Source of the DNA: Isoetes taiwanensis
Taxonomy: Eukaryota > Streptophyta > Lycopodiopsida > Isoetales > Isoetaceae
NCBI GenBank assembly: GCA_021234155.1
Contig: JAJEKV010000237.1
Coordinates: forward strand, 558,001-622,000
Reading direction: 5' to 3'
Length of the DNA stretch: 64,000 bases
Part shown: positions 1-64,000 of the stretch, in pieces
How the letters are laid out: each line of letters opens with the position of its first letter
How positions within the stretch are numbered: the stretch's first letter is position 1
Made by a program: the position numbers and the translations under genes
Notes under the pieces: generated by a model
Databases searched by the model: none
The model's input: only the letters and a program-made list of their open reading frames with translations
What the model was told of the DNA's origin: nothing

Positions 1-514
1 CTTTTCCATTCCTTCGGTTGAGTCTTTCTTTGCTTTGATCTTGGAGATATACTCCTCTGCTGATGCATACTCCTTTAACTTGGCAGTAAAAATAGTTGCG
101 TACAAGTTAGCTTGCTGAGAAAAATGTTTTCTCTTGTAGATTGCAACCAGCTGATCCCAGGCAACCTTAGCACTTTCCGCTGATTCTACCCGAGCAATCA
201 TTGTGTCATCAAGGTACCGCATCATGCGGCTCCTTGCTTCCCGATCTTTTACGCAACCACTTGAGCGAGCTTGCCTTTCGGCATCATTCTCCCTCGTCTA
301 ATGCTTCAACCTTGTCTTCAGCCTTAGCGGTTCCTTTTGAGACTGAGACGGCAGTGGGAGATGGTACCTTTGGTCGTGGTTCATCACCAGACACGATGTG
401 CCATAGCCCTTTTGCTGAGAGCTTCCCCCGAACTTTTATGAACCAATAGAACTTCGTTGGAGTGTGATAACTTTTCGATCCTTCCCATTTCCTCTCGAAG
501 TTTGATCGATGCAC
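1..514 (-). pseudogene. Ty1/copia gag (UBN2-type) fragment, frameshifted, cut by the window edge
   Basis: Read leftward from 514, the translation starts MHRSNFERKW and passes through GLWHIVSGDEPRPK, the GLW-x-IV-x-G block of plant copia gag. A frame change near 287 leads into NDAERQARSSG, MRYLDDTMIARV and WDQLVAIYKRK, then KLKEYASAEEYISK, all typical of the gag-polypeptide (UBN2) domain that packages copia RNA. The reading frame is still open at base 1, so the rest of gag-pol lies outside the window. The primer-binding-site relic and LTR just to the right fit this as the 5' end of a minus-strand element. The frame break shows it is not functional. Confidence 0.85.
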
Positions 515-534
515 TTACTCACAAGAATCGTTAC

Positions 535-545
535 GCTCGATACCA
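535..545 (-). other. Initiator-Met tRNA primer binding site of the copia element (one base short)
   Basis: The minus strand reads TGGTATCGAGC, which is the common plant PBS TGGTATCAGAGC with one base missing. It sits 21 bases upstream of the gag start codon and 3 bases from a TG that could begin the LTR. The missing base agrees with an old, inactive copy. Confidence 0.6.
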
Positions 546-548
546 TAA

Positions 549-787
549 TGATAAACGTAAAGCCCGAACACGAAAAAGCTATCTTTCATTGAGAATAATT
601 TCGATCTTATACATCCGTGGCGGTGCTACAAATAGCAGCCTCACCGCCATGCCTAAATTCGGGAGCACTCAATGGAAGTCCCTAAATCTATGGAACTAAA
701 ACCCCGTAAAACCTAGTGTCCACCAAACCGTTACCACGCGAAAAGACAAACGTCATTCTTGTCAATGGTTAATACAATATAACCAAC
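549..787 (-). repeat. Probable 5' LTR of the minus-strand copia element, short (about 240 bp)
   Basis: The region begins with TG directly beside the PBS relic and can be closed by a CA near 785. No second LTR is in the window, so the outer boundary is a guess from the CA dinucleotide and from the change to GC-rich sequence (a CCCGGGGGG run near 813). It has no ORF of note. Confidence 0.4.
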
Positions 788-2330
788 ATGCTCGGGACTT
801 TTTTTTGGGTTGCCCGGGGGGCAAACCCTCGCTTATGTGGGTATGTGGGCATATCCAGTATATATGCCAAGATATGCCCAAAGATATACCGGTGATGCTA
901 AAAACCGGCCGGTGTGCCCGTAAGTGTTAGGTCGCCGCCGTTGTCGGGTGGATCTTTGGCAAACCGCTAACCGGCTGGAAAAACAGCAAGATCCACAAGC
1001 AAGAAGCAGTCCATGCCATATTCTAAGCATGAAGATTTTGTGGATTCTAAGCATGGGATTTTGTGTGTGTAGGTGGATGCCCTAAGCCTTCTCATGGTCG
1101 TGTTGGTTGTGCAACCGGAAAAATCCGGTCGGCTTTGGTCGGCGGTGGCTTCCTTTATCTCCGACCAAAGCAAAGGCGGCTATGGGAAAGCATCGGGTCT
1201 CTAGGATTGCAGAGCTTGAACAGCTATGAAGCATGATCATATTCTTCCGAAGGATGGCAAAACGTGGAGTCCCTAATTGATCTTTCAAGCTGCGCAGCAG
1301 ACAATCGGCTGTGTACTTTGAATTCCGTTTTGAATTGATGTAATGTTTGCTTTTAAATGATTCTTCTATCATGAAAACGTCCATTACATGCCTTTAATTT
1401 CTACTCTTGGCCATTTCTTGAAGAAGTCTCTTGGCATGCTAGTCATGGGCAAATTTGGATGTAATAATGCAGTGGCGAGATGTAATTGCACATGTTTGAG
1501 ATTTTTTGTTTGTAATTGTTCTTCCAGATGCTTCCACACGCACTTAGTATGTCTAGCCTAGAGAGTTTACAAGTGCTTGAGCCAGTTCACATCATACACT
1601 TATTGGTATTTCAATGCCATCTTCGGATGATGTAATGCTTACATTTCAAACGGACCTCTTAAGAAGTCGGTTCAAGAAGTGCGAGTTGCGGCCGACCCCT
1701 TAAGAAGTTGATTGAGAAACCCTTGTACCGCCAAGTGGGAAGTTCCTCTTTGCTTACTAAAACCCAGTTCTTGATGCGGGTAATTTGATGCAAGGAATTC
1801 TAGATTTGAACTAAAGATATTTCTCTTATCCGCTTGTAGTTCACATTATGGCTTCAATGAGCATTTTCATTTGCAGATTCGATGTTGCAGAAGTTCTCAA
1901 TTTTGTGGTCTTATATTTCATCAAGGATTTAACTAAAGCGGCTGTTCTACGCAAGGTCGGTTTACGCACGCACCAGCTTAGAGTAGGCGGACCAGATATT
2001 GTTTGTATCTATTTTTTTCAACTTCGAAATTGTACCTATGCTAGGTAAATGCAGATACAAACAATTCGAGAGATGTTTGTATTCATATGCGGTACCGCAA
2101 GATCTAGAAGAAGGAAACGAGCCATAGGTTTTCCATCAGCTATTTAGTCTCTCTGTTTCTTTTCCCCGTGTATGCAACATCCAATATATAGCATCCAATA
2201 TCTTTGTAACGTTGACTACTGTTCCTAAGATTTGTCCCCGGTTTATCTTATAGTTTTGTGGAATCCTTGATGTGCTACTGGGGCATTTGGAACTTATGGA
2301 CCTGATTTGTTTACAATGCTATGATGCATA
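788..2330. other. Anonymous DNA, no supported gene
   Basis: GC-rich at first (800-1,200), then AT-rich. A short palindrome, ACCGGAAAAATCCGGT, lies at 1,114-1,129. Imperfect repeats of CTTAAGAAGT with GGTTCAAGAAG occur near 1,655-1,715. The ORFs here are short and show no family motif. A 66-codon plus ORF at 1,848-2,048 gives no recognisable signature. Confidence 0.5.
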
Positions 2331-2339
2331 ATCATGCAA

Positions 2340-2700
2340 AATGGGGAGAGGTTCTGTTGCAATGGATTGCTATCAAGAAATGCAAAATCTGAATGTACCA
2401 TTTTCCACAGTCACCTATGCAACTTAATAAATCTGTTTGCCAAGAATGGAAAATAGACAAGCAATGGAGCTCTATAATGAGTATCTTACCCCGGCCTAAA
2501 TCCATTTGCTTGTTTATAATATTGCACTTCACGGTTCTCCATAAATTGGAGCACATTGAAAAGTTGAGTGGGTGTTTCAAGATATCTCTATTGCAGGCCT
2601 TTCACTAGATACAACATCATATTACGCTATGATAAACTTATGGGCTAAGTTGGAAAATGTGGCAAAAGTCAAAATATGGATGTTAGCCTCATGAATTGAA
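2340..2700 (+). pseudogene. Pentatricopeptide repeat (PPR) protein relic
   Basis: Piecing together frames on the plus strand gives MDCYQEMQNLNVPFSTVTYA, then NLINLFAKNGKIDK, then QAMELYNEYL, and further on VFQDISIAGLSLDTTSYYAM followed by INLWAKLENVAKV. The order 'VTYxxLINxFAKxGKxxxAMELYxE' and 'AGLxxDTxSYxAMIN' is the 35-residue helix-turn-helix of PPR proteins, which bind organellar RNA. At least two repeats are visible. Stops and frame changes near 2,425, 2,505 and 2,560 break it. No start codon or organelle-targeting peptide was found. I see it as a fragment of a once-functional PPR gene. Confidence 0.6.
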
Positions 2701-3723
2701 CCAAATCATGGCATTTTAAATGCAAAGTGATTTAGAGAGCATAGACAAGGCAATGTTGGCTCGTCCAATTGACTTCAAATTATCGATTTAATAATTGGAT
2801 CTTTGGATCATATGGTGACTCACCGAAGCATTTGCAGCAGATGTACGCCCGGTAACTTTGGAATTCTCATTGTTATCAACGAAATTACATGGACCGAAGT
2901 TGCAAATTTTCCTAGTACAATTTCTCGTATCTTCGTTAATCATATATCGTTAGTTATTGCATCCGAAAGACCCATGAGAGTTTTGAAATGCAAGCAATGG
3001 ACTTTGTATGCCAAGAATCATCATGGATCTTTTGGGTTCCATTAGATGTTGGATTAGGAGATTTATACCTTCCATATTTTGCGGATCTTCAACATTATTT
3101 TATGTCCAAATTTTGTGGAGTCCCTCTCGCAGCTTGTTCGAGAAGCTATATGATGAGCGTGCACGTTTTAAATATCGCATTCTATTCAAGTGGTATTTCT
3201 CATATATGCTAATTATATTTCTTTTAGCATATACATCCGGATAGTCGCTATCTTCTTCCCTCGCATTACGACTACTGGATATTTGTTGGTTTTGGCAAAA
3301 CAATAGGAAGGACTTTCTTGCAATGCACTCGTTTACCACGAGAAACCGTGAGTAAACATCTTATGAAACATACATGTGAGCAGATCCGGATGTACAAATA
3401 GGTTGCAATGCTAAATTGCAATGCTAAATTGCCTGTAAAATTGCCCCTTAACGTATGATGCTTTTGTATTAATTTATATTAACATGACTAATATACGCAC
3501 TATTTAAGACATGTAAATTAGCACCGTGTAAGCCAACCGTGCCATTTTGCAGGTCCGTAACAAAACAAAGTGAGAGCCATAAAGAGTCCCGCAAAGCAAT
3601 TCAACAATAAGCACAACGCAGATTATTAGATTTGTATAACCAAGAAATGGAGTTCAAGAATCAAATATAGAAAACGCCCACTAAAATCGAAGCATAGCCA
3701 TTCCAAGCTAATCTATTAGCCTA

Positions 3724-3816
3724 CTCGGAAATGTTAAAAGGAGAAGGAAAATTGAAAACCCAAGAAATTACTCTCGAAATGTTAAAAGGAGAAGGAAAAT
3801 TGAAACCCAAGAAAAA
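3724..3816. repeat. Two-copy tandem duplication, unit about 47 bp
   Basis: Two adjacent copies share the purine-rich core AATGTTAAAAGGAGAAGG followed by AAAATTGAAA and CCCAAGAAA. They differ only by one or two bases and a short indel, so the duplication is fairly recent. Confidence 0.8.
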
Positions 3817-4989
3817 AAAGGGGAAAAGGGTGGATTGTCTGATTTATATCTCATGAGATTGAAGCATATGCTTTATCCTGCTATGTATTCATCTAAACTC
3901 TTGAGACCATGTATTCAGAACCAATGTAGTACAAGAAATTCTTCTTGGTTGCTAACATATAATATCAGCCAATTTGCACCTACATTCATTTATGACTTTA
4001 TGAATGCTTGTATTTACATTCTTTCTGTTTGTTTTGTGAATCTCATATGCTTCACATAATCTAGTTTCTGATATTCTGTTTGGTCTAAAGAAGTGTAAAT
4101 ATAGGAGCAATGTGACATTTTCTATTCTCCTATTACATACAATTGTAGGAGGACTGTTGCGCAATGCTAGCTAAAGAGCATTTTCTTTTCCAGTCATTTT
4201 GGGGAAGTATTTTATTGTGCGCAGAACTGCAGACCATGTAAGCTATAGTTACCAGTGAGAGGTGTATCCCATTCTCCCTTTCTCTGCAGGATCTTTCTGC
4301 CTACATGACAGTATTCGCTTCTGCACTTGATATCTATATAATTCTGCTAGAAGAGTGTTTAGAAAGAAGGGGTAGAGCATTTGACTTGGTAACTTGACTC
4401 AAAAGATGAGAGCATTCTAGAAGCTTAAGGACAATGCAGAATAAGGCCTATAAGTGCAATTTGGCATAGATCTAAGTTGATGTATATGTTGAAAAAGATC
4501 GTGCCACAGTCAGATAAATTAGATTACTGCTGTGTTTTAGTGAGGTTTGTATTTGGTTTTGTATATTTCTTATGCTATAATGATGTGTTCAGTCGTTCTC
4601 ATCTTCTTTATGTTTGATGTCCAGGATCATGATGCTTATCATGATGCAAATGCTCCATAATCGTTGCCCATAAGCTTAACAGTAAGAAGTTGACTTGCAC
4701 CTGGTTAGCAGTATTCCTGCTGGCATTTGCTAAATGCCAGCTGCCTATTCCTACCAACATTGCCAACAACCTTTGCAGTGGTAGCCATCATTTGCTCCCA
4801 AAACGAAGTGTTTTGATGTTTTCAGTTGTATGTCAAGCATCTTAATTGTGCTTTGAAGTTGTGTTTTGATTATATCCATTTTTTTACTTTCTAGGTACTA
4901 GCTTGAATACAATGGTTCAAATGACACCTCATGTTTCACTTCACAAACATCCAATAAGCAAATTTCTTTAAGATCTTTTGATAGGTGCA

Positions 4990-5088
4990 AAATAAAGGAG
5001 AAGTAGTTAAATGCATAATAAGACAAGATATCAAGAAAAATAAAGGACAAGCAGTCAAATGCATAACAACAGACAAGATATCAAGGAA
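4990..5088. repeat. Two-copy tandem duplication, unit about 49 bp
   Basis: AATAAAGGA, a G/C-variant AAGYAGT, AAATGCATAA and AGACAAGATATCAAG occur in the same order in both halves, with a few substitutions and a 2-bp indel. Confidence 0.75.
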
Positions 5089-6157
5089 GCAAGAAATGGC
5101 CAGAATCTAGTCTATGAAGTGGACAAGTATTTCTATGAAGCATTAAAACAAGGTGTCTATAAGATAGTTAAACTAACAGTCATCAAAGTCTTCTCCATTT
5201 ATCTTCGATTAACCCTTACCTATTATGCAAAATATGGATAAGTTCTCTATAAAATGTCTTGAATTACTTTGCAAATTATGGGGTAACTTTATGGTTCATG
5301 TGGCTTAATATCCAATGACTTTACATTCGGCTTAAAATGCTTATCTAAGTACTAAACCCTAGACTCCGGACCATTGAGCACTAAAAACTCGAACCCCTTG
5401 TTGGTACTTGGTCTACTAGTATGATGTTCCATTAAACCATTAGAAGATATGCAAGACTTCTTAGTGATTGACATAACTAGTTGTTAGCATCAAGCTAGGA
5501 AATTGAGATATTAACGCGGGGCGGTTGGTATGGAAGATGACTTCATGATGTTGCCTTTAAATGTCGACGGCTTGTGCTACTAACTACTTTTGGATCTCAC
5601 CGCTAAGTTTTCTTTTATGTTTGAAATCCTTATTGATAGCACACCAAAATAAGGCTACCTTCACATGTGAAGAGGCTTCTCACCCTAAAAATTTGAACGA
5701 GGTTGAGATCGTCATCTACAACAAGCTTCGATTTGGTCCCTTGTTTTTTTCTTTTTTGAGGTCAGGTTGGGGGCACCTGAGAAGAGTGTTCTAAGAGTCT
5801 CTTTTTATTTTTGACTAGAAACGGTGCCACTGTTGTTGGGCATAAGTTAAACTGGTAAATCATACATAGTAGTAATGAGAGAAAAGAACATTAATAATTT
5901 AAATGTACTCCACTGTTAAAACGTTTGAGCTTTTCCCCCTTCCCATTTTTCCTAGTTGGTCGGATGTTAAATGTTCTATACCTTTCCCCTTCCTTTTTTT
6001 TTCTAATCAGTCGGATGTTAAATATTCTATCTATTTATTTATAATATTCTATTCTATCTATTTATTTATCTTTTGTCTTTCTCCGCTTTCCCATTCTTTT
6101 GTATCCCCCTTCCTTTTTTTTTTTCTAACCCAAGAAGTCCAACAAGTCAAAGCCGCC

Positions 6158-6226
6158 ATGCGCTCCGCGACGCCGCTCGACCACATCTGGACAGACTTCA
6201 AGCCCGCTCTTTGCGACATGGTATAG
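6158..6226 (+). other. GC-rich candidate first coding exon, gene not identified
   Basis: A 22-codon frame with a strong start context (GCCGCCATGC) encodes MRSATPLDHIWTDFKPALCD and ends at a TAG inside ATGGTATAGGTATGA, where a splice donor could lie instead. It stands out as GC-rich in an AT-rich region. It follows a 200-bp pyrimidine-rich stretch (5,930-6,135) containing two TCGGATGTTAAAT-RTTCTAT repeats, which could be 5' UTR or intron. No continuing exon was found downstream, so it may be the stump of a lost gene. Confidence 0.25.
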
Positions 6227-7795
6227 GTATGATTGTGCAAAAATACCCTCTGGCCATGGAGGGCAACCCTCCGTGCGCAGCACCTTGTTTTGCTTGCAAT
6301 ATAAACCAATAAAAAACTATGGTGTAGCATAAAGCAAAACCATTGTTGTAACCAAAACCAGAATAAAAACCATTACCTACAATATCTTCCTGTCATCAAG
6401 AATCCTGCCCGCCAGCAACACAAGAATCTAGAGGGTAAAAGTTACTGGGGCTTGATACATATGCATGCAGTGACAGTATCAACCGCTGGATTATTTCAGC
6501 GAACCCAAATCAACGACCCAAAAAGGGCGCACTCTAGAAATATTATTTAGTATGTCTTCACGAATACAACGCCGAAATCATAGAAAAACCATGTGAAAAA
6601 GCGTATAAAACTATAAAAATGACCCCCTGTTATAATGCTAGATATTAAATATCCATATTCAAAATCATTTATTCTAGGGACCTTTGTATTTGTTTCATGG
6701 AAAATCTAAACCAGCTAAGTTTTGTTGATGAGTAATCACTATAAACTATTATAACTATGCACTAAAATTTATAATATGATTAATTATTATGAAACATCTT
6801 ACTAATTGTGCACTCAAAATTCTATATCAGTTTAGTCAATTCAGATTATCAAGTTCATTACATTGCCTTACAATTCACCTTATACATTACAAGATATTTG
6901 GAGTCAGATCAGGGTCCAACCTCGATGGCATCATGGAAAACACGCGATCAAGGGGGAGGCAAACTTGTACATGCTTTTTCACCTCCAGAATTTTTCACCT
7001 CCAAGCCTAATTTCCCTTACCCAGGAGTTTCGGCGAGATGGAAACAATTATTAAAACCTGCTCTTGCCTTGATTTGCCGCCCAAATTTTGAGCTTTTTCC
7101 TATAATTATCTCTTTTCATGTTCCTCTTCTTGTTGTCCCCTCCATGCAATATGCTCTTGGTTCTGCTCCATTTCCCAGTTGATTTCGTTAAAAGTTCTTT
7201 TAATTCTGCTCCATTGATTTGTTATGTTTATCCTCTTCGAATATCTAACGTTATTATTCTAATCGGCTTTGGATATGTTCATAGTTCATTTCCCTGCTTT
7301 TCAAATGACGTCTATAGAGTTGAAAACGATTTGGGTTGCTTCAATATTTTTATCGGTAGCTTCGTTATTCATTGTCGTGGCAAACAAGACCGACAATTCT
7401 ATTTCGTATGTTAAGTAGATTCACTGATTCAATGATTAATTTTTATGCATTTATAGATGGAAGCACAATGTATTCAACAATATTTAGTTCGGATCCTGTC
7501 CTTATGTATTTTGTTTTTGGTTTTGAATAGACTTGCAAATGTCTCTGTGCTACCGTTTAATTGCATAGACAAAACAATATAAGGGTGAGGTTTTGGAGCT
7601 CCGGCTATTATTTCATACGTAATTTTATTATGAACATTTAAGCATCTTTCACGCTTCTAATTATGTGCACTTTATAGTTGTAGGAATATGTTCTCCATTC
7701 TAAGCTATCTATGCTTTATAGCATTACTTTTCTTTATTTTACATAGTTACTTGTTCATCGTTCAAATAAAATTGAGATCAACAAAAATATTAAGA
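6227..7795. other. Anonymous AT-rich DNA, no supported gene
   Basis: ORFs of 60-124 codons occur between 6,789 and 7,414, but they overlap in all three plus frames and show no domain signature. Nothing repeated or structured was noticed. Confidence 0.45.
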
Positions 7796-7860
7796 GGACT
7801 AGTGGTTTGTTGGTAAGACCCTAGGTTTATAATGGATGGGTTGCGAGTTCAAATTTGTAT
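7796..7860 (+). repeat. tRNA-like sequence, possible SINE head
   Basis: GACTAGTGGTTTGTTGG followed about 40 bases later by GCGAGTTCAAATTTG has the spacing and pattern of an RNA polymerase III A box and B box (consensus TGGYNNAGTGG and GGTTCGANTCC) with several mismatches. It adjoins a large inverted repeat and has no acceptor stem, so it is not a working tRNA. Confidence 0.35.
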
Positions 7861-7967
7861 AGGGGAATGGAGGTTGGGGCCTCCATTCCGGATTTTCGTG
7901 GGTGGTCCGCGACCGGCCGGAGTTGGTCCGGAAAACCGGAATGGAGGCCCCAACCTCCATTCCCCTA
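7860..7967. repeat. 32-bp perfect inverted repeat (cruciform-forming)
   Basis: The arms at 7,860-7,891 and 7,936-7,967 are exact reverse complements around a 44-base GC-rich loop. Each arm is itself partly palindromic: GGAATGGAGG is answered by CCTCCATTCC within the arm. A degenerate relative of the arm lies at 8,874-8,905. Perfect arms imply recent formation or active homogenisation. Confidence 0.9.
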
Positions 7968-8964
7968 CAATATAGAAACAGGGGAGATTTTTTTCTCCCC
8001 CTTTCTTCTTTCGCACGCCAGGGCTTCGTCGAGGCGCCAAGAGCGACCGCCTCTTCTCTGGCGAGCCCAACCGCTTGACCTGAAGGCGCTTCCTGCATTT
8101 TGAAGGCATTTGTGTCTCGTTTCTTACTGTTGATGGAGATTTTGCAAACGGTACAAGTTACGCCCGATTCTTGATGCTTAGCTTTATAAATGTCCGCTAT
8201 AACTTGGAGTTGGAGCGTAAAACATCAAATGCCACATGTTGTCTTCGATTTTTAACTACTTCTTGGATTTTTGTGATGATTTCACGGTTTTTTCTTGTTT
8301 TACGCCTTTAGGATGGGGAGACATTGTCTATTCCGGTGACTTTTGCTTCAATTCGTGTTTGCTTTTGTCGGTATGCCTAAGTTTCTAGGTAGGTTTTTGC
8401 ATGCAAACTTGTCGGATTTCGTGTATGCAAAGATTTTTATGTTATAATCTTGTTTTCTCGTGGTTGTAGATGGTTCCGGAGGCCCAAGCCCCGCCTCAAA
8501 TGCTTCTTTTACTATGTCATTCGATTGAAACGATAAATAATGTTCTATATGTACGAAAAATAGAAAGAGAGCGACTGGAAAGATTTGCAAAACAGAAGGT
8601 AGATTATATGCTTCAACCTCACTGCACTTTCCATCTTGTTTCGGTGTTGGCAGGCCCAGAAGCCTTGATGTACCCATTTCGGCCTTGATGTAGGTCTAAA
8701 GACAGATTCACAAGGTCTGTTGTATTGTTGAGGTCTAAGATTCACAGGCTTTTGAGCTTTGAATGTGAAACCATGGATTTTGTGTCTGAGCTTCGAATGT
8801 AACGGATCTATGTAATGAAAGCTGTTGAAAAAAATAAATGTGACCGGTTGAAGCTGTTACTCGGAATGAGGGTACCCAACTTCCATTCTGGGTTATTGGC
8901 AATGCCACGTGTCAACACAGAAATACACCATGGACAAAAAAATCGACCCTGTTTCTATATTGTA
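7966..8964. mobile_element. Possible nonautonomous foldback or MITE-like element, about 1.0-1.1 kb
   Basis: TACAATATAGAAACAGGG at 7,966-7,983 is repeated exactly in inverse orientation at 8,947-8,964. A degenerate copy of the foldback arm (CGGAATGAGGGTACCCAACT and following bases, 8,874-8,905) lies just inside the right end. The interior (8,000-8,800) has short GC-rich coding-like stretches but no transposase motif. No target-site duplication could be settled, so the boundaries are uncertain. Confidence 0.4.
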
Positions 8965-9010
8965 CTTTATTAACAACGTCAAAGTGGTGGCATGGTAGTT
9001 ACAGTTTCAA

Positions 9011-9240
9011 ATTAATTGTCATTTCTATTTTAAATGGATACATGCATTTCACACTATGGCGATCCGCAAACTTGAAAGTAGTTGTGAGGGAAATAGAGAC
9101 GATCATATTCATGATTACCTGCAACATTAATTGTCATTTCTATTTTAAATGGATACATGCATTGCACACTATGGCGATCTGCAAACTTGAAAGTAGTTGT
9201 GAGGGAAATAGAGACGATCATATTCATGATTACCTGCAAC
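9011..9240. repeat. Two-copy tandem duplication, 115-bp unit
   Basis: Copies at 9,011-9,125 and 9,126-9,240 start ATTAATTGTCATTTCTAT and end GATTACCTGCAAC. They differ at only a handful of positions (for example GCATTTCACA/GCATTGCACA and GATCCGCAA/GATCTGCAA). Confidence 0.95.
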
Positions 9241-9920
9241 AGCCTGTCACCTATCATAATTAGATCTAGCAGCTTCGCGGGAGGGTTTTTTACCCAAGAC
9301 TGGAGGTTCAAAAATAGGATTGGAATGAAAATAGGCCCTTAGCTGATCCCACGAAACCTTTAATGACAAAAGACTTGATTACAAATCCATTGTGACTTTT
9401 GGTAGATGTTCTTTACAAGCATGGATAAGCACGTCAACATAAAATAGAAAGTATATAAAAATAGTAATTTTTTAACAAAGTTGCTAAAAATAATAAGTTT
9501 TTGCAAGATGTTAGAGTCAATTAGCATGAATACGCACCTCAAGCTAGAATAGGAAGGTACTAAAGATAGTGACATACAAGAATCCTAAAATGAAAGTCCT
9601 AAAATTTAGAACTTTTGTCAAATGATCTAGGATGCTTTGGAAGTTGAGTAATAGACATTGATTGAGCAATTCAAGATGGTTGAGTGAAAACTTTGAAAAA
9701 TAGAAGTATTAGCAATTTTTGCACCATAGGAATGTAATAATTCTAAATCTTAAATACCTTGCTACTCATCTGCTCCCCTTTGCACCATCCCAATCGTGCA
9801 TAGATTGTATATATATGTATACAAGAAATTTGCATGTCTTCTTGTGTATGCTCCAATCTTAGTATGTTTCTACATAGCAAGTTCTTACTTCTCTATTTAC
9901 TCTCTGCTCCTATGACATCA
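9241..9920. other. Anonymous AT-rich DNA
   Basis: No coding or repeat structure seen. A minus ORF at 9,360-9,575 has no recognisable features. Confidence 0.45.
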
Positions 9921-10490
9921 AGAGTATTCTAGAACTCTTTATTTTAGCACCTTGAACACTCTAGAACACTCTCCAACATTCTATTGCAACATTTTTGAAA
10001 GCTTTTTATTTTTGAGTTGATGTTTTATCCATTAACATCTAAAACATTCTACAACTCTCTTTTGATTGGAGCACACCTTTTGCAATACTTTTGAAAACTT
10101 TGTGTTTAACCTTGAGCATCTAGAATATTCTAGATCACTTTATAACACTCTATTTTGGTTAGAATCTATCTTTGCAACAATTTTAAAAGCCTTCTTTTTT
10201 TAGACTGAGGTGCTTATCCACGAGCATCTAGAATATTTTAGAACATTATAGAACACTACAACATTCTAATTTGCTTGAAGCAACCTCTTGCGACATCTTT
10301 AGAACCTTTATATTTTTAGATTAAGATGCTTATCCATGAGCATATAGAACATTCTAGAACACTCCTTAATATTCTATTCTTCAGATTGGAGCACACTCTT
10401 TGTATCATTTTAAAGAAATATTCTATTTTCAGACTGAGTGCTTATCCGTCCACATCTAGAATGTTTTAGAACATTCTAGAACCATAGGTG
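9921..10490. repeat. Degenerate minisatellite, about 110-bp period, with TTCTAGAA palindromes
   Basis: The block GAGCATCTAGAAYATTCTAG, a short gap, AACAYTCTA, then TTTGCAACATTTTTAAAAGC and TTTTTAGACTGAGRTGCTTA-like sequence recurs about five times, with unit starts near 10,035, 10,116, 10,224, 10,340 and 10,452. A partial older unit begins near 9,925. The inverted TTCTAGAA and GAANNTTC patterns resemble heat-shock-element spacing, but this is probably incidental to an AT-rich repeat. Confidence 0.75.
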
Positions 10491-10651
10491 CTTCCAGTCA
10501 TAAATGAATATAATCGAAACAAGAGGCACCCGGAAGCTCCAACATACAATCTGGGACGATAGATCCGATGATTCGGGCACAATAATAGGGTGTTCCTCAG
10601 AGGCGCCCCTAGTCATAAATGGCCATAATTCTAAACGAGGTGCACCCTGGA
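10488..10651. repeat. Pair of imperfect 50-bp direct repeats
   Basis: GGTGCTTCCAGTCATAAATG at 10,491 and GGCGCCCCTAGTCATAAATG at 10,604 begin two related units. Both continue into ATAAT...AAAC and end in GAGGCACCC or GAGGTGCACCC. Each unit is bounded by inverted GGTGC/GCACC-type ends. Confidence 0.6.
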
Positions 10652-10654
10652 TTA

Positions 10655-11310
10655 TCACCGTTCTGCTTCTTGCTGCGTGGCGTATGCAGCTGCCATGCGC
10701 TCTTCCATCTCGGCGAGGCGATGGACGTTCACTCTCCTCAGCAGCTTAGTCTTATATTTGTCCGGCTTAGCCTGCATATCTAGCTGGATGGCTATCATAT
10801 AGTCCGGTTCAAGATACTCTGGAATGTCACTCCAAATAAAACTTTGGGTCGCCTCATCATAGTGATAGGAGGAAAGGTTAAATGGGTTCCCTCGATTATG
10901 GATTGCCCGTCTCCCAAGTAGACATACTCCCTGCCCTGGACTTTTGAGTCTCCCCTCTTTGTCTCGCACACATCGTCGCCTCGGGCTAGCCCCATAATTC
11001 TTTCAGCCTCTGCCCGGATTGCTTCGCCTTCACTCACCTCCATACACGATAGAACTTGACTAGCATCAGGACTTAGTCGGGCTGCTCCACCAATGTGTAA
11101 GGCTTCCCTAAGGCATTCAACTTTAGCCAGAAGCGCTCGAACATATGGAAAATAGGGTAGGGCACCCTATGTCTGGCGGCGAACTGCTGAACAAGCTCAG
11201 CTAAAAGGAGCTCAACATTGTCGGAGTCGTCGACGAGCTGCTCGCCAAGCTTAGCAAAATCTAATGGACACTGAGGTTACAGTAGCTAACGTAATCTTGG
11301 GTGCGAGCCA
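10655..11310 (-). pseudogene. Unidentified protein-coding relic, frameshifted
   Basis: Read leftward from an ATG near 11,310 (MARTQDYVSYCNLSVH), three frames must be joined. One holds LGEQLVDDSDNVELLLAELV and QQFAARHRVPYPIFHMFERF, the next EAIRAEAERIMGLARGDDV, the last NPFNLSSYHYDEATQSFIWS, DIPEYLEPDYMIAIQLDM and RLAEMEERMAAAYATQQEAE, ending at 10,655. Composition and charge look strongly protein-like: amphipathic, with GC-rich codons. I do not recognise the family. It ends 375 bp before the large DNA transposon. A processed gene copy or part of an unrecognised mobile element are both possible. Confidence 0.5.
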
Positions 11311-11684
11311 TGTTCATTTGTGTAGGGAAAGGTACGAAAGGGATGTGTTGGTACGGTGACAGTGGCGGCAGCTAAGGTCACAGCTATGGCAAAGCAAGGC
11401 TCTCTCTGGCAGCTAACGGACGAGCAAGGCGGCGGGCAGAAAAGAAACGAAAATAAAAAATAACCGTTTTAAATTTCAAAAAGTTTTTTTTGAATTTTTT
11501 ATACGGTGGAAATATATGCGTTTTTATAGTGGGCGTGATAGGAAAAATGTGTGTTTCTTTTTGAATTCTGAGTCGATGTTTTGCTGATCACACCCCTTTG
11601 ATGCTGTTTTGACGCCAGTTACCTATGTCCTTTCGTCGATTAAACTGTCCCTGACGCGTTGGTCAAAAATTGCCTCTATTCGAG
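11311..11684. other. Spacer between the unknown relic and the DNA transposon
   Basis: AT-rich from 11,450, with runs of A and T. It contains no ORF of note. It may contain the promoter of the minus-strand relic (TATA-like ATAAAAACGCATATA on that strand near 11,515), which is inference. Confidence 0.35.
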
Positions 11685-11688
11685 TTAC
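11685..11688. other. Left copy of target-site duplication TTAC
   Basis: TTAC directly precedes the left terminal inverted repeat, and the same four bases directly follow the right one at 20,957-20,960. They are in direct, not inverted, orientation, as expected for a target-site duplication. Confidence 0.75.
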
Positions 11689-11710
11689 GGGTAAAAGCAT
11701 GAAAGGGTGT
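11689..11710 (+). repeat. Left terminal inverted repeat of the 9.27-kb transposon
   Basis: Begins GGGTAAAAGCATGAAAGG. It is the reverse complement of 20,935-20,956 except for T/C at the twelfth base. Confidence 0.9.
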
Positions 11711-11726
11711 CTATAAATGTAGCCCT

Positions 11727-11752
11727 TTTTGTACATATACATATGTACAAAA
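11727..11752. repeat. Subterminal 12-bp palindrome containing GTACAT
   Basis: TTTTGTACATAT, a two-base spacer, then its exact complement ATATGTACAAAA, 17 bp inside the left terminal repeat. GTACAT is the motif that recurs through the element, so this is a candidate transposase-binding site. Confidence 0.7.
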
Positions 11753-11936
11753 TGCACATTTTTGGAATAACTGTCATCATGATCCGCTAGTAACTGCCAT
11801 GATTAATGGCTATCCACTACTCTGAACCCGCAATTATCGGATTTTGAAATTCTTTCCCAAATTCTTTCTTGGTTTGCCTCTCGTTCACTATCCCTTTGCC
11901 TTCTCGCTTGAATTCGATCGAATTCTTCATCTAGCT

Positions 11937-14900
11937 ATGGCCCCAAAACGCGCCCCCGGATGAGTGCTTGCTCATCACCACGCCAAGCAAGAAGCCGGTG
12001 CTTCCCGTGGGTGGATTTTTACCTCCAAGGAGTTTACGTTTGGGTTCCGAGGTGATCCAAGCCAAAGACCTCCGTGATAAACATGTAGAGGCCCACATAC
12101 CCAACCTAGAGATGGTTATGAAGCGAGGTATGGGGTGACGCCTCCAAAAAACAGACGAGGATTCAAGGAAGGGAGAATCTAGAACGCATGGAAAGATGAT
12201 TTTTTTAAATATTATGAATTGGTTTATGGCAAGAAACAGGTTACAAACCATTATATTTCTACCTATTTTGCCAGAGCATTTGCTCTTCACTTGAAGGGAC
12301 GGCTTGTTGATTGGATGGACGTGGCTAGGACCGCCAAAGATCTTGCCAAAACCCTCATTTTCGGGCGTTAAGGAGGACCCTACAGGTAAATCCTCAACTA
12401 TCAAACAGGGACATCGATTGCGGTAATATTAGAGCCCTGGGTTATTCTAGATCAGATGTTGACACAATAAAGCAGTTACTTAAGCATGGGTTGGAGGAGA
12501 AAACTAACCTATTGAATGAAGTAGAAGCATTGGAAGAAAGAAGGAGGGATGCATTGAAGGTCATCAGCCGGATTGAGGGTAGAAAGGATATGCTATCCGA
12601 AGATCTGCAGCAGATCCGCCGAGAAAATAGATGAGACAAAAGCAGAATTTGACAAATTGTCCCGGGATCCTGGCTGGAAATCAAGTTATGTTGGAGTATT
12701 GAAGTACAAGTTGGAAGACTTGGTTATGAGTAGACATGATAAAGAGCAAAGACTCTTCTAAGCTAGACATTGGTTTGCGGGGAAGCAACTAAAGAAATTG
12801 AAAGGCATGAAATCTTAATTGAACAAGCAAAGGAAAAACTTAATTGCATTGAATTGGTTCAGCAAAGGCATTCACAGATTTTGGATTTCATGGGGAGAGC
12901 AGGACCTATTGTTCTGCACCCGAGGCCCTACCCTGTAGGAGCTACTTCTATAGAGCAGTTCATCACATTCAGTTCATGTACCTGTTGTGGCCAAGGCTTT
13001 GGCAAAACTGGTTTGTTGCTGCTAGCTCCATGCAGAGATGCTTATTGCCTCTTCTGCTTGTGTTATCTGGTCCATGAAAGACAGAATTGCATAAAAGGTT
13101 GCATCTGGGATGAGGGCATTCGAATTCAGCTTGGTTTCCCTGCTGTGAAAGGTATGCATTGCTCTCAACTAATTTAAACTTATATTTCACTTAATTCATA
13201 TTTGTTATTGTAATCTGCATAGTTCTACATGTATGGCTTTCAGTGCATTGCTATTCCTTGTACATGTATAACTTTTAGTGTACATACATGTAGAAAGCAG
13301 GTACATATGCATATATTTGCTTGTTTATTGATGCTTTTATTTTTGAGCTTGGACTGCAGTTGTATCAGTTGTACATGTCTCTAATGGAGTCTACATCTGC
13401 AAATAGATGTACATGCATTTATTTTTAGAGTGCATCTGTAGATGGATTCATAAGTATGTGCATTTTTTACATATATGTGCTTTTTTTTGGGCATAGATCT
13501 ACATTCCCTAACTGGATACCTGGGTACATCTGGATACATCAGTGTACATCTGGGTACACTGATGTACCTTTATGTACATTGAGGAACATGTACATGTACA
13601 TTTGGCTATAGTTAAATGTAGTTACTTACATTTGGTACATTTTATGTACATTTTATGTACATGCTTGGCAGAATGTACCAGATATTTCTCATTAGTTCTG
13701 TTTTCATGTTCTTTTATGTCTATTGAAATTTAGATCATTTGTTTGTTTGCAGATGAGGCTGTTCCTATCCCAGAAGCAGCTTTAATGGCTGATGTTCTTG
13801 AGCCATCTGCATCGACTCTCTTCTGATTTTTCGAGCATAATAAGCGCATCGAATCAGAGACCCTCTACCTTCCAGCTCCAGATCACCAATGACATTTACG
13901 ATTACGATAATAGAACAATCTGCAACAGTGCCTCCTCGAACATGGCAAAGTGAAGTTGAGGAAATTGAGAGGATGGCACTTGAGAAAGCTAAAGCAGTTG
14001 CAGGTGCAGATGCTTCAATGACTGCTGCAACAGAAACTCCTTCATCACCAAGTGCTAAATTAGTAATTGGAGAAGCTAAGAAAGATTCAGCTTCTGTCTC
14101 AGCATCATCTGCAGGTCCCAGTTCTGGACCTATTACAGAAGAAGCTACAAAGGAATCAGATCCAGATTTTATCCCAGGAGATACCAGGGAAGAGGAAGCT
14201 GAGTTGGTAGTTGAGTCCACTCCAAAGAGGAGGCAAAAGAATGCTGGTGATGGCACTCCAAGAGGAAAAAAACAGGCAAAATCTCCAAAGAAAAAAAAAA
14301 TGTCCTCCTAAAAAGAAAAATCTCCAGGCAAAAAAGTGCCACCACCACCTAGAAAGAGGTATGTCCAAGATGAACTAATTTTGTTAAACATCTCAGATTT
14401 ATGATAATTAACCACATTTTTTTTGTACATAGGACACGATCACAGGCCGTGAAGGAAGCTGATCCTGATCCTTCTGAGTCGGAACCGGAAGAGGAAGAGG
14501 ATGAAGATCTACATGTGATAACAAATAAGGTGCAAAGAATCCACGTAAGATGCTTTGAAGCAGGTGATGAATTTACAAGGTGAGTAATATACAATTGATT
14601 ACAATAGATATATTCTTTTGCTAATGCGTTGTTGTTTCCTTGTACAGTTTAGTGAACCGACTGAAAAGGTTGGTTCCATTCACTCCTTATAGGGATTGTC
14701 CTCCTAAGCTGCACCCTCTATCTTTCAAAGTGATGTTGACGAAGTTCTGCTTGGAAGGCTGGACTTGACCTCTAAGATGGTAGATGTGTGCGTGGGAGGT
14801 AGGCTAGCATTTCAACATATTTATTTTATTTCATTCCCTAAGTCACTCATCTTATGTATTAATATGTATTACGGATTTGTGTGCGTGTACCTTTGTAGCG

Positions 14901-15710
14901 ATCTTCCATCGATTGGAAACACAAGTTTTTACTGGTTCGTAGGACACCTTCCGAATTTTGTGAATTCCCTCAAGAACATGGGGGGCGGATGCACGTAACA
15001 CTAACATAAAGGAAGGGCTGGATGGCATTTTCATTGCAAGATGCCAATACATATTTGTTCCAATTCTGCAAGGCCCAAATGTGGCATTGGCAATACTTGT
15101 GCTTGCTGGTCCGATGAAAAGCTCTTGTCCATCTATAGCTAGCCCAAGTATACAGATCCTCTCTCCTGTCAAAGGCTATGTACCCGATGCTAAAGTGGTC
15201 CAGAAGTAAGTATGAGTTTCTGTTTTAGTTTTATGATTTGATTATTCTCATATTGCAATTTCTTATGCTTGATTTATTCTCACATTGCAATTTTTGCGGG
15301 TTTCATAAGCTTGTGATCAATAACATGATGCTCGGATCCAACAGCTTAAACCATGGTAGGAAGAACTTTGATGCTCATGTGTTCTGTCCTAAAATGCCAG
15401 AAACTAGTACCAGCAACCCTTGCATGTACATTGTGGCTTACATGCACAAATTCATAGATGCCGTGGTTGATGCGACCCAAGCTCCATTTTGTAAGTAGAA
15501 CATGTTATTTTCCTATTAGTTATTTGTTGGTATAGTCCTCTAATACTTGTGCACCATCAGATGACACCCGGTTGGTTCATCGATGCCTATGCCAAGTCAC
15601 GGAGGGATCATCTAATGGAGGCATTAATTGTAGAAGGCTTAGATGAATATACAAGCGCTTGTTCCTACACTGGGGTAGATAGTCCCTTTGACTTGTTTGT
15701 GAATTACTGA
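11937..15710 (+). pseudogene. Multi-exon accessory gene of the transposon: coiled coil, Cys-rich knuckle, Ulp1/C48-like protease
   Basis: The ATG at 11,937 (MAPKRAP) soon needs a one-base shift to read DECLLITTPSKKPVLPVGGF. A second frame gives WKDDFFKYYELVYGKKQVTN and HLKGRLVDWMDVARTAKDLA. From 12,440 a coiled coil follows (LEEKTNLLNEVEALEERRRD), with a frame change near 12,625. Then CTCCGQGF, CRDAYCLFCLCYLV and CIKGC form a RING-like Cys cluster. Introns look real (13,152-13,752, 14,359-14,432 and 14,581-14,647). A charged low-complexity exon (13,889-14,311) is followed by the protease part: CQYIFVPILQGPNVALAIL, NSLNHGRKNFDAHVFCPKMP, and TSNPCMYIVAYMHKFIDAV. These match in order the 'IFVPI..HW', 'DSLNH' and 'CGxY' blocks of SUMO-protease-like C48 enzymes, but the expected His reads Asn. 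The last exon ends FDLFVNY-stop at 15,710. At least three frameshifts mark decay. Confidence 0.55.
13230..13690. repeat. GTACAT-rich intronic array
   Basis: The intron between the Cys-rich exon and the next holds more than a dozen GTACAT or ATGTAC words in loose array, for example GTACATCTGGATACATCAGT near 13,534 and ATGTACATGTACATTTGG near 13,588. Such density is absent from sequence outside the transposon. Confidence 0.75.
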
Positions 15711-16804
15711 GTTTTGTATGAGCCATGCTCAGAGCTTCTTTGTACTCAATAAGTAATGAAAAAAAATTAATTTATTTGGCTCACTTACACCTATGCAAAT
15801 AACAATTGTGTAATTATCAATGTGTTTTCTCAATTGTGTAATCTGAAATGTAATTATAAATTGTGAATAGACTCTCAAGTGTTTTGTTGCCGACAGTGAA
15901 TCATCTAATTCAGGGGAGAAAGCTCATTATCTTTGACTTAAATTACGTGGTTGGGCAAGAGTGTGCACAAGAATGAAAATATTAACTCAAGATACCAAAA
16001 GATCGAAGAAAGATGAGCTTCAATTCAATATAGGAAACAGGTTTTTTTTATCCGCAGCCGGGGTTAGCATCCTTTGTTTGCATTTGTAAGAGAAGGGTTT
16101 GATGTTGCCATCGGTCTTCACTCACTTCTAAAAATCTTCTACCAATTGTGGATCAAATTTGTGATGCTTTTTCCATAAATTTGAAGTTTGTTTACAGCCG
16201 GGGGCGGTGTTGGACTCTGTCACACAAACACCCCACTTGAACCTCAAAGGGGTTGTTTGTGAAGCCATTAGCTGTGGTATGGAAAGAGTACCCCAGTACT
16301 ATGGAAATACGAGTTTTGATCGATGACGAGAGATACAAATCCACGAATCGTAGGAAGCTACATATGTCCTTTCTCTTGGACACCAATATTAGGGGCAGCG
16401 GTTTGTTTGTCATGGAGCTCATTCCATGGCTTAATGGATTGAAAATGGCTGAAGATGGTATAGTGTATGTAAAAGAGCATCCAATGACTAATGCAGCCAG
16501 ATAGCATATCGAAAGCGGTGGAAAATATTTTCTCGGGCAAACTATGGCAAAGAACTTGGGTGCTCTGCTGCCTAAATTTAGTCAATATATGGAGCAAGCA
16601 ATGGAGAAACTGCCGTCATGTTATTGGCCTCTCGAGTGGCCCATTGTTGGTACAGACTAAAACTGATGTACAAATTCAAATGTTATGAATATATGTATGA
16701 AAGTTTTTGTTCATTGCACTTGAGTACTGCTTTTACTTGTCTTTCTTATTGGTACAATTATGAGTGTGTATACATAATTAAGTCAATCTTCATTTGCTTT
16801 GTAG
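15711..16804. other. 3' flank of the protease gene plus unresolved coding-like sequence
   Basis: 15,711-15,780 looks like a 3' UTR (AATAAGTAATGAAAAAAAAT). From 16,253 to 16,500 an 83-codon open frame (KPLAVVWKEYPSTMEIRVLI) and, near 16,540-16,650, another frame (KNLGALLPKFSQYMEQAMEK) look protein-like but could not be joined into a family. They may be exons of a second plus-strand gene that ends at 17,151. Confidence 0.35.
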
Positions 16805-17151
16805 ATGAATGGACTGAAACACAAAAGACTATTATGAAACTAAGAGATAGAGTTCTGCTGCACCCAGAGGTAATAGAAACCAACACAAGCTGCAAGCACA
16901 TAGGGTTGGGGACCGATTATCGCCTCTATACTGCTGTTCCTGGACTGTGGGAAAAGGTTGACCAAATTGAAAACTATGAGGAACGAGCAACCACAAAATG
17001 TATATTGGCAGCAACTCACTTGTTGCACAACCCTTGGGGGAAGGCACGTGTCCGGGAAGATGAAGGCCATGTAGGATGGAAAGGTTTGCCGGCGGCACGA
17101 GCTATAGAAACCGCATGGACTACTGCGTTAGAGGAAGACATGATGCAATAG
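16805..17151 (+). CDS. Last exon of a plus-strand transposon gene, function unknown
   Basis: An AG acceptor (TGCTTTGTAG) at 16,795-16,804 opens a 115-codon frame with no internal stop. It begins DEWTETQKTIMKLRDRVLLH, contains CKHIGLGTDYRLYTAVPGLW and EERATTKCILAATHLLHNPW, and ends LEEDMMQ-stop at 17,151. It faces the transposase stop codon 410 bp away, so the two genes converge. I do not recognise the family. The uninterrupted frame contrasts with the broken exons around it. It might instead be the C-terminal exon of the protease gene if the stop at 15,710 is a decay product. Confidence 0.4.
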
Positions 17152-17557
17152 TCATAAGATATCAGGCTCCTACTGACATTTTGAAGCTAGGCCATGAATT
17201 ATGAGCCACGCTCACTTTCAGGTGTGTTGTATTTATGTCCACAATATAAATATATGAACCATTTGTACATGAAAACCTGTCCATTTCTTATCTTTGCCAT
17301 GACTGAAACTATTTTTAATGTTTATGTAATTCAACTTTCTTATGTTCAATTCTAATCAACTTACACTTAACAAATATCTCTGGAATGTACAACAGATGTA
17401 CATAAGATGTACATAGGATGTATATATTATGTACATTGATGTACCTAATGCACTATTGAAGTAGTCCTTGTCATGTACAATGAAAATTTGTTCAGTTCTT
17501 ATCTCTTATATGAACAAAGTATTACAATATTTTGGACGAAAGTACCACAGATCTGAC
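17152..17557. other. Convergent intergenic spacer with GTACAT motifs
   Basis: Lies between the two convergent stop codons. A run of GTACA-containing words (ACAGATGTACATAAGATGTA, then more) occupies 17,385-17,445. AT-rich, consistent with paired 3' UTRs. Confidence 0.5.
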
Positions 17558-20500
17558 TTAGTCCAAGTCATCTACAATTGCTGGAAGTTGTGATAACAAT
17601 GTCTCATGGACTTCATATGGCAAGTGAAATGCTGTGCTTGCCCCCTTCAGCTTGTGTTTTACTTTCTTGAATGGGATTCGAACCCCAATCACAGATTCTG
17701 CAGGTACCAAAACATTCTTAGTAGGAAGCAGTTTATACTTATTGTGGCAGCCTGGGATTAGTTCATAATATTGTCCTTCAATGACACTAGTGCCAGCAGA
17801 GTAATCATTTCCATAGTCATCAATTGAATCTTCTTCCAATGCATGCTTTTCCCTCGGTGCACATGATAACATAGTATGAAACACCTTCCACATTGTCGGT
17901 GTCGCAAAAGACACAAATACATCTGAAACTCCTCTGGTGTCATCTAAACCGACCTCGTCTTACGATACAAAACATCCACATCATTTTCAGCTTCACCACA
18001 AGAGGCAATATGATCGTGGGCTCCAAACTTTTAGAGACCATTCTCCACAATGTTTAATGTTCTCACAATTCAACCAATTGAAGTTAATGCAAGCATCACA
18101 AAAGCACGAGAGTGGTCTCAGATAGCAACTTTGTTGGATCTCGCTGGGTTTATAGTTGACACGTAGAATGTATCTGCACGAGTACCGGTAAAGTCTTGCA
18201 ATTGAATGCTTGCTGCCTGTTCACATCTGTTTTCCAACCTCCCAAAACACCCTTTCACAATCCAGATTCCTTGGCCCTTAAAACCGCACAAATTTGTTTT
18301 ACTTTTGATCCACGGCATGCCATTTTGTTTTCTCTCGCTTTCGCTCTCAAGCCACAACTTTGCTATACCAGCCCTCGCCATCATGTGTGCCTTTCCCATG
18401 GCGGATCCAAAGAAATTCCATATCACTCGAATTTTATTTTCAACATGGTATCTACAGATTCCATACCATGCCCGTGCAGATTTGAATTGAGATGCACAAC
18501 CATCCGACCACACATAATGAAAGTTTATGTATCCACCTCCATTATTCTTAAGCCACCCCAAATGTAATTTAAAACCATGTTGCACAAAATGAGTGTCATG
18601 CTTTCTGTCACTGTTTTTTTAAGCTTACCTTCTATTTTCATCATTGAAATATGGACCAAAATACTAATTTGATCAGGATTCCAATGCTCGGATTGCACTT
18701 CTGTCCATGGTTTCAATGTGTAGTTCTCTGCAAAGTCAACAACAGACAACACACTATTATCCGGGAGTTTCTCAACACATCTTTTAAACTGTTTGCTCTG
18801 CCAGTGTGCTGTAAAGTTATGATCTGTAAACTTAGCAAGCTGATTTTTCATGTTCTTTAACAAAGCAGATGCTTTGTCATTCGATCAACTAATCTAAGCC
18901 GGATGTACCTTTTTGGATGGCTCATTGACATATGCATATACTTGCCGATCCACATTAAATTCCATCTTCCTCGTTTTGGGCCGGATGTCGAATTTCTTCA
19001 CTCCACATTCATCACATTCGCCTTTGATGCATTTTAGTTTATGCCATTCATCCAGTCACAAATTCTCGCAAAACTGTTGACCTCCACAAGATACTAACAT
19101 TATCAAAAGTCTTCTTGTTTGCTTGACATACTCCATTGTTTTTCTTTGGGATGCAACCATTGCAGCAGCAAGTGCAATTAACATGTAGGGATCTCCTCAT
19201 ATCATTGAAGGCCTTTAAATACGGATCCGCTTGCTCATGTTTGACACAACAACATGTGTTTCTCTCCTTCAATTTCCTTATGCAATCGGGTTTTGAGATA
19301 CTGAACTGTCAAGGCGAATTTTGGTATCAGGATTCTGATATACAAACTGTTGATAAAGCTCAGACTGCAATAACAAAACCATTAAAGACCATGTTAGCAA
19401 AATGATGTCGGCAACCAGATGCCAAAAGAGTATTGAACTATACTATTGTACAATTAATGTATGGTCTATGTACATAAAATGTCCATCCAACAGTTCCATC
19501 GACTGTTATCAGACATCTAATGTACATCTAATGTAATGACCAACAGTTCCATCGACTCATTCTTGTACATCCAATGTACATCCAATGTACATCCAGTGTA
19601 CATCTAATTAATGTTCCAATATTAGTACATCACATTAATGTTACAATATTAGTACAACTAATGTACATATGTCAGATTTGTTTGGCTTCATTACCTGAAA
19701 GTACACTAAAATGTAAAATGATGTAATTTTGATATTCAAGTACATGTAAATGCAGCTGCATGGACATGTAAGTGTTAATGGATGTACATCTAAAAAGTAC
19801 CTAATAGCACATCACTGCAAGATTTTTACGCCATTGTGTAAACAATGTATAAATGTAAACAATGTAAAATGCAATACATTTCATGAAAACCATGTGTATT
19901 CATTAACGAGGTCACTTTCGGAATGTAACTAGAATGTCTGAGGAAGAAAGTCATGAAAGAATTTTGGAAGAAAACATAATCTCCAAAACTGAATTGATTC
20001 AATTACAAGAGCAAACTGTGAGATATCAAGGTATTGTATTGCTTGTGTTCTCCTCTTCATGACATCTCTAACCTTTGGTGAAACTTTGGTATTGTCAAGC
20101 CAAAATTCACGAACGACATTTGATTGAATCATCGATTCTATTTGATCTTGGCATCCTTCTGCCAAAGCCCATACATTTGCTCCACTTAATGACATTATCT
20201 TCCTTCTTCTTGCTGCAGCTTTGGATAAATTTCTTGGTTGTATCTTTAGCAATTTTGAAGAAACATTCTTGTTTATATCTCCTTTTTTTCCAACAATCAT
20301 TGATAATGATGAATGTTTTGCAGCCAATTTATCTTTGCTATTAGCGGAATTTTACTTCTTGAAGCCCATCTTTCAAGTTTCGATCATTGATTTCATAACA
20401 ATAACTTCGGAAGGATTTCCAATTATGTGTTCGAAAACAGGGAAAAAGTCGTCATCTTGCAACAAACGATCACAAAAACTAATCTTTGATCCGACGGACG

Positions 20501-20639
20501 GCGTTTGCAAAGAATCGAGGATGCAATCCACCGACTGTCAACACTTATTTGCTTTATTTGTTTTGTGGCATAACACCGGCCAATGTCGGCATACTTACTT
20601 TTTAGAACCATCACTTCCATTGGAATTCTCACCCTCCAT
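17558..20639 (-). pseudogene. DDE-like transposase with Cys-rich domain (VDFAENY / HDT / SDG type), frameshifted
   Basis: The start at 20,639 gives MEGENSNGSDGSKK, followed by a plausible GTAAGT donor. The next exon reads SVDCILDSLQTPSVGSKISF. Then come AAARRRKIMSLSGANVWALA and VVREFWLDNTKVSPKVRDVM (20,200-20,050). A Cys-rich block near 19,270-19,150 (ERNTCCCVKHEQAD, NCTCCCNGCIPKKNNGVCQ) precedes KGECDECGVKKFD (about 19,030). The catalytic-looking core is LSVVDFAENYTLKPWTEVQS (Asp near 18,737), KHDTHFVQHGFKLHLGWLKN, YVWSDGCASQFKSARAW (Asp near 18,504) and WNFFGSAMGKAHMMARAG. The C-terminus (17,914-17,558) ends QLPAIVDDLD. Aspartates in the first and third blocks suggest a DDE/D nuclease. A third acidic residue may be lost where MMARAG stands. 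Frames change several times and introns hold GTACAT repeats. Confidence 0.7.
19440..19800. repeat. GTACAT array within the transposase gene
   Basis: Repeated words such as TGTACATCCAATGTACATCC and TGTACATCTAATTAATGTT occur at least ten times, with a few-base spacing. The array lies between the N-terminal and Cys-rich coding blocks and is probably an intron. Confidence 0.75.
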
Positions 20640-20934
20640 GAACAGAATGAAATTGATTTGTATTTCTTGTAGATTCAATTGGCATGTGTTTGCTTCTGGA
20701 ATTCGTTCGGTGTTCGTCCTGTGAAAGGGGGGAATTTCGGAAAGGGAGGGACGGATCCATTCGAATTGGTTCGGTGGTTCGGTGGTTAACCAAGAATTTC
20801 GGGGGGAATGTCAGGGATGATCTTGCAATCATTGCATATCTGACACAAAATGACAAACCATAGTATCTTGATGTACATCTAAAATGTACCCCAAAAAAGC
20901 ACAAATTCGTCCTTCAATTCAGTACGATGTACGT

Positions 20935-20956
20935 ACACCCTTTCGTGCTTTTACCC
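20935..20956 (-). repeat. Right terminal inverted repeat of the 9.27-kb transposon
   Basis: Reads ACACCCTTTCGTGCTTTTAC plus CC on the plus strand. It mirrors the left end with one mismatch and is followed directly by the TTAC duplication at 20,957-20,960. Confidence 0.9.
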
Positions 20957-20960
20957 TTAC
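20957..20960. other. Right copy of target-site duplication TTAC
   Basis: Matches 11,685-11,688 in direct orientation. Confidence 0.75.
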
Positions 20961-21190
20961 CTTTAAAAAACCTTGGAAACAAGAGATCTCCTTCTCTCCA
21001 AGAACTTAACATACCTAATCCTAAGAACCTATATATTGGTTCCTAACTAGCTTAATCCTCCCACAAATAGGCCAACTTACATACTAGCTATGGAATTGGA
21101 ATAGTTCAACTGAAGTTAAAGTACCCTATAACTAACCAATCTAACTAGTTAGACCATGGCCAGTCCAATGATTTGGTCTACCAAAGTTAT

Positions 21191-21202
21191 GCTCTGATAC
21201 CA
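21191..21202 (-). other. Initiator-Met tRNA primer binding site of a minus-strand LTR element
   Basis: GCTCTGATACCA is the exact complement of the standard plant PBS TGGTATCAGAGC. A TG (21,204) begins one base to its right, as expected where the LTR of a minus-oriented element ends. No gag or pol is found to the left before the 9.27-kb transposon ends at 20,960, so the element is truncated or a miniature (TRIM-like) form. Confidence 0.6.
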
Positions 21203-21203
21203 C

Positions 21204-22740
21204 TGCCATGCTCCCAGAATCTATACGATGCTCCCATCGTACAAATACGGGGAATTCCCCTCCCGTGGCGACTACATCACGATGGAAAGGCCCTCCGTCC
21301 AACTCGGACCACTTAGGATGGCCAAGTATCTGGGTGAGGAACACGGAGATGTCATTCGTCCCACGTCCTCTATGGGAATCCTATACATCGGAAGCGTACG
21401 TACATGTTAGCACATAGCAATCATACACAAAATAATATACCACCACGAAGGGTGGTCCGTCCATCATCTCATACACATAGGAATACAAGTACAAGATAAT
21501 ATATGTAATATACCATAATTAAGGGCTCTACCCTGGGCTCAGACTCTAGCGAGTCGACTGACGGTTAAGGCCTCAACATAACAGCAGACACAGATATAAC
21601 ATGGCATTAGCTGGCATAGAACAATGGCTAGGGTAGTCCACTCCATCCGCCCCTTTTGTGCACACTTTGCAGATAGGTTGAGACATGCTATGACATGATT
21701 GTAGCCTTCTCGAGACGCAATCCCATGGAATCACCCTATGAGACCACTCCGGGTTACATCTCCCCGGTCCGATGAGGCAGGTCAGGGAGGCGTTCCCTCC
21801 CCTGGCATGACGGGTCCATGGGTGTGCTAGAGAACACGTGCCACATCAGCAGCCCCCGCATCCGTACCCGACTTACTCCCCTAAATCTAAACGCCGGCTC
21901 ACCGTGCCCGTTTGAGCCAGGATGTCCCTATAGGCATGTATCCTGCCACCCAGAGAGTGTCAGACCCATACCCGGCCCCTTCAATGATCGACTATAAGCC
22001 TAGCACACTATAGGAATGTTGTAGCCACGCTAGGCAGGATCCCAACCCCGTTTCACCCTCATACCCATTATCTGATGTTGAATCACAACATAGCATCCAC
22101 AACCAGGTGGGCTCTTGTGCACAGGCCGCATTTACGGGGTCTTAAAGGTTCTAGCCTGAGACATGTCTACTACTAGGACGCTTTCAAGTCTCTACCCACC
22201 CTTAACCCCAGACACACATGAGGAACAGAAAGAGAGAACATAATCATAAAACAAAGTATCCATCCTTATCTTAACAGTACATATTAGAGAATTTAACCAT
22301 CCATTTAATCATACAAGGGTTAGCTGAAGCATAACTATCTAGAGATTAACCGGTCTCTTGGCTAGAACCATTTTCACGAAAGGCTTCCATTCTTCTAATC
22401 TGGTTGCAGTGGTTGGTGGCTCCTCCTTCTTCCAACTCTTCCCAAATCGATTTGGGCCAGAATTGGGAATAGGGACTCAATTTGGATCCTATTCTTAGCA
22501 AGTTTCTCTTGGCCAATCGATTTGGGCCAGATGGCACTCCCTAATTAGCCGACTTTTACTAAATAATACGTTAACTAGCCTAATTAGGTTATTTAGCTTG
22601 CTAACAATTTAGCATAGCTAATAAAAGCCCCTTTTAGGTTAACCCCTAATGACCCATAAGGTCTACTTATACCCTGGTGATGTGTCATAATATATATACA
22701 TATACCGTATAAATACATGGAACGTCATACCATAAAGGTA
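21204..22740 (-). repeat. Probable LTR or LTR-derived DNA, right boundary uncertain
   Basis: Relatively GC-rich, non-coding sequence beside an intact PBS. Two copies of AATCGATTTGGGCCAGA lie at 22,445 and 22,515. On the minus strand a TATA-like run (ATTTATACGGTATATGTA near 22,705) could be the U3 promoter, with transcription toward the PBS. No second LTR is in the window to confirm the ends. Confidence 0.4.
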
Positions 22741-22945
22741 AAAACCACTTCTAGTATTGGAATCTTAGAGCGATTTCAAAATTCAGGATTTGGATGTTTA
22801 TGCATATTCACACTTGTTTGAAAGTAAGTTGTATGCTGGATTAAAAAATGCATTGGTTGTTCATGCCCTTACTTCCACACTTTTAATTCCTAAATCCATC
22901 CTCATAGCCTTTTCTAACAAAATAAAGAAGAAGAAGAAGAAGAGA

Positions 22946-22979
22946 TTTTAACGTCACGCCACAAGGCGTGACGTTAAAA
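22946..22979. repeat. 15-bp perfect hairpin containing TGACGT
   Basis: TTTTAACGTCACGCC and its complement GGCGTGACGTTAAAA are separated by ACAA. The arms carry the ACGTCA/TGACGT core bound by plant bZIP factors. It follows a short AAG microsatellite. T-rich and A-rich ends also resemble a terminator fold or a MITE end. Confidence 0.8.
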
Positions 22980-23418
22980 CAACCATCCTTCAATTCAACC
23001 ATTGAACCATAAAATCCATTGAACACAACGACCTAGCCGAGAAGAAGCAGCAAATAACTTAGCTTATAAAAATCACCCTCTTCAGAAAGCAAAGAAGAAA
23101 ATCAAAGAAGAAAAAGGCAAAACCCTCAAAAAAAACGGATTGCATAGCCGGCCCTCACTGATTTCTTAAATTTTGAGCAGAACAAGCAGAAAAAGTAGTG
23201 ACAAGACATAAAACAGGAAGCTCGTGAAAGCATAAATTTTCTGAGAATCAGCAGAACATGGAGAAAACAAGCTCCAGAAACTAAGATAGCTATAGGACAT
23301 AAAAGCAGAGACTGGAGAAGCATAAATTTTTTGAAAATCAAAGCAGCGAGAAAAGAAGCCTCGGGGCAAAGCCAAACCCATTGAAGGAAGCACAAATCTA
23401 TGGGCAGAAGATGTGTGT

Positions 23419-23580
23419 CCATTTTGTATCCTATATGTGTCTAACCTAGCTTGCTGCTCACAAATTTTGTTCCTTAATGGCATCATGTACTCTCGGGCAT
23501 TCTAAAGTAGTGCTTAACATGTTTGTATGCAGGGGCTTTCAATAATTATTTGTTCGCATTCATTTTTTTCATGGACTTTA
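23419..23580 (+). repeat. Dispersed duplication, copy 1 of 2
   Basis: About 160 bp shared with 24,225-24,380, both ending GTTCGCATTCATTTTTTTCA followed by TGGACTTTA. The copies differ by scattered substitutions and a few small indels. Confidence 0.85.
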
Positions 23581-24224
23581 AAGACCCACATCTTGGAATC
23601 AGATGTTGAAGCTCTTGGTGGATCTGCAATATATATATTTCTAATGATTTGGATTATATTGGAGTCAAAATAAATATACTAGCTAAAGTCGGACATGATT
23701 TTGCTTACTCTTCTACCATTAAGCACAAATCTAAATCGATTCTAGGGCAAACCGCAACTTATTTCTTTGTAGATTATGTTTGCTGAAGTTGGGATGTCTG
23801 TGAGTCGATATTTCCTTTCGATCTTCCTTCAACTGCTTAAACTTGGGTTGGCAGTTGGAGTGGCAGGAGAGATTTCACCCGAGACTCTAGAGAAAATGTT
23901 GGCTATTTCTACAAAGGTGATTGTGGACTTGCAGGCTTTGATCCTTGTTGTTGATTCCGATAGTTGTATGGTTTATCATATATGTTGTGCATGCAACGGG
24001 CACTTTTATTATCTGCATCTTGCTGCAATCATTCAATATTCACATATTTCTTTAGCAAGAACTCAGACAGATATATAGTATTCCACATGGGTGTTTAATG
24101 CTCAAAGGAGTCGTTAATTTTATGCTGGAATGGAAAGATGTAACAACTTATGAGGTAAAGTACCAGCAGTTAGATCCTATTTATGAAATGGGCACTGCTA
24201 TTCATCTCTTGCAGCAGATGGACG

Positions 24225-24380
24225 TCCATTTTGTGTCCCATGTGTGTAACCTAGCTTGCTACTCACAAATTTCGTTCCTTCACCATGTAGTCTCGGGTAT
24301 TCTGGAGTAGTGCTTGACATGTTTGTATGCAGAGGCTTTCAATGATTATTTGTTCGCATTCATTTTTTTCATGGACTTTA
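24225..24380 (+). repeat. Dispersed duplication, copy 2 of 2
   Basis: Direct-orientation partner of 23,419-23,580, 806 bp further on. Confidence 0.85.
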
Positions 24381-24755
24381 GATAAGCGTGTTAGTAGTAC
24401 CATCATTCCTACCAATTCCAACCAACTCTTTCGCTGCGCAAGCTATGATGCATCGGAGTGTAGAGCAAAACACATGGTTATTAGCCGGACATTCTACTTG
24501 CTCATGATGTACTCTAGATTTTTCTGCATATTGTTTTATTATTGAAATGTTTTAAGACAGGACATGTGGATGAATGGTGCGGGTATTGGATCTGTAAGAT
24601 GGACATAGTGCCCTAGCACTTATTTTGAAAGGGAGGGAAATATTTTTTGATGTAAAGACAATCAATCAACATGACTTTGCTTTGGTTACATTGCAAACAA
24701 GAGCAAACAATATAAAGCGATTAAATACGGATTTAGTTTACGTATGCATGGCAAT

Positions 24756-24862
24756 CTACTTGCCATTCCTGGGATGGAAACAGGGCAAAACGCGAAGCGA
24801 GGAGCCCTGTTGACATCCCAGATTCGCACGTCGCCCTGTTGACATTCCAGAATGGCAAGTAG
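24756..24862. repeat. Imperfect foldback repeat related to the hairpin at 61.6 kb
   Basis: CTACTTGCCATTCCTGGGAT at the left is answered at the right by GACATTCCAGAATGGCAAGT, and an inner GCCCTGTTGACAT unit is doubled (24,814 and 24,833). The arm CTTGCCATTCTGG.ATGTCAACAGGG matches the arm of the 61,575-61,658 hairpin at about four of five positions. In both places the next 150 bp contain short GCAGGGTAAA-type repeats. Confidence 0.7.
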
Positions 24863-25144
24863 ACAGCCACTCCTGTAACATTGATACACTTAGGAAGCAT
24901 TCTGGAGCAAGTAAAAGCCTTTGGAATGCAGGGTAAATTCTTGGAATGCTAGATAAACAGGCCACAATGCGGGGTAAATCATCACAATGCAGGTAGAATC
25001 AGGATTTTATTCATTTCATATTTCTATGTTTTTCGTAAGCAATTTTAGTATCTCACCATATTTATGTTTAGTTAGCACATATATTCATTTTTGGGTTGCC
25101 CCTAAAGCACATCAAAAATCAGGTTTTTATTCATTCTACATTCT

Positions 25145-26090
25145 ATGGTTGAGGATCACACCACTCAGATCTCACACCTGGCAGAAGAGCAACAAGCCTC
25201 CATCCCCCAAGTGCTTAAGAAGCAACTGGCTATAGTAAAGCAACAATTTGCAGGCATTGAGACCCAAGTGCAACAATTGCTTGACAGTATTCGCTTGTTG
25301 CAGTTTGAAAGGGAGCAGGATAGCCAGACTCTTGCTGGCCTCCGAGCACAAATAGACACCATGTCTATCAGAGATGAAGTTATAGTGAAGGACAAGGAGA
25401 GAATTGAGCAGGAGATGGTCACTGATATCTCCCGTCTTCGATCAGACATTGCAGACGTTATTGCCACTCAGGGGGCATTTCAGATAGCAACTAACGAAAG
25501 TCAGTTGCTACAGCAGGCCCTTCAGAACAGGATCGGCACAATGGAGATCACCTTCACATCGACAGATGATGTAATTGCCTCTAGGATACAGAAGTTGGAA
25601 CAGCGTTCCCTTGTTCAAGAGCAAGAGGCACACGAGCTACGAGAAGCTACAATCCAACAGGGGAAAGGACTCCATGCCAATGCACACGAGGCCTTGCAAA
25701 ATTGTGTATCCGAGTTGGAGCGGCAGAAACAATTCCAACAGAGCCGAGCCTTGGCGGGTATAGGAGAGGCAATCTCAGCGCCACCGCCACCCATGCTCAA
25801 GCACCCATGCGAAGTCAGTCTAGGCAGGCACCACGACGCCCTACTTCACCATTCCCTCCACGCCAACAGGACCCTCCTGTTCATGGACATCGGACAATGC
25901 CTTCAACTCACTGCATAACAACGGTACATGCCGCCCCAAAGAAACGTTGATCCACGTGAGCTTAGTGAACGCAGACGGAGAGGTCATAATTTGGTGATCC
26001 ATGGCCTGCCGGAAGAAGAGGGAGAGAATCTCATTCACCGACTCCAGATGCAGATCATCAATCGTATGACATTGCCTCGGCTCTGACATT
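25145..26090 (+). pseudogene. LINE ORF1: long coiled coil followed by RRM-like NLVIHGLPE motif
   Basis: The first 257 codons (25,145-25,918) encode heptad-rich sequence (MVEDHTTQISHLAEEQQASI, then LQFEREQDSQTLAGLRAQID and so on), a long coiled coil suited to trimer formation. After two frame changes near 25,760 and 25,930, the sequence RNVDPRELSERRRR and GHNLVIHGLPEEEGE appears. That is the start of the RNA-binding RRM-type domain found in non-LTR ORF1 proteins. ORF1p normally coats LINE RNA. The frame changes mean it is not made intact. Confidence 0.65.
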
Positions 26091-26619
26091 ATTGCTCGAG
26101 CCAATAGCCATGTTGCTTTCGACGTTACGCCTACAACCGTATTGTCATATTCACAAGAGCAGATATGCAAGTATCTGGGGATGCCATACTGGCGCGTCGG
26201 GCAAGCAATTGAAGGGAACATCCTTGTATGTGGACCCAGACCTCACCCCAAATAAGAACAAGAGTCCCTCCAGCTGAGCTCACCAAGGTTCGAGGCATCC
26301 TGCCGCCAAGGAGGAGCCAAGGGACTAGTTCGAGGCAAGATGCACATTTTCCGGCCACCGGGACAAAGTTGCTGCAGACCCTCCGGCCATTCAGCTGCAG
26401 CCCCCACCTCCCTCCGGGATCATGCTCCTCCACCGCCCGCTCCAGCCCCATGCCCCGGCTGCCATCGCCACTACTCCTCACCATATGCCACCCCAACTCC
26501 CATCGCTTCTCACCGGCCCCAACCCCTACCGCTTCTCACTGGTCCACATGACTGGCCTCCACCGCTTCCCACTCTTCCCCACAACTCAATCACAAGCATG
26601 CCTCTGGCGCCGCTAACAA

Positions 26620-26972
26620 ATAGGGAATGTGCCTTGGTGGTCTCCTGGAATTGTCGAGGTTTCCCATGGCAGAAGGGGGATAGTCTCAACTCTGTTGCTG
26701 CAGGTATGGATCTCATCTTCCTCATGGAGACATGGGAGCACGCAGGACACAGGCTACCTGATCTTTTAGGCTATCAACATTTCTCAGTCTTCAATAGCTG
26801 CACAGGCAAGAGGGGACATGGAGGGGTTGCCTGTTATTACCGGGAGTCTTTGGCACAGTCGGTCTTCCTGCACAAGATTGACAGACACAACAAATCGGTG
26901 CGCTCACTCGGATCATACATTCAGGAAGTACTGGACTTGAGGGCTCAGATATGCCCCCAGTCAACCATTTAA
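26620..26972 (+). pseudogene. LINE apurinic-like endonuclease, N-terminal part only
   Basis: ECALVVSWNCRGFPWQKGDS, MDLIFLMETWEHAGHRLPDL and GYQHFSVFNSCTGKRGHGGV follow the order of the LINE endonuclease: the WNxRG start, the catalytic ETW Glu, then GHGGVACYYR. The frame ends at 26,972, after which the 3' region of the element begins. The C-terminal half with the catalytic Asp and His is absent. Upstream (26,240-26,600) is a Pro/Ser/His-rich linker. Confidence 0.7.
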
Positions 26973-27090
26973 TTGATGTCAGCAGTCTTATTGCTGCCAC
27001 GGTTTTTCCCTCGAAAACCCTTCGGGGCGGGGGTTTTTTAATCCGGGCAGTAATGTGACTTCTGCGCTTTTTGTATTGGGTCCCATAGGC

Positions 27091-27137
27091 CGATTGGTCT
27101 CCGTGGACGATAAAAACAATTCTATTCTATTCTATGT
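27091..27137 (+). repeat. LINE 3' tail with ATTCT microsatellite
   Basis: GGTCTCCGTGGACGATAAAA followed by ACA and three ATTCT units. The same core occurs inverted at 36,381-36,424 and 61,425-61,455. Confidence 0.8.
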
Positions 27138-27159
27138 TTTTTGTAATACATGCACATGC

Positions 27160-27316
27160 CAATACTTCATTATTATGCCAAGACCTATAATGTACAGATT
27201 ATAACAAAGGCATTGCAATGCCAAAATCAACATACAATTGTTCCTTGATTCATCCATATTTCCACCACTTGCAGACATTTACCATTGTTTGACATCGTAC
27301 ATGCACATGCCAATTA
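27160..27316. repeat. Local satellite unit flanking LINE-A, left copy
   Basis: Shares about 150 bp with 34,616-34,770: CATTATYATGCCAAGACYYATAATG, CAAAATCAACATA, TTCCTTGATTCATC and CATTTACCATTGTTTGACATCG in the same order. LINE-A lies between the two copies, so it inserted into a pre-existing tandem repeat. Confidence 0.8.
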
Positions 27317-27338
27317 TTTTTTTTTTTTTTTTTTTTTT

Positions 27339-28134
27339 GAGTGAATGGGGTTATTTTCATTAATTATAGAAAAAGGTACAACATAGTGAGTGAACCTTTA
27401 TAGATAGGCTACTCATAATAATAAAAACTACCAAATGAACACAAGAGAAATAGGTGCTGCTGTAAGCACATAATAATAGCAATGTAATGTGCAGCATAGT
27501 AACAAAAACAGTAGTGAACTGAAATAGAAGATGAGAAATATGATGTGCTGCCTCTAGGTGTGTAAGCAGCATAAGTGAACAATTCCTGCAGAGAAAAAGT
27601 AAATGTTAATAAGCTTTAGAAGTTATATGCAAGTCTGTTTCAAGCCAGGTGGGTGCTGGTCACTGATTTGGAAGGGTAGGGTGGTTTGTGTGAAAGTGAT
27701 ATGTGTGTAGGAAGTCATAGTGAGCTCAAAAGTTTGGTTGAAGTATAAGGGTTCTGCCATTTCCCCAGTTTAGCTCAGTGATCAGCCTGTCAGCATTGGT
27801 AGTTGACATCAGAATTATTAGAGTGCCATATGCATCTGCCAGTCCCCTATGATGGTAGTAGCATTCCCTGTAATACTCAAACTGCTGATTTGTCATTCTT
27901 CTACTGTTACTCTCCGATCTCGTGCATAAGGTATGTGCTTCTGCAGAACTCCATAGTCCAATCTAATTCTTCATCAGGTATGCTAATTATGTCTATATTT
28001 GTGATGCCTCTAATCAGGCGGCCCACATATCATATGTGTATTGTATGTCATGTACCAGCCTCGCCTGAAAAGTCTCAGATTCTCGCAGGCTCCAATGAAG
28101 TGCCAAAGTCTCTCGCTAAGGCTCCCCATGTAAT
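27339..28134 (-). other. 3' untranslated region of LINE-A
   Basis: Lies between the ORF2 stop near 28,135 and the poly(A) tail. On the minus strand it ends with a TATAATTAATGAAAATAACC-type sequence before the A-run. The plus-strand ORF at 27,803-28,138 is a shadow without motifs. Confidence 0.6.
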
Positions 28135-31100
28135 CTAGGAGAAGTACAATGAGTGTCGGGTAAGTAAATCATGACAATTTAGTTTGAACAGTCTATGAGC
28201 TCCTATGAATTGACCTATATTTAACCATTTTGTATCCAAGTCATCTTTGTGCAAGTGTTTTTGACTGGTGGCAACCATCTCAATGTCATATATGACTTGT
28301 GATTTGATCCAGAACATAGATATTTGTTTACCTCCATACTGGCATCTGTTTCTATGCTTCCAAACATTCCATAATGCAATGCAACACAAAGTATTCTTAT
28401 AAGCATCATCATTCATCAAAAATTCCAAGAAAGTAGGTGACAATTTATATGAAAGGTATCTTCAAACCATGCCCAAAAAGTAGTAAGCTTTACACAGCCA
28501 AATATATGCTCCATAGATTCAACATATCTGCATCCAAGAGGGCAATAGGGATGAACTGAATTGGTTGCAGAATTGGAGTGCCTTGAGCTAGTCTCCAGAC
28601 ATGGCACACTCTTATTTGCAATTAACCACGCAAAATAAGAAATTTTGGGGGGCAAGTAGGAAAGCCAAATATTTTTGAATAATCTTAATTCAGTGTCATC
28701 TGAAAGATCCCAATAGAGCTTAGATGGAAGGAATGTTAGGCTTATTTAAACAAGTATAAACCTTGGATACCTTGTAATTGGATTTACCACACAGAGTCCA
28801 TTGGGCAGTGATAGGATTGTGTTGGATGTTGACATTGCCAACTCTTTGCATGATGAATCTGTACATAGTTTTGTCTGAAGAACTGCCTCTGATTCGATTT
28901 TTCAGATTGGTCCATGATATCCACCTTGTGTGATCCCAGAGATCACCGAGATGTAATATTCCATAGGACATCCACTTTTTATATATCTTTGGGTGGTTTA
29001 TGGCCAAAGGAGTGGAATTATCCCCGGAGAAATTGGGATTCCGTAATAAACTTGTGTTAGAGTGGATCATTCTCAATAGCAGAATTATCAAAGGCTTTTG
29101 TGAACCCCTGCTCCAAGCCGTAATGAAACTTCTCATTAGAGGGAAGTATTAGGGGCAGGTTTCAAAGTTGTGAAAGCTGAGAAAGGTAAACTATGGCTGA
29201 TCGAAGGATGCCCTTTAGGGTGACTGCAAGATAACCAATATTTGATAAAGACCATGGCTGGGTTGTTATGATTGAATAAAGATTTCCAAATGTATTTTCC
29301 AGCTAATGCAAAACCCTGAAGGGTCAAATTTTTGCAGCCAAGGCCACCATGTATCTTGCTTCTGGTGATAGTGTTCCAGTTAACCATGTGATGATTCTTC
29401 CAGATAAAATTTCTCACAATTCTCTCAATTTGCTGATAGATGCCTTTGGGAGCCAAGAGAGCTGAGGAATAATAAATGTGAGAAGCAGCAATGACTGAAT
29501 TAGCAATTATTGTTCTCCCTGCCAAAGAGAGACAATTGCCATAGTTGCCTAATTTCTTTCTAATTTTTGCAACTATAGGAGACCATAACTCTTTTAAACT
29601 GGGATTGAGAGACAGAGGCATACCTAAAAGGCTAGTTGTCTCAGTTGATCTAATGCATTTGATACCAAGCAATGCTATCGTTGTTCATGTCTCCAATGAT
29701 AGTACATTTATTTAGATTCATTTTGTATGCGAGGCAGCTCCAAAGATGTGAATGATGTGGAGAAAATTGGCAATGATGCTAGAATCATTTTTGAGAAAGT
29801 TGAACGAGTCATCCGTGATATTGAAGAATAGACAGATTGGTTGTATTGTTCCGGAAGATTAAGTCCAACAATATTCCCCATAGATTGATGGTAATTGATC
29901 ACTCTAGTTAACATCTCAATGCTGCCTTAAAGAGATAAGGTGCTAGGGGACATCCCCGGTCTCACCCCCGAGCAAGAGGGAAAAAATAGCCCTGGGAACC
30001 ATTGACAAGGACATTTGATTGAGATCTGGAATTTAGGGCCCAAAATAAGCTTAATAATCTTTTTCAATCGAAGCCAAGCTTTTGAAGAGAAAATTCTAAA
30101 AAAGTTCCACCTAACAAAGTGTCAAAAGCTTTGGAGAAATCTAGCTTGAGCGTAATGCAGTTTTGCTTAGTAAGATTATTCCAAAGGCATTCCCTCCATG
30201 GCTGCAATGTAGTTATCCAGGATGAATCTGTTGGGGAGGAAGGCAGATTGATTCAAGCTAATAACATCTTGGAGATGAGATTTGATCCTGTTGGCTATGA
30301 TTTTGGCACAAACCTTATAGGTGGAGTTTGTCAGAGAGATAGGCCTTCAGTCAGAGAAGGATTGAGGATTGTCAACCTTGGGAATTAGAGTAATAAGGCC
30401 AGATGAAAGAGAAGGATGAAGGTGATTCGAGTTCCGAAGCCTTTAATCATATGCACAAAGTCATCTTTAAGAATTTCCCCAAAATCTAATAAAAATTCAG
30501 GGGGTAACCCATCGGGACCTGGACTTTTACCTTTTGCAAGGCTTTTAAGGGTGGAGAAAATCTCTTCAACATTTGGAATTGCCTCCATTGCAGGGGTCAT
30601 GGCAATGTTACTTTGTAAACCATTAGTTTCAATCAAATCAGTGAAAGATTTAGCTTCTGCAGTCTGGACATGATTGTCCGAGGGTTGGGAAAAAAATATT
30701 AGCATAGTTCGAAAGGTAAGAAGTTGGAAATTTCTTTTTTGATCTCAGAATGGTGTTATCATTTCCATCATTGACCGAGATAAGTTGACTTTTCATAAGC
30801 CTAGACTTAGCAACTTTGTAGAAGAACCTTGAGTTTCCATGATCCATGTTAGATAAGTATTTTAGTTTACACCTGATAGATGCCCCTTTAGCTTCTATCT
30901 CTTCAATGGTTTTAATTACCATTTCTAGACTTCCTTCTTTTCTATGAAGCTCAATATTGAAGGGGTCATTTTGCAGATTGATTCTAACCTCCTTCATTTT
31001 CCACAGATATAAGATTTCTTTTTCGCCGCTGATATCATGAAAATTCTTTGACCATTGTTTAATCCAGGCCTTTGAATTTTTAATATTGGCATAGAAGGTT

Positions 31101-31966
31101 CTCATAGAATTTGTAGATCTGACCTTGGGAAGAGTGGCATAGTATGCAATGTAATCTTTACAGAAGGATTCAGAATCTAGAGGTCTGTAGCTCAATTTGA
31201 AAGGTGTATTACCATGCCTTTTGATGGAGAGCATAAGATTGGTTGTAAAGAATCGAGGCCGGGGTGATCGATATTGAAGTACACTCATCATCGTAAAACC
31301 GCATAATTATTCCATATCTCATTATAAGTGTTGTTTATATAAAACCCATCAAGTGCACAATATACTCTGTTACTCCCTTCTTGCTTATTAGACCATGTGT
31401 AGACTGAGGTGGAAGATGGATGTGTCAAGAAAATGGTCGTCAAGCATTTGATCCCATTGAGTTCTTTCAACAGAGGACATGTTGAGATTTTTCCCAATTT
31501 TCAAATCCCACGTAGGGGTGTTATTAAAATCCCCTGCCATAATCCAGGTATCACAATCCTGAGATGCAATATAATTGTTTACATTGAGCCAAGTGTTAGC
31601 TCTAGATCTCGACTCAATAGAGGCATAAACATTTATCACACCAAATTTGGAGTCATTATGTTTAAAGATTACTGATTGCCATGTTCTGCAAGGGCTAGTG
31701 TAGACAAAGATATGAGTTAGGTGTCTCCAAATAATGCAGAGCCCTCCTGAGGTTCCAGTTGCTTCAATCCATGTGGAGGAAAAACCTGGACCAATCCAAT
31801 CTGAAAGATTGGAGCACTCAAAGCTGGGGAGCCTTAGCTCCTGAAGCAGAATGATGTCTGCATCATAACTCCTAATTTGGAAAATGGCTCTTCTCCTTTT
31901 CAGTGGACCCTTTATGCCTCTTAGATTCCAACTAAGAATCTTCATGGATAAATTAGGCAAAGGCAA
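28135..31966 (-). pseudogene. LINE-A ORF2: endonuclease, reverse transcriptase, zf-RVT
   Basis: The endonuclease starts near 31,945 with MKILSWNLRGIKGPLKRRRA, has ADIILLQELRLPSFE (catalytic Glu), GVINVYA and IMAGDFNNTP. The RT begins with LAKGKSPGPDGLPPEFLLDF (30,500), then SDWRPISLTNSTYKVCAKII (30,330). The catalytic FADD box is degraded to ITDD near 29,810. Downstream blocks include GMPLSLNPS, LSLAGRTIIANSVIAASHIY and FIWKNHHMVNW. The zf-RVT region reads MPPKISYFAWLIANKSVPC and CPLGCRYVESMEHIFGC (28,650-28,500), and the end ALWNVWKHRNRCQYGG. Seven or more frame changes and the broken catalytic box rule out activity. Confidence 0.85.
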
Positions 31967-31978
31967 CCTTGGGGGGAA

Positions 31979-34614
31979 TCAATGAAGTCTGGCAGCTTTT
32001 TTGGATTTAAGCCGAGTATTAGCTGCAGGGGTATTGTAGAGCAATTTGTAATTATGTTTGCCTTTTTTCTTTTTGATCTTTTTAGCAGTAGAGTGATCAA
32101 CAGAAGTCTTATCCTGATGAGCATTCAGGTAGATATCATTATCCCAGAGGCTATCAGTGTTTGATAAGTGGTGTGAGAGGGCATTCTCTTTGTCAGGGTC
32201 TAAATCTTCAGAGTCCATGTCTACAAACAATTTCTCATAGTGAGAGCATTGCCAGAATTTTGATTTGCAACAATCAGGTTGTGTAGTCTTCATAGAAGTA
32301 TTGTTAATGGAATCAGGTATAATATTATCTCTATTAGGATTATTGACCATCAAATTAACTTCAGAATTTATAATGGAAAGATCTTGCCTGGGATTAACTT
32401 GCTGAAGGTGTGTTGAATCTGGAGATGCATGTTGAGTAGAGTCTGCTTGTTTCTCCTTGTCATGTTGGCATTGTACTCCTATTATCTCGGTTTGCTCTTG
32501 GGAATCTGCACACCATAAATTTTGTTCCCAAACATTTGATATATCCTTAGCCTTTTCATATCTGTCCTTCAAGTCAACTGACATATTTTCAGGGGATTCT
32601 GGCACCTTGTCTGTTACCTTTTCCAACAATATGTCTGCCACTATAACTGACTCTAATTCCTGTAGCTGCTGAGCTATCTCAGGGGAAATGGCTGAAGTTT
32701 TAGATGAGTGAGGAGTTGAGTGTGAGGTATCATCATAGTCAACATGCGAGGGGGGGCCGCAGATTCTATTTCGTGAGAGTGTAGTGGTGGGGGGATAGAG
32801 TGAATGATTGATGTAATAGGGGCCAGAGTGTGATGGGGAGTTGGCAAGTTGAGACCTTTGCATATAACATCTGCATAACTATTAACATCTGGATCATCTG
32901 ATATATCTGCAAGAATGGCAAAAGAGTTTGACACTTCTATGTCACCGAGGTCACCGGTCAATATCTGCAAAGATGTTCATTGTCCCGATATCCATATTTT
33001 GTGAGGAGACATATGCATTTGTGGAACCATGTTTGTATTTTTCTTCAAGATATGTTCAATACCTTTTTCATTAATTAATGAAACTCCATTCAAACCTTCT
33101 GTCTCAGTTATGTTTTTTGATGTAGTTGAGACCGAGACCCTTTTGTTTCCAGCAGGGAATATCCCCAGAAGTTTTGCTTGATAAATGTTGATGGCTGGTG
33201 TTGCTCTTAGAATCCTTTTAGGATATTTGATAGGGTCCCTGTGGAGATCAATTCTTGGAGGCGTATGGTGGTGCCTTGCCTTTGCCATTGAGCATGTTTC
33301 GTTGTGCTCAATGTTTGCCTTGTTTATTTGTGAAACACCTTGAGATGATACTTTTGTCGACTCAATTTTTGCCCGGTTTTCGTTTTGAGTTGGCTTTTCC
33401 ATATCTTCAACTAGTCGATTTTCCTTGATGGAAATTCCTTTGTTTAGAACCTTAATTCCCATATGCTTGTCAGAAGTTGATGTTCTGAAAGGTGGTTGGG
33501 AATTATTAGGGAGATCATTATTTTTCTGTTGTGCCAAGTTCCTGACTTCCCTTTGTTTCTGAATTCTTCTAGCACTGCCATTTACTTTGCTCCATTCTTT
33601 TTGAGAAGGTGGAACATTTTGAACTGGTATGTTAATGCCTGTTTGTTTGGATTGCTCAGAGATAGCAATTCCTTTTTCCTGAAGATCATTATGATTTGTT
33701 TCCTTGTCATGAAGGAAACATTCAATGCCAATCTTATGTCTAGAGTTACAACTCTGGCAATGATTTGGTAAACCTACCCATCTAAGTTGTAAGGTAGATG
33801 TCTTTCCAAAGAAGTCCAAGAATGATATGGCAGTAGGGATGACTTTGGTGATGTCCAGCTGTATGAAGCATTTGGGAGGTTTGAATGAGGAATATTCAGT
33901 GGTAAGGTAGGTGCCAATGGAGTTAAAAATGGAGGAAAAGCAATCCTCATTCCAGTAAATGGGACTTAATTCTCTCATAGTGACAGAAGCAATATGATAT
34001 TTTCTGAATTCGTTCAGAGGCAGGGTGGCATTCCATTTTAGGAAAGAAACTTGGAATGTATCACGTGTAGTGAAGCCAAGCTTGATGAGATAATTTGAAG
34101 TCCCTGGAGCAGCCACATTCCACCATAATGTAAGGGAAATTTAACCCATAAATAGAGTTTATGACAATACCCTTGTGTAGCCTCAAGAGATGGTCCCAAA
34201 GCTTTTCTATTTTTAACCCAACGTAATCCACTTTGACAACAACAAAGAACCTTGGATAAAGATTCAATTTTGGAAGCAATCAAAGGTGAGTTCAGGTGAA
34301 TACCTCTGAAAAGCTGGATATTTGTAGGGGCTCTTGATTGTTGGTATTTAAACTCGGAGGCAAGTTGTTCATCTGAGATGATTGGTTGTGCTGGTCGTGG
34401 AAATAAAGGTAAAGGTACCCCATTTGCATCCAATCTTGGTAAAGTTTGGGATCCCCTTTGGTCCAGAGCTAGAGTGTCCCAGTTCGGAGCAAAATGGCTG
34501 AAATGATGCATTTCTTTTGACAGAGGTTCTTGGTTAGCAAAATTCCCAAATTTAATAATTTTTGATGGATCAAGGTGGTAGCCACTTAACTGAGAGAGAA
34601 GAGCGTCCCTTTGA
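31979..34614 (-). pseudogene. LINE-A ORF1: DUF4283 domain with Cys knuckle and long disordered tail
   Basis: A DUF4283-like gag region reads IQLFRGIHLNSPLIASKIES, then after a frame change KVDYVGLKIEKLWDHLLRLH and YIMVECGC (34,250-34,120). From 34,116 a 379-codon frame includes FQVSFLKWNATLPLNEFRKY, CFIQLDITKVIPTAISFLDF, LRWVGLPNHCQSCNSRHKIG with a partial CCHC knuckle, and a Lys/Asn/Gln-rich tail. Further frames continue to KAARLH-stop at 31,979. ORF1p of plant L1s binds the LINE RNA. The ORF1 stop is about 34 bases from the ORF2 start (MKILSWN), unlike the ATGA overlap in LINE-B and LINE-C. Confidence 0.8.
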
Positions 34615-34615
34615 G

Positions 34616-34812
34616 CCAATATTTCATTATCATGCCAAGACTCATAATGCACAGATGATAACAAAGCATTTCAATATCAAAATCAACATATATCGTTCCT
34701 TGATTCATCACGTATTTTCACCACTTGCACACATTTACCATTGTTTGACATCGTTCCTTGATTCATGACATATTTCCACCACGTGCACATATTTGCTATT
34801 GTTTGACATCGT
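34616..34812. repeat. Local satellite units flanking LINE-A, right copies
   Basis: Carries the right partner of 27,160-27,316, then a second partial unit: TTCCTTGATTCAT, CATATTTYCACCAC, GTGCACA and GCCATTGTTTGACATCG-type words recur at about 34,696 and 34,754. Confidence 0.75.
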
Positions 34813-34827
34813 ACGCAACATTTTTAA

Positions 34828-34902
34828 TCTATCTATCCATCTATCCATCAATCCATCCATCCATCCATCCATCCATCCATCCATCCATCCATCTATCTAT
34901 AC
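34828..34902. repeat. (ATCC)n / (ATCT)n microsatellite
   Basis: About 18 tetranucleotide units, pure ATCC in the middle and ATCT at the ends. Confidence 0.97.
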
Positions 34903-35000
34903 ATAAGCCAAAATAAGAGGATAGTCTATGCACGATTTTAGCCGTTCATTTGTTTATATTATTTTGATTCATCTGATTTACCATTTTGTTTTACGTGTAG

Positions 35001-35291
35001 TGTCGAATAGGATTCCACTCAAAGCTGAAGCATTGAAGCATTGCAATTCAGTTCATGAGAGAAGTTCACGCTGTAGTGATGCTTCACTTTTGCTGGAAGA
35101 AATATACTACCAGATAGCCAAGGAATCAATGTCAGGCAATGTTGCAAATTTTCTTTAATGTTATTCGTGTTTTTCATATGTAATACCTGCAGCTTCATGA
35201 TTTGGACATGTCCATTAGCAAAAATAAAGAAGCAATTCGTATTGACCCACAATTTGCAGAATGCTATGGAGACATGGCAAATGCGTATAAA
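35001..35291 (+). pseudogene. SECRET AGENT-like O-GlcNAc transferase, TPR fragment with one intron
   Basis: The first piece (35,001-35,113) encodes AEALKHCNSVHERSSRCSDA and SLLLEEIYYQ. The second (35,193-35,291, after a CCTGCAG acceptor) encodes LHDLDMSISKNKEAIRIDPQ and FAECYGDMANAYK. Joined, this follows the plant SEC tetratricopeptide region, which reads (from family knowledge) like 'ALEHCN..YER...R.D.LLLLGAIYYQ' then 'LHD.DMCI.KNEEALRI.P.FAECYGNMANAWK'. The protein adds O-GlcNAc or O-fucose to nuclear and cytosolic proteins. The 35,114 junction lacks a GT donor and no other exon was found, so this is a fragment. It sits between two head-to-head LINEs. Confidence 0.65.
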
Positions 35292-36178
35292 CTATGCTTT
35301 TCTAGTGTCCATGTTATCATAAAGATACTTTTGCTTAATGCAGGTTTTCGGTAGATTGGGCTAAAATAGACAATGTTATGCTCTTGATCTAAGACAATAT
35401 CTACTCTTGAATATGTAGTTTGCAACATACCTTTTGTTTTTATCTTTATATTAAAGAGGTGAGCTGGGACAAGAATAGGAGCATCAATGCAAAAATTTGT
35501 TGTTCAAAGCCAACCCAATGTAAAAAGCCACATGTTAATATTTATCTACTTATTTTGAATGGAATGTAAGAAAACAAATAAAAGTTGCATGGTAGTTTTC
35601 AACTTTAGCCCACTTATTTTGAATGGAATGTAAGAAAACAAATAAAAGTTGCATGGTAACTTTACATAGTTTTCAACTTTAGCCCACACCATGGGGTTTT
35701 GTTTTCTCTGGTCTATAACATATATATACATGTCATTCAAAGATATTGCAGAGGGGCTGAGGGGCAGTGGCATTCCGATTTTTTCTAAGCGCTCAGAAAT
35801 GACGCCATGGTGAAAGTCTTTGCAATTCTGATACAAGGCGATTGGCACTCATGTGAATGGCTTGAAGGAGAGCCTGATGTGCTATGGAACTCCCTGGTGA
35901 TGCAACAATTCTTCCCTAATCAACTTTTTACTCCAATTTTTTCAACCATTCTTGAAAACACGGTTCTTGCTGAAGAGTTTTGGTTAGGGGAGTTTATTGG
36001 AGATAGAAATGTTGCTGCCAATAGTGTATTCCATGTTTTCTGTGATTGGCATGATGGAAAAAACTTAGTTAAGGTCTATTCTTAAGATTAAGGGGGGAAA
36101 CAAAACACAAAACAATCAAAACCAACAATTTTCTTAAGAGATAACAGATTTGGTGCATAGTTTTTTGGAAAGCTAGAT
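35292..36178. other. Spacer before LINE-B with a 64-bp duplication and one unknown ORF
   Basis: Contains the tandem duplication at 35,549-35,689. A 92-codon plus ORF at 35,807-36,085 (MVKVFAILIQGDWHSCEWLE, FHVFCDWHDGKNLVKVYS) has protein-like composition but no family I know. It may be 5' sequence of LINE-B. Confidence 0.4.
35549..35689. repeat. Two-copy tandem duplication, 64-bp unit
   Basis: CTTATTTTGAATGGAATGTA and AAAAGTTGCATGGTA occur in both copies. The second copy has an extra 12-13 bases (AACTTTACATAG) before TTTTCAACTTTAGCCCAC. Confidence 0.9.
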
Positions 36179-38032
36179 ATGGAAAATGATAAGGACAAAG
36201 TAGAAAATAAGAACATCAGCCAAGTATTGGATTCTGAACCTGATGAGTTAAAAATGATTGCAAAAAGAATGTCTGTCATGTCAGATATCGAAAAGAGGAA
36301 ATTGGTACAAATTCTGAAGGATTGGGACCTACAAAAAGACAGAATGCAGCGGGCAGTAATGATGAAACTAATGGGGAGAGAATAGAATAGAATAGAATAG
36401 AATTGTTTTTATCGTCCACGGAGAGAAAGGGAAAGGAAGTTGAAAGGGACGCAGATAATCTGGTGGCTTTTGGTGACTTCTTCATGTACCTGTCGGACTT
36501 AGAGCCGGAGAAGACAAGTGCAATTCCTATAGACATGGTGGCGACGAGACAACAGATGGGGATATGAGCTGTTCAAAGGCAGCAAAATATTGTCAAGCCA
36601 ACTTTGGAGAACCTGAACAATCTGCAAGAGGAGGAGGACGGGATTGATGTGCAAAAAACCAAGCATGCATTTCACGGTAAAATTCTGAAAAACCCGTTTG
36701 TGGAAGCAAGATTAAAATAGATGGTGAGTCGAGCAGTGATTGGCTGTGTTAGGCATGAGGGAGTGAAACTCCCAAAGCTAATTGAAAATATCTCTATTTC
36801 TAAGATTTATTGGCTTGATTTCCCTTTCTTCATTGTGGAATGTGGGAACGAGATCTCTGTTAAAATGCTCCTCAAGCAAGACACGATTACGAGAGTCAAT
36901 ATCCAAATCTTTTTTCAAAGATGGTACCCGGCCTTTGATCCTCAGGATATTAAGCAGCTCTTCCATCCTGCATGGACCTCAGTCCAAGGCCTCAGTCCAA
37001 TCTATTGAAGTGAGGAAATTTTGAGGAATATCTTCTAGGAATTGGGGGACTTCATTGGTGTGGAGGCCATGCCGGATCAACCCCCGCGTGTTTGGGTCCA
37101 ATTAGATCTCCTCAAGCCAATTCCTGAGAGAATTGATTACTGTGATTACTTTGGCCTTCAGAAATGCCTCCCTCTGCAGTGGAGAGGAATCCCTACTCCT
37201 TGTAGTACCTGTGGAATTCGGCTGCAGGTAGCGGGGTCTGTAAAGGCTTCATTGAAAAAATGCCAAATTGGATCCTCCAAATCCATGGATTACTCCATAT
37301 AAGAAACCTTCTCCTACCTTTAGGAAGCAAAATGTTAATGGTAGTGTGAAGAGAAAGGCCCGTAAGCAGAGGATTAGGGAAGAGCGTGAAAGGGCAGAAC
37401 AGGCACAATTGACTCAGAAAAAAGGAAAGATGACTTGGATCCGGAAGTCAGATGAACTTCCCGGGAGTGTAAAAGTCCTAAATCGTGGAATTATAATTAA
37501 GGAGACAACATTGAGGAGTGAAGCTTTGTCTGCTACCCCCTCTCCTGTTCTGGAGAAAGGTGAATGCTCTCATGCATCTAAAGTAAAAGCCACTGATTTT
37601 CCTATTCAGAACCTTTTTCCTGGTCCTGACAACAAACCACAATTGGAAGGCATTGGTGAGCTTCACAATCAACAGCCAATGCCTTTGATCCGTAATCCTC
37701 AGGTTGGAAATCATGGTGATGCTGGTGAGCTTATAAAGCAACAGCCAAAATCTCCCAATCATGTTGAGCCTTCTGTCATTAGAGAGAGCTCAAAAATCCA
37801 GGCTGCTGATCTTCAGTCTGTTCAAGATACTCATGTTGATCAAAGTATAGAATCTACTGTGGATGACACTCTGGAAGGGGTGTACCCAACTAATGACCTA
37901 GTCATGTCATCCCCTGCACAATCTGGACTTGATGAATTTTATACTCCACAAACATCTAAGAAAAAGCACAAGAAAATGGTCCTCTTCAATTTGGATGGGT
38001 CTGCCTCCAATACTAGAAACAAATCTTCATGA
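36179..38032 (+). pseudogene. LINE-B ORF1: DUF4283 domain, Cys motif, Lys-rich tail; interrupted by a 44-bp tail insertion
   Basis: The N-terminus MENDKDKVENKNISQVLDSE runs to KLMGRE at 36,383, where an inverted LINE/SINE tail is inserted. After it the frame resumes at KGKEVERDADNLVAFGDFFM. The DUF4283 part is 36,721-37,008 (VRHEGVKLPKLIENISISKI, FPFFIVECGNE), then PPRVWVQLDLLKPIPERIDY and LPLQWRGIPTPCSTCG (37,078-37,215). The tail (37,268-38,032) is rich in Lys, Gln and Ser and ends SNTRNKSS. Its TGA overlaps the ORF2 ATG as ATGA. Stops near 36,570, 36,718 and 37,006 mark decay. Confidence 0.8.
36381..36424 (-). repeat. 44-bp LINE/SINE tail inserted in LINE-B ORF1
   Basis: Four AATAG units then AATTGTTTTTATCGTCCACG and GAGA. 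This is the inverse of the tail at 27,091-27,137. GAGAG occurs on both sides and may be the insertion duplication. It looks like a very short 5'-truncated insertion. Confidence 0.75.
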
Positions 38033-41000
38033 AGATTGTTTGTTGGAATCTTAGAGGCATAAAGGGTTTTTTAAAAAGAAAAAGGGCTCTAATAGCCATT
38101 CAAGAAATGAAAGCAGACATCATTCTATTGCAGGAGCATAGGCTTCCTTCTTTTGAATCCTCTAAACTAGGGGAATGGATCTGTCCAAGGAGTGGCTCTA
38201 TCTGGGCTACTGCTAATGGCACAAAAGGAGGTATTTGCACGATTTGGAAAGGATTTTCATCCTCTGGCTCTTATATAGCTCCTCGGATAGGTGGTCTGTC
38301 AGTTTTTTGGACATTAAAGGTCATCTTCTTGGCATCATTAATGTCTATGCTTCAACAGAGCCTCATGAAAGGGAAATGCAGTGGAGTGAAATGAGAAATT
38401 GGATTGGAAAACAAAAAGAGGTTCGTAATTGGCTCTTAGCAGGGGATTTCAATAATACCCCTCTTTGGGATCAGAAGCTGGAAAAGAAATTAAATATGAC
38501 CAAAAATGAAAGGAGTGAATGGGACAAACTTATTAGAACTTTTGTTTATCATCCTCCTTCCTCTTCAGCCACTTATTCTTGGAGCAATAAAAGAAAAGGA
38601 CCTGAGAGAATCTTTTGTTTGTTGGGCAGATTTTAACCTCATCAACTGATCTGGATATTTGGGATCAAGTTCTCATCAAGTCAGACTGTAGCATCCATTT
38701 CCGACCATTTTTCACAGGTTTTGGAGTCCCTATCATATGCCTCACGTGCTGCCAAGATGAGTACTCCTTTCAAATTCAATGTTTAGCTCTTGCATATTGA
38801 GCAATTCTGCTCACAATTGAGGGAATATTATTTGTCCCTTCCTAAGCTTGGTAATAGCAGATCAATGGCAGGTTTTGTGCAGAAACTGAAAAAGCTGAAA
38901 GACTGGATCAAGAAGTGGGGAAAAAATTGTGCAGAAAAGGAAAAACAACAAAGAAATGAAGTTTATGCTCAAATAAAAAAGGCGAGGGAACTTTTATTTC
39001 TTGATAAAGATAACCAGTCCCTGCAGGAACAAGACGAAAGGCTAGAAATCAATGTCAAGCACATAAAGGAGCTACAGACTCAATCTTTGGCCATCAGGAG
39101 TAAATGTCAGTATGTCAGCTCAATGGATAAAAGTAGCTCCTCTTTCTTCTTTCGAGCTGCAAAAAGTAAAGTTATTAATAACAGTATCATATCAGTCTAG
39201 GATGAGCAAAATAATCTTATCCAGGGTCAGCAAGGGATTCAATTCTTCTTTGCTCAGAAATACCAAGAGTTGTTTGATATTTGATATTGAAGATTTTTTC
39301 AACTCTATTGATTCCGATTCCATGTCAATTAACAATAAGCTTCTTATAGCTGTTCCAAAGAAGCAGGAAATTTTCCTCACTTTGAATCCTATGGCTTCAG
39401 GTAAAAGCCCAGGACCTGATGGCTTTTCCCCTGAATTTTTCAGGGAATTTTGGGATGTTATGCAAGATGACATCACAACCTTTATCCAAGGGGCTTGGAC
39501 GGCTGATAGTTTACACCTTGCAATAAATGCTGGGCTTATAGTTGGTTCCAACGGTAGATCAACCTATTGGTTTCTCTGATTGGAGACCTATTTCTTTGAC
39601 TAATACTAGCTAAAAAATTTTGGCTAAATTGTTAGCAAACAGGCCCAAGCCTATGTTGAAAAGATCTATCAGTTCCCTACAAACTGCTTTCCTTCCTTTC
39701 AGGAGTATTCTTGATAATTTCATTGGAGCATATGAAGGTCTGCATTGGAACAAACTTTCCAAGCAAAATTGCATGATATTAAAGCTTGACTTCAAAAGGG
39801 CTTTTGATACCATTAACTGGGACTTTTTATATAGGGCAATGGAGTTCCTTGGCTTCTCACACCAGGTAATTAATTTGGTCTATGCTTTCAATAAAGAAGC
39901 TAGATCTGCAGTTTTGGTCAATGGCTGTCGTTCCTCTTTTTTTCCCTGCAAAAGAGGAGTCATGCAAGGATGCCCTCTTGCCCCATACCTGTTTCACATT
40001 GTGGCTGAAATGGTGACCAAAATTACCATCAAACTCTAGCAAACTGGGCAAATTAAGTGTCTTCAAATGCCTAATGACTGTAAGTCTCTCTCTTTGATGC
40101 AATATGCAGATGACATATTTATATCCTTAGAGGATGATGGGAAAAGTATTTTTACTTTTCTGACTGCCATGGAGCTGTTTTGCCTCGGAAGTACACTTGA
40201 ACATGTCTAAATGTGTGATCCTTTTAGACACCCCAGAGATTTTTGCAAGTATCCCCATTCTAGAGAAAAATATGGCCACCAAATTTTTGGGACTTCCTCT
40301 TGCTTTTGATATGAGTTTGCATGGTCTTTAGGCTTCAATCACAAATAAAATTAAGAGGAAATTCATGATGTATCCTGCTTCTCTTTCTTTGGCCGGTAGA
40401 GTGGAGATTGCTAATACAGTGATAGCCAGTACACACATTTAATTTTTATCTGTAACAGTGGCTGATAAAGCAACATATGGGGAAATTGAGGCTGCTATAA
40501 GAAAATTCATTTGGCATGGTGATTATAAAATTGCTTGGCAAAATCTTACCACCCCAAAGGACTCTGGTGGTCTCGGCTATAAGAGTCTCTTCAAGCAAGC
40601 TCAAGCTCTAGCTGCAAAGCTAGTTTGGCGTGCCCTTTGCTCCTCCCATAACTCTCCTGCTATATGTTTTATCAAATATTGGATAGAGCAGTCCAAACTA
40701 GTTGGAAGCAAATCAATACACCATCAGCTTCCAGACTCGGCTTTCTATCAGCTCTCAGCAGGTCCTTATACATCTCCCATCATGAAGCATCTGTTGGAGG
40801 CTTGGAATGAAGGTTCCCACTGTTTTCATGCAGATGACCTCAAATGTGTAAGTTCGGGATTTCATTTCTTTTGGCATCACAATTTACATCCTGCCGAGAC
40901 ATGCTGCTTGGCTCTTAAGCACCCAAGGAATATAAGGAATGGAGTGATGGTGGTCCTAAAACCATTGCTGATCTCAGATGCAATGGGAGGTGGCTTACCT

Positions 41001-41790
41001 GGCAGCAAATGGTAACAAAGGTTAGTGATTCCCAGACAAACAAGAAGATCTTCGCCTCACTTTCTCAGGCTAGCAATTGGGAGGAATCATCCGACTCCAT
41101 CTCATGGGGCTATGAAGGTAAAAAAAACACTACAATGTGTCAAGAATATATCGAATGATCATTCTTCTTCTGAACTTAAAGTCACTACAAAGTGGGGATG
41201 TTCAGAACAGGAGGCAGTCAGGCTAATTGTTGATGGATGGCAAGCTTACTGTGCTAAGAAGATCCTCTTGTTCAGATGGCTACTCCTGAATCAAAGTTTG
41301 TCCACCAATGACAGGTTGGCCAAATACAAGACAACATTTTCTAATGCTTGTCCATTGGGTTGTCAGTGCCCTGAGTCGAACCTGCATGTTTTCCAGTGTC
41401 CTAGGCTTCTTCCTTTTTGGTCTTGGGCTAAAAATATTTGTGCTGCCACTATAGGTTCTACATCTCAGGAGTTTTTTGCTTTCTTGAGTTTCCCAAATGC
41501 CTTCTGTGGCACTTTGAGAACTTTGGGCACTTTGGTCTATTTGGAAACATCGAAATAGAATTCTACACGATCAAAAATCTTTCAGCCTTAATTGGCTCAA
41601 AGCTTGTTTCCAATCCTTGCTAGTCACAGAAGATACAAGAGTTCAGCTTATGATAGAAATTGGGATTCCTTGGGGAATTATTATGGTTTCTATGCCTTTT
41701 TTAAATTGTCTCTTACTGATGCTGATGTTGATAATGGTAATTGGACAAACTGTCTAGAACTTTTAGCTCAAAACTTTTGCTAGAAATCGT
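38029..41790 (+). pseudogene. LINE-B ORF2: endonuclease, reverse transcriptase with YADD, zf-RVT
   Basis: Endonuclease: MKIVCWNLRGIKGFLKRKRA, ADIILLQEHRLPSFE, INVYASTEPHE and WLLAGDFNNTPLWD. RT: MASGKSPGPDGFSPEFFREF (39,393), SLQTAFLPFRSILDNFIGAY (39,674), LKLDFKRAFDTINWDFLYRA (39,780), KRGVMQGCPLAPYLFHIVAE, and the catalytic QYADDIFISLED near 40,100. Then NMATKFLGLPLAFD, SLAGRVEIANTVIASTHI and FIWHGDYKIAWQNL. zf-RVT: KKILLFRWLLLNQSLSTNDR with CPLGCQCPESNLHVFQCPRL (41,256-41,410). The core RT motifs survive better than in LINE-A, but stops (38,394, 38,636, 39,579, 40,039) and frame changes break the protein. Confidence 0.85.
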
Positions 41791-41806
41791 GGCTAATATT
41801 TCCAGA

Positions 41807-42096
41807 AACTCTGCACCTCTTTGGCCTTGGATAGATATTTTGAAACCGCCATAGTTCTTTTAATCTGCATCTCATCCCATCATTCCGGCTTTGCCACTGT
41901 GGCCGATTGTGGCAGATTGGCTGCTACATCTAGAATGCTTCCTCTTTTTCTAACTCTGCACCTCTTTGGCCTTGGATAGATATTTTGAAACCGCCATAGT
42001 TCTTTTAATCTGCATCTCATCCCATCATTCCGGCTTTGCCACTGTGGCCGATTGTGGCAGATTGGCTGCTACATCTAGAATGCTTCCTCTTTTTTT
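41807..42096 (+). repeat. 145-bp tandem duplication in the LINE-B 3' region
   Basis: AACTCTGCACCTCTTTGGCC begins copies at 41,807 and 41,952. Both run through CCGATTGTGGCAGATTGGCT to CTTCCTCTTTTT. The copies are nearly identical. Confidence 0.95.
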
Positions 42097-43047
42097 CTCG
42101 ATTCGTCTTTGTGGCAACAAGGATCTATCTTAAACCTGTCTCAAAGCGCATCTCCAGCGCATGCATAGGCCGCAGGCAGCCATAAATATGAAAAAACGTA
42201 ACCCAAAAATGAATTTTGCCCATATTTTTGTTAACCTAACATTTAGAGCATTATTATTGATGGCTCTAATTTTTATTTTGTCTATGTATTACCATATTTA
42301 GGTGGTCTTTCTCTTTTGACCTATTTTGCCTTATCTTAAAGGCTTTTTCCACTATATTGACCAAGTTTTCTGCCTTAGGCCATTCATAGATTCTTTCCAA
42401 ATAGATTGAAAATGCCTTATGTAGGCACTTGCAGAAGCCCAAGGTTCAAGTTGTTTTTCAAACTATTGGCTAACCCAACAAGCAGCATGGGCATGCCCTA
42501 TGCTTTATTATAAAGCTAGGCATCTGTTTACCATTTCTTAACTCATAGGCATATAGTGCCCTGCTAAATTGATTTGAAGATCATTCCCAATAGGTTATTC
42601 AAGGCACATTTCTGTTCTACATTTTTTAACACTCGTTAGGATTATTTTAGACCCCTATTTTTCTTTCTTAAGAAAAATTGTCTGTTTACTGTAACTATAG
42701 GGTGGCTCCCCACTTGTTACAGTGGGGGATCTGCCATAACCCTATAGTTTCTTTTTAAGCCAAAATCATATATATACTACAATATTTCAGAGATTTGAGA
42801 TCGTATCTTTAGTATTCAGTTTCAACATAGGAAAGCATGGTCAAATGGCATGCTATCATAATTTTTCGGATTCTCATCGCATAGCATGGTCAAATGGCAT
42901 GCCAGCATAATTTATTTGTAGTGACTTTCAATTTTGAAAAGTTCACACTATAATCATCGATTATCTCCTTCAATTTGTAATCAATTCAGCATAGAATAGA
43001 ATACATATACCAAATATCACTTGTCATGCAAAACGTATTTTTTATAC

Positions 43048-43165
43048 CTTTTGCACAAGTCTGTCATGCAATTTTGTTGGCACCACATCTAATTGGACCA
43101 AGATCCTTGTTCCAGATAGGTGGCAAAAACTCCAGGTTGTACTCAACTTGAGCATCATCATTATC
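43048..43165 (-). pseudogene. Exon-like piece of an unidentified minus-strand gene
   Basis: After a GATTTCAG acceptor the minus strand encodes DNDDAQVEYNLEFLPPIWNK followed by DLGPIRCGANKIA and a stop. Dropping one base would carry it to an AAAAG/GTATAA donor at 43,048. The frame connects in phase with the candidate exon at 44,372-44,417. The family is not recognised. Confidence 0.3.
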
Positions 43166-43877
43166 CTGAAATCATATCATCATTATCATAAAATCGTAGG
43201 ATCATTCCCATTAATCTTTTCCCAAAGTGTCAAGTTTTGCTCAATTTACTACCAACAGATAAGATGCATCACTGGTAAGACCAATGAAATGAAATTTCTA
43301 AAAAAAACCCTGGAACAACTAGCCTAGGCAACAACCAACTAGCAGTCTAAGCTACATCGGTCAATCCCTCAGTAGCCTTATCATTCTGTACAATTAATCG
43401 AGCAGACTAAAAGACAGTGCATCAAACTGTGGTCCAAAGTCTATTGACTTTAAATCCCTTAAGGTCATTTTTCCATTGTAAATATACCAGTCAAAGCTCA
43501 TATACATTATATCATGCATATTGACAATCTGTAATAGAAAACTATTGTATTACATATTTATGAAGTCACCTTACATCCTTTCATATACTTTGCAGTCAAA
43601 GCACATCGCAAAATTTAATGTACAGACCTGGATGCAATACTTTCCTTTTGCATTTGGTATTTTCAGTTACCAAACCATATCTAATGCTTGAAAGTAGCAG
43701 CATCATAACAGCTAGTCTTTGCCCTAGTAATTTGCAACTCAAAGTCTTGGAAAACTTGTGATCAACTAGCCAGTATTGGCAGTTACATCCACGCGCTTTT
43801 TTCTTTATCCAACATACGTTTTAGCTAGAACACACCATAACAGCAAAGGAGCACAATGAGAGAAGAAATACCACGTA

Positions 43878-44035
43878 CCTGCAGCCAACCATGCAAACAT
43901 TAGCGATAGTCTCGGTAATGATGCAAGGGCCAAAAGGTACTTTGGGTATTTCTTGGCTTTTCGCCTCTCACCCATTGTACCTTTTGCCCTTGATTAGTAA
44001 CAGCTTAATAAGAATGAATGAATAAAAGAAAAAAA
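43878..44035. repeat. Retroposon-like unit with hairpin, copy 1
   Basis: CAAGGGCCAAAAGGTAC and GTACCTTTTGCCCTTG form arms around about 40 bases, followed by an A-rich end (GAATGAATAAAAGAAAAAAA). It begins CACGTACCTGCAGCCAACCA. A related unit is at 49,885-50,012. Confidence 0.55.
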
Positions 44036-44371
44036 GCAAACCAGAACATTTCACATATGTTAACCTTTTTTAGATGTGCGCTTTGGCATCATTAAGGTCT
44101 ATTTATTCACTAAAAAGTCTGCCTTACTGCTTAAAAACATGTCAAACAGACTATTTCGTATCATATACAACCTTGAGAGTTAGGTAACTCTTATCAAGAT
44201 CCTTATTTTAACTCACTTGTACTCTGTTTATATCATCAGAGATGCTAGATGCATATACATCATGGTATAAATATAGGCATCGAAAATAACTTAATGCCAG
44301 CATGTAGTAAGAGGCTTTTCCTAAGCTCATGTATCATGTATTAATCTGCAACTAGAAACACAAAGAAATAC

Positions 44372-44417
44372 CTGAAGTTTCCCTTCATCGGCAATCAAGT
44401 GTCCATCTAAATGTGTC
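44372..44417 (-). pseudogene. Exon-like piece of an unidentified minus-strand gene, cut by a duplication
   Basis: HLDGHLIADEGKLQ is encoded up to a CTTCAG/GTATTT donor at 44,372. The exon is cut at 44,417 where the second copy of the LINE-B 3' region begins, so its acceptor is lost. It reads in phase into the exon-like piece at 43,048-43,165. Confidence 0.3.
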
Positions 44418-45185
44418 TTGGACAAACTGTCGAGAACTTTTAGCTCAAAACTTTTGCTAGAAATCGTGGCTAATATTTCCAGAAACTCTGCACCTCTTTG
44501 GCCTTGGATAGATATTTTGAAACCGCCATAGTTCTTTTAATCTGCATCTCATCCCATCATTCCGGCTTTGCCACTGTGGCCGATTGTGGCAGATTGGCTG
44601 CTACATCTGGAATGCTTCCTCTTTTTCTCAGTTACGTGTTGTGGCAACAAGGATCTTGCCGAAACTGTCTCCAAGCGCATCTCCGGGCGCATGCATAGGC
44701 CGCAGGCAGCCGTAAATATGAAAAAACGTAACCCAAAAACGAATTTTGCCCATATTTTTGTTAACCTAACATTTAGAGCATTATTATTGATGGCTCTAAT
44801 TTTTATTTTGTCTATGTATTACCATATTTAGGTGGTCTTTCTCTTTTGACCTATTTTGCCTTATCTTAAATTTTTCCACTATATTGACCAAGTTTTCTGC
44901 CTTAGGCCATTCATAGATTCTTTCCAAACAGATTGAAAATGCCTTATGTAGGCACTTGCAGAAGCCCAAGGTTCAAGTTGTTTTTCAAACTATTGGCTAA
45001 CCCAACAAGCAGCATGGGCATGCCCTATGCTTTATTACAAAGCTAGGCATCTGTTTACCATTTCTTAACTCATAGGCATATAGTGCCCTACTAAATTGAT
45101 TTGAAGATCATTCCCAATAAGTTGGATTTGCTTCATGCAGGTTATTCAAGGCACATTTCTGTTCTGCATTTTTTAACACTCGTTA
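44418..45185 (+). repeat. Second copy of the LINE-B 3' region
   Basis: Matches 41,741-42,638 from TTGGACAAACTGTC through AACACTCGTTA. It lacks the 145-bp tandem duplication and has an extra GTTGGATTTGCTTCATGC-type stretch near 45,120. It is either a 5'-truncated LINE insertion without a poly(A) tail or a segmental duplication. Confidence 0.85.
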
Positions 45186-46215
45186 ATACATGCACAAGTA
45201 CTTGCTGCCATAAAATTACAGCTCTTAGAAAAAATGGCATAACTCTCTGTAGGAAGCTCTGTTTTTCTATTAATTATATGTTTCGGAAACGGCAACATAT
45301 GCTCTACCATTTCAAGTAAAAACAGTCTGATTTTAAAAAAAAATGCTGCATCAAGAATTGATTTCCGGAATCAGACCTAAATGCCCTTACCGCTTTCAAA
45401 TGAAAGTTTGTGATCCAAAAGTTTATTCCTAAGATCTGTAGCCACATAACAGGATGATTTAGGGAACAAAAGGCCACACCTGAGAAGTGTTCTTGATGTG
45501 GGCTTTGTCCAAAAAAAAGGCTGGCTTATATCGATCCATAGCGCCTCATCATGCTACGCCTCATCATGCTAAAGCTGCCGCTTTTGCTATGCATCGGCAA
45601 GGTTTGTGCCATCCTGATCATAGTGCTTATGAAATGAAGCAGCAAGAAGGCGCTCTCCTTGTCTGCCGTTGAAGAGAAGAAAGGATGCCACAATGGTGAT
45701 AACTACCTCCATTATCAGCCATAAAATAGACATGTCTTTTTTATAATATAAATATAAAATTTCAAACCTACATGGTCCATTTTTGCAAATGACATTTGAG
45801 TCCCATAAAATATTCTAATTTGTATAATTGAACGTGCTTTCTCTTGTGAAAATGAATGCATGCAACCATTTTTTAAAAATGAGACACTTGGCAAACATGC
45901 CATGCCATCCCATAATTAAAAAGTAAGTGCTTTTCTATAAATTTGACATACCTTGTTCTAAGGTCTCATAAGATCAAACTGATGCGATCTATTAAGCAAT
46001 AGGGTCAACATACAATGTTTTCAAATAGTAGTATCTATGTATTCCAATATTATTCCCAAACATAAGAGAAATAAGAAAAGAATAACATTTTGGAGCCAAA
46101 CGTGCACAACAAGTTTTGAAAATGTGCACAACAAGTTTTGTGAATATGGCACATGCTCCACCACGTACCTGCTTGCACATGCATGTAGCCATCTTGGAAT
46201 ATCATTTAATCACAA
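45186..46215. other. Anonymous DNA
   Basis: A doubled CGCCTCATCATGCTA lies near 45,540-45,570. No gene is supported. Minus ORFs at 45,715-45,903 and 45,992-46,192 have no motif. Confidence 0.4.
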
Positions 46216-46216
46216 T

Positions 46217-46621
46217 AAAAAAAAAAAAAAAAACGAAGCTACAACTAATTATCTATAGAACATTCGGAACTAGGGAATCTCGACCCCGTTCAAAAAGTTT
46301 ACAGCAACTGATAGATGAAGAAAAAAGATGGGCAGAAGTTTAGACAGTCTCGACTCTACCAAGTTATACGAGCAAATTTCCGCAGAAGACGTGGATATGT
46401 AAAGAGCAAATTACATGTTCTCTTTTAGATGCAGTTCATGGAAGCTACTTAGGATCAATCAGATTTTTGTGGGGACCATAGTCGATCTCAAAGCTACATG
46501 ATTCTGCATTGATTAATGATAAGCTTCAATGGATCAAATTTGGCCATGAGTAGTACAAATTCCTATAACTGTCTTTTGGTCATTATGGAGTGGAAGCTGA
46601 ACATGAACCAGAAAAGAAAAG
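46217..46621 (+). repeat. Triplicated segment, copy 1 (poly(A) then about 385 bp)
   Basis: An A-run (46,217-46,234) is followed by GCTACAACTAATTATCTATA and a coding-like plus frame (SKSLQQLIDEEKRWAEV). It is identical or nearly so to 47,729-48,143 and related to 51,440-51,830. The match ends after GAACCAGAAAAGAAAAG. Confidence 0.9.
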
Positions 46622-46760
46622 TGATTTGTGAAACGACTTTTGTGAAATGCATGACCCATTCCTTTCTCTATAAAGAAGGAGTCGTTCTTTAAAACAATTC
46701 TCTGAGATTCATCCTTGAAAAGAGATGCTTTCTTGAATGTAAGCTTATGATCCTTCAAAT
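46534..46760 (-). pseudogene. Exon-like minus-strand frame, unidentified
   Basis: After a CTCTGCAG acceptor at 46,760 the minus strand encodes DLKDHKLTFKKASLFKDESQ, RIVLKNDSFFIEKGMGHAFH and SFLVHVQLPLHND without a stop until 46,534. Composition is protein-like. I do not recognise it. Part of it lies in the triplicated segment. Confidence 0.3.
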
Positions 46761-46799
46761 CTGCAGAGACAATGTCCAAACTGGTCAAAAAAACCAACT

Positions 46800-47110
46800 T
46801 CTACAAAGTCCAAAATGGTGATGATAGTTTATTCTTATTGAGTATATGCCCAAAAGATTCTCTTTATCCCAATATGTAATTACACTCGATCATCAAAACA
46901 ACATTCACATTACCCATTTTGTTTGTTGAAGGGCACAGCATATGGTGAGACATCAGTCATCTACTTCTCCTATCCAATGGTAATTAATAAGCGGGCGAAA
47001 GCCAAACTAGAGAGCTAACCATAGGCTACACCATGATGGGCATATGGCAACAAGTTTAAGCCATCCATTTTTCTTCTACAACTTTGATTGCATACCAGGT
47101 TCTTTATTCA
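46800..47110. other. Anonymous DNA
   Basis: Nothing recognisable seen between the exon-like frame and the LINE tail at 47,111. Confidence 0.4.
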
Positions 47111-47190
47111 TTTTTTTTTTTGATGAACGTGGACCTTTATTACTCAAAAGAATACAAAGAGTACATGGGGGACTCCCTTGATCCTTTAAC
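47111..47190 (-). repeat. Short poly(A)-ended retroposon 3' tail
   Basis: On the minus strand GGATCAAGGGAGTCCCCCAT leads through TTTGAGTAATAAAGGTCC (with an AATAAA signal) to GATGAA... and an A-run of about 11. This is the form of a severely 5'-truncated LINE insertion. A partial match to its first 18 bases lies near 50,380. Confidence 0.45.
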
Positions 47191-47207
47191 CTTTTGTTTA
47201 AACCTTT

Positions 47208-47726
47208 AACCTTCAAATTATGTATTTATTTTTTTGCCATTGTATCTATACAATGGACTTTCAATGTTTTAAGAACAACTTCTAAGGTTTAATGCCATTT
47301 ATTGCTGCACTCATGCCATGTACGCCTTGAGGAAAGAACCTAAGAAAAACATAGTATTTCTCAACATGTAAACATAAATGTATTGGTCGAAATTTCCATT
47401 GCTGCCTTGGCAAAGGGTTTTGGTTTGGCTCCACAAAGGTTTTTACCCAATGCTGCTTAAAGCCAACATGTTTGTCACACTATAGCAATTGAAGTTTCTC
47501 AAGGTAGACCTTTATTTTCAATTGAACCAACCGTTAAATAAACATACTGCTCATTTCGTTTCAATTTTTCATTTGGGCTCAAATAATTCTCACTTGCTTT
47601 TTTTGGGGGTTGGCGATCATATTGCATTTTGGCCTTTTATGGCTATTACAAAATTCATTTCCTTAGCCCTTATTTGCTAAGTCTAACAATCCTTTTTCAC
47701 TTGCTGCAATGCATGGCATTTACTTA

Positions 47727-47763
<37 letters not shown>

Positions 47764-49432
47764 CAACTAATTATCTATAGAACATTCGGAACTAGGGAAT
47801 CTCGACCCCGTTCAAAAAGTTTACAGCAACTGATAGATGAAGAAAAAAGATGGGCAGAAGTTTAGACAGTCTCGACTCTACCAAGTTATACGAGCAAATT
47901 TCCGCAGAAGACGTGGATATGTAAAGAGCAAATTACATGTTCTCTTTTAGATGCAGTTCATGGAAGCTACTTAGGATCAATCAGATTTTTGTGGGGACCA
48001 TAGTCGATCTCAAAGCTACATGATTCTGCATTGATTAATGATAAGCTTCAATGGATCAAATTTGGCCATGAGTAGTACAAATTCCTATAACTGCCTTTTG
48101 GTCATTATGGAGTGGAAGCTGAACATGAACCAGAAAAGAAAAGTTATACCAAGGAGTTGAAGTGTCTAAAAAAAAACCCAGTCGAACCTAGCATCCTAGG
48201 TCTGACATCAATCCTCGGTCAATCCCAAGGATTGTATTATCAACCCAGATTCAAACTTACGTAAGAATTATCTGGTACTTATTGTCCTTTAGCCACAAGA
48301 ACCTTTAGAAAATTTATCAAAACAAGTTACAACGTATCACTTTTCCTTCAACAAACAACAATCACGTAGTTACATGGTCCAAAGCCTGTTTTACATAAAA
48401 CATATTGAACAATTGTAGTCCTAAGCCATCGAATACCATTTTTCCTCAAACCCAGCGTCATTTTCAGAGTGCAGCATGATAAATATACTTTCATATAAGA
48501 AATAAAAGCCTTACAAGCCCTATGATCCAAGCTCCATGGTCCAAATCTTTTCTTGCACAAATGCAAAGTCACATGTCCTTTAGTCTCTTATAGTTCAATG
48601 GTCTCCATGTCTATCTGACACTTCTACAAATATGTACCAGACAGTATCACATATGCATTTTTGCAAATGCTATATGCCAATTGCCCTTAGCATGACTAAT
48701 TAAAGATTTAGTTTCCATATTTGGGGCAGAAAATAGTCTAAGAATAGTTGTTAGTTTCAAATAGAGCACGGAATCAAGTATATTGCATGGTACGTTTGCA
48801 TGCAGGCGTAGGCCTTGCATGTCGAAACATGAACTTCTCCTATTCCTAGTTTGAACTTTTAGAAATCTTTACCTTTCTTGTTGAAAGGCAGTTGTTTAAA
48901 CCTTTAACCTCTTGATCTAGTTTTCATATCCTCAGCATTTAGCCCTACTGGATAGTTACCTCGATCTATGATGTAGCATGCGCCATGCACCAGCTAAAAC
49001 CATTCTTTGACAGTCTGCATGTCAAGTGTGCAGTTTATTTAAAAGAAACCTTTTGCTCTTTTGTATTCTAAACCTGCATAGTACACAATTTTTGCATGCA
49101 ACTTTCTTTCATTCTGTCCTTTTCTTTTTCAGCATACATCGTACCCTTTTATGTTATATCCACTCTTTATTAGATTTCAACTGTTATGCATGCCTTTTCC
49201 CACAGCAAGACTATTATTTATGTAGTTTTGTATTTACATTTTTAAGCTGTTACACTTTACAAGTTCGAGACATTTCTGTGGCTATTTTTGACATAATACA
49301 TGTAAAACGTGTTTAAACAGGAGTCACTGCATGCACACATTACTTAACATTTTTCCTTACTGCTCCAGACGGCCATGTATTGAACTTTATAGCACAATCA
49401 TATTAACAGCCATTTATTCTCATTTCTAATCC
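47208..49432. repeat. 2.2-kb duplication, copy A
   Basis: Matches 50,916-53,124 in direct orientation from AACCTTCAAATTATGTATTT to TTATTCTCATTTCTAATCC. Large stretches are base-for-base the same (for example 48,130-48,780 against 51,820-52,470). It contains the second copy of the triplicated segment (47,729-48,143) with a 31-base A-run. No gene is supported inside it. Confidence 0.95.
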
Positions 49433-49742
49433 ACGGATGTCTGTTTAACAACAGTGGTTTATAATATCCTATGGCCAGCCCGTGCCTTATAGATCTCTTA
49501 ACTTTTTATGCAGACTATTTCCTAGATATTATGAGTCATCATACAAGAAAATTCAATTTTCCACACTTGTATTAGTCTTGTACAAACAGTCACAAAGCCA
49601 TTAATTTTTGTATCACCGTTTTACCACTATGGATGCAAGCAAAAATTCTTCATTTAAACAAAAGGAAGGCAGTAGTTACCTCTATCTCAGATAGAGTTTT
49701 ACTTACATATGCTAATCCACAGTCAATCTAAATTAATATAAC

Positions 49743-49831
49743 CTGTTGGGAGGATCTTGAGATATTTTTTTAACACAAAAGCGTCTTCATCTTGTATATC
49801 TTCAAAAATTTGCTCCAATCCAGGTTCAGAT
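49743..49831 (-). pseudogene. Exon-like piece of an unidentified minus-strand gene
   Basis: Bounded by a GTGGTAG acceptor and a CCAACAG/GTTATATT donor, the 89-bp piece encodes SEPGLEQIFEDIQDEDAFVL and KKYLKILPT without a stop. A further candidate exon end (FDDWLQ, then CTGCAG/GTACC) lies just upstream near 49,890. The acidic and helical character looks like a true protein, but I cannot name it. Confidence 0.35.
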
Positions 49832-49884
49832 CTACCACATCCAACCAACAAAAAGCAAGAAAAAGACAAGGGCAGGAGAGGTCC

Positions 49885-50012
49885 GGTACCTGCAGCCAAT
49901 CATCAAAACTTTAGCATGATAATGGTAAAGAATGAAGGGCCAAAAGGTACAATGGAGCCTCTCGGTTTATAACCGATCAGCCCTTGTATCCTTCTGCCCT
50001 GTTAGTAGAACA
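49885..50012. repeat. Retroposon-like unit with hairpin, copy 2
   Basis: Relative of 43,878-44,035: GTACCTGCAGCCAATCATCA, GAAGGGCCAAAAGGTACAAT and TTGTATCCTTCTGCCCTGTT in the same order. The hairpin arms here pair at about 13 of 17 positions. Confidence 0.5.
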
Positions 50013-50158
50013 TGACAGATCTGCATTTTTCTTTAACAAATGTAAATTTAGAAAGTGAATGTTCAAACAGAGGGTATAAAGTGAATGTAAAAAGCACTAT
50101 CAGCACAATTTTATATCCTTCTTGCTGTCTGGCCCAACTTTTTATAACCAAATGTTAC

Positions 50159-50355
50159 CTGGATTCGTTCTGGTCTGAAGCACAATCTTCGGGCATTTGT
50201 GTTTCAGGATTAGTAAGGTCTCCTTTATCCTTGTTCCAAGAACCATTAATGTGCAAGTCTTTGGCTCCAAAATTGCCCTTCTTGTTGCTATAGTCACCCT
50301 TGAATGCATTTGCTTCCCTCTTTGATTTTGCATCATTATTCTGCATTTTCCCATT
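50159..50355 (-). pseudogene. Exon-like piece of an unidentified minus-strand gene (Asn/Lys-rich)
   Basis: Between a GCTTACAG acceptor and an ATCCAG/GTAACA donor the minus strand encodes NGKMQNNDAKSKREANAFKG, then DYSNKKGNFGAKDLHINGSW and NPETQMPEDCASDQNESR. There is no stop over 65 codons. It is hydrophilic, as expected for a disordered segment. It may belong with the other minus-strand exon-like pieces at 43-50 kb. Confidence 0.35.
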
Positions 50356-50359
50356 CTGT

Positions 50360-50915
50360 AAGCGCCCCCAGGGCCTTCGGATCAAGGGAGTCCTCCTCCT
50401 TACCTTTGCTCACTTAATGCCTTATATTCAGACTTAAAGCTAGAAGGTCTGCCGTCTGATTTTAATTACCATTCCATGCTTCAAAAAGAGCAGGTTATAA
50501 ATCGTGTAAGCTTTCTATAAGTGAATAACCTATTCCTGCAATTTTGTAGGCTGTAGGCTTTGACCCGAAATATTCAGAGTAAATCTACCATGGATTCAGT
50601 TACCTTGTGACTGGCAGTCTTTTCCATGCTTGAAACAGATGTACTGCCTGTGATTTTTGGATAGCTCCTTCGTGTTTAACTGCTAGATGTTCCATGCCAT
50701 CACTGTCGACTAGGGTTAGGTAAGCTTTTCGGCCAGAAGACTTAGCGTATTTATTGTTCCCATATACCACTTATGATGAAACATTAGAAAATACAGAAAG
50801 ATATACATTTCTAGAAGTTATATGGTCATAGAATTTCACCTGGTTTATCTCATCATTGTTATTCCATTGCATTACGCTCAGCATTTACCGAATCCTATCA
50901 ACATGTGTCATATTC
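50360..50915. other. Anonymous DNA between duplication copies
   Basis: No coding or repeat signal seen except a partial match to the retroposon tail at 47,111-47,190 (GGATCAAGGGAGTCC near 50,380). Confidence 0.4.
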
Positions 50916-53124
50916 AACCTTCAAATTATGTATTTATTTTTTTGCCATTGTATCTATACAATGGACTTTCAATGTTTTAAGAACAACTTCTAAGGTTTAA
51001 TGCCATTTATTGCTGCACTCATGCCATGTACGCCTTGAGGAAAGAACCTAAGAAAAACATAGTATTTCTCAACATGTAAACATAAATGTATTGGTCGAAA
51101 TTTCCATTGCTGCCTTGGCAAAGGGTTTTGGTTTGGCTCCACAAAGGTTTTTACCCAATGCTGCTTAAAGCCAACATGTTTGTCACACTATAGCAATTGA
51201 AGTTTCTCAAGGTAGACCTTTATTTTCAATTGAACCAACCGTTAAATAAACATACTGCTCATTTCGTTTCAATTTTTCATTTGGGCTCAAATAATTCTCA
51301 CTTGCTTTTTTTTAGAGGTTGGCGATCATATTGCCATTTTGGCCTTTTATGGCTATCACAAAATTCATTTCCTTAGCCCTTATTTGCTAAGTCTAACAAT
51401 CCTTTTTCACTTGGTGCAATGCATGGCATTTACTTAATTAAAAAAAAAAAAAAACGGCTACAACTAATTATCTATAGAACATTGAACTAGGGAATCTCGA
51501 CCCGTTCAAAAGTTTACAAAGAATGATAGATGAAGAAAAACGATGGGCGAAGTTTAGAGCGGTCGACTCTACCAAGTTATCTGAGCAAATTTCCATGAAG
51601 GCGTGGATATGTAAAGAGCAAATTACATGTTCTCTTTTAGATGCAGTTCATGGAAGCTACTTAGGATCAATCAGATTTTTGTGGGGACCATAGTCGATCT
51701 CAAAGCTACATGATTCTGCATTGATTAATGATAAGCTTCAATGGATCAAATTTGGCCATGAGTAGTACAAATTCCTATAACTGCCTTTTGGTCATTATGG
51801 AGTGGAAGCTGAACATGAACCAGAAAAGAAAAGTTATACCAAGGAGTTGAAGTGTCTAAAAAAAAACCCAGTCGAACCTAGCATCCTAGGTCTGACATCA
51901 ATCCTCGGTCAATCCCAAGGATTGTATTATCAACCCAGATTCAAACTTACGTAAGAATTATCTGGTACTTATTGTCCTTTAGCCACAAGAACCTTTAGAA
52001 AATTTATCAAAACAAGTTACAACGTATCACTTTTCCTTCAACAAACAACAATCACGTAGTTACATGGTCCAAAGCCTGTTTTACATAAAACATATTGAAC
52101 AATTGTAGTCCTAAGCCATCGAATACCATTTTTCCTCAAACCCAGCGTCATTTTCAGAGTGCAGCATGATAAATATACTTTCATATAAGAAATAAAAGCC
52201 TTACAAGCCCTATGATCCAAGCTCCATGGTCCAAATCTTTTCTTGCACAAATGCAAAGTCACATGTCCTTTAGTCTCTTATAGTTCAATGGTCTCCATGT
52301 CTATCTGACACTTCTACAAATATGTACCAGACAGTATCACATATGCATTTTTGCAAATGCTATATGCCAATTGCCCTTAGCATGACTAATTAAAGATTTA
52401 GTTTCCATATTTGGGGCAGAAAATAGTCTAAGAATAGTTGTTAGTTTCAAATAGAGCACGGAATCAAGTATATTGCATGAATGCGTTTGCATGCGGTATT
52501 AGGGCCTTGCATGTCGAAACATGAACTTCTCCTATTCCTAGTTTGAACTTTTAGAAATCTTTACCTTTCTTGTTGAAAGGCAGTTGTTTAAACCTTTAAC
52601 CTCTTGATCTAGTTTTCATATCCTCAGCATTTAGCCCTACTGGATAGTTACCTCGATCTATGATGTAGCATGCGCCATGCACCAGCTAAAACCATTCTTT
52701 GACAGTCTGCATGTCAAGTGTGCAGTTTATTTAAAAGAAACCTTTTGCTCTTTTGTATTCTAAACCTGCATAGTACACAATTTTTGCATGCAACTTTCTT
52801 TCATTCTGTCCTTTTCTTTTTCAGCATACATCGTACCCTTTTATGTTATATCCACTCTTTATTAGATTTCAACTGTTATGCATGCCTTTTCCCACAGCAA
52901 GACTATTATTTATGTAATTTTGTATTTACATTTTTAAGCTGTTACACTTTACAAGTTCGAGACATTTCTGTGGCTATTTTTGGCATAATGCATGTAAAAC
53001 GTGTTTAAACAAGAGTCACTGCATGCACACATTACTTAACATTTTTCCTTACTGCTCCAGACGGCCATGTATTGAACTTTATAGCACAGTCATATTAACA
53101 GCCATTTATTCTCATTTCTAATCC
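50916..53124. repeat. 2.2-kb duplication, copy B
   Basis: Direct copy of 47,208-49,432, offset about 3.7 kb. It is nearly identical except for a patch at 51,474-51,600 with many one-base losses and a rewritten 20-bp stretch near 52,480. It ends exactly where LINE-C coding sequence begins at 53,124. Confidence 0.95.
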
Positions 53125-55765
53125 TTTAAGGAAGAACACTTGTACGCCTTCACAATGCGACTACGGACATCGCTAAGCACTTGCGTATCTGAAAAGAGCT
53201 GTCCCTTGAAGATGAGGAGATTTCATCTCTTCCAGATGGACCAGATGATCCAAGCAGATGCTAAGTGGAAAGCCCTCTTTGCCAACTTGTCCCAAGAGCT
53301 AGGATAGACTGACAATAGGACCTGTTGACTATTCAAGTCACAATGGAAAAGACTCAGAAGCCACTGCCAAGCAAGTCGAACATGGTGACACAAGAAAAAG
53401 CAGTGCCAATTGTCTCATCCCTCTGCCGGCAAAGAGGGCAAATCTCAGAGACTCCTGGACGAAATCGATGAACAATAGTGTTTACCCGCACGCATCTATG
53501 AGTGATCTGCCACCATAAAATGGATAGCTTAGGATGAAGCAATTTATCCCATACCCATCGCCAGACTGCTTTACGATGAGGCTCGGGGATAACTAAAGGT
53601 CACTTTGGCGATGGAGGCAACACCTCAGGATGAAGCAGGACCACATACATCAAGTGCACCAGGTGCTCCTCCTTAACACTGCCATGAACCACCCAGAGCT
53701 GGGGAGCCACGTCTTGTGGGTGTGGAGGAAGCGTAGCAGCTACTTTTTCCCAAATGCCCCGGACCCAACGAAGGAGAAGGAACTTCAATCACGTGAACTA
53801 TCTTGTCTCATTATACCATGCAGATACCGTGAGCACACCTGCTGCTCGCCACCGACGTTGCGTCAATGGATGGACAGAAGAGACCAGGGGACAATCTGCC
53901 TGGCCGTCACCCAAAGGGATCCACCAACAACGGGCTGTAGGATCTGTGTGGGCCATTGGATGGAACTGAAACAAAGTGCGCACAGTCTCCCAAGCAGCTA
54001 GCAACCCCTTGAGGAAAGGAGCTGCATTAGGATATGGAGAAAGTGGATAGAATAATGCCCATGGGAGGAGAGGCTTAATGGATGGAGAGCCAAAGGAAAT
54101 GCACATCTGTAAAGACTGGTGAATGAGACGCAGACCTGGAGAATTATCAGCATTATTGAGAATCCGCCATATGAACTTAGAAATCAACACCTTGCTCTGG
54201 AGAAGAAAGTGAATCATCCCCAGCCCCCACAAAGTTTAGGCATAATGCACTTCGCCCAACTAACTTTAACATCAGCTCCTTCTTCAATGCCACCCCAGAT
54301 GAAGTTCCTGACAGTACGAACAATGAGCTGCATCTTTGTCTGCGGTGTCAGCAAGATGGATGCCATGTAGACATGTGTACCACTCAAAACTGACTTTGCC
54401 ACAGTTACACGACCAGCCATGGATAACTTAGCCGTGGACCACCAGAACAAATGTCTTTTCAACCCCTTAATAATGACATTCAGCGTCTCGGATGAGAGGT
54501 GTATACCAAGCTGGAATGCCTAGAAGTTTAGTTGCCTTCCCATGAGGAAGAGCCTTCTATGGAAATGCAACCCACGGAAGGCGGCCTTTGGAGAGTCTAG
54601 GGCCTGAGGCGATACACTTTTGCCATCCCACAAAGATACCGAAGCCAAAGAGAAGGCGTCCAACAAGGAAATGGCATTCTCGCAAATTACGCTCATCGCC
54701 ATTAAGAACAAGAAAGTGTCATCGCATGCCGATTCTGGATCTCTTGTGAACCATTATTCATGGGAAGACCATGCGGGATGCCTTCACGCACCTTGCATGA
54801 AGAATACGAGAAAGAATCTCCGCCACAATTGTAAAAGCGGTGGTGCCAAGGACAGACCCTAGCGAATGCCACGTCCCACGAAAAAATGTTGATGGTTCTC
54901 TTTGAAAAGAACTGAAGAACAGCGAGAATAATGAAGTTTCATAACATTTGTTGTGGCTGGGCACCAAAACCAAGCGTAAAGGCCTTTGCTCCAGGGAAAC
55001 TCCGATCAACAACTTGTCATATGCTTTTGCAAAATCCAGCTTCAAGTATACAATGGGGTAACCATGCATTCTAGCCCAATAGAGATCCTCATATGCTGCT
55101 GCCACATTATTCAAGATACATCGGCGAGGTAAGAAACCTGACTGCGTGGAAGAGATGGACTCGGTAAGCATGCCACAAAGCTTCTGAGCAAAAGCTTTAG
55201 CAAAGATCTTGTACACTGAGGACAACAAAGTAATGGGGCGCCAATCTGAAATGGAAGAGGGATCCTTATATTTTGGAATAAGGGAGATGCAACCAGAGTT
55301 GAAGATTTTGTCCAGAAGCTCAGCTGGATCTGAAATAATACGCCCATCCTGAATCTGCAGAGACTGAAGAGATGCAGCTAGCTTTCTTGTTTTGGCAGCT
55401 CTGAAGAAAAAACCTGTGCACCGGTCTCCCTTCTTGAACCATTGCAACCCAACCTTAATGTGAGCAAAGTGCACCTATTCAGATTCCATCTGCCGAATGG
55501 TATACAAAATTTGCTTCTCCACATGACCATCTGATGGGGCAACAGACTTGCATGCCTCAAGTTGTCGATAAAAGCCGTGAGAAGGCTCTCCGGTTAGCGA
55601 AGCCCGTTCCCGACCCCAACCTTTAGCAAAAGACTTCCGGCGCAGCGAAGCGAGCATCAACAATACACGCCATGCTTGTGTGTCGAGAGAAAAAGTGAAC
55701 CGCGTCGTCTCTGACCCGCCAAAAAAATCATCATCCTTCAAGAAAAATTCTAAGGCGGTAGTGCA
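53124..55765 (-). pseudogene. LINE-C ORF2, C-terminal part: reverse transcriptase and zf-RVT
   Basis: From 55,474: VHFAHIKVGLQWFKKGDRCT with GFFFRAAKTRK, the usual linker before the RT. Then SGCISLIPKYKDPSSISDWR, PITLLSSVYKIFAKAFAQKL, STQSGFLPRRCILNNVAAAY and VYLKLDFAKAYDKL. The catalytic YADD box is changed to ACDD (ACDDTFLFLMAM, about 54,720). Later blocks include MAGRVTVAKSVLSGTHVYMA and VRNFIWGG (54,430-54,260). The zf-RVT part reads HPKLSILWWQITHRCVRVNT and ICPLCRQRDETIG (53,540-53,410). Many frame changes mark decay. Confidence 0.8.
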
Positions 55766-56888
55766 CAAAAAAGAGTGTCATGAATCTTGTCATCACTTAA
55801 GTAAAATGAATTTTCTTCAATAGCTTTCGATCCCGAGCTTTTGTCTATCCTATCGTAATATGGCGAGAGAATTGTTATCGGTCATTGTGCGGTCGGCTCG
55901 AACCTCCCTTTGTATTTTTATGTTGTAATTCTCTGCAAAATCAATTACAAAAATAATGGTGCCATCTTTGATATTGTCCAGGCAACTCTTGAATTGCAGG
56001 GCCTGCCATCTAGACCTGTAATTATGTGGCACAAATATCTTCAATGTGGAATACAGGTAGGAAATAAAAAACCTTCACTGTCGTTCTTTTGTAAGACAGT
56101 CTAAGAACTAGCTTTGGTTCTTTCATTTTTTTTCCCCTTGCCAGTTCAAGTCTCGTCTTATGTTGCAGTTTCAGACTATATCCCACCAGCTGCCTTAGCT
56201 TTCTTACTTTTGTTTCCCTTCTTGGTGGCATTGGATCTTTTCTTTCTGCTGCCACCTGGTACTTTCTTGGTAACCACGATGTCGCAACTCCACCCGGCAT
56301 CTTCTGTCTCCACTGGAATCTATAACAAGGTCCGCAGCATAAAACATAAGATTACTGCAAGTTGAAAGCAGAAAAGCAGAAGTCAGTGGATGTCAGCACA
56401 TCTCAGCTCGTTGCAGTATGCATTAAAGAGAGTTTTACCTTTTCAAACATTTTCCATTCAAGCAAGAACTCATGATCCTCTCTTTCGCTTGGACATATAG
56501 GAAGACTTTGTATGCCACAACTCTGACATTTTTGCATCAAGCAGCCATGTTTATACCATTCTTCAACCTCGACCCTCGAACTTCATTTGTTTGAGTCATA
56601 TGTGTGTTGGCTGACTAGACACTTCTTGCCAGGTCCACAAACCTCACAACAACAACACTTGCACTCTTCCCCATGAAATCCAGTTTTCGCTGATTTTAAA
56701 GCATTCAGACCTACTCTGGCATACTCCAACTTCATATAGTATATGCAACAACAGGTTTTCCTTTCTGATACTTTCTTTACATAAAGAGGTTTCAACTTCT
56801 CGAAAGCCTTTAAGCAAACAGGGTATTCAGGGTGTGCCTTTTTGTATTGTACCAGCCTTTGCCGAGTCTGCGGCCGCCACCAGAACAT
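55766..56888 (-). pseudogene. Second fragment of the VDFAENY-type transposase, inside LINE-C
   Basis: Minus-strand reading gives YPVCLKAFEKLKPLYVKKVS, ERKTCCCIYYMKLEYARVGL and CKCCCCEVCGPGKKCLVSQH (56,830-56,610), then KCQSCGIQSLPICPSE. A Lys-rich stretch (RKKRSNATKKGNKSKKAKAA) follows, then YRSRWQALQFKSCLDNIKDG, IIFVIDFAENYNIKIQREVR (about 55,940) and SFYLSDDKIHDTLF (about 55,780). The Cys-rich block, the DFAENY block and the HDT block come in the same order as in the 11.7-21 kb transposon. The SDG block and C-terminus are missing, and no terminal repeats are seen, so only an internal piece was captured or kept. Confidence 0.7.
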
Positions 56889-56899
56889 TGTACTGCCTA

Positions 56900-57057
56900 T
56901 TGATTACTGCAGCAGCTTTGTAGGCATCCTCTTTCTTGCATTTATGCGCTTGCAAACAAATGAAATCTGAGTCCCACCTAGTCAGGGCCATGGACAACCT
57001 GCTCCTTTTAGTAGGGGAGGAGGCAACCCCCCGCACATTCTAGGAGATTAACTTCAT
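56900..57057 (-). pseudogene. LINE-C ORF2, endonuclease start
   Basis: MKLIS-stop-NVRGVASSPTKRSRL is the usual MKLISWNVRG opening with Trp changed to a stop. DSDFICLQAHKCKKEDAYKA corresponds to the 'DFICLQE(H/T)K' block with the catalytic Glu replaced by Ala. The rest of the endonuclease is interrupted by transposase sequence. The ATG overlaps the ORF1 stop as ATGA. Confidence 0.75.
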
Positions 57058-58728
57058 TGATCAGGCGGATGTGGAGGATGTTCTAAGCCCATATCAACTT
57101 GTATATGAGACTGATTCTCCACTTGATCAGCCCAATGTGGCTGCGATGCTATTGGACGCGTAGTGACAGTGGTGGGAAGAGTTGGCTCAACAGGGTTAGG
57201 GGAAGCAGATGCAGAAAGCTGTAGTGTCCGGGCGGCTTTTTTCATGCGGGCAATGGACCATTCTTCTTCAATGCGCTCTTGCTTGCGTGCAATCATGTCC
57301 AGCCTCTCTTGCTGGTCAGAAGAAAGACAATTATGGGCTACAAGGAGTGTGCCAATGGCTAGGGTAGACGACGAAGAAGGGGTGATGGCAAGGACAGGTG
57401 CAGGAGTGGTTGGAGTAGGGATGGCAGCAGGGGAAGTAGAAGTAGGGGAGACAGAAGCAGGAGGAGGGATGGGAATGGAGGGTCTGCGCACACGATAAGC
57501 AGAGAAGGCCTCAACATCAGGAAACATATTGGCAAGCTCTAGGCCGTTAAACAAAGATAATTTATATTTAAAAAAGAGTAACAACCACAGACTTGGGGAG
57601 GGAAGCCTCATCAGGAAGGGAAATACAAATATGAGGACCATTGGTAATCGAATGAGCAAGGTGCAACCCTAATCCATTGGCAATGGAGACCAAGAAGTCC
57701 GGAACACGCAACTCAATTGGGAAGTCCTCCAATGCAAAACCCGGGGCATGCGACGACTGCACCGGACTTATTAGGAAGAAATCGAGGGGTGTATACGATA
57801 CAAGAGATAATGTCCCCACAAAGGATCCACTCCACGCTCCACTAGTTTATCAAGCGGCAATAGGCGAACGAACATCACTAAGAAATAACTGTTTTTGCCT
57901 ATCCAAAACTTTCGAGGGGACTCATGCGGAGGCAATCCCAACTTTTGAGATGTTGTTTCAACCAAAATCCCATCCTCTTGAGATCAAGGAACTGACCCGG
58001 TGAAATGACATACCACCGCATGGGACATTAGATTCTGAGACTTTGCAAGTGGGCCTTAATGATCTATCTCCACAACCGAGATACCAGCTGAGTGAAGGCA
58101 CTAGAAACACACCTCCGCTTCATAGAACACGTTATCGGGGAGCGGTTGAACATCCATTCTATCTTCAAGACCCGCAGCTCTTTCATATATTGAGACACCT
58201 CTCTTTTGTTATTCTCCATCATAAGAGACACCGCCCAAGAACACGAGCGTAACGCACACGGATGTCATGTCTCGCTTAATCCAATCACCGAAGCGGCGTT
58301 TGTGATACTCGAGCAACGGTGTTAGAGGCGAACCAAGGAGCAGAGGGAAGAGGAGGAGGCGATAAGAGGCCCTGAAGAGGATGGGGGCAAGAGAGGAAGG
58401 AGTTGGGGCAGTGGAGGTGGAGGGAGGAGGAAGAGAGGCGAAGCGATTACATGGCAAAGAGAGGGAGGGAATTGCAAATCCATAGAGGCAGGGGCATATG
58501 CGAGTGGATTGAGACGAGAATTAGGAGGTAGCACTGGAGAGGCCAAAGAGGCAGAAAATTGCGAGCAAGAATGCATACCGGCGGAGGCGACCATGGAGGC
58601 CGAAATAGAGGATCCCAATTCCGGGACTGAAGCAGCACGAAAACCACCTGATGCCATACACCGTTGGAAAGCTCACTACACAGGCTTTCCAACGCACCAA
58701 GAATCCCAGGTTCTTTATTCATAACCAA
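57054..58728 (-). pseudogene. LINE-C ORF1: DUF4283-like, proline-rich
   Basis: The N-terminal region (58,728-58,320) is Pro/Ser-rich with the doubled word GGAAAGC/GCTTTCC. The middle (57,965-57,600) gives PHESPRKFWIGKNSYFLVMF, VRLLPLDKLVERGVDPLWGH and ALEDFPIELRVPDFLVSIAN with HICISLPDE, resembling DUF4283 and the region after it. The C-terminal frame (57,659-57,054) is Pro/Ala/Thr-rich, then has a charged helix (DQQERLDMIARKQERIEEEW) and ends HPPDQ-stop. Several frame changes are present. Confidence 0.65.
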
Positions 58729-59735
58729 TTAATAATTAACTGTTCAAAACTAGATAGTTGTCCTTATATTAAAAAGAAGAAAAAAATTTATTCTTAACAT
58801 CTATTGGAGACCAAAATGCATGTAACATGATGGCATTGCTCTATGGGTACTGTTCTTATTCATCCATTATTGCATGTCATTATGAGGGGACTCACACTAT
58901 GATCGATAAATTGATCGGACAACCAAACCTTGACACAGGATTGAGGTTAGGTCTCTTGTAGTGGAGCTGCTCTAAGGGAAGGTGCTCTAATTCAGCGTAG
59001 GGGCCCCAACAAGCCATCAGATGAAAACATGAATGGCTCACGTGGCAGCCATGGTGGACTTTTTGGTTCACGTCTACGGTTTAGGGTTAGTCTAGTTTTA
59101 ACTCCATTCTGTTTATCTGCTGGTGCGCTATATGTCCTCAACAATCTGCAAGGGCACTCCAATGATCTCCAAAAGCACTCCAACGATTGCACGACCACTC
59201 CAATGGTTCAAGGGAGACCCAACAGACGCAAATGTTAACCCACAGATTTGGCAATCATGTGGAGATTTTGTGTCCAAATTTTCTTTTTCACTTTTGCATG
59301 CCTGATGCATATACCTCTAGACTTTAGATTTAGGCAATTAATATGGCCCCAATGTCTCGTAGATCAGAAGAAAAAGCTTCTCAAATGGTTTTCAGTTAAA
59401 CAACTGGAGCTTCCCATGGCGCCAAGGTAACCATTCACAACCTTTATTCCCTCCATTTTCTTATGATTCTAATGTTCCCTCCATAGCATTTTCGTGTAGA
59501 TTGCGTACCTGTCTGCATATTATCCAGTCTTTTTAGCGCCTTGGAGGGGATCACCAGCTAGATATGAATATGGCCATCTTATTTCTTTCCCGCCTTTTCA
59601 ATGTGCAAGATATTTAAGGTAATGTTAAGGTGAGATCAATCATTGTTATTTCTTCTCTAGATTGGATCTATTCGTCATTTCTTCTCTTGGTTGAATCTGT
59701 TCTGTGAGTACACCTTCATTGCTTGCTACTCTTAT
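58729..59735. other. Anonymous DNA before the pogo relic
   Basis: No supported gene. Around 59,650-59,700 a doubled TCATTTCTTCTCT-type word is seen. Short ORFs at 59,029-59,310 overlap on both strands without motifs. Confidence 0.4.
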
Positions 59736-61188
59736 TTGTTATATGCAATGCAATTAAGAGGGAGAACCATCTGCTCTGTTGCATCATCAGCACCTCCTCC
59801 TCCTCTTCCAAGAGCCAGGTCTAAGTCCAAAGGCCCCATTATCCATAGCCAGCCAGAAAATACTTCTTTGGGAGGCAAACATGTCAGATCTATGGAGGGA
59901 GGTTCATGGATCATGGAACAATTAAATCAGGCCATAGATGCTATAGATTCTTAGCATTAGAAAGCCTTCTTTACATTATGCCATACCTCTGACCACTCTT
60001 AGAAGGTGGTTGAATGGCCAAACTAAAGAGAAATTTGGGGCAAAATCAAAGGGATTGACAAAGGAAGAAGAGGAAATCCTTGTGAGTTGGTGTATGCCTC
60101 TCATTCTACCTGGATCTGTTAAGGATTTTGAAGGTAGAGGTGTAACTTTGGATCTGTTAAGAGAACGAGTTGGCGACATGTGTATTCATAGAGAAACTAG
60201 TTTTAAAGATGGCCTACCAGGTAACAAGTGGTGGAGAGGTTTTAAAAGTAGACACCCTAAAGTTGCTTTAAGGTCTGTTGAGTGTGTGGAAGTGCAAAGA
60301 GTAAAGGCTATGAATTCTACTAACCCGGATAAATTTTACTCCACTTTCAAAGCCTTGTACAATGACTTCCATTTTGAGGCATCTTTCATTTTGAGGCATC
60401 TACCATTTCGAACTGTGATGAAATTGGAATTCAGGATGGCCATAGGTCTAGTATGAGGATATTGACAAGGAAAGGGATTAGAAATGCCAATTTGACCATT
60501 CCCAAAAATAAAGAATGGCTAACTGTTTAAGCTGTATGAGTGCATCTGGTTTTAGAATGCCTGGTTTGTATGTATTTAAGGGAATAAAACTTAAAGATAG
60601 AGATTTGATGGTGGATGTGGCATGCTTGGTAGCGTTTTAAACAACATTCAAGAATTTGAGAGCTAGGTACATGCATAAAGGTAAGGTTGGTGAGCCATCA
60701 AAAGAGGATTTGGCTACCCTCGTATCTAGTGCAATTGTGGAATCTTTGACAAGGCCTAACATTGTTGCAGGTTTTGCAAAAACAAGAATATGGCCCTTCA
60801 ATGACAAGGTTGTACTTCTTGACCCTTATGCTTATAATGTAGTGACTTCGAAGATGAATTAGAAGATCTTGGTAACAATGATGATGTCGTTGCTCAAATT
60901 ACGCAAAAGTTAGTTGAAAATATGATGGCTCATGATGGTGTGGGTGTTGCAGCAGAAATTGCGCATATGCTTCCTCGTGAACATATTGTGGATATTCCAA
61001 ATGCTGTCCCTAACGAAGAACGGGTCAGAAGTATGCTTGTTCCTAATGCTGCCCCTGAACAAGTGCAAAATGTTGTTGCAGGTGTGCAAAACCGTGTGCA
61101 AAATGTTCTTGCTGGTGGGCTAGCAAAAGCTAAGAGATCTAAGTTGTTGGATGCCCTTCAAGGTAGGTTGTTTATCACTTCAGATTAG
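59736..61188 (+). pseudogene. Pogo-like (CENP-B/Tigger-type) transposase relic with the DDE core deleted
   Basis: SIRKPSLHYAIPLTTLRRWL (59,960-60,020) is a psq-type helix-turn-helix. KGLTKEEEEILVSWCMPLIL and LPGNKWWRGFKSRHPKVALR (60,050-60,270) form the Tc5/CENP-B-type second domain. A remnant of the DDE_1 domain follows (MSASGFRMPGLYVFKGIKLK, near 60,540). Most of the catalytic part between 60,430 and 60,540 is missing. The C-terminal block reads RPNIVAGFAKTRIWPFND (60,750), the 'GIwPfn' end of DDE_1. The tail (to 61,188) has MAHDGVGVAAEIAHMLPREH and ends LLDALQGRLFITSD. Frame changes near 59,950, 60,450 and 60,860. No terminal repeats were identified. Confidence 0.75.
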
Positions 61189-61228
61189 ATGTTGGTTGTT
61201 AGAATAGAGCAGGACAGTTTGAACAAAG

Positions 61229-61298
61229 AGGCATTTGTGCATACCATAAACGTCTGCCCCTCCTTGTAAATTAGGCATTTGTGCATACCATAAACGTC
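61229..61298. repeat. 26-bp repeat, two copies 44 bp apart
   Basis: GGCATTTGTGCATACCATAA followed by ACGTCT at 61,229 and again at 61,273, just after the pogo relic. Possible subterminal repeats of that element. Confidence 0.8.
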
Positions 61299-61423
61299 TA
61301 CATTTGTTCACAATAGGTTGAGGGTGTGTGCCACTAATATTTACAAGGTGAGATATTTAATTTGTGTCTTGAGCACTTGATATGCTTGCAGGTGTGCCAT
61401 CAGAGTCTTTACGTGTGCCAATA

Positions 61424-61545
61424 AAAATAAATGTATTTTTATCGTCCACGGAGACAACGTGAGAAGTGGAATTTGAACCCACGCCCTCTTTCAAAGACCA
61501 GAACTTAGTGCCAAGATCCATTGAGCCATAATGGAACCCTTGTGC
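61424..61545 (-). mobile_element. tRNA-derived SINE with a LINE-type tail
   Basis: On the minus strand TGGCTCAATGG (61,528-61,518) is a good A box and GGGTTCAAATTCC (61,480-61,468) a good B box, about 40 bases apart as in tRNAs. It then continues into TTGTCTCCGTGGACGATAAA and an ATTTT-rich end. The tail core is shared with the LINE ending at 27,137. It lacks an acceptor stem, so it is a SINE and not a tRNA gene. Confidence 0.75.
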
Positions 61546-61574
61546 CATTAGTAAGCTGTCTACTTTGTATAAGA

Positions 61575-61658
61575 GAAAGACCTTTTGCTTGCCATTCTGG
61601 GCTGTCAAGTATGCCTCCGCACCGTTGACAGCCCAGAATGGCAAGCAAAAGGTCTTTC
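61575..61658. repeat. 34-bp perfect hairpin
   Basis: Arms 61,575-61,608 (beginning GAAAGACCTTTTGCTTGCCA) and 61,625-61,658 are exact complements around a 16-base loop. The arm shares CTTGCCATTCTGG with the foldback at 24,756-24,862. It lies directly beside the SINE. Confidence 0.95.
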
Positions 61659-61679
61659 ACTCAACGTGAAGACAGGTTA

Positions 61680-61800
61680 AAAAAAAAAAGAGAATCGTGA
61701 GTAAGAACAACAGAATTGCAAGTAAAATACAGCAGAATCGCGAGTGAAACTCAAAATTGCAGGGTAAGAATCGCAGAACAGCAGGTAAAATACAGAGAGG
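61680..61800. repeat. Short degenerate tandem repeat, about 20-bp unit
   Basis: Units like AGAATYGCARGTAAAATACA and AAAATTGCAGGGTAAGAAT recur five or six times. Similar GCAGGGTAAA words follow the related foldback at 24,900-25,000. Confidence 0.6.
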
Positions 61801-62465
61801 AGACTTTTGAGTCCGTTCAACAAATTTAATTAACATTCTTTAAAAGAAATGTTGCCATGTGGCGCAATATAGTTGGCTCCATGGCCTGAATTTCTTCTAA
61901 CCTGCCTTTACTAGATATAAAATGAGCCTTCGCCAAGTTTTTGTCTGATTTTTTTTGTTCCAGAGATTGTAGCATTTCAGCTAGCTTCTGGTTGGTGTAA
62001 TTTCAGGGAATTGGGAGCTAAGGAAGATGTACAATTACTGATTTGCTCATATGTGAGCCAAAGTAGGGCACCTTCCTTTATACGCGGCTGCAAGCTCCAC
62101 CTCTTATGCCCAGCTGAAAAATGGGCGAGGAAAAAAAAAGGGCCAACCCAAGGGGCTATTTGCCCAGAACAAATTTAAGCAACAATTGCGCAAGCTGCCA
62201 AGATGACAAACAAAAAACTGAATGCATTTGGAAGCGTTCGTTCTGACGTCAAGCAAATTCATGAAATTCTACAGGAGGCTATACAAGTGGCGTTTGCCAT
62301 ATGAATCTGATACGGGGGGAGGGATTGCCAATTATAACCGGAATCCAAACAGGAAAGGTGGAGCAACATCACATGGGGAGGGGCAGGTGGAGGAAAACGG
62401 GCCCAGATAAATGGGGCTGAAGGAGGGAACGAGCGAGATGACAGACAGGGCTAAGTTAGAGTTTG
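61801..62465. other. Upstream region of the AGP-like gene
   Basis: Possible promoter DNA. A TATACAAG near 62,281 lies 185 bp before the start codon. The plus ORF at 62,222-62,410 has no motif. Confidence 0.35.
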
Positions 62466-62729
62466 ATGGCGAAGGGTGCATGGGCATGGAAGGTTATGGC
62501 GATGGCGCTGCTGCTGCTGCTGCTGCTCATATGTGCAGCGCCCAGGGCTGAGGCTGCTCGATCTTACGATGAGACTCCTCCTTGGCCTGCATCTGGGTCT
62601 GATGCCGAAGCACCTGGACCAGCCTCTGAAGCACCTGCTGAAGCACCTGGACCAGCTTCTGATGCTGCAGCACCTGAACCAGCCTCTGAGGCACCTGAAC
62701 CAGCCTCTGATGCTGGAGCGCCTGCTTGA
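62466..62729 (+). CDS. Short secreted arabinogalactan-protein-like protein
   Basis: 87 codons from the ATG at 62,466. The N-terminus MAKGAWAWKVMAMALLLLLL is a signal peptide, likely cut after the ALA-x-ALA-type APRAEA near residue 30. The mature part is almost entirely Ala, Pro, Ser, Glu and Asp with repeated APGPASE, APAEAPGPAS and APEPASE units. Such AP/PA/SP repeats are the sites where plants hydroxylate proline and add arabinogalactan. There is no C-terminal hydrophobic segment for a GPI anchor, unless a splice near the stop adds one. The Leu run comes from a CTG repeat. The frame is intact. AGP-like is inferred from composition; a proline-rich cell-wall peptide is the alternative. Confidence 0.65.
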   Translation: MAKGAWAWKVMAMALLLLLLLICAAPRAEAARSYDETPPWPASGSDAEAPGPASEAPAEAPGPASDAAAPEPASEAPEPASDAGAPA

Positions 62730-63072
62730 CACCCCCTCCTATCACTACTACACCTGCAAATCCAACCTTCCCTGCTCCCTTTCGCACTGCGCTTGTTGTT
62801 TTGTTCCTGATTGTATACTACAGTGACTTATTGTATGCCCTCATAGTAAAATAATCCATAGTCATACTCGTACTGATAGTTTTGCTTGTATATTATGTAT
62901 CCCCAGCAACTCATATCCTCTCCTCGTATTCATAGTATGTATCTCATTGTTATTATCATAATATAATGATGCTATCTCTGCCAGATCCTTAAGAAGGTGT
63001 GTTGTAATTTGTTACAGCATCTTTGAAATTGATATATAAGTACGTTATGATATCTAGAAACTTTATTAATGT

Positions 63073-63120
63073 AGTTAGAGAAGTCGAACTCACATTAGTT
63101 AGAGAAGTCGAACTCACATT
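63073..63120. repeat. 24-bp perfect tandem duplication
   Basis: AGTTAGAGAAGTCGAACTCA plus CATT, twice in succession. Confidence 0.95.
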
Positions 63121-63585
63121 CCCATTCCCATTGGTGTTCTAAAATCAAGTCACACGTGATATAAACATTCCCATTCCGATTCCGAGTATGTATAGTAGCA
63201 GCATTAGCAGCAATATTAGCATTTGAATAAACAACAGGCCCAAGGAGAGATGCTCTATAGCTCACAAGGTTGCAGCAGTAGTATTAGCACTTGCAGCAGT
63301 AGCAACATTAGCATTTGCATCCTCAGCAGGTCCAACAGGAGATAGTCTAGTTGTACTTTTCTACAGAGGTTATGGTTAGGTGGACGGAAGTAGTTGTTGA
63401 ATAGCAACAAATTCTACATTATGATAGACAAGCATCATGTATCCTGGTTTTAATGTCATTATTATAAACCTGTAGCTACTGATTTTCTTTCGGAATATCA
63501 TCAACATCATCTAATTGAATATTCTCCTGCAAATCATGTAGTTGAAGATTACGTTGTCCTATTCATGAGGGCAACCTTTTGTGTG

Positions 63586-63641
63586 TCAGCACCTTTAATA
63601 TTCAATGGTTGAATCAGCACCTTTAATATTCAATGGTTGAA
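63586..63641. repeat. 28-bp perfect tandem duplication
   Basis: TCAGCACCTTTAATATTCAA plus TGGTTGAA, twice in succession. Confidence 0.95.
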
Positions 63642-64000
63642 TCGACGACAGTTACTTTTTATTTTTGTTAAAAAGGTGATTAGAGTTGAATGAGAATGAT
63701 CAGAGTTGAAATAAGCTGTGAGGACGTTTACAAAAATAGGTTACTTATCATTGTCTTGCCATGAGAAGCTTTTGAACCTTGCAGATAAAAACCAACATAA
63801 TTAGCTCCATGACAAAACAACCACAATGCATTTTCATTATGCAGTAAATCATACCTAAATCATACCTTGAGCGAGGAAGTTCCTAGTTCATCTCCAAACA
63901 TAACCTCCTTTTCTTTGAGAGCAAAACCACCCGCTCATCTTTCAACCTCCACCCTTTTTGATACCATGATGTATTCTTTGAGAGCAAAACCACCCCATGC

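Follow-up and report, generated by a model that had tools for sequence, protein, structure and literature searches.

A multi-copy DNA transposon of the quillwort Isoetes taiwanensis with 4-bp target-site duplications and a convergent gene encoding an FCP1/NIF-like HAD domain

The 64,000 nucleotides of Isoetes taiwanensis DNA analysed here (the window; contig JAJEKV010000237.1) contain an end-complete DNA transposon, and genome searches confirmed that it belongs to a multi-copy family (Table 1). The feature as a whole is very probably best explained as a decayed copy of a multi-copy cut-and-paste element of the quillwort. An earlier, sequence-only reading had proposed a complete transposon with two convergent gene blocks and ends at 11,689 and 20,956, and this proposal is supported by copies with matching ends, by 4-bp duplications and by an empty site. 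The 22-bp terminal inverted repeats (TIRs), which differ from each other at 1 of 22 positions, and the TTAC on both sides can be read directly, as had been described. A genome search with both ends had been set in advance as the test that might refute the reading. With the left end, all listed rows (the best 40 of 566 candidates) started at query position 1 or 2, corresponding to 11688/11689, and with the right end, all listed rows (the best 40 of 552 candidates) ended at query position 257 or 258, corresponding to 20956/20957. The window copy accounts for one row of either list, leaving 39 other copies per end that stop within one base. Since the listed left and right ends coincide with 11,689 and 20,956 to within one base, the proposed boundaries withstood the test.

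Table 1. Features of the transposon and of a second remnant in the window (positions in the window).
Feature	Position	Strand	Remarks
Whole element, family 1	11689..20956	.	9268 bp; ends match 39 other listed copies within one base
Target-site duplication TTAC, left copy	11685..11688	.	4 bp
Target-site duplication TTAC, right copy	20957..20960	.	4 bp
Left TIR	11689..11710	+	GGGTAAAAGCATGAAAGGGTGT
Right TIR	20935..20956	-	GGGTAAAAGCACGAAAGGGTGT, read inward
Convergent gene, first part: N-terminal block, apparent coiled coil	11935..12761	+	frame-broken; same blocks in L042:737-1663
RING-like Cys block	12968..13117	+	degenerate in family 1; clearer RING pattern at corresponding place in family 2
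Acidic/basic linker block	13955..14308	+	
Two exon blocks weakly resembling SENP/Ulp1	15015..15489	+	position of catalytic His not His
FCP1/NIF-like HAD domain	about 15914..16510	+	decayed; E 9.0e-60 to L017 copy, 56% identity, 6 stops
C-terminal block of convergent gene	16805..17151	+	start approximate; similar blocks in L017, L040
Transposase gene	17558..20639	-	several exon blocks, frame-broken; putative start codon
Transposase blocks, near	20595-20639, 19929-20351, 19048-19308, 18525-18884, 18118-18618, 17558-17959	-	
DFAENY block	18720..18737	-	putative first catalytic Asp
SDGCASQ block	18487..18507	-	putative second catalytic Asp
GKGTHDG block	18377..18397	-	putative third catalytic Asp; other reading frame
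Remnant of family 2	55768..56903	-	same transposase group, diverged

The element has defined ends and many copies, and it generates 4-bp duplications without a preference for TTAN. An exact duplication was present in 10 of 13 family-1 insertions and in both family-2 copies checked. The 13 pairs had both ends inside the fetched DNA, and eight of them were picked by hand from the two end lists (same contig, plausible end spacing); the count excludes L014, with six mismatches in the right TIR, and L017-L019 and L040-L042, in which no more than one end was located. The ten exact family-1 duplications read TTAC, TTGA, AAAT, AGGA, TTGG, GACG, TGTG, TGTA, GTGG and TTCT, and the three pairs without one were C1059, C1035 and C926. 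A second element abuts at C1059, and a search of L052 for its right end gave nothing. As only the window's own TTAC among the ten fits TTAN, the TTAN targeting suggested earlier did not hold and was rejected. One copy had inserted into a family-3 transposase gene, and joining its flanks with a single copy of the duplication gives the empty site QSLHWRNDQCTILVHIT and restores the reading frame. Six full-length family-1 copies measured 9.08-9.29 kb, with substitution identities of 92.5-96.1%, and family-2 elements were 7.4-7.5 kb long as judged from coordinates. Wherever ends of families 1, 2 and 4 were read, the terminal bases were GGG, mostly GGGT, and families 1 and 2 have the terminal sequence GGGTAAAAG(C/T)A in common, with small variants.

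The window copy is not intact, because its HAD match is interrupted by stops and the third acidic block of its transposase lies out of frame (Table 1). The majority of the listed copies are broken as well, perhaps partly as a result of nanopore assembly error. The window additionally contains the family-2 remnant, which the earlier reading did not mention.

On the minus strand, the transposase blocks noted before were recovered, namely DFAENY, SDGCASQ and also HDT. The genome contains at least four related transposase families, and the three Asp blocks are common to four. The transposase had no match above curated cut-offs in Pfam, PHROGs or NCBIfam, in agreement with its earlier description as unplaced. 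PHROGs and NCBIfam returned only weak matches, below their cut-offs or of unknown function, and the lowest Pfam E value (0.0053, for Pro-kuma_activ with part of L059) was likewise below the cut-off of that family. The HGKG.HDG block presumably resembles uncharacterised animal proteins. Relatives outside this genome were found neither in pattern scans of viral and genome contigs, which covered short exact peptides only and so carry little weight, nor by tblastn against phages. Elements of hAT, CACTA and Harbinger are not known to make 4-bp duplications. For mariner a duplication of 2 bp is given, and MULEs, some of which carry Ulp1, are described with 7-12-bp duplications and relatively long TIRs in the passages available (PMC10741241, for Ulp1 PMC2836005). 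A MULE with Ulp1 would resemble the quillwort element as a plant DNA transposon with a ubiquitin/SUMO-pathway domain, but it differs in these duplications and long TIRs. The 4-bp duplication and the absence of hAT, MULE, CACTA, Harbinger and mariner families among Pfam matches at E up to 0.5-1 speak against all five, and a place outside the families modelled in Pfam is supported.

Structural modelling suggests that the transposase adopts an integrase-like RNase H fold with three Asp residues, those of the DFAENY, SDGC and HDG blocks. A modest AlphaFold model of the core (pTM 0.69) has strands at residues 49-60, 78-89, 92-102 and 133-141 and places D55 on the first strand, D139 on the 133-141 strand and D180 just before a helix at 182-196; the stretches 142-150 and 171-179, which adjoin two of the three Asp, are modelled with low confidence. 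The other four models had pLDDT values of 46.0-58.3, and a model of 620 residues (pLDDT 36.3) was left out of the fold searches. The misaligned row L050:357-944 was left out of the fold alignment, and part of it was re-used in a later block alignment. In VIA-align, the top 17 rows for the core model were retroviral integrases with Z scores of 7.3-7.9, although values below 8 may reflect a common arrangement. Foldseek found nothing at E <= 0.001 in PDB or BFVD; beyond this value the PDB list is led by gelsolin and also contains Hermes transposase and RNase HI.

Integrases as the best structural neighbours, together with the 4-bp duplications and a weak Ulp1-like block, would also suit a Ginger-type element, in which a Gypsy-integrase-like transposase occurs with Ulp1. 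In the passages available, Ginger elements have TGTNR termini and CCGG/CCGT (Ginger1) or RTATAY (Ginger2) targets, the duplication is 4 bp in Ginger1 and most Ginger2, and Ulp1 or OTU is fused to the Ginger1 transposase (PMC2836005). The likeness to Ginger1 and Ginger2 covers duplication length, a putative integrase-like catalytic fold and an accessory domain of ubiquitin/SUMO type, whereas the accessory domains of the quillwort element lie in a separate convergent gene. Moreover, the quillwort ends are GGGTAAAAG instead of TGTNR, none of the ten exact family-1 duplications corresponds to a Ginger target, no integrase-core family was among the Pfam matches of the transposase, and the third acidic residue is Asp. 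Because three defining features were tested and found to be absent, a Ginger-type element is regarded as extremely improbable.

By description only, Sola is the nearest known superfamily. The passages available describe Sola elements with a DDD transposase and 4-bp duplications in moss and Capsicum (PMC10741241, PMC9033089), with TIRs of 11-1124 bp and lengths of mostly 2-9 kb and in some cases >15 kb (PMC10741241), which fits the TIR and the element lengths of families 1 and 2. With Sola1, Sola2 and Sola3, the quillwort element would share the 4-bp duplication, the putative DDD residues, variable TIRs, large size and occurrence in a seed-free land plant. There is nearly an even chance that it is an ordinary Sola member, perhaps of Sola1, which is reported from the moss Physcomitrella, and is new only in species and cargo, as those features that could be checked agree with the description. 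In contrast, the AT-rich, AWWT-type duplications given for Sola2 of slime moulds (PMC3627910) are unlike GACG, TGTG and GTGG, no AT-rich target preference was apparent in the quillwort, and its ends begin with GGGT. The passages on Sola also mention no RING or HAD gene, whereas the quillwort families carry a convergent gene with a HAD domain and, in some families, an apparent RING.

The clearest and best-supported domain of this convergent gene is an FCP1/NIF-like HAD domain (PF03031), which the earlier reading had overlooked; nor had it recognised the Cys block as RING-like. Families 1, 2 and 4 carry a gene or genes with this domain convergent to the transposase, and PF03031 scored above gathering in L017, L018, L039 and L040 (family 1), L053, L055, L062 and L064 (family 2) and L059 (family 4); for family 3, the stretch that was fetched yielded no HAD. 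A transposase match lay within 12 kb for 61 of 150 listed family-1 HAD matches, 60 of them convergent, and for 15 of 150 listed family-2 PF03031 matches, all convergent, which amounts to convergent orientation in 75 of 76 paired loci among the matches listed. By chance about 0.3 pairings are expected in each family, and mismatched pairings gave 1 and 0. The catalytic motif of FCP1/NIF HAD domains is DxDx(T/V). Element HADs resemble FCP1/UBLCP1/SCP-type phosphatases in the PF03031 match, in the RPG/IWSS and DD..YK blocks and in the first Asp, but differ in being transposon-borne and in having Asn for the second Asp (DLN/DIN in all four element copies aligned), while the host HAD L060 has DLD. 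Because the second Asp of DxD is replaced and the first is kept, the element HAD may bind more than catalyse.

Upstream of the HAD, the coiled-coil-like and Cys blocks claimed before were borne out, whereas the claimed Ulp1-like block yielded only a weak match. Pfam coiled-coil matches were weak, and blastp found no homology between the family-1 and family-2 coiled coils (E 0.60). The Cys block had no Pfam RING match in the window copy and reached E 0.43 for zf-RING_2 in the family-1 copy L040, while family 2 gave E 5.7e-4 and 0.0025; the best score of 20.5 bits is below the Pfam gathering threshold of 27.3. The family-2 finger also matched six RING sequences in PDB at E 0.0058-0.049, including AMFR, RLIM and RNF13, and its Cys/His spacing agrees, pointing to an apparent RING-type finger before the HAD in this family. 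An apparent RING (E 0.0046) also occurs in family 3, together with an apparent coiled coil. The catalytic triad of Ulp1/C48 proteases is His/Asp/Cys. In the Ulp1-like block the Cys is kept and the His of HW is replaced, no C48 family was found in Pfam, and PDB returned only SENP7 (E 0.31 and 0.38), so a Ulp1 identity is weakly supported.

Plant MULEs carry gene pieces, and the RING/HAD gene might similarly derive from the host by one or more captures and travel as a passenger without a role in transposition. The Asn at the second Asp would suit this explanation, as would two HAD genes of DxN type in the same genome for which the 5 kb that were read gave no match to a transposase (L058, L061) and a HAD tree that does not separate one capture from several. 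However, the HADs of families 1, 2 and 4 are only about 30% identical to each other and occupy the same convergent place, indicating a retention longer than expected of a passive fragment, and the order of coiled coil, RING and HAD is kept in family 2, albeit degenerate in family 1. A mere passenger is therefore considered rather unlikely.

For the cut-and-paste element favoured here, the RNase-H-fold transposase would cut at the GGGT ends by means of the Asp residues of DFAENY, SDGC and HDG and would join the cut ends to a target cut with a 4-bp stagger. More speculatively, the coiled-coil/RING/HAD product could act in the nucleus as an accessory factor, where it would tag host proteins in the manner of a ubiquitin ligase or bind them, with binding or removal at phospho-sites, and might thereby help the element to transpose or be expressed in the face of host control. 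We tentatively consider it possible that the families represent a distinct, unnamed plant superfamily with GGGT ends, 4-bp duplications, a DDD transposase that is Cys-rich in its N-terminal part, and a long-kept coiled-coil/RING/HAD gene that would rewire the ubiquitin and phosphorylation control of the host to the benefit of the element.

In a first, rough look, two transposase probes gave 5384 and 4341 candidates in the genome, which may overlap, and the transposase group thus appears to be large. As the libraries searched gave no matching transposase family, the group represents a sizeable blind spot in this lycophyte genome. The several families, the empty site and the common ends make the placement in a superfamily directly testable. 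Ulp1 or OTU proteases are already known in DNA transposons, whereas for the combination of a RING and an FCP1-like domain no published match was found; the titles and abstract openings of open-licence papers revealed no transposon with RING and HAD. If confirmed, this combination would represent a novel route by which a transposon acts on the ubiquitin and phosphorylation control of its host.

The family 1 transposon ends in terminal inverted repeats (TIRs) that agree at 21 of 22 positions (one mismatch) and is bordered by TTAC on both sides, as the sequence-only reading had described. Its boundaries, too, were borne out by other copies: genome searches (1,658,258,908 bases in 1110 contigs) with the left and right ends gave 566 and 552 candidates, and among the best 40 of each, which were scored and listed, all 39 non-window rows matched the predicted end to within one base. 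Full-length copies (n=6) measured 9.08–9.29 kb with 92.5–96.1% identity by substitutions. Exact 4-bp duplications flanked 10 of 13 family 1 insertions of which both ends were read (TTAC, TTGA, AAAT, AGGA, TTGG, GACG, TGTG, TGTA, GTGG and TTCT), the three others lying on contigs C1059, C1035 and C926. TTAN accounts for one of the ten, which speaks against the TTAN-type targeting proposed earlier. On contig C1049, a family 1 copy sits within the transposase gene of family 3, which belongs to the same group. Joining its flanks with a single TGTG yields an unbroken frame through the DFAENY, QSLHWRNDQCTILVHIT, SDDREHDT and WSDGC blocks, and retaining both TGTG copies breaks the frame because four surplus bases must shift it. 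Presumably, the transposase binds the GGGT ends and excises the element, which would then be joined to a target cut with a four-base stagger.

The terminal stretches of family 1 (window 11689–11888 and 20699–20956) are gapless and 95–100% identical in four of five compared copies, and whole-length comparisons against the window copy contain 156–195 gap openings each. Any one of three causes could account for the ungapped, near-identical termini: selection acting on them, shared short copies, or more effective polishing. According to excerpts of its description (PMC8566536), the published Isoetes taiwanensis assembly (1658.30 Mb; 204 scaffolds and 909 contigs) derives from nanopore reads that were polished afterwards, so small indels in repeats may represent errors. 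On C1059, a family 1 right end directly adjoins another family 1 left end with zero bases between (L023:424–467); the far end of this second element was not found in L052. Other copies carry nested insertions, which by their reading frames would be a Copia-like polyprotein (L018:5954–9649) and a pogo/DDE-like fragment (L019:4678–5642).

The transposase gene lies on the minus strand and is broken in the window copy. In a protein search of the genome, 150 of 5384 candidates were scored. Four transposase families were distinguished, with families 2–4 sharing 34–47% identity with family 1 over the pieces aligned. Common blocks are DFAENY, QS.HW..DQ, SDD..HDT..VQH, WSDGC..QFK and WNFF...HGKG.HDG, the last being incomplete in the family 3 piece, which ends early. 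No transposase match over a curated cut-off was obtained from Pfam, PHROGs, NCBIfam or PDB sequences, and the weak matches were to unrelated families. The AlphaFold model of the transposase core from 26 rows (pLDDT 63.7, pTM 0.69; 46.0–58.3 pLDDT for the other four core models) has the order strand-strand-strand-helix-strand, with D55 on the first strand, D139 on the fourth and D180 directly preceding a helix; confidence is low at residues 142–150 and 171–179. In VIA-align, the top 17 of 50 rows were retroviral integrases (Z 7.3–7.9) and the remainder integrases, Argonaute or PIWI proteins, and Foldseek returned no match at E ≤ 0.001. From the model and the VIA-align comparison we infer a probable DDD RNase-H-fold transposase.

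Features of the window and members of the transposase families (L, stretches fetched from the genome; C, contigs)
Feature	Window position	Strand	Remarks
Family 1 element	11689–20956		
Left TIR	11689–11710		family 1, window copy
Right TIR	20935–20956		family 1, window copy
GTACAT units, 11-base spacing	13624–13673, 17387–17436, 19448–19668		within family 1 element
Two pairs of 300-bp stretches	48000–49110 and 51690–52802		100% identical, 3.69 kb apart; suggests recent tandem duplication or assembly artefact
Reverse transcriptase frame	54761–55474	-	PF00078, E 1e-12; follows family 2 remnant; LINE-type by reading
Family 2 transposase remnant	55768–56903	-	diverged, same transposase group; family also in L043–L051, L053–L055, L062–L065
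Open frame	59947–60453	+	weak Tc5-type transposase DNA-binding domain match (HTH_Tnp_Tc5, E 0.053, below cut-off)
37-bp inverted repeat	61572–61661		97% complementary, 16-bp loop
Family 3			C1049 host gene; L034, L035, L056, L057
Family 4			L059

Family 2 elements are about 7.4–7.5 kb long and start with GGGTAAAAGTATGCTGGTGGG (variants GGGC and GGGTG were seen). This start is shared to within five bases by 37 of the 39 further copies listed, and the other two begin 8 and 9 bases early. Both of two copies had 4-bp duplications (TGTG, ATCA). The end of family 4 is taken to be GGGTGTAAATATGG on the basis of 13 further copies with a match on the element side, 10 of which terminate no more than two bases away.

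The clearest domain of the convergent gene, which faces the transposase gene, is an FCP1/NIF-like HAD domain (PF03031), whose matches in families 1, 2 and 4 surpass Pfam's gathering threshold (E 3e-10 to 3e-21) and whose PDB relative is UBLCP1. Among 150 listed family 1 HAD matches, at least 61 have a listed transposase match no more than 12 kb away, 60 of these pairs being convergent and one same-strand; in family 2, at least 15 of 150 listed PF03031 matches, which include host genes, pair with transposase matches, all 15 convergently. Chance would give about 0.3 pairs per comparison, and mismatched pairings yielded 1 and 0. HAD identity between families is about 30%. In the four element copies aligned, the DxD motif has Asn in place of its second Asp (DLD in the host FCP1-like gene L060). 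A seven-row HAD tree did not separate single from several captures. HAD genes with a DMNGVLL motif (L058:25–948, L061:4132–5100) had no transposase match within the 5 kb read; the recurrence of similar matches across many contigs marks them as either members of a host gene family or copies of some other repeat.

The HAD domain of family 2 is preceded by what appears to be a coiled coil and by a RING-type finger (L064:5575–6735; zf-RING_2 E 5.7e-4, 20.5 bits versus a cut-off of 27.3) that matches the RINGs of AMFR, RLIM and RNF13 in PDB (from E 0.0058). A comparable pair occurs in family 3 (RING E 0.0046), with no HAD found in the stretch fetched, and the corresponding Cys block of family 1 is degenerate, the window copy giving no Pfam match. 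Coiled coil, RING and HAD would form a single spliced protein. Of the previously suggested Ulp1-like block, a weak likeness to SENP7, the sole PDB match (E 0.31–0.38), persists; Pfam gave no C48 match, another residue occupies the position of the catalytic His, and the block was not seen in either of two family 2 elements examined. Speculatively, the convergent gene might provide an accessory factor acting via ubiquitin and phosphoprotein recognition; the main rival explanation is a passive captured gene.

Ginger was ruled out by ends, targets and sequence, its features being taken from part of PMC2836005. Sola, compared by description only from portions of PMC10741241 and PMC9033089, fits in its 4-bp duplication, its size, its occurrence in moss and the DDD transposase predicted here. 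The first 11 terminal bases of families 1 and 2 show one difference. A Repbase rule for non-autonomous elements, as quoted in an excerpt of PMC4455052, calls for equal duplication length and 11 terminal bases with one mismatch, and would group these two families together. The group possibly represents a separate superfamily.
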